Made by a program: the position numbers and the translations under genes. From Herpetosiphonaceae bacterium (GTDB taxonomy: Bacteria; Chloroflexota; Chloroflexia; Chloroflexales; Herpetosiphonaceae): DNA of 33,958 nt. Under the pieces are notes generated by a model that was given only the letters and a program-made list of their open reading frames with translations, searched no databases and was not told where the DNA came from. Below, in pieces: positions 1 to 33,958 of the stretch. The DNA is taken from positions 1-33,958 of the forward strand of contig JACCRK010000024.1 in NCBI GenBank assembly GCA_013813565.1, read 5' to 3'. Numbering within the stretch: the stretch's first letter is position 1; every line of letters starts with the position of its first letter.

Positions 1-345
1 GTGTAGTTGTCACCGTCGCGGTCGCCGTGGTTGTCGCCGTCGCGCTCGGTGTGACCGGCGTTGGCGTCGGGGACCCTGTGGGTGGCGTGGCACTTGGCGT
101 GACCGGTGTTGGCGTGATTGGCGTCGCGCTCGGTGTCACCGGCGTGGCACTTGGCGTCATCGGCGTTGGCGTGATCGGTGTGGCGCTCGGTGTCACCGGC
201 GTTGGCGTCAACGACGTCGCGGTCGGCGTCACTGGTGTCGGCGTGACCGCCGTCGCGGTCGGCGTGACCGCCGTTGGCGTGATCGGTGTGGCACTTGGCG
301 TCACCGGCGTGGCGGTCGGTGTCACCGGCGTTGACGTTGGCTCAA
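1..345 (-). repeat. Thr-Pro linker repeat within coding sequence
   Basis: Imperfect short tandem repeats that read on the minus strand as TPVTPSATPITP-like units of about 8-12 residues, forming the linker of the truncated surface protein. The third-position variation between units is mostly synonymous, which argues for a translated linker and not a non-coding satellite. Confidence 0.85.
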
Positions 346-2320
346 GCACACAGGCGCTCACGGTCACATCGTCGATCGCCAGCCCGCCCAGATTAAGCGA
401 ACTCTCGCTGTCGAGGTGGAAGCGCAGCTGGAGCTGCTGGCCGGCGAACCCGCTCAGATCGGCATAGTGCATCCCCCACCCCGCGCTCTCCTGTATCTCC
501 ACCGTCGGGTTGCCGAACCCATCGGTCATTGTCGCGCCCGCCCACTCCCACAGCCGTTGCGGCGTGGCGCCGCCAACTTGACGCGCCTCGACAAAAGCCC
601 GGTCGTAGCTCGCGTTCTCGATCTGGTACTTCTGCGCCCACGCCACATAGATCGGCCCACTGTAGGTACTCAGATTGATCGCGGGCGACAGCAGGTTCTG
701 GTCAGCGTTGGCATTGTAGGTGTTATCCAGATCCGTCACCCAGGCCTTGGTGCCGCTGTTACTCGTGCTGATCGGCGCGTAGCTCGGCGTGCCCCACTCC
801 CACTCGTTGGCCGCGCCGGAGCTGGTAAACCCGCCGTCGGTCGCCTCAAAATTGCTGCTGTACACCGGTGTCAGGCTGCTGCCGGCCGGGCAGACCGTCG
901 GCGGCGGATCGCTACACACCGTCAGGCTCCAGCTGAGCAGACGCCCACCATTGAGCGCCGCGTCATCATACAGCGTCAGCGTCCAGGTCCCACCGGCATT
1001 CTGCCCATCGAACCACCCCAGCCGATAGCTGGCCTCTGGCTGCGCGATCATCCCGCTGACCGCCGCATGCAGTCCCACCGGCAGCGCCGCCGCATCGTCG
1101 AGCGTCAGATCCATCACGCTCTGGGCGGGGCTCCCAATATCGCTGAACAGGCCGACGGTGTTGCCGCCAGCCGCGGGAGGGGCGGTCAGGCTCACATCAA
1201 GATCGGGCATGCTGGTATGGGTCAGCGCCAGCGACACCTTCAGGTCGCTGATCCGCGGGGTGCCGGGGATCGTCAGCGTCGAGACGGTGAGGCCCGGCTC
1301 CGCCCCCAGCGCTTTGGGGAGATCGGTGCTGGTGTAGGTGGTGCAGGTGGCCTGGCTGGCGGCCGGCACCACCGTCGCGCTGAGCTGATAGGTGAACGTT
1401 GCAGCCCCGGTGTTCGTGGCCGCATTGACGTAGATAAAGTAGGTTCCACTCGCCTTGACGGTCAGAAAAAAGGCCTCGGAGTTCGGCGAAACCGTGTTGG
1501 CATCATTGACCAGCAGGGTCGTGCTGTTAAAGTTGCCCAGACCCAGGCGGGGATTCCAGGTGCTGGCATCGCGCTCGGGGTCGGCGTCCAGGCTCAGAAA
1601 GACGCTCTCACCCGCCGTGAGGGTCAGCGCGTAGCGGTCGACATCGCCGGCGACCGCGATCGACCCGGCGACCCAGCCGGCGTTCGACAACGGCTGGGCG
1701 GTCCCGGTAGTATCGTTTGGCTCCACCTCGACCTGCGGGCTGCCGCGCTGCACCTGCAGATACAGCCGGTAGGGCCGGATCTGGTCGGACGACGTGGAGT
1801 GGACGACCCGCAGAAAGTACATTCCGGTGGTAGGAATGAGCGTTCCGGCGATGCTGGAGGCGAGGCCGCCAAAGGTACCGTCGTCCTCGTCCATCTCGAG
1901 GACGGTGACCCCGTTGGGCCCACGGAGCTCAATCATACTGTCCGAGGTGTCGTCGGGGGAGAAGGAGGTCATGGTGGCGGCGTAGATGCGGTCGCCGGCA
2001 TCGGCCCGAAAGGTGAAGAAGTCGATATCGGCAGTGGGATTAATCGATCCCTCAAGCACCCCGCCGCTGCTGAGCAGGGTGGCGGTAGCGGCGGTATTAT
2101 TGGGCTCGCGTTCCAGCGCCAGCGCCTGGCCGGCAGGGCTGAGGGCGGACGGTGCGCGCTGGGCGATCATGCGGACGGAGTCCAGCGGGGTGTGGGCAGG
2201 GCCGGCGTTGGGGCTGGCCGGGCCAGCAGACGCGGCTGGCTGGGCCGCCGCGCTACCGAGCGCGGCAATAAAAAGGCCGACAAGGGCGCCCATAAGGAGC
2301 CGAAACCGATAATGTGGCAT
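1..2320 (-). CDS. Secreted multidomain surface protein, 3' end cut by window edge
   Basis: An uninterrupted minus-strand frame gives 773 codons and is still open at base 1. The ATG at 2320 is chosen over the ATG at 2326 because AGAGGAG lies about 7 bases before it. Residues 1-27 form a signal peptide with a hydrophobic core and an Ala-rich end. Residues about 68-190 and 197-318 are two modules resembling the bacterial pre-peptidase C-terminal (PPC) fold; each opens with an E-x-E/R-P-N-[ND]-T motif. Residues about 325-470 resemble a proprotein-convertase P-domain, ending in a GGTWTLTLYDDA-like stretch. Residues about 485-657 resemble a MAM/immune-inhibitor-A type jelly roll ending in LAIDDVTVSAC. 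Residues 661-773 are a Thr-Pro-Val/Ser-Ala repeat linker. No protease or other catalytic motif is visible, so I infer an adhesive or matrix protein; an enzymatic domain could lie beyond the window. Domain names come from pattern recognition only. Confidence 0.85.
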   Translation of the reverse strand, partial: MPHYRFRLLMGALVGLFIAALGSAAAQPAASAGPASPNAGPAHTPLDSVRMIAQRAPSALSPAGQALALEREPNNTAATATLLSSGGVLEGSINPTADIDFFTFRADAGDRIYAATMTSFSPDDTSDSMIELRGPNGVTVLEMDEDDGTFGGLASSIAGTLIPTTGMYFLRVVHSTSSDQIRPYRLYLQVQRGSPQVEVEPNDTTGTAQPLSNAGWVAGSIAVAGDVDRYALTLTAGESVFLSLDADPERDASTWNPRLGLGNFNSTTLLVNDANTVSPNSEAFFLTVKASGTYFIYVNAATNTGAATFTYQLSATVVPAASQATCTTYTSTDLPKALGAEPGLTVSTLTIPGTPRISDLKVSLALTHTSMPDLDVSLTAPPAAGGNTVGLFSDIGSPAQSVMDLTLDDAAALPVGLHAAVSGMIAQPEASYRLGWFDGQNAGGTWTLTLYDDAALNGGRLLSWSLTVCSDPPPTVCPAGSSLTPVYSSNFEATDGGFTSSGAANEWEWGTPSYAPISTSNSGTKAWVTDLDNTYNANADQNLLSPAINLSTYSGPIYVAWAQKYQIENASYDRAFVEARQVGGATPQRLWEWAGATMTDGFGNPTVEIQESAGWGMHYADLSGFAGQQLQLRFHLDSESSLNLGGLAIDDVTVSACVLEPTSTPVTPTATPVTPSATPITPTAVTPTATAVTPTPVTPTATSLTPTPVTPSATPITPTPMTPSATPVTPSATPITPTPVTPSATPPTGSPTPTPVTPSATATTTATATVTTT

Positions 2321-2400
2321 GAACATTCTCCTCTCGATAACCACCAGGATAGATGGCAGTCTATGGTGGAAAGCCATGAACACGGCTCCACGTCCAGAGC

Positions 2401-2418
2401 CAGCGTTGATCAACGCTG
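2401..2418. promoter_or_regulatory. 18-bp perfect palindrome in the 5' leader of the surface-protein gene
   Basis: CAGCGTTGATCAACGCTG reads the same on both strands. It lies between the predicted promoter (2448-2476, minus) and the start codon at 2320, about 80 bases upstream of the ATG. It could be an operator downstream of the start point or a stem in the mRNA leader; the sequence alone does not decide. Confidence 0.4.
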
Positions 2419-2447
2419 CGTTCAGTGCAGCCACGGAAGATCGGAAT

Positions 2448-2476
2448 ATTATGGATGAGTAGCAAGAGGTTGTCAA
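2448..2476 (-). promoter_or_regulatory. Sigma70-type promoter for the surface-protein gene
   Basis: On the minus strand a perfect -35 TTGACA (2476-2471), a 17-base spacer and a -10 CATAAT (2453-2448). It points at the gene starting at 2320 and predicts a leader of roughly 120 bases. Confidence 0.65.
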
Positions 2477-2511
2477 TTTGATTGCGATGACCAAAGGCCG
2501 CTCGCACATCG

Positions 2512-2539
2512 GCACCCGGTATCACCTGATACCGGGTGC
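2512..2539. terminator. Perfect hairpin after the small membrane protein gene
   Basis: GCACCCGGTATCA (2512-2524) is the exact complement of TGATACCGGGTGC (2527-2539). It sits 30 bases beyond the stop codon at 2569 of the minus-strand gene and before the next promoter, as expected of a terminator. There is no T run on either side, so an intrinsic terminator is uncertain; an operator or mRNA 3' stabilising hairpin is possible. Confidence 0.4.
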
Positions 2540-2568
2540 TGGAAGAGGCTAGAGATGTCCCAGATTTC

Positions 2569-2946
2569 CTAATGCGGGAGCAGCAGCTCGCTGGCAATAA
2601 ACATCAGCACCAGCGCGCCAAGCACCCCGGCGGCGACCACCAGCAGCGAGCGTTCCCGCTGGCGGACCAGCGCCCAGAGCGCGACCAGGCCGCCACCAAT
2701 TCCGCTGCCGGCCATTGCCAGCGCCGTGCCAGCCAGCCAGAGGTTGGAGAAGAAGGTCCCGGCGTTTACGTCGATCGCGACCATGAGCTGCATCAGGCCA
2801 AAGAATCCGACAAACCAGAACTCCAGCCCAACCGCCCACCAGCCAGCAGTGGTGCTGGGTAGCCAGTGCGGTCTGAGGGATGTCAGCTTGCTCAGCGGCC
2901 CTGTTGGCCGCGAGTCCTTGGCCGGACGATTGTGCTTCGCATACAT
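2569..2946 (-). CDS. Small three-helix membrane protein, unknown function
   Basis: A 125-residue protein. The ATG at 2946 is preceded by GTGGAGG with a 6-base gap, which fixes the start. Residues 1-30 are basic and probably cytoplasmic; hydrophobic segments at about 35-57, 68-93 and 100-117 predict three membrane helices, the second rich in small residues (AMAGSGIGGG). No catalytic or binding motif is visible and I do not recognise a named family. The gene stands alone on the minus strand. Its upstream region carries a 30-bp perfect palindrome with a TTGACA hexamer in it, so it is probably under a dedicated repressor or activator. Its existence as a gene is supported by the ribosome-binding site and the clear membrane-protein composition. 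Confidence 0.75.
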   Translation of the reverse strand: MYAKHNRPAKDSRPTGPLSKLTSLRPHWLPSTTAGWWAVGLEFWFVGFFGLMQLMVAIDVNAGTFFSNLWLAGTALAMAGSGIGGGLVALWALVRQRERSLLVVAAGVLGALVLMFIASELLLPH

Positions 2947-2992
2947 CGTCTACCTCCACGTCCTGTTTGAGGCTGGCGGCGGGCCAGCCAGA

Positions 2993-3022
2993 TGAGATTG
3001 ACATCCTAGGATGTCAATCTCA
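2993..3022. promoter_or_regulatory. 30-bp perfect palindrome, probable operator
   Basis: A perfect inverted repeat with no spacer, arms of 15 bases, centre CCTAGG, core TTGACATCCTAGGATGTCAA (2998-3017). It lies 47 bases upstream of the minus-strand start at 2946 and 230 bases upstream of the plus-strand gene at 3253. Both halves contain TTGACA, one on each strand, so a protein bound here could cover a -35 element. No good -10 is found 17 bases away on either strand (CATCTG and CAGTGT), so promoter use is unproven. Confidence 0.6.
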
Positions 3023-3252
3023 GTGTACGCCTGAGCAGGCCGGCGACCCAAACAATGTCTCTCTATGGCGGGAAGGTTTGTCCACATGGCCCTGGGGGTG
3101 CAGCCGCACAGAGCAGGTCATCGGCTCTTTCCCTACGGTGGTTAAGCCTTTTCTCAGCTGGCAGCTCCAGGCGCTAGACTTGACCTACTGAGCCTGGACA
3201 CCCCACTCACGCGCCCGATCAGCAGGTCCTTCACCGAACACCTGGAGGTCAC
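3023..3252. other. Intergenic spacer upstream of the CPBP protease gene
   Basis: With the palindrome this completes a 306-base gap between divergent genes (2947-3252). I see no open frame with coding character, no tRNA and no convincing -35/-10 pair; the only clear signal is the ribosome-binding site CTGGAGG just before the ATG at 3253. Confidence 0.4.
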
Positions 3253-4200
3253 ATGCCTAATCTGTTTGTCCAGCCCCAGCCGCGCTCCCCCGCCATGGCC
3301 GCGAACCTATACCCGATCCCGCAGCGCAATCGTATCCTCACCAGCCTGGCCTGGGGCACCACGCTGCTGGTTAGCGCCTTGCCCGACATCATCTGGGCCG
3401 AGCTGATTGGCAGCCCACCTGCCGGTCTGGTGCTCGCCAGGCTGGCCCTGCTGGTGGGGCTGGCCCTGACGGCGCTCATGTGGCGCCCGCTACGCCCGCT
3501 GCGCAACTACTTTCTGGTGCTGCTCGCCTTCTTTGGACTGGCTGAGCTGCGCCCGCGGCTTAACTTTCGCCTGCCGGCCCTACAGTCGCTGTTTGGCGGC
3601 AATGTATTCGACATGCGTATGCAGGCCGAGCAGACCGGCAAGCTGGTGGTTGCGCTGGCGATGATCGGCGTCCTGCTGGCGCTGGGCTATCGACACCGCG
3701 AGCTGTTCCTGGCCCGCGGCGATCTGCGCGCCCCAATCGAGCCGGTGCCGCTCCTCGGCTTTCCCAGGCCCGATCCCTGGCCGCGCTTCGGGCTACAGTG
3801 GGGGGTGTATATAGCCATTGGGCTGGGGGTGACGCTGTATCTCGGTCTGCGCCCAGACGCTGCTACGCTGCTGAAGGTTGTCCCAATCCTGCCGTCAGTG
3901 CTGTTCTATGCCGGATTAAATGCCTTCAATGAAGAGGTCACCTACCGAGCGCCGCTGCTGGCAACCCTGGAGCCAGTCGGCGGCAGCCGGCAGGCGCTGC
4001 TGATGGCGGCCGTGTTTTTCGGCCTGCCCCACTACTTTGGCACGCCCAGCGGCTTGCTCGGCGCCATCGCGGCGATCTTTATGGGCTGGATTTTAGGCAA
4101 GGCGATGGTTGAGACTCGTGGCCTGTTCTGGTCGTGGTGGATTCATTTTCTCAGCGATGTTGTTATCTTTGGGTTTATAGCCGCTGGCCTGCTGATGTAA
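3253..4200 (+). CDS. CPBP-family intramembrane metalloprotease (CAAX protease-like)
   Basis: A 315-residue polytopic membrane protein with about seven or eight hydrophobic segments. The C-terminal third carries the family motifs in order: E227-E228-V-T-Y-R232 (EExxxR), F256-G-L-P-H260 (FxxxH-like) and H298-F-L-S-D (HxxxD-like). In the family these glutamates and histidines form the intramembrane metal site that cuts substrates or processed peptides near the membrane. The ATG follows CTGGAGG with a 5-base gap. The next gene starts 31 bases downstream on the same strand with no terminator between, so the two are probably co-transcribed. Family members include self-immunity proteins for bacteriocins as well as general membrane proteases; which applies here cannot be told. 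Confidence 0.85.
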   Translation: MPNLFVQPQPRSPAMAANLYPIPQRNRILTSLAWGTTLLVSALPDIIWAELIGSPPAGLVLARLALLVGLALTALMWRPLRPLRNYFLVLLAFFGLAELRPRLNFRLPALQSLFGGNVFDMRMQAEQTGKLVVALAMIGVLLALGYRHRELFLARGDLRAPIEPVPLLGFPRPDPWPRFGLQWGVYIAIGLGVTLYLGLRPDAATLLKVVPILPSVLFYAGLNAFNEEVTYRAPLLATLEPVGGSRQALLMAAVFFGLPHYFGTPSGLLGAIAAIFMGWILGKAMVETRGLFWSWWIHFLSDVVIFGFIAAGLLM

Positions 4201-4231
4201 CTCCGCAGGCCAGGCTTGAGGGAGCAATACG

Positions 4232-4861
4232 ATGAACGTGGCAAACGACCGTCTGAGCACTGCGCTTGGCGCGATCAATGTGGCGCTTATGGCGCTGAGC
4301 GCACCGGTTTCGCGGCACTGGTTTAATCGCTGGGGCGCCACTGCCGCCGAGCTGGCCAGCACGCTGCCCTATACCCGTGCGATTACCATCAAGGCGCCGC
4401 CGAGCGCGATCTGGCCGTGGCTGGTGCAGCTCGGCCAGGGGCGGGGCGGGCTCTACAGCTATGATGGCCTGGAAAACATGCTTGGCTGTGACATCCACAG
4501 CGCCAACACGATCCTGCCCGCCTATCAGAAGCTCCAGGTCGGTGATGAGATTCTGTTTGGCCCGGCCGCTAAGAAGTTCCCCGGCCAGCTGGTTCTGGCG
4601 ATCCAGCCCGAGCGGGCCATCCTGATGTGCGGGCTAAACCCGGCCTCCAGGCAGCCCGAGACCAGCGCGACCTGGGTGTTTGTGCTGGAGCCACAGCCCA
4701 ACGGCACGACGCGCCTGCTGGTGCGCGGGCGGAACGCCTATGCGCCAGGGCTCGCCAATCACCTTCTGTGGCATCTGGTTGAGCCAGTCGCCTTTGTGAT
4801 GGAGCGCCGGATGCTGCGCGGCATCAAACAGCGGGCTGAGCGCTCACAAACTCACAGTTAG
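4232..4861 (+). CDS. SRPBCC (START-like) fold protein
   Basis: A 209-residue protein with GAGGGAG about 7 bases before the ATG. Residues about 47-185 fit the SRPBCC/Bet v1-like ligand-binding fold: it opens with the typical strand TRAITIKAPPSAIWPWLVQLGQG, continues with a long middle section containing YSYDGLENMLG, and ends with a TSATWVFVLEP strand and a C-terminal amphipathic helix. The N-terminal stretch about 8-25 is moderately hydrophobic and could attach it to the membrane. No ligand can be named. It lies directly behind the CPBP protease gene and is followed by a strong hairpin, so the two form a likely bicistronic unit. Confidence 0.75.
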   Translation: MNVANDRLSTALGAINVALMALSAPVSRHWFNRWGATAAELASTLPYTRAITIKAPPSAIWPWLVQLGQGRGGLYSYDGLENMLGCDIHSANTILPAYQKLQVGDEILFGPAAKKFPGQLVLAIQPERAILMCGLNPASRQPETSATWVFVLEPQPNGTTRLLVRGRNAYAPGLANHLLWHLVEPVAFVMERRMLRGIKQRAERSQTHS

Positions 4862-4901
4862 GATCAAGGTCGTCACATATACTCGCCCCTCAATGGCGAA
4901 A

Positions 4902-4947
4902 CCAAACCACAGGCCGATCACTAGACAGTGCTCGGCCTGTGGTTTGG
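4902..4947. terminator. Long hairpin closing the CPBP-SRPBCC unit
   Basis: Arms 4902-4917 (CCAAACCACAGGCCGA) and 4932-4947 are perfectly complementary over 16 bp, with an inner CACT/AGTG extension of the stem. It lies 40 bases after the stop codon at 4861. There is no T run afterwards, so termination strength is uncertain. Confidence 0.55.
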
Positions 4948-5160
4948 GCAATCTGGCTCAGCCAAGCTCATCATCACCATCCTGATGATAGTAGTCTCAG
5001 CCAATTGATAGTGTTCCGTCAATGATTTGTTACATTCTGGCTATAGGCACACCGTTTTCAGCGTGCTAGACTGGTGCAACGTTCCAGCACCACTCCCTTG
5101 ACACCGCCACATCATTGATGACAGCCCAACGGCATCACAACCGATCAGAAGGAGTTCTGC
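4948..5160. other. Intergenic region upstream of the LysM-like surface protein
   Basis: Part of a 299-base gap between genes. It is less G+C-rich than its surroundings and should hold the promoter of the gene at 5161, but I find only partial matches (TTGATA at 5005-5010 and TTGACA at 5099-5104 without a clear -10). The ribosome-binding site AAGGAG precedes the ATG by 7 bases. Confidence 0.35.
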
Positions 5161-7674
5161 ATGGCGTATCGCGAATCATTACACGCCCCACAGCGGCGTT
5201 CTCGCTTTAAAATGCTCATCATCGGCCTGAGTGTGCTGCTGGCGCTGCTGGTGGCCGGGGTCGCCTATCTCCTTTTTGGCACCGCCCGCTTTGCCCTGCA
5301 CCCGGTCGTGACGCTGCAGGTGCCGACGCTCAGCGATCTGGCCGAGATTCGCCAGCCGCTGGTTGTGCAGGCCACCGCCCAGCACCCGCAGGGCATTACC
5401 CGCTCCGAGCTCTACGCTGATGGGGCGCTGGTAGCGGTTCAGGGCAGCACCTTCAGCGATGGCGCTAATCCACTGCTGTTCGGGCAGGCCTGGACCCCGC
5501 TCACCCAGGGGCGGCACATTCTGATGGTGCGGGCCTACACCGCCAAAGGGCTGTTTTCCGACTCGAATGTTGTCCCAATGCGTGTGTTTAACGTGCTCAC
5601 CCGTGGCAGTCGCTTCAGGGTTGACAGCTGGCCACGCCCGACCGACGCGCCGCTGCCGAGCCTGGAGGAGGTGGCCAAGCGCACCGGAGTCTCGCTCGAA
5701 GATCTGGTCAGGGCTAATCCGGCCCTCAGCGGATTTGACAGTCGTGCCCCGCTGCCCGGCGGCACGTTCCTGACCGTCCCGCGCACGTTTGCGGTGCTGC
5801 CGCCGCCACCGCCGCCAGCCAGCAGCGGGCCAGCCGTCAGCTTGCCAACTGAGCCGCTGCCGGGAACCCCCGCCGCGCCACTGGATGTGCAGGCGACGCT
5901 GGAGTGCAGCACCGTCGCGCTGACCTGGCATGATAGCGCCGATGAGAGCGGGTATGTGGTCTACCGCCTGGGGCCAGGCGATACCCACATCAACCCGGTG
6001 GCGACGCTCGCCGCCAACACAACCAGCTTCGCCGGGCCAATCAGCATGCCCGGCGAGTACCGCTACCAGGTTGCGGCGGCCGGCAATGGCCTGGAAGGGC
6101 TTAGTTTGATGGCGGTCGCCAGCACCCCGGCAGCCTGTGTGCCGCCCGCCCTGCCGGCTGGCACCACCACGCTGGTCCTGTCGCTGACTGCGCTGGAGAC
6201 CGATGCGCTCTACGAGGGCGTGTATTGCTACTTTTCCTTCGATGGCAATCCCTACGAGCGGCTGCCGCAAAGTGATTTCGCTCTGTTTACGCCCGAGGTT
6301 GGCGCACCCAACCGCTACAATCTCCAGGCCCAGCTGCCGGCATTCGGCCAGATCGTGCTCGTCGGCCATACCGAGAACGCCCCGGTCACCATCGGCGCCG
6401 AGTGCCTTGGCCGCAGCGGCCCCAACACCGAGTCGCTGGGCAGCATCGCCGCGAGCAGCACCACCGCCGAGTGGAACAATAGCGATCTTGAGGCGCGCCT
6501 GGGCGGCACGCCAGCTGTTATTGCCAGCCTGAGCGGTGCTCCCGCCGCTACCCCGGCCAGCTTCCGCCTGCACTATCGCATCGGGCCAAACACTCCCGCC
6601 GATCGGGTGGGGGCGCTTGATCCAGGCTCGGTGATTAGCCCGGATGTGATGCTCAATCCCAGCCTTGCGGTAACCGACCCGGCCAGCCCGAGCATCGCGC
6701 TGGTCGAGGCCCTGCCGATCGATCTGGCCACCCTTGACCCGGCCCTGCTGCTGCCGCCGTACACCGTCTCGCCCGGAATTCCGGTGCCAGGCAATCTGCG
6801 GCTGGCCAACCGCCTCAGCGATGTGTGCGCAACCTTGCCCGCCGCCGCAGCTGCCGGCGAGCGCCTGGTCTGCCAGACCATCGGCATTCCAGGGCTGGCC
6901 TGGGACTGGAGCGGGGTTGGGCCATTTACCGAGGCCACTATCAATGGCTATCGGGTGCAGGCCAGCCTGCTGGACCCGGTTGGCGGCGGCGAGCGCCTGC
7001 TGTGGATGCGCGACATCAACCCAGGGTCGCAGCAGTCGCTGGCGCTGCCCGGCGAAGGTCTGCCGTGTGGCGCAACGATCGCCTACAGCGTGAGCGCCGT
7101 CGCCGGCGAGCTCAACTCCTTCCGCTCCGCCCAGGTCACCCAGACCACCCCGCGCTGCAGCGGGCTGGCGACAGTCAACGTCACGCTGGTCAGCCTCAGC
7201 ACCAGCCCGCTCAGCACCACTGGCGAGCTGAGCGATGCGCAGAGCTGCGAGGGCTGTCGCGATACCGAGCTGGAGATTGGGGGCACGCTGGCGGCTGGTG
7301 CGGCGGGAGCGCGGCGGGATTGGGCGGCGCAGGCGTTTCCCGCCAACACCGTCGTTCCACTGGGCGTCGTTCCGATGCGCAGCGGCGCCAGCCAGCCAGC
7401 GCTCCGCGATAACACCACGCTGGCGATTACCGTCCGGGCCAACGAGAGCGTCCCGATCGCCCTGACCCTATATGAGCAGGATGCCTTTCCTGAAAGCTTC
7501 CCCGGCCAGATCGCCCGCCAGACCTGTGCCAGCCACGCCCTGGTTGCCGAGCTTGCGCCACGGAGCGTCGCCGAGTGGGCCGCGCTGCGCGATCAAACGT
7601 TTGAGCTGAGCTACGTGAGCGGGTCGGCGCTGGTCAACGTCACGCTCAGCATTAGCGGACAGGAATATCGCTGA
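5161..7674 (+). CDS. Membrane-anchored surface protein with Ig-like, LysM-like and fibronectin-like modules
   Basis: An 837-residue protein. Residues 1-17 are basic, 18-40 a single membrane anchor, and the rest should be outside the cell. Residues about 48-143 form an Ig-like module (SELYADGALVAV, then GRHILMVRAYTAKG). Residues about 150-208 resemble a LysM peptidoglycan-binding unit (VAKRTGVSLEDLVRANP followed by LPGGTFLTVP) but with a longer first loop than usual. A run of six prolines at 214-219 is a linker. Residues about 238-326 fit fibronectin type III, and about 550-667 a second fibronectin-like module. The C-terminal 170 residues are unassigned. Paired cysteines recur at module ends. 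The lipoprotein gene 96 bases downstream has a related Ig-like module and is probably in the same operon. Likely a cell-envelope structural or sensing protein; no enzyme motif is seen. Confidence 0.8.
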   Translation: MAYRESLHAPQRRSRFKMLIIGLSVLLALLVAGVAYLLFGTARFALHPVVTLQVPTLSDLAEIRQPLVVQATAQHPQGITRSELYADGALVAVQGSTFSDGANPLLFGQAWTPLTQGRHILMVRAYTAKGLFSDSNVVPMRVFNVLTRGSRFRVDSWPRPTDAPLPSLEEVAKRTGVSLEDLVRANPALSGFDSRAPLPGGTFLTVPRTFAVLPPPPPPASSGPAVSLPTEPLPGTPAAPLDVQATLECSTVALTWHDSADESGYVVYRLGPGDTHINPVATLAANTTSFAGPISMPGEYRYQVAAAGNGLEGLSLMAVASTPAACVPPALPAGTTTLVLSLTALETDALYEGVYCYFSFDGNPYERLPQSDFALFTPEVGAPNRYNLQAQLPAFGQIVLVGHTENAPVTIGAECLGRSGPNTESLGSIAASSTTAEWNNSDLEARLGGTPAVIASLSGAPAATPASFRLHYRIGPNTPADRVGALDPGSVISPDVMLNPSLAVTDPASPSIALVEALPIDLATLDPALLLPPYTVSPGIPVPGNLRLANRLSDVCATLPAAAAAGERLVCQTIGIPGLAWDWSGVGPFTEATINGYRVQASLLDPVGGGERLLWMRDINPGSQQSLALPGEGLPCGATIAYSVSAVAGELNSFRSAQVTQTTPRCSGLATVNVTLVSLSTSPLSTTGELSDAQSCEGCRDTELEIGGTLAAGAAGARRDWAAQAFPANTVVPLGVVPMRSGASQPALRDNTTLAITVRANESVPIALTLYEQDAFPESFPGQIARQTCASHALVAELAPRSVAEWAALRDQTFELSYVSGSALVNVTLSISGQEYR

Positions 7675-7770
7675 TACACACGCGACGAGCGCGGCCACGA
7701 ATCCGCGTCCGGGCAGGCCCCTGTGCCTGCCCAACCCGCTGCCGTTTTCACCACATCTGGAGTCACGCCG

Positions 7771-9300
7771 ATGAAAAAGTTACTGCTAATCGTTGTCATC
7801 CTGCTCGGGCTGAGCGGCTGTGGACGGGCGCTGGCTGGCACCCAGGCCGCGCCCAGCAGCGGAATACGAGTCTGGCTGGACCAGCCACTTGATGGATCCA
7901 GCCAGCCGGTTGGGCCGACGCTGCTCAAGGCCCACGCCCGCAGCGAGATTGGCGGCGGCATCAACCGCATTATGTTTGTGGTCAACGGCACCGAGATTGG
8001 GAGCGTCGCCACCGATGCCACCGCCCCGCTTGTGGCCGCCGAGCTGAACTGGAGTCCCACCGTCCTTGGTGAGTATATCGTGCAGGCCCAGGCCTTTAGT
8101 GGCGACCGCTCGACGATCTCGGCGGCGGCGCGGGTGTGTGTCGGCGCGCAGATCACGGCAGCGCTGAGCGATGGCACCTGCGGCCTGCCCCAGCCAACCG
8201 CTGCCAGCGTGGCCCTGGCGACCGTCCGGCCAGCGCCGACCGCGATCAGCACCGCCACGCCATCGCCCAGCCCGAGCGCCACCACGAGCGCAAGCCCCAC
8301 CACGCCGCCGGCAACCGCCACGGCAGCCCCACAGCTGCCCAGCGCCACGCCGCGACCGCTGGCGCCAACCGTGGTACCAACCCTGGCCCCGACCGTCGTG
8401 GTGCCCAGCGCCACCCCGACCCAGCGCAGCGCTCCGACATTCACCGCCACCCCGACGGCGACTCAGCCCAGCCTGACGCCCGTGCCGCCCAGCACCACCC
8501 CAACCCTTGTCCGCGACACGGCGCCGCCAGTGCTGGTTGGCAGCATCGATACCACCCCGCTGGTCACCTACTACGGCCCGTGCCAGCAGGATGAGCCAGG
8601 GATTCTCTCAGTCTCGCTGGTGGCCAGTGATGCCTCGGGGATTGGCGCAGCGACCTTGAGCTACACCTTTTTGTCATCGCGTGGCGGTGCGCTCGGCGGC
8701 GCAGCGGTGACGATGGCTCAGGCGCCGGTTGAAGGTGGCACGCTGCTTTCGGCGGCGGTGAATGTGGCTAGAGACGCGCCGCAATATCTTGGCAGCAACA
8801 ATGGGCTGATTACGTATCGGCTGGATGTGAGCGATACCCTTGACAACGCCACCCAGATTCAGGGCGCCAATTTTGAGGTGCGGGCCTGTCAACTGCCGCC
8901 TACCGCCACGCCAACCCTGGTGCCCCGTGATACCACCCCACCCACATTCGGCAGGGTCTACGCCAGCCCCAACGAGGTGTTCTACGGGACGTGTAGCGGC
9001 CAGCCAAGCCGCACCAGCCTGATCGCCGAGGTGAGCGATCCCTCGGGCATCGGCAGCGTCACGGTGCGCTATCGCTTCCGCTCGGAGGTCAGCCGCATTC
9101 CCCCAGGTGCCTGGACGACGCTCACGCTCAGTGGTGGTCAGGATGTCTATAGCGCAGTGGTGAATGTTGGCGGCGAGGCCTACGCGACCCTGCAAGGCAC
9201 CAATGGGTTTTTGGATTACGAGTTTAGCGCCAGCGATAGTGTGGGGAATAGCACGCAGAGCAGTGTTCTAGCCGCCAGTGTGTTCTACTGTATTGGCTAG
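7771..9300 (+). CDS. Lipoprotein with Ig-like module, Thr-Pro linker and two homologous C-terminal modules
   Basis: A 509-residue protein. The start is placed at the ATG at 7771, not at the in-frame ATG at 7723, because it directly begins a lipoprotein signal (MKKLLLIVV..LLGLSGC) and follows CTGGAG. Cys17 is the predicted lipidated residue. Residues about 31-125 are an Ig-like module resembling the one in the upstream gene; 140-248 a Thr/Pro/Ala/Ser linker; 249-373 and 387-507 are two copies of one module. Each copy starts D-T-[AT]-P-P, continues with F/TYYG-x-C, a [AV]SD-x-SGIG-[AS] motif, a YxF strand and V-S/A-x-D near the end, closing with a cysteine, so each probably has one internal disulfide. 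The gene ends 11 bases from a converging gene, with no terminator visible. Function unknown; likely surface display. Confidence 0.85.
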   Translation: MKKLLLIVVILLGLSGCGRALAGTQAAPSSGIRVWLDQPLDGSSQPVGPTLLKAHARSEIGGGINRIMFVVNGTEIGSVATDATAPLVAAELNWSPTVLGEYIVQAQAFSGDRSTISAAARVCVGAQITAALSDGTCGLPQPTAASVALATVRPAPTAISTATPSPSPSATTSASPTTPPATATAAPQLPSATPRPLAPTVVPTLAPTVVVPSATPTQRSAPTFTATPTATQPSLTPVPPSTTPTLVRDTAPPVLVGSIDTTPLVTYYGPCQQDEPGILSVSLVASDASGIGAATLSYTFLSSRGGALGGAAVTMAQAPVEGGTLLSAAVNVARDAPQYLGSNNGLITYRLDVSDTLDNATQIQGANFEVRACQLPPTATPTLVPRDTTPPTFGRVYASPNEVFYGTCSGQPSRTSLIAEVSDPSGIGSVTVRYRFRSEVSRIPPGAWTTLTLSGGQDVYSAVVNVGGEAYATLQGTNGFLDYEFSASDSVGNSTQSSVLAASVFYCIG

Positions 9301-9311
9301 GCCATTTGGGT

Positions 9312-10532
9312 TCAGGGGAGGTCAAGCCGGCGATGCAGCAGGCGGTAGTAATCAACCTGGGCGGCGGCGTTTGGCTCCGCCCCCAGGGTCGCCAGCGCGA
9401 TCTCAAGGCGCGCTGTGGCGGTATCCAGCATCGCGCTAATCGTCCTCGGCGCGGCGCCGGTCTGGCGCAACTGGCTCAGCTCGGCCTCCCACGGCAGAGT
9501 TGCCTGACGGGCAAATAGCCCGATTATGTCGGGAAGGGTATCGCCGGGCCGTGGGTCGGGATGCAAGCTTAGCGCAAACGTGAGCGTCGTCGCCGGTATA
9601 TGTTCCTGAACTGTGGTCAGCAGCGCACTTTCGCTGAGAAAGCCCGCCACCAGTAGCACCACCTCATTGGGATCGACCGCCGCCGGCTCGCGCAACGGCT
9701 TATCAAGCTGGGCGGCAAACAACCGCGCCAGTGGCTCGGCCGCCCGGTTGATCGGCATAACCGTGTCACAGCACCAGATATCCGCTGCCGCCAGATTGAG
9801 CGCCCGGCGCAGCGTGGTTGCAAGCGCCGAATAGCTCCAGACAACCGCCGGCCGATCATCAATCTGCACCCCGTCGTCACCCTCGCTGCCCAGATACATC
9901 ACACCATGCTCGGCGTAGGCCCGGTCTTTGCGACTGGCAAGGGTGGTAAACTCACGCAGCCGCTCGATCACCGCAACACTGGCCTGCAGCTCCTCCAGAT
10001 GATCATCGTTCTCGGTCAGCATCATGGCCCGGCCAAAGCTGGCCTGCGCCGCATCGTACAGGCCTAGCTTGATCTGGCAATTGCCCATCAGATGATGCAG
10101 CTGCCACTCATCGTTGTAGATCGGCCGCAGCTCGATCAGCTGATCGAGCGCTGTCCGATGGTTGCCCTCGGCATATTCAATATAGGCCAGCTCGTACTGA
10201 ATAAATGGGTCGTCAGGAACCAGGCGGAGGCTCAGCTGAAGGGTTGTCCGCGCCTCCTGATAGCGCTTTAGCTCGATCTGCGCGGTCGCTAGACGGGCCA
10301 GCGCCTCATAGTCGGGCGCAATCGCAATTGCCGCCGCCCACTCATCGGCGGCTTTGGCGACTAAACCATTGCGGGTATAGTAGCGGGCAATCGCCAGATG
10401 GGCCGTGCGCAGGCGCGGGTTTTCCAGGAGCGCCTGACGATATTCCTCAACCGCCTCAGCAATGCGCCCGGATTGTTCCAGCACCACGCCGCGCTGATAG
10501 TGCCAATCGGCCTGTTGTGTTTTATCACCCAT
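9312..10532 (-). CDS. TPR-repeat protein with unassigned C-terminal domain
   Basis: The frame extends back to 10613, but the ATG at 10532 is preferred: the longer version would overlap the upstream gene and its extra 27 residues have no TPR character, while the protein from 10532 opens directly with a TPR helix (ADWHYQRGVVLEQSGRIAEAVEEYRQAL). No strong ribosome-binding site precedes either start. The 406-residue product has about five tetratricopeptide repeats over residues 6-178 with the W-LG-Y-A-F-A-P pattern, so it should be a protein-protein scaffold in the cytoplasm. Residues about 210-406 contain no motif I can name; they alternate predicted helices and strands. It lies 52 bases behind the RmlA gene on the same strand and may be co-transcribed with it. 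Confidence 0.75.
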   Translation of the reverse strand: MGDKTQQADWHYQRGVVLEQSGRIAEAVEEYRQALLENPRLRTAHLAIARYYTRNGLVAKAADEWAAAIAIAPDYEALARLATAQIELKRYQEARTTLQLSLRLVPDDPFIQYELAYIEYAEGNHRTALDQLIELRPIYNDEWQLHHLMGNCQIKLGLYDAAQASFGRAMMLTENDDHLEELQASVAVIERLREFTTLASRKDRAYAEHGVMYLGSEGDDGVQIDDRPAVVWSYSALATTLRRALNLAAADIWCCDTVMPINRAAEPLARLFAAQLDKPLREPAAVDPNEVVLLVAGFLSESALLTTVQEHIPATTLTFALSLHPDPRPGDTLPDIIGLFARQATLPWEAELSQLRQTGAAPRTISAMLDTATARLEIALATLGAEPNAAAQVDYYRLLHRRLDLP

Positions 10533-10584
10533 AGTTTGTGTATGAAGAATGCCGGATACAGACCATCGCCTGCACCCGCATTGC

Positions 10585-11652
10585 TCAGAGCAGTCCCACT
10601 TCCGAGTTATCACCGAGCATCAGCCGATACGCCCGCGGCTTCATCGGTGAGGTGTGAATTTTAACATTGCGGCCGATCAAGCTATCCTCCAGGCGATGGG
10701 GGATGCGCACAATTTCGCTATTCTCCAGCACAATCGAGTGTTCGACTTCGCTCTCCTCAACCACACAGTGGTGATAGATCGAGGTGAACGGGCCGATATA
10801 TGAGTTGATAATGCGCGTATCTTCGCCAATAATCGCCGGTCCACGAATAACGCTGTTGATGATCTCAGCGCCTTTTTCGATGGTAACCTTACCAACCAGC
10901 TGCGAGTCGCGGTCGACAAAGCCAGCCACGTAGGGCGTAAGCTCTTCGAGAATCAAACGATTGGCATCAAGCATATCGGCGCGCTTGCCGGTATCAATCC
11001 ACCAGCCCTCGTGGATATAGGGGTAGACGCGGTAGCCATGCTCAACCAGCCACTGAATTGCGTCGGTAATCTCCAGCTCACCCCGCCAGGATGGCTTGAT
11101 CGCCTCAACCGCCTCCCAGATATGCTGGTCGAACATATAGATACCCACCAGCGCCAGGTCGGAGCGCGGCTGCCGCGGCTTTTCGGTCAGACGCTCAATC
11201 GTGCCATCGGGATGCAGCTCGGCCACGCCATACTGCTGCGGGTTGGCGACTTTTTTCAGCACAATCTGGGCATTCCGGTCGGAGCTGGCAAAGTCGCTGA
11301 TCAGATTATTGACGCCGCCCTCAATACAGTTATCGCCAAGAAACAGAGCAAATTTATCGTCGCCAATAAAGTCCCGGCTGATCTTCACCGCGTGGGCCAG
11401 GCCCAGGGGAGCTTCCTGAGGGATATAGGTTATCTTGGCATTCCAGCGCCGTCCGTCGCCAACAGCGTTGCGTATTTCAGCGGCGGTATCGCCGACTACA
11501 ATCCCAATCTCATCAATACCGGCCTCGCGGAGCGCATCAATCGCTCGAAAAAGCACCGGTTTATTCGCCACGGGAACCAATTGCTTGGCGCTTGTGTAGG
11601 TAATTGGGCGTAGGCGTGTGCCTTTACCGCCACTTAATACAAGACCCTTCAT
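10585..11652 (-). CDS. rmlA: Glucose-1-phosphate thymidylyltransferase, long (StrD/RmlA-long) type
   Basis: Makes dTDP-glucose (or another NDP-sugar) from a nucleoside triphosphate and glucose 1-phosphate, the first step towards dTDP-deoxysugars for cell-surface polysaccharides. The start at 11652 is fixed by AAGGAGG about 9 bases upstream and by the signature MKGLVLSGGKGTRLRP; the frame runs further back without sense. The nucleotide loop is G8-G-K-G-T-R-L14, the metal/substrate segment F104-L-G-D-N108, and EKP at 157-159 is the usual sugar-phosphate contact. Residues about 250-345 add a left-handed beta-helix (hexapeptide-like IIGEDTRIINSYIG), the feature separating the long class (about 355 residues) from the short 290-residue RmlA. 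Exact nucleotide and sugar preference cannot be read off. Confidence 0.88.
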   Translation of the reverse strand: MKGLVLSGGKGTRLRPITYTSAKQLVPVANKPVLFRAIDALREAGIDEIGIVVGDTAAEIRNAVGDGRRWNAKITYIPQEAPLGLAHAVKISRDFIGDDKFALFLGDNCIEGGVNNLISDFASSDRNAQIVLKKVANPQQYGVAELHPDGTIERLTEKPRQPRSDLALVGIYMFDQHIWEAVEAIKPSWRGELEITDAIQWLVEHGYRVYPYIHEGWWIDTGKRADMLDANRLILEELTPYVAGFVDRDSQLVGKVTIEKGAEIINSVIRGPAIIGEDTRIINSYIGPFTSIYHHCVVEESEVEHSIVLENSEIVRIPHRLEDSLIGRNVKIHTSPMKPRAYRLMLGDNSEVGLL

Positions 11653-11753
11653 AGAAAAACCGCCTCCTTGCGTCGCAGCGGGCCGGGATCTGCCGCCGAG
11701 TTGTAGATAACGTTGCCCGTATTGTACTCGACAAACGAGCGAGATTAAACAGT

Positions 11754-11780
11754 AAAGGTGCACACAAGCGGTGCACCTTT
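11754..11780 (-). terminator. Terminator of the NlpC/P60 gene
   Basis: Arms AAAGGTGCAC (11754-11763) and GTGCACCTTT (11771-11780) form a perfect 10-bp stem with a 7-base loop, 22 bases after the stop of the minus-strand gene ending at 11802. Read on the minus strand the stem ends in CTTT and is followed by a short T-rich tail. Confidence 0.65.
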
Positions 11781-11801
11781 ATCAGTCCGAGTTCGGGTTA
11801 G

Positions 11802-13466
11802 CTAGCGGTACGGGCGGAGTGCGCCGTAGTAGTGGCTGGACCAGTAGCGGTCGTAGATGCTGACAGCGCCAACACCAGATCGCGGCGTCATTGCATTGAT
11901 CATCGTGCCACTGCCAACATAGATACCCACGTGGGTGATGCCCGGTCCGGCGGTATTGGCAAAGAACAGCAGGTCACCGGGCTGTAGATTATTCATGCTG
12001 CCGATAAACGTGCCATAGGCGCTGCTGTACTGGCCACGGGCGCTATGGGGCAGCGAGACGCCAATCTGGCGATACAGGTACTTGGTCAGGCCGCTGCAGT
12101 CGAAGCCGCTGGGGCTTTCGCCACCCCAGACATAGCGGGAGCCAACAAAGTTCCAGGCCAGCGAGGCCACATCGCCACTGGCGGCGCCACCGCCGCCACC
12201 GCCGCCAGCCGGCTGGGCCGAGCGGGTCGTCGGCGTGGTTGCTTTGGGCTTGGCGACTGGTTTGGGCTTCGGCAGCGCCGGCACATTGTCGGTGTAGGGC
12301 ACCCGGCGTTTGACAAACGACGAGACATCAACCAGATCGGCCGAGATCCAGCCTTTGGTACCACGAGCGGTCTCAACCTTGATCCACGACTCGTGGCGGG
12401 CCAGCAGGCTCAGCTCGGCGCCGTTGCTGAGTTTACCCAGCGATTCGAATTTTGTGCTGGGGCCAGAGCGGAGGTTCACGCCCTCGTCAGTGGCATAGCC
12501 GACCAGGGCCGGGTTGGACGAGGGAATGCTCTCGGCGACAGTAATGCGCTCGGGAACCCCAGGCAGCATCCCAAGGTACTCTGCCGAGACCCAGCCGACA
12601 TTGCCATCGGGTGTCTCAACCTGATACCAGCCCTCGTATTGGGCCACCAGCGACACTTCCAGGCCCGACGATAGTTTCACCAGGCTGATGTAGTCGGTGC
12701 CCGGACCGTCGCGCAGGTTCAAGCTTTCCTGAGAAATGGTGGCCACGCGTGCTGGCGGCGGGGTTGGCAGGGCGGCCGGCTCAGGCAGGGCGGCGATGGT
12801 CTCTTCGTCAAGATCGAGTACATCAATCGCCAGCCAGCCAGTCTGTCCGCCCTCGGTGCGCACTTCGACCCAGTCGGCGTGGCGCGAGAGAACTTCGAGC
12901 TGGCTGCCATTTTGCAGCTTGTCCAGCCGATCAAACTCGGTGCCAGGGCCGTTGCGCAGGTTGGCCAGCTCGGCGCTGACCGTGGTGGTGGGTGTTGCTG
13001 GCTTGACATCGACCGGGCGTGAGGCCGGGATGACCAGCGCATCATCGAAGTCAGGGTCGCTGATCGGGCCATCGCCAGCAGCTGGTGCTTCATCTTGGAA
13101 ATCGCTGGGTTCGTTGCGGTTGGTCATCACCGTCGCGCCCAGAACAGGGCGAGGCTGATTATGCGCGTGGGCCTGCTCAGGAGCTGGATCGGCGGCCACT
13201 GTGACAACTGGCTGAGCGGCGGTGCGACTCACGACCAGGCCAACCGGCAGAATCAGCAGAATCAGCAGGTGCAGGAAATAGCGGTGTGGGGTGCGCCGAA
13301 CTTTTTGCGGCAATCCACCGAGCGATTGTTTCGCCCGTGTATTAATCGCCAGCCAGGTGGCGGCTAGCGATGGTATTTGATTTTCGTTTTCGACAGCACG
13401 TTGCTGGAAGTCTTGAAGATCGTGATCAACGTGGATCAGATCAGACGAGGACTTTTCATGGCGCAT
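11802..13466 (-). CDS. SH3b3-NlpC/P60 cell-wall hydrolase (D,L-endopeptidase type)
   Basis: A 554-residue peptidoglycan hydrolase candidate. Residues 1-62 are a cytoplasmic tail, 63-82 one membrane helix, and the rest outside. Three bacterial SH3 domains at about 163-220, 243-300 and 323-380 each show [ANV]NLR-x-GP-x-T and W-x-x-V-x-T-x-x-G-x-x-GW, and would bind peptidoglycan peptides. A Lys-Pro and Gly-rich linker (395-430) leads to the NlpC/P60 domain at about 432-554, with catalytic Cys457 (F-D-C-S-G-L), His512 (I-T-H-V-G-I-Y) and Asn524 as the third residue. The family cuts the gamma-D-glutamyl-meso-diaminopimelate or similar bond in stem peptides. GGGAGG precedes the ATG by 11 bases. 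The gene stands alone between a terminator and an AT-rich leader. The long cytoplasmic tail is unusual for this family and could serve regulation. Confidence 0.9.
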   Translation of the reverse strand: MRHEKSSSDLIHVDHDLQDFQQRAVENENQIPSLAATWLAINTRAKQSLGGLPQKVRRTPHRYFLHLLILLILPVGLVVSRTAAQPVVTVAADPAPEQAHAHNQPRPVLGATVMTNRNEPSDFQDEAPAAGDGPISDPDFDDALVIPASRPVDVKPATPTTTVSAELANLRNGPGTEFDRLDKLQNGSQLEVLSRHADWVEVRTEGGQTGWLAIDVLDLDEETIAALPEPAALPTPPPARVATISQESLNLRDGPGTDYISLVKLSSGLEVSLVAQYEGWYQVETPDGNVGWVSAEYLGMLPGVPERITVAESIPSSNPALVGYATDEGVNLRSGPSTKFESLGKLSNGAELSLLARHESWIKVETARGTKGWISADLVDVSSFVKRRVPYTDNVPALPKPKPVAKPKATTPTTRSAQPAGGGGGGGAASGDVASLAWNFVGSRYVWGGESPSGFDCSGLTKYLYRQIGVSLPHSARGQYSSAYGTFIGSMNNLQPGDLLFFANTAGPGITHVGIYVGSGTMINAMTPRSGVGAVSIYDRYWSSHYYGALRPYR

Positions 13467-13822
13467 ACGTAACTGGACCTCCCGCCCTCCTCAAGTCAAG
13501 TACCTGAGTCAGACGATAAACTTTTAATGTGCATCGAGAATGCGAGAGTGAAATTAACATATCTGTCAATAAAATGCAACTATCAGGTCGTTGTCAGAAA
13601 AGGGTTCTCATTTTCTCAGATATTCTTCAGTATATAATTTATCCCACTCTAGAGCCATAAATTTTAGTCACCCCTCGCTCACCCCAAGGGTTATTCTTAA
13701 AAAAGATGAGAATATTCTAATCATTATGTGATGTTGATTGTCTTATTAAGTCACAAAATACATTACAGTTGCCTTTTACCAAAGCCCATTCTATACCGCT
13801 TAAGGATTAAAAACCGTGGGTT
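13467..13822. other. AT-rich intergenic spacer between the cell-wall hydrolase and GT4 genes
   Basis: A 356-base gap, strikingly A+T-rich against its surroundings, especially 13520-13815. It should hold the promoter of the minus-strand hydrolase gene; partial hexamers exist (TTGACA on the minus strand at 13569-13564) but no well-spaced -10 is found. A 10-bp palindrome AGAATATTCT lies at 13709-13718, with related ATTCT words at several places. There is no open frame with coding character and no RNA gene I can recognise. Confidence 0.5.
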
Positions 13823-14977
13823 TTAGTGACGCAGACGGGCCGGAACCCGCTCGTAGATCCGTATCATCTGCTGCGCAAAGACGTTCCAGTTGAACTCGCG
13901 GGCCCGGCTCAGACCGCGCGTGCGATACTCGCTGCCAACCTCAGGCTCGGTTAGCATCCGCAGCATCATGACCGCCCAGGCCTCGGTGTCATGGGGCGGC
14001 AGCAGGATGCCGCCCAGCGCCACAATTTCGGGCATACTGCTGATATTGGCCGCCAGCACCACGCCACCACAGGCCATCGCCTCAAGCGGCGGCAGCCCAA
14101 ACCCCTCGTACTGCGAAGGCCAGACAAACGCGGCGGCCCCGGCGTACAGCGCGGCGTTTTCCTCGACGCTCACCCGGCCAAGAAACACTACATCAGCGGC
14201 CAGACCTTCATCAAGAATGGTTGGCTCCAGCGCCGGAAAAAGCGTCGAAGCGGCTTTAGGCCGCTGGCCGCCGATCACCAGCTGCACCGGATGGCCATAG
14301 CGCCGGCGCACTCGCCCAAAGGCGCGCAGCAGCATCGGCAGATTTTTCCGTGTATCAAAACCGCCAATATAGTAAAGGTAGGGCGAGTGCAGATTAAAGC
14401 GCTCCAGCACGGCGGCAATCGCCTCCTCCGACTGCGGCTGATACTCCGGCGCAACCCCCTCGTAGATGGTATGCACGCGCTGGGCGCTAATGCCCAGCAC
14501 ATCGACCACATCATCGCGGGTGTGGTCGGACACCGCGACGATCTCGGCCGAGCGCCGCACTGCGCTGGTGGCCAGCGCCGTATAGGCCCGCATCAGCGCC
14601 GAGCCGCGATAGGCCGGCAGCATCAGTGGGATCAGGTCGTGAACCGTGGTGACCACCGGGACCAGCTGGCGGCGCGGCGGCGCATAGTAGGGCACGTGCA
14701 GCACATCGACCGCCAGCCGGGCGGCAGCCCGGGGCAGCTCCACCTGCTCATACCACAGCTTGGCCAGCTTCGGGTGGATGGTATCGAATGGCGTAGGGAC
14801 TCGATCAACCGCCAGGTTGGCGATCTGCGGAATCGCGGCACCGGTATAGGCCGGAATAAACAATAAAAATTCGTGCTGTGGGGCGACAGTGGGGAGCTGC
14901 TCAACCAGATGACGCACATACTGACCGCTGCCAACGTTCGGTTCAGCCCAAAATGTACCGCTAATACCTATCCGCAC
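13823..14977 (-). CDS. GT4-family glycosyltransferase (GT-B fold)
   Basis: The frame has no ATG at its beginning; I place the start at the GTG at 14977, which has GGAG 8 bases upstream and begins the typical sequence (M)RIGISG. A TTG at 14995 is the only longer choice. The 384-residue enzyme has the two-domain GT-B layout: N-terminal domain to about residue 190 with the glycine-rich acceptor loop NVGSGQYVRHL, and a C-terminal nucleotide-sugar domain with GGFDTRKN at 205-212 and the EGFGLPPLEAMACG motif from 291, whose two glutamates bind the donor. Such enzymes add sugars from NDP-sugars to lipid carriers or glycans. Donor and acceptor are unknown. It is transcribed away from the pyrimidine operon from a closely spaced divergent promoter. 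Confidence 0.88.
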   Translation of the reverse strand: MRIGISGTFWAEPNVGSGQYVRHLVEQLPTVAPQHEFLLFIPAYTGAAIPQIANLAVDRVPTPFDTIHPKLAKLWYEQVELPRAAARLAVDVLHVPYYAPPRRQLVPVVTTVHDLIPLMLPAYRGSALMRAYTALATSAVRRSAEIVAVSDHTRDDVVDVLGISAQRVHTIYEGVAPEYQPQSEEAIAAVLERFNLHSPYLYYIGGFDTRKNLPMLLRAFGRVRRRYGHPVQLVIGGQRPKAASTLFPALEPTILDEGLAADVVFLGRVSVEENAALYAGAAAFVWPSQYEGFGLPPLEAMACGGVVLAANISSMPEIVALGGILLPPHDTEAWAVMMLRMLTEPEVGSEYRTRGLSRAREFNWNVFAQQMIRIYERVPARLRH

Positions 14978-15009
14978 GCACGTTTCTCCATACAATAATT
15001 GCTGGTGCC

Positions 15010-15037
15010 ATTATACCCGAGTGCTACCAGGAGCCAA
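15010..15037 (-). promoter_or_regulatory. Promoter of the GT4 gene
   Basis: Minus-strand -10 TATAAT (15015-15010) perfect, 16-base spacer, -35 TTGGCT (15037-15032) with four of six matches. Its -35 lies only 12 bases from the -35 of the divergent pyrimidine-operon promoter. Confidence 0.6.
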
Positions 15038-15049
15038 AAAGTTATCAAA

Positions 15050-15079
15050 TTGACAACCTGTGTGCGTGGCCGCTATAAT
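15050..15079 (+). promoter_or_regulatory. Consensus promoter of the pyrimidine operon
   Basis: Perfect TTGACA (15050-15055) and perfect TATAAT (15074-15079) with an 18-base spacer. Transcription would begin near 15086, just before the PyrR-type leader. Confidence 0.85.
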
Positions 15080-15089
15080 TCGCCATAGT

Positions 15090-15121
15090 CCTTTAAGTGC
15101 GGTCCGGTGAGGCTGCGAAGG
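15090..15121 (+). promoter_or_regulatory. PyrR-binding RNA hairpin
   Basis: Matches the known PyrR-binding element: lower stem CCTT (15090-15093) with AAGG (15118-15121); upper stem GGTC (15101-15104) with GGCT (15111-15114); and a hexaloop CGGTGA (15105-15110), which fits the conserved CNGNGA. In Bacillus and relatives, PyrR with UMP binds this anti-antiterminator hairpin and so favours the downstream terminator. The pyrR gene is the second gene of the same operon, which closes the loop. Confidence 0.85.
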
Positions 15122-15125
15122 AATC

Positions 15126-15239
15126 ATGTTGATGAACCTTTGTGCAGGTAGCCGCTGCTGGCTTGCCTATCACCACGCCTCAGGCCACTCTATGGGCTTG
15201 GGGTTTTTTGCGTTGAGGATCTATGAGTCTGATCGATAA
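15126..15239 (+). CDS. Possible 37-codon leader ORF in the pyrimidine-operon leader
   Basis: ATG at 15126 (another in-frame ATG at 15132) to TAA at 15237-15239. The ribosome-binding site GAAGGA (15117-15122) is the 3' arm of the PyrR hairpin's lower stem, so PyrR binding should hide it. The frame runs through the whole terminator hairpin and its T run and overlaps the first gene (start 15223) by 17 bases, which would allow translational coupling. The product (MLMNLCAGSRCWLAYHH...) resembles nothing I know and may have no function of its own. It may also be chance, as 37 codons is short. Confidence 0.35.
   Translation: MLMNLCAGSRCWLAYHHASGHSMGLGFFALRIYESDR
15177..15209 (+). terminator. Attenuator terminator of the pyrimidine operon
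   Basis: Stem CCTCAGGCC (15178-15186) with GGGCTTGGGG (15194-15203), nine pairs including two G-U, loop ACTCTAT, followed by six T (15204-15209). The 5' side, GCCTCA (15177-15182), is exactly complementary to TGAGGC (15108-15113) in the PyrR hairpin, so the two structures can be exchanged through an antiterminator pairing. It lies 13 bases before the first start codon. Confidence 0.85.
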
Positions 15240-15939
15240 ATCGGTGGATATTATTATTCCCGTGCTGAATGAAGAAGATCAGCTTGAGACCAGTGTGCTG
15301 GCCTTGCGCGATTTTCTGCTCACGTCGTGCCCGTATCGCTGGCAAATTGTCGTCGCGGATAATGGATCGAAGGACCGGACGCCCGAAATTTGTCAGGATT
15401 TAAAAGCACGCTTTCCTGGCGAAGTTAATTTCGAGCGCCTGGAGCAGCGTGGACGGGGCCGCGCCCTGCGGACCGCCTGGCTCAAGAGCAATGCCGATGT
15501 GCTGTGCTATATGGATGTCGACCTGTCGACGAATCTGCGGGCGCTGCCACCCTTGCTGGCCGCCCTGATGCACAGCGACTACGCTCTTGGCACTGGCTCC
15601 CGTCTGATGCACGGCGCAATTGTGACCCGCCAGTGGAAACGTGAGCTGATCTCGCGCACCTATAACACCATCATTCGCCTGCTTTTCTGGCACCGTTTCC
15701 GCGATGCCCAGTGTGGATTCAAGGCGATCACCCGCAAGGCGGCTCACGAGCTTATCCCGCAGGTCAAGGACAACGAGTGGTTTTTCGACACCGAGCTGCT
15801 GCTCAAGGCCGAGCGCCAGGGCTATCGCATTTTCGAGGTGCCGGTTGAGTGGATCGAGGACCTGGGCACTACGGTGAAGATTTTCAAAACTGCCTGGCAG
15901 GATCTGTCCGGCCTGATGCGGGTGCGCCTGGGGGGCTAG
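15223..15939 (+). CDS. GT2-family glycosyltransferase (dolichyl/polyprenyl-phosphate sugar synthase-like)
   Basis: A 238-residue GT-A enzyme. Residues 8-15 ([11 protein letters not shown]) open the nucleotide-binding fold, V44-A-D-N-G-S follows, and D98-V-D-L-S-T is the metal-binding DxD. GTGSR, then QCGFKA with the WFDTELL segment further on, are typical of polyprenyl-phosphate mannose/glucose synthases. There are no membrane helices, so it is the short, soluble-domain type. GAGG lies 6 bases before the ATG. It is the first gene behind the PyrR attenuator, 64 bases before pyrR, so its expression should fall when UMP is high. That is unusual for a sugar transferase; a link through use of UDP- or GDP-sugars or lipid-linked sugars is only inference. 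Confidence 0.85.
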
Positions 15940-16003
15940 CTCGCTTTACACCGCTGTTCGCCATGCCGTTCGCCATCTATCGCTGCTCGTGAAAGGACAT
16001 GCT

Positions 16004-16540
16004 ATGTCGCCAAAACAACTGATGAGCGAAGACGAAATTCGCCGCGCTCTGACTCGGGTGGCCCACGAGATTGTCGAGCGTAACGACGGCGCTGGCAAGG
16101 TCAGCCTGGTCGGGATCCATCGCCGCGGTGTGCCGCTGGCCCAGCGCCTGGCCACGATTATTGGCGAGTCCGAAAACGTCACAGTTCCGGTTGGTGAGCT
16201 GGATATCGGCCTGTATCGCGACGACCTGCACTCACGCGGCCCGGCCCCGCTGCTTGGGCGCACCCTGCTGCCCGCCATCGATGGACGCATCGTGGTGCTG
16301 GTCGATGACGTTTTTTATACCGGCAGGACCATCCGGGCGGCGCTGAACGAGCTGAGCGACTGGGGCCGGCCAATCGCCATTCAGCTGGCGGTGCTGGTTG
16401 ATCGCGGTCATCGTGAGCTGCCGATTAGGGCCGATTTCGTCGGTAAAAACATCCCTACCGCCCTGTCCGAGCGGGTCAACGTCGTGCTGAACGAAGTTGA
16501 TCAGGCTGATGATGGTGTGTGGATTGTGCAAGGGGCCTGA
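16004..16540 (+). CDS. pyrR: PyrR, pyrimidine operon attenuation regulator / uracil phosphoribosyltransferase
   Basis: RNA-binding regulator of pyr operons and, in many bacteria, a weak uracil phosphoribosyltransferase (uracil + PRPP to UMP). The frame begins earlier with a GTG at 15989, but the ATG at 16004 has AAAGGA 6 bases upstream and starts the 178-residue protein of normal family length. The PRPP-binding loop is at 97-110, [14 protein letters not shown], close to the consensus VLVDDVLYTGRT. Residues 60-76 ([17 protein letters not shown]) match the conserved strand and flexible loop of the family. R78-G-P and the basic face around it would touch RNA. It sits inside the operon it should regulate; the cognate RNA element is at 15090-15121. 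Confidence 0.95.
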
Positions 16541-16568
16541 TTTAGTGACCCGTAATGTGCTCAAACCA

Positions 16569-16698
16569 GGCCGCCGCAAAGGCTCGTCGCGCTTTCTTGA
16601 GCTGGTCAAGGCGCAGCATAAGAAAGCGCCGCGCCAGCAGCATTCCCGGCGCCGCAAAGGCTCATCGCGCTTTCTCGATCATATCAAGGCGCAGCAGA
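16569..16698 (+). repeat. Two in-frame 47-base direct repeats before the AAA+ gene
   Basis: Copy 1 at about 16571-16617 and copy 2 at about 16652-16698, offset 81 bases (27 codons). In the frame of the following gene they read RRKGSSRFLELVKAQ and RRKGSSRFLDHIKAQ. Of seven base differences five are at third codon positions and most residue changes are conservative (E/D, V/I, H/Q), which suggests the repeat is translated. The open frame continues back to a GTG at 16545, which would add 71 basic residues to the AAA+ protein. Against this, the last codons before 16758 are atypical and 16758 has its own GGAG. An inverted repeat GCGCTTTCTT/AAGAAAGCGC (16589-16598 and 16620-16629) could also form an RNA stem. 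Confidence 0.6.
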
Positions 16699-16757
16699 CG
16701 GTCGCGCCAGCCACTACCAAGAAACCTGGAGAGGCCAGGGTACACGAGCGGAGATTT

Positions 16758-19664
16758 ATGACTGAAGATCTTGAACTCAATAGTTTGCTCACCCGCTGTG
16801 CGGTCGATCTGCGGGCACGGGTTGAGCGCGAAGAGCTCCGCCCGGCCTTCAACCGCGAGGCTGAAATCAGTACGGTTATTCAGCTGCTCACGTCGAGTGA
16901 ACATCTGCATCCGATTGTTCTCGGCAAGGCGCGCTCCGGCAAAACTGCGCTGGCCCACGAGCTGGCGCGGCGGATTGTGGCTGGCGATGCGCCCGAGTCC
17001 CTGCGCGAGCTGAATATCTATGAGGTCTCGCCGGCCTCGCTGCTGGCCGGCCTGCAGTTCGGCGAGGGCTGGCGGGCCAATGTTGCCACGCTGTTCAATA
17101 AGCTCAGCGAGCTTGGGCCGGTCCTGATCTTTATCCGCGATGTGCACGCGGCGGTTGGCGGCGGCGTCAAGCGCGGCGATGATGATGACGATGATCTCGC
17201 CGCGGCGCTGGAGTCGAGCCTGCGCGATAGCCGCATTAAGGTGATCGCCGAGGCTCGCCCGGATCGCTGGAGCGCCATCGCCGCCGACCGCGAGGCGTTC
17301 GCCGACCTGTTTGCGCCGCTGCATCTGCCCAGGCTGCTGCCCCCGGATGTCGCCGAGATTTTGCGCCAGGTCTCCGAGCGCGTCAGCGCCCGAACCAGCA
17401 TCACGATCGAGCCCGGCGCCCAGGCCACGGTGCTGGATGTGGCCGGACGCTTTATTCTGAACCAGGCGTTTCCGGGCAAGGCGATTGAACTGCTGGAGGA
17501 GGCCGTCCTGCTGGCCGAGCGCGAAAAGGCCACGCGGCTGGAGCACGAGCATATTGTCACGACCTTCGGCACCCGCACCGGGCTGGCCAAGCTGCTGCTC
17601 GATGAAAACGAGCCGTTCGATGAAAATGCCCTCCGCCGCTCGTTCGGCGAACGGGTGCTGGGCCAGGATCCGGCTGTCGCCGCGATGGTTCAGAAGCTGG
17701 CGCTGCTCAAAGCCCGCCTGCACGACCCATCGCGGCCAATGGGCGTGTACTTTTACCTCGGGCCAACCGGAGTCGGCAAGACCGAGCTGGCTAAAACCCT
17801 GGCCGCCAGCCTGTTTGGCAGCGAAGATCGCTTTGTGCGCTTCAATATGGCCGACTACAGCGGCGAGTTCGACTACGCCCAGCTGTTCGGCCGCTCGTGG
17901 GGCGACAGCGATGCCGAGCGGCGCGGCAAGCTCACGATGGCGCTGATCAATTTCCCGTTTGCTGTGCTGCTGCTCGATGAGTTCGAGAAAGCCCACCGCT
18001 CGATCTTCAATCGGTTCCTGCAGCTGTTCGATGAGGGTCTGCTGGTCAACGCGATGGGCGAAGAGGTCAATCTGCGCAACACGATCATTATTATGACTAG
18101 CAATTTTGGCGCGTCGATTGTTCAAGGTGAGACCTGGGGCTTCTCGGCCCGCGAGGGGATCGACGCGGTCGAGCGGCGGGTGCTGCGCGAGACCGAAGAG
18201 TTTTTCTCGCCCGAGTTCATCAACCGCCTCGATGGCGTGACCTTCTTCAAGCCGCTGTCCCAAAGCGATATGCGCCAGATCGCCGCCCGCGAGCTGCGCA
18301 AGCTCTTCGAGCGCGAGGGCTTGGTGCGGCGCGGCGTACAGGTGGAGCTTGACGATGCGGTGCTCGATGTGCTGCTCAAACACGGCTACAGCATTCGCTA
18401 CGGCGCCCGCTATCTGAAGCGCCAGATCGAAAAGATGGTCACCTATCCGCTGGCCTCCACGCTGCTGGCCCGCCCAAGCCAGGCCGGCGGCCTCCTGCGG
18501 CTGTACGTGGCCCGCGAACACATCAAGGCCGCCTGGGTCACCGAGGAGGACGAGCCGCTGCCAGCTCCGGCCGAGGATACCGAAAGCGGCCAGCCGAAAA
18601 CGGTCGAGGAGGCCGCCGAGGTCGTCCTGCAGCTGGGCGCCCGCCTGAAGACGCTAACCGAAACCCTGAATCTGCTCCAGGCCCGCGATCGCCAGGCCGA
18701 GCTGATGGCCGAGATGTCCAGCCCCTCGTTCTGGGATGACCCGGCCAACGCCCAGCTCCAGCTGGCCGACCTGGGCGAGGTCGCCCGCCGGGTGGACCGC
18801 TGCGACGATCTGCTGCGGCTGTACGACGAGGTCGAGCATCTGCTTGAGCGCGTGCGGGACCGCCGCGAGCGCCGCATGTTCCCCGAGCTGCTGCGGGTTG
18901 CCACGCGCATGCAGCGTGAGCTGCGCTTTGCCGAGCTGGAGCTGTGCTTTCGCACCGAGGAGGACTGGAACGACGCCTATGTTGTGGTTGAAAGCAACGC
19001 GGCCGGCCTGCGCTGGGTCCGCCAGTTGACCACAACCTACATCGCCTGGGCTCAGTCGAAGCGCCTGGAAACCGAGGTGGTTGAGGAGACCACCCCCGAC
19101 GATCTGCAGGCCCGCGTGACGCTGCACATCAGCGGCTCCGGCGCCTACGGCCTGCTCAAGGGCGAGATGGGCACCCACCGCATCGCCGAGACCAGCGGCG
19201 AGTCCCGCCAGAAGGCTATCACCCAGGTGCTGGTGATGGTCCTGCCGGTTCCGACCGAGACGATGGCCAAGCTGCCGGTGGTCGAGCTTGATGTTGCCTG
19301 CACACCGGTCCACGCCGTCGGGCAGTTTCTGCGCAAGCTCCGCGCCTCGGCCCGGGCGATCCATACGCCAACCGGTGCGGCCGCGCTGGCGACCGCGCCA
19401 ACCGAGCGTGCCGCCCGCGAGCTGGCCCTGCAGCTGCTCCACGCCCGCCTGCTGTGGAGCCGGCTCGATGGACCGCTAACCGCCGCCGCCGATCCGTGGG
19501 GATCGGTGGTACGCACCTATCACTTTGCCAAGCGCTCGTACATCAAAGATCCCCGCACCAACGTCACCAGCACCAACCCGCGTGAGGTGCTAAACGGCGG
19601 GCTTGACATATTTATTGAGGCGGTGCTGCGTGAGCGATCCAAGGACTTGAACGCGAGCTGCTAG
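16758..19664 (+). CDS. Clp/Hsp100-type double AAA+ ATPase fused to a degenerate release factor 2-like region
   Basis: A 968-residue protein from the ATG at 16758 (GGAG 4 bases upstream), or 1,039 from the GTG at 16545. Residues 1-280 form a Clp-like first AAA+ domain: Walker A G56-K-A-R-S-G-K-T63, but Walker B reads FIRDVH (126-131) where FIDE[IL]H is usual, so hydrolysis is doubtful. Residues 285-600 form an intact-looking second AAA+: Walker A G335-PTGVGKT, Walker B LLLDEFEKAH (404-413), sensor 1 IIMTSN, Arg490 in FINRLD, sensor 2 G549-AR. The D2 pore loop GYVG is replaced (SWGDSD). No Clp N-domain or middle coiled coil is seen. Residues about 618-960 follow release factor 2 along its length: SSPSFWDDP, GAYGLLKGEMGTHRI, HTPTG, and KDPRTNVTSTNPREVLNGGLDIFIEAVL. 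The SPF and GGQ motifs are lost (TSGE; V854-G-Q). It lies between pyrR and pyrB. Role unknown; I infer ribosome-linked remodelling. Confidence 0.9.
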   Translation: MTEDLELNSLLTRCAVDLRARVEREELRPAFNREAEISTVIQLLTSSEHLHPIVLGKARSGKTALAHELARRIVAGDAPESLRELNIYEVSPASLLAGLQFGEGWRANVATLFNKLSELGPVLIFIRDVHAAVGGGVKRGDDDDDDLAAALESSLRDSRIKVIAEARPDRWSAIAADREAFADLFAPLHLPRLLPPDVAEILRQVSERVSARTSITIEPGAQATVLDVAGRFILNQAFPGKAIELLEEAVLLAEREKATRLEHEHIVTTFGTRTGLAKLLLDENEPFDENALRRSFGERVLGQDPAVAAMVQKLALLKARLHDPSRPMGVYFYLGPTGVGKTELAKTLAASLFGSEDRFVRFNMADYSGEFDYAQLFGRSWGDSDAERRGKLTMALINFPFAVLLLDEFEKAHRSIFNRFLQLFDEGLLVNAMGEEVNLRNTIIIMTSNFGASIVQGETWGFSAREGIDAVERRVLRETEEFFSPEFINRLDGVTFFKPLSQSDMRQIAARELRKLFEREGLVRRGVQVELDDAVLDVLLKHGYSIRYGARYLKRQIEKMVTYPLASTLLARPSQAGGLLRLYVAREHIKAAWVTEEDEPLPAPAEDTESGQPKTVEEAAEVVLQLGARLKTLTETLNLLQARDRQAELMAEMSSPSFWDDPANAQLQLADLGEVARRVDRCDDLLRLYDEVEHLLERVRDRRERRMFPELLRVATRMQRELRFAELELCFRTEEDWNDAYVVVESNAAGLRWVRQLTTTYIAWAQSKRLETEVVEETTPDDLQARVTLHISGSGAYGLLKGEMGTHRIAETSGESRQKAITQVLVMVLPVPTETMAKLPVVELDVACTPVHAVGQFLRKLRASARAIHTPTGAAALATAPTERAARELALQLLHARLLWSRLDGPLTAAADPWGSVVRTYHFAKRSYIKDPRTNVTSTNPREVLNGGLDIFIEAVLRERSKDLNASC

Positions 19665-19717
19665 GGGTACGTCAAGCGTCGTGTGACAATCGGGTGTCTC
19701 CGCTGGCTGACGGACCA

Positions 19718-19748
19718 CTAGCTATTAGCTGCTAGCTACGAGCTGCTG
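19718..19748. repeat. AGCT-rich short repeats before pyrB
   Basis: The 116-base gap between the fusion gene and pyrB contains clustered TAGCTA/TAGCTGC/GAGCTGC words; TAGCTA at 19719-19724 and 19733-19738 could pair as a 6-bp stem. No PyrR-type element and no promoter are visible here, so pyrB probably depends on the upstream promoter. Confidence 0.35.
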
Positions 19749-19780
19749 ATTATCGTTGATTTTCAAAGCGGAGCAACCTA

Positions 19781-20728
19781 ATGAACTCACAGTCTACTCC
19801 TGACCGACGGCGCCATATCCTCGACCTTGATGACTGGAGCGCCGAGGAGCTGCGCACTGTGCTCACAATCGGCACCCAGATGAAGGATGTGCTGGCGCGT
19901 CCTGTCAAGCAGGTGCCGACATTGCGCGGCAAAATCGTGGTCAATATGTTCTGGGAGGACAGCACCCGCACCCGTGTCTCGTTTGAGCTGGCCGCCAAAG
20001 CGCTTTCGGCCAACGTGCTGACCGTCGGGGCCAAGGACACCAGCGTCAAAAAAGGCGAGTCGCTGGTTGATACCGTCCGCACGGTTCAGGCGCTTGGCGC
20101 CGACTACATTGTGCTGCGCCATCCCCATAGCGGCGCGCCGTACCTGGTGACGCAGCACTTTCGCGGCTCGGTGATCAACGCCGGCGATGGACGGCACGCC
20201 CACCCATCACAGGCGCTGCTCGATCTGTTCACGATGCACGAGCAGCTTGGCGAGCTGGCCGACAAAAAAATCGTTATCGTCGGCGATGTCCTCCACAGCC
20301 GCGTGGCCCGCTCCAATCTGTGGGCGCTGACCACAATGGGTGCCAAGGTCACCCTGTGCGCGCCGCCAACCCTGATCGGCCCGGCCAGCTACTGGAAAGC
20401 CACCTGGCCGAACGTCACTATCTCCCACAACCTCGACCATGCGGCCGAGGGCGCCGACGTGCTGATGGCCCTGCGGCTCCAGCACGAGCGCATGGAGGGT
20501 GGCCTGCTGCCTTCGCTACGCGAGTACACCCGCCGCTTTGGCCTGAACGCCGCCAGAGTGGCCCTGGCCAGCCCCAACGTGCTGGTGATGCACCCTGGCC
20601 CGATGAACGAGGGCGTTGAGATCACCCCCGATGTGGCGACCGGCCCGCGCTCGGTGATTGAGACCCAGGTGACTAACGGCGTGGCCATGCGGATGGCGAT
20701 GCTCTATCAGCTTGCCGGGGTCAACTAA
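19781..20728 (+). CDS. pyrB: Aspartate carbamoyltransferase catalytic chain
   Basis: Joins carbamoyl phosphate and L-aspartate to N-carbamoyl-L-aspartate, the second step of UMP synthesis. The 315-residue length is normal. The carbamoyl-phosphate loop S61-T-R-T-R65 follows FWED as in the family; H140-A-H-P-S-Q-A-L-L-D is the HPxQ motif; K90-K-G-E-S supplies the lysine loop contributed to the neighbouring subunit; and the late [11 protein letters not shown] motif carries the hinge residues. GCGGAG precedes the ATG by 8 bases. No pyrI regulatory chain is nearby, so it probably works as a simple trimer or in complex with dihydroorotase, as in several class B/C enzymes. It is followed 77 bases later by pyrC. 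Confidence 0.96.
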
Positions 20729-20805
20729 ACCTGCATCAACAGCGCCCTGCGAACTGGCGCCCGACCGAATCAGTGCTGATCGCTCACTATCACCGGAGGT
20801 GAACC

Positions 20806-22227
20806 ATGACTCGTGTGATTATTAAAAACGGCTGCATTATCGACCCGGCGCGAAAAACAGCCACCGTCGGTGATCTCGTGCTGGAAAATAATATTGTTCA
20901 GGAAGTCATTGATTTTGCAATGGCGCCAACCTCGTATGGCGATGAGGCTCAGTTTATTGACGCCGCCGGCTGCTTTGTCACACCTGGCTTTATCGATATC
21001 CACACCCACTTGCGTGAGCCAGGCTTCGAGGGCAAAGAAACCATCGCCACCGGCATCGATGCGGCCGTCCGCGGCGGCTTTACCACAATTTGCCCGATGC
21101 CCAACACCAACCCGGCCCTCGACTCGGCCTCGATGATCCGCCAGCAGTACGACATCGCCGCCCGCCACAGCCCAATCCACGTCCTGCCAATCGGCACCGT
21201 CACCCTGGGCCGCGAGGGCAAAGTGCTGGCGCCGCTGATTGAACTGGCCGAGGCCGGCGCCCACGGCTTCAGCGACGACGGCGCGCCGGTCTGGGACGCC
21301 CACATCATGCGCCAGGCCCTGCTCTACAGCACAATGACTGGTCGCCCGGTGATGAACCACTGTGAAGATCTCAGCTTGGTGCGTGGGGCGGCGATGAATG
21401 CTGGAGCCATCGCCACCCGGCTGGGGCTGAGTGGCTGGCCGGCCGCTGGCGAAGAAGTGATGATCGCCCGCGATATTGCGCTGGCCGAAGAGACTGGCGG
21501 GCGCCTGCACATCTGCCATGTGACAACCGCTGGCGGAGTGGCGCTGATTCGCAGCGCCAAGGCCCGCGGCGTGCGGGTGACCGCCGAGGTGACGCCGCAT
21601 CACCTGACCATGACCGATCGCTGGGTGCTGGGCAACATGGAGCCCTGGGACGGCAAAGGCCCCTTCGACCCATCGCGCCTCCCGCCCTACGACACGCGCA
21701 CCCGGGTCAGCCCGCCGCTGCGCAGCGCCGACGATGTGATCGCGCTGATCGCCGGCCTGCGCGATGGCACCATCGACGCGATCGCCACCGACCACGCCCC
21801 GCACACCCACGTTGATAAAGAAACCGAGTACGCCAATGCGGCGCCCGGCTTCACCGGCTTTGAGCTGGCTCTGCCCATGCTGATGACGCTCGTCAATACC
21901 ATGCAGATCGATGTGGTCGAGCTTGTCGCCCGCCTGACCCTTGGCCCGGCCGGCATTGTCGATGTGCTTCCGGTTGCGCTCGGCCCCGGCGACCCCGCGA
22001 CGCTGACCATTTTCGACCCCAGCACCACCTGGACCGTCACCCCGGAGGCGTTGGCCTCGAAGGGCAAAAATACCCCACTGATGGGCCAGGAGATGCGCGG
22101 CCAGATTATGCTGACCATGATGGAAGGCCAGATTGTGTTCCGGCGCGATAACTTCGGCGTCGTCAGTCGACGCGAACACGGTGGTGCCGTCGGCAAACTG
22201 GCCGGTGTCTTCGACGAAGAAGAATAA
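20806..22227 (+). CDS. pyrC: Dihydroorotase, class I
   Basis: Cyclises N-carbamoyl-aspartate to dihydroorotate, the third step of UMP synthesis. The 473-residue protein is about 40 residues longer than common class I enzymes, the difference lying mainly in the segment about 272-300 ([17 protein letters not shown]). Zinc ligands and substrate residues are visible: H66-T-H68-L-R (HxH), F155-S-D-D-G, N184-H-C-E-D, H235-I-C-H238-V and T328-D329-H-A-P-H. The ATG follows GGAGGTG with a good gap. It is the last gene of the operon; a hairpin follows. The remaining pyr genes (carAB, pyrD, pyrF, pyrE) are not in the window. Confidence 0.95.
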
Positions 22228-22480
22228 TCCTCCAGGTCCCCATCACCCACACGCGCCGGCGGCGGCTCCCAGCAGCTCCTGGAAGTCGCCGCCGGCACCT
22301 CCAGCCGCTCAAGCCTGGCCACCAGACCGCCGCTTCCGTCAGGACCATAGGGCGCCGCTGCGGCCAAAAAATTAATAAATAGTAGCTAGATTTGCGGGTA
22401 TTTCTTAAAAAAATAGTTACTATGATTAAAACGTATCCCCCTAACAGCCTATACCGCGATAGGACTTGGGTAATACTGTC
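22228..22480. other. Intergenic region between pyrC and rny
   Basis: Part of a 376-base gap. The first part holds the hairpin at 22255-22296; from about 22370 the sequence turns A+T-rich and leads to the promoter at 22481. There is no open frame with coding character and no RNA gene I recognise. Confidence 0.5.
22255..22296 (+). terminator. GC-rich hairpin at the end of the pyrimidine operon
   Basis: GCCGGCGGCG (22255-22264) pairs perfectly with CGCCGCCGGC (22287-22296); inside it CCAG/CTGG pairs again. It begins 28 bases after the pyrC stop. No T run follows, so it may work with Rho or mainly protect the 3' end. Confidence 0.55.
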
Positions 22481-22509
22481 TTGACACTACCTATCAAAAA
22501 GACTATGAT
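22481..22509 (+). promoter_or_regulatory. Promoter of rny
   Basis: Perfect -35 TTGACA (22481-22486), 17-base spacer and -10 TATGAT (22504-22509). It lies about 95 bases before the rny start and predicts a leader of roughly 88 bases. Confidence 0.8.
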
Positions 22510-22603
22510 AGTTTTGGGGAAGTTTTTCTTAGCAATAACTTAATCTCCACTCTACATCAACTTCACACGTTGAACCTTAACAATCGAGCCAGGAGGAAAC
22601 CCT

Positions 22604-24133
22604 GTGGACATTATCTTGCCAGTTCTGGCGCTTGTCATTGGACTGGCGGCTGGTGCCGGTGGAGCGTACCTATGGCTGCAACATCAGTCGCAGGCTCGAC
22701 TTACCCAAACCAAAGCAGCAGCTCAATTACAAATCGAACAAGCCAAAACCGAACACAAAACTTTACTACTCAAGACTCGCGAAGAAGCCCAACAGCTACG
22801 CGAAGAAGGCGAAAACGAACTTCGCACCGCACGGGCGGTGCTCCAGAAACAAGAAGAGCGCTTAGTCCGCAAGGAAGAAACACTGGAGCGCAAGCTGGAT
22901 GGGGTTGAAAAGCGTGAGCGCCAGCTCACCAACCGCGAACGTAGCGTCGAACAATTACATCAGGAAGCGGAACAACTACGGTCAGCCCAAAAGACCGAGC
23001 TGGAACGGATCGCCAACCTCACCAATGAACAAGCCCGTGATATTATTCTCTCTCAAGTTGAACTAGAAACCCGCACTGAAGCTGCCCGCCGAATTCATGA
23101 AATCGAGGCAGCCATCAAGAACGATGCGGATCGAATGGCCCGTAAAATTGTTGGCCTTGCCATCCAACGCTGCGCCTCCGATTACGTTGCCGAAATCACC
23201 GTCAGCACGGTCCAGCTTCCTAGTGAAGAACTTAAAGGCCGGATTATTGGACGCGAAGGCCGCAATATTCGGGCGTTTGAACAGCTCACTGGTGTGGATA
23301 TCATCGTTGATGATACACCGGAAGCCGTTACGCTATCCTGTCACGACCCGGTTCGCCGCGAAGTGGCCCGCCTGACATTGACGCGACTCCTGAAAGACGG
23401 ACGGATCCATCCGGCCCGTATTGAAGAAGTTGCCGAGAAAACCCGGCAGGATATCGAGCAGATTATCCGTGAAGAAGGCGAGCGCGTGGCCTACGAGGCC
23501 AATGTGCAAGGACTTCACCCCGATCTGATCAAGATTCTAGGACGGCTGAAATATCGCACCAGCTATGGTCAGAATGTGCTCCAGCACTCGCTCGAGTGTG
23601 CATTTCTGGCCGGAGCTATGGCGGCAGAAATTGGTGCCAACGTGCAAATTGCCAAAACAGCCGCGTTGCTTCACGACCTGGGCAAGGCCGTCGATCACGA
23701 AGTCCAGGGACCCCACGCATTAATCGGCGCCGATATTGCGCGTCGGCTTGGGCGCAATGCAGCGGTTGTTCACGCAATTGCGGCCCATCATAACGATGAA
23801 GAACCCCAAACAGTCGAGGCATTTCTCGTTCAGGCTGCCGATGCTATTTCGGGTGGCCGGCCTGGAGCACGTCGAGAGACCCTTGATTTATACATCAAAC
23901 GCTTGGAGGCGCTTGAGCACGTTGCAACCTCATTCCCTGGGGTCCAGCGGGCTTTCGCCATTCAGGCCGGACGTGAAGTCCGGGTGCTGGTCCAGCCCGA
24001 TGAGATCGATGATCTGGAAAGTATTCACTTAGCTCGCGATGTTGCTAAAAAAATCGAAAATAGCTTGCAGTATCCGGGCCAGATTAAAGTTACCGTTATT
24101 CGTGAAACCCGTGCCGTGGACTACGCGCGATAG
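22604..24133 (+). CDS. rny: Ribonuclease Y
   Basis: Membrane-bound endoribonuclease that starts decay of many mRNAs. The start is a GTG at 22604 with AGGAGG 6 bases upstream. The 509 residues show the full family layout: membrane helix at about 2-22; a long charged coiled coil at about 28-195; a KH RNA-binding domain with G212-R-I-I-G-R-E-G-R-N; and an HD phosphohydrolase domain with L-L-H357-D358-L-G-K and a second histidine pair in [10 protein letters not shown], which hold the two metals that cleave RNA. Base composition is less G+C-rich than in the pyrimidine operon next door. spoVS follows 63 bases later; the same neighbourhood (rny, ymdB, spoVS) is known from Bacillus, here without ymdB. 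Confidence 0.96.
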
Positions 24134-24196
24134 ATTAAGAAACCGAGGAGGCGCGAGTCGTGCATGTCAGCAAAGCATTCTATCAAGGAGGCAGCA

Positions 24197-24583
24197 ATGG
24201 CGTATCAGCTTGATCGTTTCAGCAACGAGGAGCAACCACCGATGACCAATGAAGCAGCTCCTGCTTCTGTCGCTCCTGCACACCCACACCGGGGCGATGG
24301 CAAGCCCCACAGCAATGCTGAGGTTTTAAAGGTATCTACTCGCTCACGACCTTCAGCAGTTGCTGGTGCAATTGCTGGTGTTATCCGTGAGGCCGGCCAC
24401 GCTGAGGTACAATCTATCGGGGCAGGCGCAACCAATCAGGCTATCAAGGCAGTGGCAATTGCACGGTCATACTTGCAAGAAGAAGGCGTTGATATTGTAT
24501 GTGTTCCCTCGTTTATTGATGTGGCGATTGATGACGAAGAACGCACTGCAATTCGATTACTGATTAAGAAACACGGCGAATAG
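24197..24583 (+). CDS. spoVS: SpoVS-family protein with N-terminal extension
   Basis: The frame also has an ATG at 24164, but the ATG at 24197 has AAGGAGG 5 bases upstream and is chosen. The last 86 residues (43-128, beginning VLKVSTRSRPSAVAGAIAG and ending LLIKKHGE) correspond to the whole of the usual 86-residue SpoVS, a small Alba-like protein first found as a sporulation factor in Bacillus but also widespread in bacteria that make no spores. Residues 1-42 are an added hydrophilic, Pro- and His-rich tail that I cannot assign. It is probably co-transcribed with rny and followed by a strong terminator. Binding of nucleic acid is inferred from fold; the cellular role outside sporulation is unclear. 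Confidence 0.92.
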   Translation: MAYQLDRFSNEEQPPMTNEAAPASVAPAHPHRGDGKPHSNAEVLKVSTRSRPSAVAGAIAGVIREAGHAEVQSIGAGATNQAIKAVAIARSYLQEEGVDIVCVPSFIDVAIDDEERTAIRLLIKKHGE

Positions 24584-24586
24584 CTG

Positions 24587-24632
24587 AAAATAAACAAGGG
24601 GCGCAGCCAAAACTGCGCCCCTTGTTTATTTT
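24587..24632. terminator. Strong bidirectional terminator after spoVS
   Basis: A 20-bp perfect stem: AAAATAAACAAGGGGCGCAG (24587-24606), loop CCAAAA, and its exact complement (24613-24632), which ends in TTTATTTT. As the other arm begins with AAAATAAA, it also ends the converging minus-strand gene at 24650. Confidence 0.92.
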
Positions 24633-24649
24633 AGCCGCTTCCCGATCAT

Positions 24650-24955
24650 TTACATCTGAAAGCCGCCGGGATTTTGAATTTTTGAGGTAAACCAGGCGCG
24701 AAAGTTTTCGACATGCCGGTCGAGCCGCCCACGGATTGTCCGCCATTCCTCGGTCTCGATGAACGAGCGCAGCTCAAGATCATCGTCTGATACAATCCCG
24801 AGAATCATTTCGGGCGCTTTGCCGGCAATTCCCAGCCAGGCATCACTAATTGCTCCATGCTTCATCAACAGTGGAACGAACTCGCTGGTGACAAATTCCA
24901 GGTGTTCCTGATCTTTGTCTTCCTTAATATCCCAACTCATAAGTAGCTTTATCAT
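24650..24955 (-). CDS. Small conserved-looking protein, possible dimeric alpha-beta barrel fold
   Basis: A 101-residue cytoplasmic protein from the ATG at 24955; a second ATG at 24940 and an upstream one at 24982 are alternatives. I do not recognise a named family. The pattern of a first strand (KLLMSWDI), a helix (HLEFVTSEFVPLLMKHG), strand pair (DAWLGIAG, EMILGIVSDD) and a long helix ending in WRTIRGRLDRHVENFRAWF is like one half of a dimeric alpha-beta barrel (as in the ABM/EthD group), but no catalytic residues can be assigned. There is no ribosome-binding site before 24955, while a -10 element ends 7 bases upstream, so the message may be leaderless. It is a single gene converging on spoVS. 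Confidence 0.7.
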   Translation of the reverse strand: MIKLLMSWDIKEDKDQEHLEFVTSEFVPLLMKHGAISDAWLGIAGKAPEMILGIVSDDDLELRSFIETEEWRTIRGRLDRHVENFRAWFTSKIQNPGGFQM

Positions 24956-24962
24956 ACCGTTT

Positions 24963-24971
24963 ATTGTACCA
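24963..24971 (-). promoter_or_regulatory. Extended -10 promoter of a leaderless-looking gene
   Basis: Minus strand TGGTACAAT (24971-24963): a TGn extension and a -10 with five of six matches. Only 7 bases separate it from the ATG at 24955, so transcription would start at or next to the start codon. No good -35 is present. Confidence 0.5.
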
Positions 24972-25109
24972 GAGATGGGCAAATAGTAGCCACTATTTAG
25001 GTATTAGGATCGCTAATTCAGCCCGAAATGTGTCCTTCCAGCCCCGCAACAAGCACCTGGAATATGCGTTAACGTCATGCTAGAGTTTGCTCGTTCGCTC
25101 AAACATGGC

Positions 25110-25137
25110 TTGATTCAGGGCCGCAATATGCTATAAT
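25110..25137 (+). promoter_or_regulatory. Promoter of ssrA (tmRNA)
   Basis: -35 TTGATT (25110-25115), 16-base spacer, perfect -10 TATAAT (25132-25137). The mature tmRNA 5' end at 25154 is 16 bases further on, leaving a short trailer for RNase P to remove. Confidence 0.75.
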
Positions 25138-25153
25138 ACATCAACTCAAGCAC

Positions 25154-25527
25154 GGGGATGCTTGGTTTCGACAGGGAGGGACGATCGTAAGCGGCAAGCC
25201 GAGACGCTAAGCCTCGTTAAATTGGCAAAAGCCATTAACTGGCAAAACAAACAATGTGTTCGCGAAGGCTCAGCCCTCGTTCGCACTTGCTGCCTAATTA
25301 GGTAGCACGTTCACCTAACCTCAGCCCGATGGGTTAGAGTGAACGTCAATTAGTCGGGCCGCTCTCCCACATGCGCCTGCGGGGTGGGAGCTAAGATAAG
25401 CAGGATGGTCACTTGCCCGCTTTGTTTGTTGCGTGGTGCAGTGACGACAAAAAAGCAATAAACTACGCTTGTAGATGTTTGCGGTTTAGCTTTCTGGACG
25501 CGGGTTCAATTCCCGCCATCTCCACCA
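25154..25527 (+). ncRNA. ssrA: tmRNA
   Basis: Transfer-messenger RNA, which frees ribosomes stalled on broken mRNA and tags the unfinished protein for destruction. The 5' end GGGGATG (25154-25160) pairs with CATCTCC (25517-25523), followed by A and an encoded CCA. GGTTTCGACAGG after the 5' arm and GCGGGTTCAATTCCCGCC before the 3' arm are the D-loop-like and T-arm signatures. The tag frame runs from GGC at 25241 to TAA at 25295 and gives GKTNNVFAKAQPSFALAA, to which the charged alanine is added in front; it ends in ALAA as required by ClpXP-type proteases and begins like the Bacillus tag (A)GKTN. The paired segments around 25300-25400 are the expected pseudoknots. It is a one-piece, not permuted, tmRNA. 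Confidence 0.96.
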
Positions 25528-25531
25528 GACC

Positions 25532-25570
25532 ACACCAGCACCTGAGTTTTTTCAGGTGCTGGTGTTTTTT
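25532..25570 (+). terminator. Intrinsic terminator of ssrA
   Basis: ACACCAGCACCTGA (25532-25545) pairs perfectly with TCAGGTGCTGGTGT (25552-25565), then T6. It starts 5 bases after the mature 3' end and abuts the end of a converging gene (25569). Confidence 0.92.
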
Positions 25571-26399
25571 AGGGGCCTTTTTCGGTCGTAACCCACAGCT
25601 GACTGCCATTAGTTGTGATCTCGATCGTGCCGTGGAGTTCTTCGTGCAGCAGGCGCCGCGCTGTGTCGCCGCGCTCAAACAGCGTTCGGGGCGCCTCGCG
25701 ACCGCTTGGGCTCTGGCTGTACACCACCACGCTCGCTTGCGCTCGCTCGGCCATCTGCTGGTCATCCGGACGGGTCCAGGGCCACCACAGGAGCGTAGCC
25801 GGCGGGGCGCTCTGTAGCAGCTGCGCGGCCTGCCCGTCGTCGGGCTGCGCCGCCAGAATCGCGCTGAAATCCCGATACTGCAGGCCAAATGTCAGGCCGC
25901 CCGCGCTGGTCGCCGTCTGAAGCACCGTAAGCCGCACGCCATCCAGCGTCAGGGTATCACCAACGTTCGCGATCTGGGCGGCGGTGTTTTCTTCGTGCAG
26001 GGCGGTGCGTAGCGCAGCATCCTGGCCAGCATCCGCCAGCGGTGCCAGCAGGGTCTGGCCAAACGTATAGCGCCGCGCCAGCGCCAGGGAGCCCGGCAGG
26101 TGGTGGTCACTGGCACGGGTTAGCGCTAAAACATCCAGCCTGCGCTGCCAGAACGGTATTCGATCGCTGACAAAAGCGCTGATGCCCACGCTGTCGCTGC
26201 CGCCGCCAATCATCAGGGTGTGGCCGTGGGGCGTGATAATCAGCAGGGCATCGCCCTTGAGCGCCGGCGCAATGATATGCAGCTGCCCATCCGGCCGCGT
26301 CCGCCACCAGATCCCGCCGCTGACCAGCGCCAGCAACAACAGCACCGCGCCGCCCCCCAGGACAGCGCGGTGCTGAAACCATCTCCGTCTCTCTCCCAT
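25569..26399 (-). CDS. Membrane-anchored ComEC-type metallo-beta-lactamase-like protein with lost metal ligands
   Basis: A 276-residue protein, GAGGAG 5 bases before the ATG. Residues 13-32 form one membrane helix. From about 38 on it follows the beta-lactamase-like domain found at the end of the DNA-uptake channel ComEC: LKGDALLIITPHGHTLMIGGG resembles the opening GDAxLIxTPxGxxxLIDGG, and RLDVLALTRASDHHLPGSLALARRY occupies the place of the SHxHxDHxGG metal motif. Here the first two metal histidines are Arg and Ser and the Asp is shifted; the aspartate of DGG is also replaced (IGGG). I therefore infer a non-catalytic or substrate-binding relative. It lacks the ComEC membrane channel. It follows ridA by 22 bases and is probably in its transcript. 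Its end touches the tmRNA terminator. Confidence 0.7.
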   Translation of the reverse strand: MGERRRWFQHRAVLGGGAVLLLLALVSGGIWWRTRPDGQLHIIAPALKGDALLIITPHGHTLMIGGGSDSVGISAFVSDRIPFWQRRLDVLALTRASDHHLPGSLALARRYTFGQTLLAPLADAGQDAALRTALHEENTAAQIANVGDTLTLDGVRLTVLQTATSAGGLTFGLQYRDFSAILAAQPDDGQAAQLLQSAPPATLLWWPWTRPDDQQMAERAQASVVVYSQSPSGREAPRTLFERGDTARRLLHEELHGTIEITTNGSQLWVTTEKGP

Positions 26400-26421
26400 C
26401 GATGCTCCTCAGCCATCCGCA

Positions 26422-26805
26422 TTACTTGCGCAGGGCGATAACCTCAACCTCAACCCGAACATCACGCGGCAGCCGGGCGACTTGGACGGTCGAGCGGGCC
26501 GGGGGATTGCTCGGGAAATATTCGCCATAGATGGCGTTGACGCTGGCAAAGTCGTTCATATCGGCCAGAAAAATGGTGGTCTTGACGATCTGCTCGAAGC
26601 TGCTGCCAGCGGCCGCCAGCACCGCACGGATATTCTCCATCACCCGGCGGGTTTGCTCGTTGATGCCGCCGGCCACAACCTCGCCGGTGGCCGGGTCGAG
26701 CGGGATCTGGCCTGAGCAAAAGAGTAAGCCCTCGATGCCAATCGCCTGCGAGTACGGGCCAATTGCGCCCGGTGCGTCAGGTGTGCTGATAACGTCGCGC
26801 TTCAT
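26422..26805 (-). CDS. ridA: RidA-family enamine/imine deaminase
   Basis: Hydrolyses reactive 2-aminoacrylate and related enamines made by PLP enzymes, protecting them from damage. The frame opens earlier (26841), but the ATG at 26805 has AAAGGA 6 bases upstream and begins the normal family N-terminus (MKRDVISTPDAPGAIGPYSQA). The 127-residue length is standard. The catalytic arginine is R104 in NPPARSTVQV; the conserved Y18, the C30-SGQIPLDP strand and the late glutamate in VEVEVIAL are present. It is a trimer in known structures. It lies behind a hairpin that follows yraN and in front of the MBL-like gene, with which it probably shares a transcript. Confidence 0.93.
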   Translation of the reverse strand: MKRDVISTPDAPGAIGPYSQAIGIEGLLFCSGQIPLDPATGEVVAGGINEQTRRVMENIRAVLAAAGSSFEQIVKTTIFLADMNDFASVNAIYGEYFPSNPPARSTVQVARLPRDVRVEVEVIALRK

Positions 26806-26848
26806 TGCAGTCCTTTCTAAACATATTCTCAAGAGAAGCAATCTGCAA

Positions 26849-26884
26849 AGACGTAGGCTGAAAAGCTGGTCTCAGCCTGCGTCT
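26849..26884 (-). terminator. Hairpin between yraN and ridA
   Basis: AGACGTAGGCTGA (26849-26861) and TCAGCCTGCGTCT (26872-26884) form a 13-bp stem with a single G-U. It lies 5 bases after the yraN stop on the minus strand; the following bases (TTTGCAGATT) are only weakly T-rich. Confidence 0.6.
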
Positions 26885-26889
26885 CTGGG

Positions 26890-27288
26890 TCATTCACCAA
26901 TAGCGGACTCGATGTGGTTGAGCGTTTGCACATAGCCGCTCGCATCCAACGTAATCGCCACCACATCAATCCGATACGGTCCCGCCCAGCCATCCCCAGC
27001 CTGCTCGCGGGCATTCAGGTAGGCCAGCGCCAGCAGGGCCAGCCGCCGCGCCTTGGCGGGCGTGATCGACTCCTCGGCGCTGCCCCGCGCTGTGCCACGG
27101 CGGGTGCGGACTTCGACCAGAACCAGGGTCGCCCCGTGAGTGGCGATGATATCCAGCTCGCCGAGGCGGCAGCGCCAGCCCTGCGTCACAATGCGGTAGC
27201 CCGCCGCCTCCAGGTGGTCGGCGGCGAGGCGTTCGCCCCAGGCGCCCAGGGAGCGGCGGGCATCGGGCTGTGGTAGGCCGTTCGTCAT
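26890..27288 (-). CDS. yraN: YraN/UPF0102 family nuclease-like protein
   Basis: A 132-residue protein of the restriction-endonuclease-like fold group. It has the family order: G15-xx-GE-x-x-A helix, a strand YRIVTQGWRCRLGELDII with E44-x-D46, and VLVEVRTR (56-63) where the usual (V/F)VEVK(T/A)R motif has Lys replaced by Arg. These acidic residues would hold a metal ion. The biochemical role of the family is not settled; a link to DNA processing is often supposed from fold. It starts 9 bases after the eno stop codon on the same strand, so it is the second gene of that transcript. Confidence 0.88.
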   Translation of the reverse strand: MTNGLPQPDARRSLGAWGERLAADHLEAAGYRIVTQGWRCRLGELDIIATHGATLVLVEVRTRRGTARGSAEESITPAKARRLALLALAYLNAREQAGDGWAGPYRIDVVAITLDASGYVQTLNHIESAIGE

Positions 27289-27297
27289 CGCTGGGGG

Positions 27298-28656
<1,359 letters not shown>

Positions 28657-28675
28657 TTAATCTGTTCACCCAGCG

Positions 28676-29452
28676 CTAGGATTCCTGGTCGTCGGCCTTG
28701 ACCGGCATGCCAGTTGGCTGATCGAGCACGTAGCTGCCACGCTGCAGAGCGTGATCGACCGTCACCCGCTCATCGAACACAAAGCACTCGCCCTCCCACA
28801 GGCTCTCGGTCGCCGGGACGGTTTCGAGGTACTTCAAAATGCCGCCCTCAAGATGATACACCTCGTCAAAGCCCAGGTTGAGCAGCAGCGCGGTGGCTTT
28901 TTCGCAGCGAATCCCGCCGGTGCAGAACATCGCCACCTTGCGGTGCGCCTGCGGATCGAGGTTGGCCTCCACGTAGGCGGGAAATTCGCGGAATGAGGCG
29001 GTCTGCGGGTTCAGCGCGCCTTTGAAGGTGCCGACCTGAACCTCGTAGTCGTTGCGCGTGTCGACGAGCGTCACGCTGGGGTCGCTGATCAGCTGGTTCC
29101 ACTCGGCTGGCGGGACATAGTTGCCCACGGCGAAGTTGGGGTTGGCCTCCGGCATGCCCAGGGTGACGATCTCTTTTTTCAGCCGCACTTTCATGCGGGC
29201 AAACGGCGGCGTGTCGGCGGACGCCTCTTTCCACTCCAGCGGGCCGATGCGTGGGTCGGCCTGGAGATACGCCAGCACCGCATCGATCCCGGCCCGTGGC
29301 CCGGCGATGGTCGAGTTGATGCCCTCCTGGGCCAGCAGAATCGTGCCCTTGACCTGGTTGGCGTCGCACACCGCCCGCAGCGGCGCCCGCAGCTCGGCGT
29401 AGTCGGGCAGATCGACGAATTTGTAGAAGGCGGCGATCACAAGTGTACTCAT
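28676..29452 (-). CDS. trhO: TrhO-type rhodanese-domain protein (tRNA uridine-34 hydroxylase)
   Basis: The family (YceA/TrhO) makes 5-hydroxyuridine at the wobble position of certain tRNAs using oxygen, the first step to mo5U/cmo5U-type modifications. The 258-residue protein has the N-terminal acylphosphatase-like part (residues 1-95, FYKFVDLPDYAELRAPLR, GTILLAQEGINSTIAG) and the rhodanese domain (about 118-215) with the active-site loop C177-T-G-G-I-R-C183-EKA. The end carries GECFVFDERVTVDH, common to the family, but the protein stops early and lacks the cysteine-rich C-terminal part of longer members such as the E. coli one. The start has no strong ribosome-binding site but matches the family N-terminus. 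Confidence 0.92.
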   Translation of the reverse strand: MSTLVIAAFYKFVDLPDYAELRAPLRAVCDANQVKGTILLAQEGINSTIAGPRAGIDAVLAYLQADPRIGPLEWKEASADTPPFARMKVRLKKEIVTLGMPEANPNFAVGNYVPPAEWNQLISDPSVTLVDTRNDYEVQVGTFKGALNPQTASFREFPAYVEANLDPQAHRKVAMFCTGGIRCEKATALLLNLGFDEVYHLEGGILKYLETVPATESLWEGECFVFDERVTVDHALQRGSYVLDQPTGMPVKADDQES

Positions 29453-29520
29453 TGGCTGGGTTCCTATGTGGGTTATCTATTTAACTCAACACTGCTATAC
29501 GATGCATTTGCTGCTCCGTT

Positions 29521-32097
29521 TTACGTGATAATTCTGGGCGTCATATCCAGCGTGCCCTCAAGCAGGTGGGCGACGGTGCGGCGCAGGGTCAGCTGGTCGA
29601 ACGGCTTGGCGACAACCAGATCGACGCCGCGCAGCTTGGCCTCGGCCGGATCGATCTGGCGGGCCCAGCCGGTCAGCAGGATGGTGTGGACGCCGGACTC
29701 GCGGTCGCGGACGTGGCGCAGCACGTCCCAGCCCATCATATCGGGCATGCCCAGGTCGCTGATGACGATATCGAACGTGCCGGGGCGGAACTTCATCAGC
29801 GCCTCGCGGCCGTTTTCGGCGCTGACCACGGTGTGGCCCCAGGCCGATAGCATGCGGCTGAGCGCAATCCGCACCAGCTCCTCGTCCTCGACCACCAGAA
29901 TTCGCCCCTGATCGGTGGGGATCAGGTGGTCATTGGCGGCCACCTCGTCAAAGTCGACCTCCAGGATCGGCAGCCAGATGACGAAGTTGGTGCCGCGCCC
30001 TTCCTTGCTCTGGACCTCAATCCGGCCGCCGTGGCGGGCGACGATCGCCGCCGAGACCGCCAGGCCCAGCCCGTTGCCCTGCTCGCCCTTGGTCGTAAAG
30101 AAGGGATTGAAGATCCGCGCCTGAACCTCGGGGCTCATCCCAACGCCGGTATCGGCCACCGACAGAAAGACCTCGGCGCCGCGCTGCCCGGTGGCGACGC
30201 GAATAATCCCGCCGGTGGGCATCGCATCGGCGGCGTTGATGATCAGGTTGGTGATCACCTCGCGCAGTTCCGCCGCGTGGCCGCGAATAGTCGGGACTGG
30301 CTCAAGCTCGCGCTGAACCTCGATCTGGGTGCCCTTTTCCTGGGCCGCGTTCCGCCAGCGCACCCGTGTCAGATCGAGGGCGTCGCGGGCCAGGGTGTGC
30401 AGATCGACCGGCGCATCGGGCTGCTCGCCATCGTTGCGGGTAAAGCCCTGGATGCGCTTGACCGTCTCGGCGCCATCCTTGGCGGCCTTCTCGATCACCT
30501 GGAGTGTCTCAAGGTGGTCAGGATCCTTGATCTCAAGCATCAGCAGCTGGGTGTTGCCAAGAATACCGGCCAGCAGATTGTTGAAGTCGTGGGTGACGCC
30601 GCCGGCCAGCTCGCCAAGCGCCCGCAGCTTCTCGACAAACAGCAGGTGCTCCTGGGTCGCCTCCAGCTGCTGCATCGCGTCGGTGCGCTGGCTGTAGAGG
30701 CGGCCGTTGATCAGCGCGGTGGTCAGAAAGTGCGACAGGCCACCGAGCAGGCTGATCTGGCCATCGTTGAAGGCGTCGGCGGTGCGGCTCATCAGATTGA
30801 GCGTGCCCAGGCGATTCTCGGAGGTGGTTAGCGGCAGCATCAGCAGCGATTTGGCGCTTTCATCAAACGGCGGCAGGGCAATCGGCGTATTGGTGCTGTC
30901 ATTATGGGCCAGATAGACCGGGTGACCGGCCTCGAATGCGGTGCGCAGGGGTGTGCCCAGACCGGTAAACGTCTGGCCAGCCTCCATTGCGCCGTGATAG
31001 GCATCGTTGGCGGCGACCACCGAGAAACAGTTATGGTCGCTATCAAACAGTGTCACGCTGGCCTGATCGTAGGGCACTAGCTGGCGGATCTGCTGCAGCG
31101 CCGTGTCCAAAATGCGCTTGATATCCAGCGAGGAGCTAATCACCCTGGCCAGCTCGTTGATCGCGGTCAGGCTGGTGGCCCGCTCGCGGGCAACGCTGTA
31201 CAGCCGGGCGTTGGCCAGCGCCGCCGCCAGATGATCGGCCACATTGATGATCCGCTGGATGCTGCGCTCGCTGGTCATCTGCGAGGTCTGGAGCAGCAGC
31301 ACACCGATGACCTGGCCGGTATTGAGCAGCGGCAGCGCAATCTGGGTGCCAACCACGCCGGGCGCGTGAAGCAGGGTATCGAAGGGCGGGTCGCGGCGGA
31401 TAATTGCGTGGCGATGGTGGACCGCCTCGCCAGCGATGCCAGTGGTCAGCGGCAGCCACTGGGTCGCCAGCGGCTGAATCAGGCCATCCTCGCTTTGGGT
31501 CACGCCGTGGCGAATCGTAATGCCATTTGTATCGACCATCCCAACCACAGAAAGGGTCAGATCGAAGTTCTTGGCAAACGTGCGCACAAACTCGGTCAGC
31601 AGTGGCTCGATCTCTAGCGAGGAGGTGATCATCCGCGTCATCGTCACGACCGCCTCGTCGTACTCACGCTCGCGCTGAACATCGGCGATCTGCGCCTCCA
31701 GCTCGGCGTAGCGCAGCGCGGTGCGCTCGTGAAGCTCGTTGAAGGCGCTGATCGTAATTTTCAACGCTGGATCGCCCTGAGATGACAGGCGCACTGGCTC
31801 ATCGAGCTGGCGCTGGAGCAGCAGGGCCAGCTCTTCCAGCGGATAGCGCATCCACCGAACGCCGCGCAATGTGAGGAAAATAGTGACGATGCCCCCAAAC
31901 AGCGCCGACCCGCCAATCAGCAGGCCGGCGAGGAGATGCTCCTCCCAGGTGACCGGCGTGCGATTTTGCTGGGCCGTATCAAACATCCACAGCTGCCAGG
32001 CCGTCACCCCACCCACCAGCAGGATGGTCAAGAGAACGGTCCCAATCAGACCATTGCGGATTCTTCGGGCTGGATGGCCTGCGCGTACTTTTGCCAT
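29521..32097 (-). CDS. Hybrid sensor histidine kinase: 2 TM, two GAF domains, HisKA, HATPase, receiver
   Basis: An 858-residue membrane kinase. Two membrane helices (about 17-38 and 54-77) enclose a very short outer loop, so the signal is probably sensed inside. A coiled helix (85-155) leads to two GAF domains (about 160-300 and 318-468), which bind small molecules or bilin-type cofactors; I see no obvious bilin cysteine. The kinase core has H503 in GGVTHDFNNLLAGI, the N box NLIINAADAM (617-626), the D box DTGVGM (649-654) and G-rich GEQGNGLGL (671-679). A C-terminal receiver follows at 732-850 with DE acidic pair (V736-EDE), D781 as phosphorylation site and K831. The HDFNN form of the H box is typical of the group with attached receivers. 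No output regulator gene is adjacent. Confidence 0.95.
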   Translation of the reverse strand: MAKVRAGHPARRIRNGLIGTVLLTILLVGGVTAWQLWMFDTAQQNRTPVTWEEHLLAGLLIGGSALFGGIVTIFLTLRGVRWMRYPLEELALLLQRQLDEPVRLSSQGDPALKITISAFNELHERTALRYAELEAQIADVQREREYDEAVVTMTRMITSSLEIEPLLTEFVRTFAKNFDLTLSVVGMVDTNGITIRHGVTQSEDGLIQPLATQWLPLTTGIAGEAVHHRHAIIRRDPPFDTLLHAPGVVGTQIALPLLNTGQVIGVLLLQTSQMTSERSIQRIINVADHLAAALANARLYSVARERATSLTAINELARVISSSLDIKRILDTALQQIRQLVPYDQASVTLFDSDHNCFSVVAANDAYHGAMEAGQTFTGLGTPLRTAFEAGHPVYLAHNDSTNTPIALPPFDESAKSLLMLPLTTSENRLGTLNLMSRTADAFNDGQISLLGGLSHFLTTALINGRLYSQRTDAMQQLEATQEHLLFVEKLRALGELAGGVTHDFNNLLAGILGNTQLLMLEIKDPDHLETLQVIEKAAKDGAETVKRIQGFTRNDGEQPDAPVDLHTLARDALDLTRVRWRNAAQEKGTQIEVQRELEPVPTIRGHAAELREVITNLIINAADAMPTGGIIRVATGQRGAEVFLSVADTGVGMSPEVQARIFNPFFTTKGEQGNGLGLAVSAAIVARHGGRIEVQSKEGRGTNFVIWLPILEVDFDEVAANDHLIPTDQGRILVVEDEELVRIALSRMLSAWGHTVVSAENGREALMKFRPGTFDIVISDLGMPDMMGWDVLRHVRDRESGVHTILLTGWARQIDPAEAKLRGVDLVVAKPFDQLTLRRTVAHLLEGTLDMTPRIIT

Positions 32098-32142
32098 AAA
32101 TCCTGCTTACTACGTGCTACTCAATCATCAATGCTTGCTGGA

Positions 32143-33958
32143 TCAGCGCCCGCTCTTGAGCCATCCCATAGCCTGCCACTCGGCCAGCTGGGCGCGCCAG
32201 CGAAAGGCCAGCGCCGGATGCTTTGGCTCGACCATCCGGATTAGCGTGGGCAAGATCCGCTGAAAGCTCTGGGCCAGGAGGGCGCTGCGGCTAAAGCGCA
32301 GCCAGTCAGCAACCCAGCGCCCGGTATCGCGCCAGCCGAGCACCTGGAGGGCCGTGGGGATAATGGCCGGATACAGATGCAGCGTTCCCATGATAATCGT
32401 CCGATAATCGCGCCAGGTCATCTGATCCTGAAAAAATCGCCGGGCCACATCCAGGCCCAGCACATTCAACACCCGGGCGAACACATTCTGCAGCTCGTTG
32501 ACATCCTGGGGTCGTCCCCAGGGGATCATAAAGCGGCTGAACACCCAGTTCAAGCTCACATTGGCCTGATGCGCACTGATCAGGCGCAGCTGTTCAGGCG
32601 CGAGCAAGTGGTGCTGCAGCGCCTGATCGAGGAGATCGGCGGTGCGCTGCAGATTGCGCACAAACGAGCCAAAGCCACAAAATGTCAGCGGCGACTGCTG
32701 GGCCGAGGCATCGCCCAGGGGCAGGACTCCGAGCAGTGGCGCTGGGCGCCCGATGGCGTGGCGGGACGGAATATAGCCATAGACCGGGCGGAGGTGCCGA
32801 AAATCCGGGCCGAGGGTTTTATAGGTTGGCAGCAGCGCAAAGTAATCCTCGAATAGGTCAAGCAGCGAGTGGCGCTGCCGGGCCTGAGCGCCGACCTGAT
32901 CGTAGTAAAAAACATACACCGTCAGCTCATCGTCGCGCCCAGGAAAGCCCTCCCAGATCAGCTGGCGGTCGCCCTGGGTATCGGCCACACTGACCAAAAT
33001 ATCACCCAGCTGCGGATCGTGGCCGACTACCCCTGCGACGACCGTGCCAACCGTCGGGCAGATTCCGCTGAACGGCTGGGTGCCCAGAGTCAGCGGCGAG
33101 GTCGCGCCCATCCCGTCGATCAGCAGCCGGGTGCCAAGGTAGAGGCGCTCGCCGGCCGCCTCAACGGCCACCACCGTGCGGCCGGGCTGGGCCGGGTCGG
33201 CATAGGCCTGGGCAAAGCTGTAGCCCTCCCAGATCGTGCCGTCGGCGGCCTCAAATCGGCGCCGCGCGAGCTGCAGCAAGGCCCCGGCATCGAGGGCAAT
33301 GTCCAGCACGCCGGGCAGGCGCAGCTCAGCGGCCGGCACATCGGAGCCAGAGGGGTGAAAGCGCACGAGTCCGTCGGCATAGCAGGCCATAATAATCTCA
33401 CGCTCCAGATCGTCCCAGGTGAGCAGCCCGGTGCCAACCAGCCGCTCCAGCTCCGCGTGGGAGATATTCCACTCGCGATGGGCGCAGCCAACTGGATAGC
33501 GGTCAAAGAGCAGGACACGGTAGCCACGCTGCGCCATCAGGGCCGCGTGGATCAGACCCAGGCCACCGCCGGCATAGATCAGATCGTACTCGGCGCTGGT
33601 GGCGGGCAGCGGCGCGGCTGTGGTGTGCGGCAGGGCTGGCAGCTGGCCCTGCTCGAACGTGGCCCAGCGGGCATCGAGTTGCCGGATCCGCTCCAGCTCG
33701 GCGGCAGCGCCCATCTGGCCAAAGGCTGCTGCGGTCAGCGGGTGGGTTTCCGCCAGATCAGCCGCCGCCGAGGCCGCCGGCCTGGCCCAGCGCAGGCGCA
33801 AGCGCGCTAGATCTTGTTGTACCGCCAGCCGGAGCTGGCGCGACTCACGCCACTGCCGGAGCGGGCTGCGGCGCGAGGCCAGCGGCTGATCGAGCGCAAC
33901 GTGCATGCGCAGGTGGGTTGAGGTGGCCGCCGCCAGCAGCTGAATCGTCGCGTAGCAG
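32143..33958 (-). CDS. CruA/CruP-family FAD-dependent lycopene cyclase homologue, 5' end cut by window edge
   Basis: Family members close the rings of lycopene to gamma- or beta-carotene. The frame is open up to the right edge of the window, past the ATG at 33906 (17 further sense codons), so the true start may lie outside; numbering is from 33906. An FAD-binding Rossmann motif lies at about 127-157, YDLIYAGGGLGLIHAALMAQRGYRVLLFDR-like, with the GGxLG variant characteristic of CruA and CruP instead of the usual GGGxAG. Middle parts include REWNIS, DGMGATSPL and PLGDASAQQSPLTFCGFGS, the last being a second dinucleotide-contact motif shared with carotenoid flavoenzymes. The C-terminal helical part is long, as in CruA (about 600 residues in all). 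CruA cannot be told from CruP here. It is followed by the kinase gene after 45 bases. Confidence 0.8.
   Translation of the reverse strand, partial: CYATIQLLAAATSTHLRMHVALDQPLASRRSPLRQWRESRQLRLAVQQDLARLRLRWARPAASAAADLAETHPLTAAAFGQMGAAAELERIRQLDARWATFEQGQLPALPHTTAAPLPATSAEYDLIYAGGGLGLIHAALMAQRGYRVLLFDRYPVGCAHREWNISHAELERLVGTGLLTWDDLEREIIMACYADGLVRFHPSGSDVPAAELRLPGVLDIALDAGALLQLARRRFEAADGTIWEGYSFAQAYADPAQPGRTVVAVEAAGERLYLGTRLLIDGMGATSPLTLGTQPFSGICPTVGTVVAGVVGHDPQLGDILVSVADTQGDRQLIWEGFPGRDDELTVYVFYYDQVGAQARQRHSLLDLFEDYFALLPTYKTLGPDFRHLRPVYGYIPSRHAIGRPAPLLGVLPLGDASAQQSPLTFCGFGSFVRNLQRTADLLDQALQHHLLAPEQLRLISAHQANVSLNWVFSRFMIPWGRPQDVNELQNVFARVLNVLGLDVARRFFQDQMTWRDYRTIIMGTLHLYPAIIPTALQVLGWRDTGRWVADWLRFSRSALLAQSFQRILPTLIRMVEPKHPALAFRWRAQLAEWQAMGWLKSGR

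Follow-up and report, generated by a model that had tools for sequence, protein, structure and literature searches.

A Clp-type ATPase carrying a release factor 2-derived module that lacks the codon-reading and catalytic motifs in Herpetosiphonaceae and other Chloroflexota

The window, by which we mean the whole 33,958-nucleotide stretch of DNA analyzed here, comes from a Herpetosiphonaceae-like genome (G000; 4.17 Mb, 76% complete). All coordinates below are window positions on the forward strand. Between 16004 and 22227, pyrR (16004..16540; given for context only), a fusion gene, pyrB, and pyrC run in the same direction. The fusion gene (16545..19664) encodes a 1039-residue protein in which a Clp-type AAA+ half (D1-D2) is joined to a module derived from release factor 2 (RF2). 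Its full open frame spans 16497-19664, and the most plausible start within it is the GTG at 16545, directly 3' of the pyrR stop at 16540. In the H. aurantiacus homologue, an ATG overlaps the pyrR stop. Pfam models AAA_2, ClpB_D2-small, and PCRF matched the protein, no Pfam match to a Clp_N domain was found in it, and the NCBIfam matches (ClpA, ClpB, and prfB) each fell under their own cut-offs. The nearest named relatives are Herpetosiphon species, at 67-68% identity across ~1,000 residues. A basic N-terminal segment, RRKGSSRFL..(I/V)KAQ, is doubled in the window (16571-16618 and 16649-16696, with 41/48 bases identical) and present as a single copy in Herpetosiphon. An Rfam scan of the fusion region gave no match, and PADLOC returned generic AAA matches only.

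The RF-like part of the protein is ~330 residues long and has the complete RF2 domain order. A phmmer search against the PDB aligned the entire module with E. coli RF2 (E 2e-29), and the NCBIfam prfB model (TIGR00020) scored 151 bits (E 4e-44), far below its cut-off of 370. Pfam, alignment, and an AlphaFold2 model place the helical bundle of RF2 domain 1 at 18642..18956, with a conserved FWDD at 18729-18740. In RF2, recognition of the first stop base falls to the tip of helix alpha5 (PMC3418547); here, that tip is ESNAAG (18990..19007), the RF2 motif GG(T/V)(E/D) being lost (...SNAAGLRW in the window vs. ...GGTEAQDW in RF2). G-T-H-R-I (19170-19184) and then A precede the SPF place, where ETSGES (19188..19205) stands instead of the RF2 recognition loop. 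Domain 3, the GGQ domain, is degenerate (19224..19472), with VGQ replacing GGQ at 19317..19325 and HTPTG at 19362-19376. The domain 4 segment, WGSVVRTY...IKDPRT...G.LD.FI.A.L, lies at 19491..19625 and, together with an E-x-G-x-H motif, is the best conserved portion of the module in our alignment.

These readings bear out most of what a first-pass annotation of the same DNA had described. It had reported ETSGES at the SPF place after THRI, V-G-Q for GGQ at exactly the codons where we find it, and a recognition loop about two residues shorter, a shortening that the alignment shows in Herpetosiphonaceae. However, it had also described a gap-free line-up as far as HxPTG, which does not hold: besides the shortened recognition loop, the alpha5 tip has been altered or deleted, and ~8 residues are missing from the switch-loop linker relative to RF2. 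It missed the parallel motif losses in the ATPase half, to which we return below.

To place the window's module in its family, we aligned 19 fusion proteins from Chloroflexota with 12 genomic RF2s and E. coli RF2, whose numbering is used for residues of the module. Orthologues with intact motifs, which the first-pass annotation had named as evidence against its reading, were absent: SPF, GGQ, and a complete alpha5 tip were each found in 0 of the 19 aligned fusions. Intact ordinary RF2 is present in fusion-bearing genomes, and that of the window's own genome (L002) has both SPF and GGQ. The annotation had further asked whether VGQ is fixed among orthologues, and it is not. Across the family, the site reads VGQ, DGY, NGH, RGR, AGM, NGL, or SGE, so that G250 has become V, D, N, R, S, or A and Q252 has become Y, H, R, E, M, or L. 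The second glycine is mostly kept, and the glutamine occurs in the window alone. Because G250 and Q252 have been replaced in many ways, the glutamine of the window's VGQ is, judging from the alignment, a coincidence or a relic. We therefore rejected VGQ as a new fixed motif, given that the site varies freely and that, in a sister subclade, the whole domain is either missing or has other sequence in its place. The GGQ domain is absent altogether in G401, G403, G413, and, found later, G433, and unrelated, partly low-complexity sequence takes its place in G092, G196, and G172.

Domains 1 and 2/4 persist even in the subclade without a GGQ domain. Despite identities of 25-35%, the fusions share invariant residues: E195, G197, H199, R324, Y326, D335, R337, T338, G351, and F356 occur in every one of the 16 that we counted. 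Among 69 positions invariant in 13 RF2s, the fusions keep 1/20 in domain 3 vs. 16/49 elsewhere (Fisher p 0.015). The RF2-invariant R150, R154, R203, and N255 are lost, as are T215-S216-F217 and R278-S279-Q280 of RF2, and W319 of the switch loop survives in the window's protein and in its subclade (8/16 fusions overall). New conserved arginines appear in the domain-1 helices at RF2 positions 65, 69, 74, and 101. We infer that R150, R154, and R203 are putative rRNA-facing positions in RF2; their loss weakens the case for canonical A-site binding and, together with that of N255, means that the normal RF2 ribosome pose is not implied.

The module is nonetheless under strong purifying selection, in line with the first-pass annotation's expectation of a constrained C-terminus. 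NG86 dN/dS between Herpetosiphon pairs was 0.00-0.05 for domains 1 and 2, 0.00-0.06 for the domain 4 segment, and about 0 for AAA D2; the GGQ domain was the least constrained, at 0.03-0.12, so that every module domain has a dN/dS of at most about 0.12 within Herpetosiphon. Pairs with the window's own gene were set aside because their dS was saturated or uneven. The fold, which the annotation had held to be kept, is also predicted with confidence to be that of RF2. AlphaFold2 modeled the window's module at pLDDT 88 and pTM 0.84, with free RF2 (1gqe) as the top PDB match in Foldseek (TM 0.69), although the underlying alignment includes true RF2 sequences and thus favors an RF2-like model. The G401 module, which has no GGQ domain, was modeled from fusion sequences only (pLDDT 85, pTM 0.80) and matched RF2/RF1 structures at a lower TM of about 0.5-0.6.

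The ATPase half has also departed from its relatives. We judged its motifs in 18 fusions by comparison with ClpC, ClpA, and ClpB references. In D1, the Walker A is kept (GKARSGKT, 16923..16946), and the Walker B reads FIRDVH (17130..17147; FIDEFH in ClpC), its catalytic glutamate missing in 18/18 fusions. In D2, the pore-loop region LFGRSWGDSDAERRGKL (17883..17933) has lost the GYVG motif, which occurs in 0/18 fusions, three of which have the loop deleted. Nine unfused Clp relatives from the same phylum all keep the D1 Walker B glutamate, and most of them keep GYVG or a close variant. The other D2 motifs are retained in the window, namely Walker A (GPTGVGKT, 17760..17783), Walker B (LLLDEFEKAH, 17967..17996), the arginine-finger segment (PEFINR, 18210..18227), and sensor-2 GAR (18402..18410), and they are kept in all fusions but that of G011, whose D2 retains GAR alone. 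There, the Walker A, Walker B, and arginine finger are degenerate, which makes this locus (L079) a candidate pseudo-ATPase. At the motif level, D2 is thus a working ATPase site, and D1 is not.

The position of the ClpP-docking tripeptide is occupied by WGF in the window (18135..18143) and by IGF or LGF in ClpC of the fusion-bearing genomes. Such a tripeptide (WGF, IGF, LGF, or IGL) is found in 17/18 fusions, as in same-genome ClpC, and not in the ClpB reference. Loops of this type dock onto hydrophobic sites of ClpP (PMC9035409), and ClpP genes were present in 4/4 genomes tested. WGF is unusual in its leading tryptophan and could be mere inheritance from ClpC. The AAA half, probably ClpC/ClpA-derived, is by motif tests no canonical Clp unfoldase, and the missing D2 pore loop makes the usual threading of substrates into ClpP less likely.

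The two halves appear to share a history. The RF modules form one clade (bootstrap/SH-aLRT 100/100) joined to RF2 and not to RF1, and the AAA parts form one group (SH-aLRT 100) in a quick tree that contains long branches. Both trees recover the same two subclades, which indicates that the halves traveled together; the trees are most simply explained by one fusion event, after which both halves were inherited as a unit. A contig scan with exact short patterns found the full fusion in Herpetosiphon only, and another search added other Chloroflexota members. The fusion occurs in 15/158 Chloroflexia genomes and, outside that class, in seven genomes from an even sample of 400 across the phylum (one of them cut by a contig end), and it is therefore old and patchy. 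When the RF module was searched against phage and plasmid sequences, the matches were only distantly RF2-like, at 23-27% identity. In G150, what is left of the AAA-RF2 fusion is riddled with stop codons (L074, G150:C2:1685468-1686832), an instance of real decay in one genome. In one subclade, the N-terminal 190 residues of L070, L071, L072, and L108 resemble two HicB/UPF0150-like repeats; a Pfam search of these extensions gave a sub-threshold UPF0150 match in L072 and none in L071.

The gene lies between pyrR and pyrB in four Herpetosiphonaceae loci, and pyrR and pyrB adjoin directly in G309, G400, G134, and G166. This indicates that the fusion gene entered the pyr operon within Herpetosiphonaceae; in G309, it sits on another contig than pyrR-pyrB. 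Because of this move, the pyr link is unlikely to be a clue to general function, and no gene neighbors were conserved beyond Herpetosiphonaceae.

Several known systems resemble the fusion in part. It matches RF2 (prfB, TIGR00020) in domain order, fold, and sequence over about 330 residues but differs in having no SPF, GGQ, or alpha5 tip, in having lost many RF2-invariant residues, and in being joined to a Clp ATPase. PrfH (RF-H), which is without domain 1 and has GGQ (PMC1586002), is likewise a diverged bacterial class-I release factor relative that exists beside normal release factors, yet its pattern is the opposite, as the fusion keeps domain 1 and loses GGQ. With ClpC/ClpA and the Hsp100 family, the fusion shares the D1-D2-D2small arrangement, the D2 Walker A and B, the arginine finger, sensor 2, and the ClpP-type tripeptide; by contrast, it is without Clp_N, the D1 Walker B glutamate, and the D2 GYVG, and it ends in the RF2 module. 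Dom34/Pelota, a GGQ-less relative of eRF1 that acts with an NTPase and binds the ribosome, is not homologous to RF2, but it too is a release factor relative without GGQ paired with an NTPase. There, the two are separate proteins and ribosome binding has been shown. We regard the fusion as an Hsp100 ATPase that has gained a new accessory domain.

The reading we prefer, to which we give roughly even odds (about 0.5), is that a Clp ring has been repurposed, with D2 as its motor, the RF2-derived module as a non-catalytic docking domain, and perhaps ClpP as partner. The fusion protein would form a hexamer in which D2 would burn ATP and D1 would mainly bind it, and the ring would dock on ClpP. Through domains 1 and 2/4, the RF2 module would bring the ring to, or capture, a specific partner, which would then be remodeled or handed to ClpP. 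This partner could be one that already binds RF2 domains 1 and 2/4 (the L11 stalk or the surroundings of the A site), although one acquired after the fusion seems about twice as likely. The pattern of loss and retention suggests that RF2 was kept intact by selection after losing its reading and cutting parts, turning a release factor into a docking part. The first-pass annotation had come to a similar conclusion, a module kept for binding and unlike random decay. Purifying selection, the absence of SPF and GGQ from all orthologues aligned, and the predicted fold support its view of a retained module without the two motifs, whereas binding is something that we infer, and R150, R154, R203, and N255 are gone as well. 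The docking reading is further weakened because G011 has lost its D2 ATPase motifs and because no gene neighbor is conserved across families.

A ribosomal site of action is attractive: in RF2, domain 1 binds the L11 stalk and W319 stacks on A1492 (PMC5378476), and the window's subclade has retained this tryptophan. When ribosomes stall, a GGQ-less module could occupy their A site or L11 stalk, as Dom34/Pelota does in eukaryotes, and the AAA ring could pull out or degrade a ribosomal factor or the nascent chain. Domain 1 and the domain 2/4 core, which persist in fusions that have no GGQ domain, would fit such ribosome rescue, and the ClpP-type tripeptide would fit degradation of a nascent chain. 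However, R150, R154, R203, the alpha5 tip, T215-S216-F217, and R278-S279-Q280 have been lost along with the codon-reading elements, W319 is gone in half the family, and six modules per ring, each bearing domain 1, could not all engage one ribosome. We regard rescue as rather unlikely. We are more doubtful still that the protein is a translation-linked AAA+ machine of Chloroflexota, in which a release factor relative without codon reading or catalysis, equivalent in bacteria to Dom34/Pelota, forms part of a Clp ring with ClpP as a potential docking partner, such that a single protein recognizes and dismantles stalled complexes.

The module might instead bind no ligand and serve as a structural or oligomerization appendage that stabilizes the ring or links rings. 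Retained positions such as E195, G197, H199, R324, D335, R337, and T338 do look like a fold core, and the new domain-1 arginines might point toward the ring or toward a second copy of the module. Still, a 330-residue domain under such constraint would be costly for a structural role, and Clp rings assemble without an RF2-type domain, which makes this improbable in our view. An accidentally joined, eroding RF2 fragment would account for the GGQ domain being the least constrained part, its replacement or deletion in some lineages, and the stop-ridden copy in G150, but we consider it very unlikely given that no RF domain has a dN/dS anywhere near 1, open frames in at least 19 genomes, and invariant residues at such low identity. 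Nor is a still active release factor with altered motifs credible, even though the window's protein has all RF2 domains in order: no member has GGQ, the entire GGQ domain is missing in four genomes, and a normal RF2 exists beside the fusion, so we give this next to no weight. On the evidence of its sequence, then, the RF2 module of the fusion is no release factor, and neither is it in decay.

An RF2-AAA fusion was not described in the open-access papers searched, a collection with incomplete coverage. Under the docking reading, a translation release factor would have been taken over by a protein-remodeling ATPase as a non-catalytic domain. With a defined set of motifs lost from each half, the fusion also offers a natural separation of function, distinguishing the residues that make the RF2 fold (kept) from those for codon reading and catalysis (lost). 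The Herpetosiphon gene, which is in a culturable host, is a clear candidate for a new link between a translation factor and Clp proteolysis. Another Chloroflexota family, represented by L033 and similar loci among L027-L039, consists of CHAT-Clp_N-AAA-AAA fusions; in L033 (Pfam CHAT, E 5e-21), a caspase-like domain is joined to a Clp ATPase that has Clp_N.
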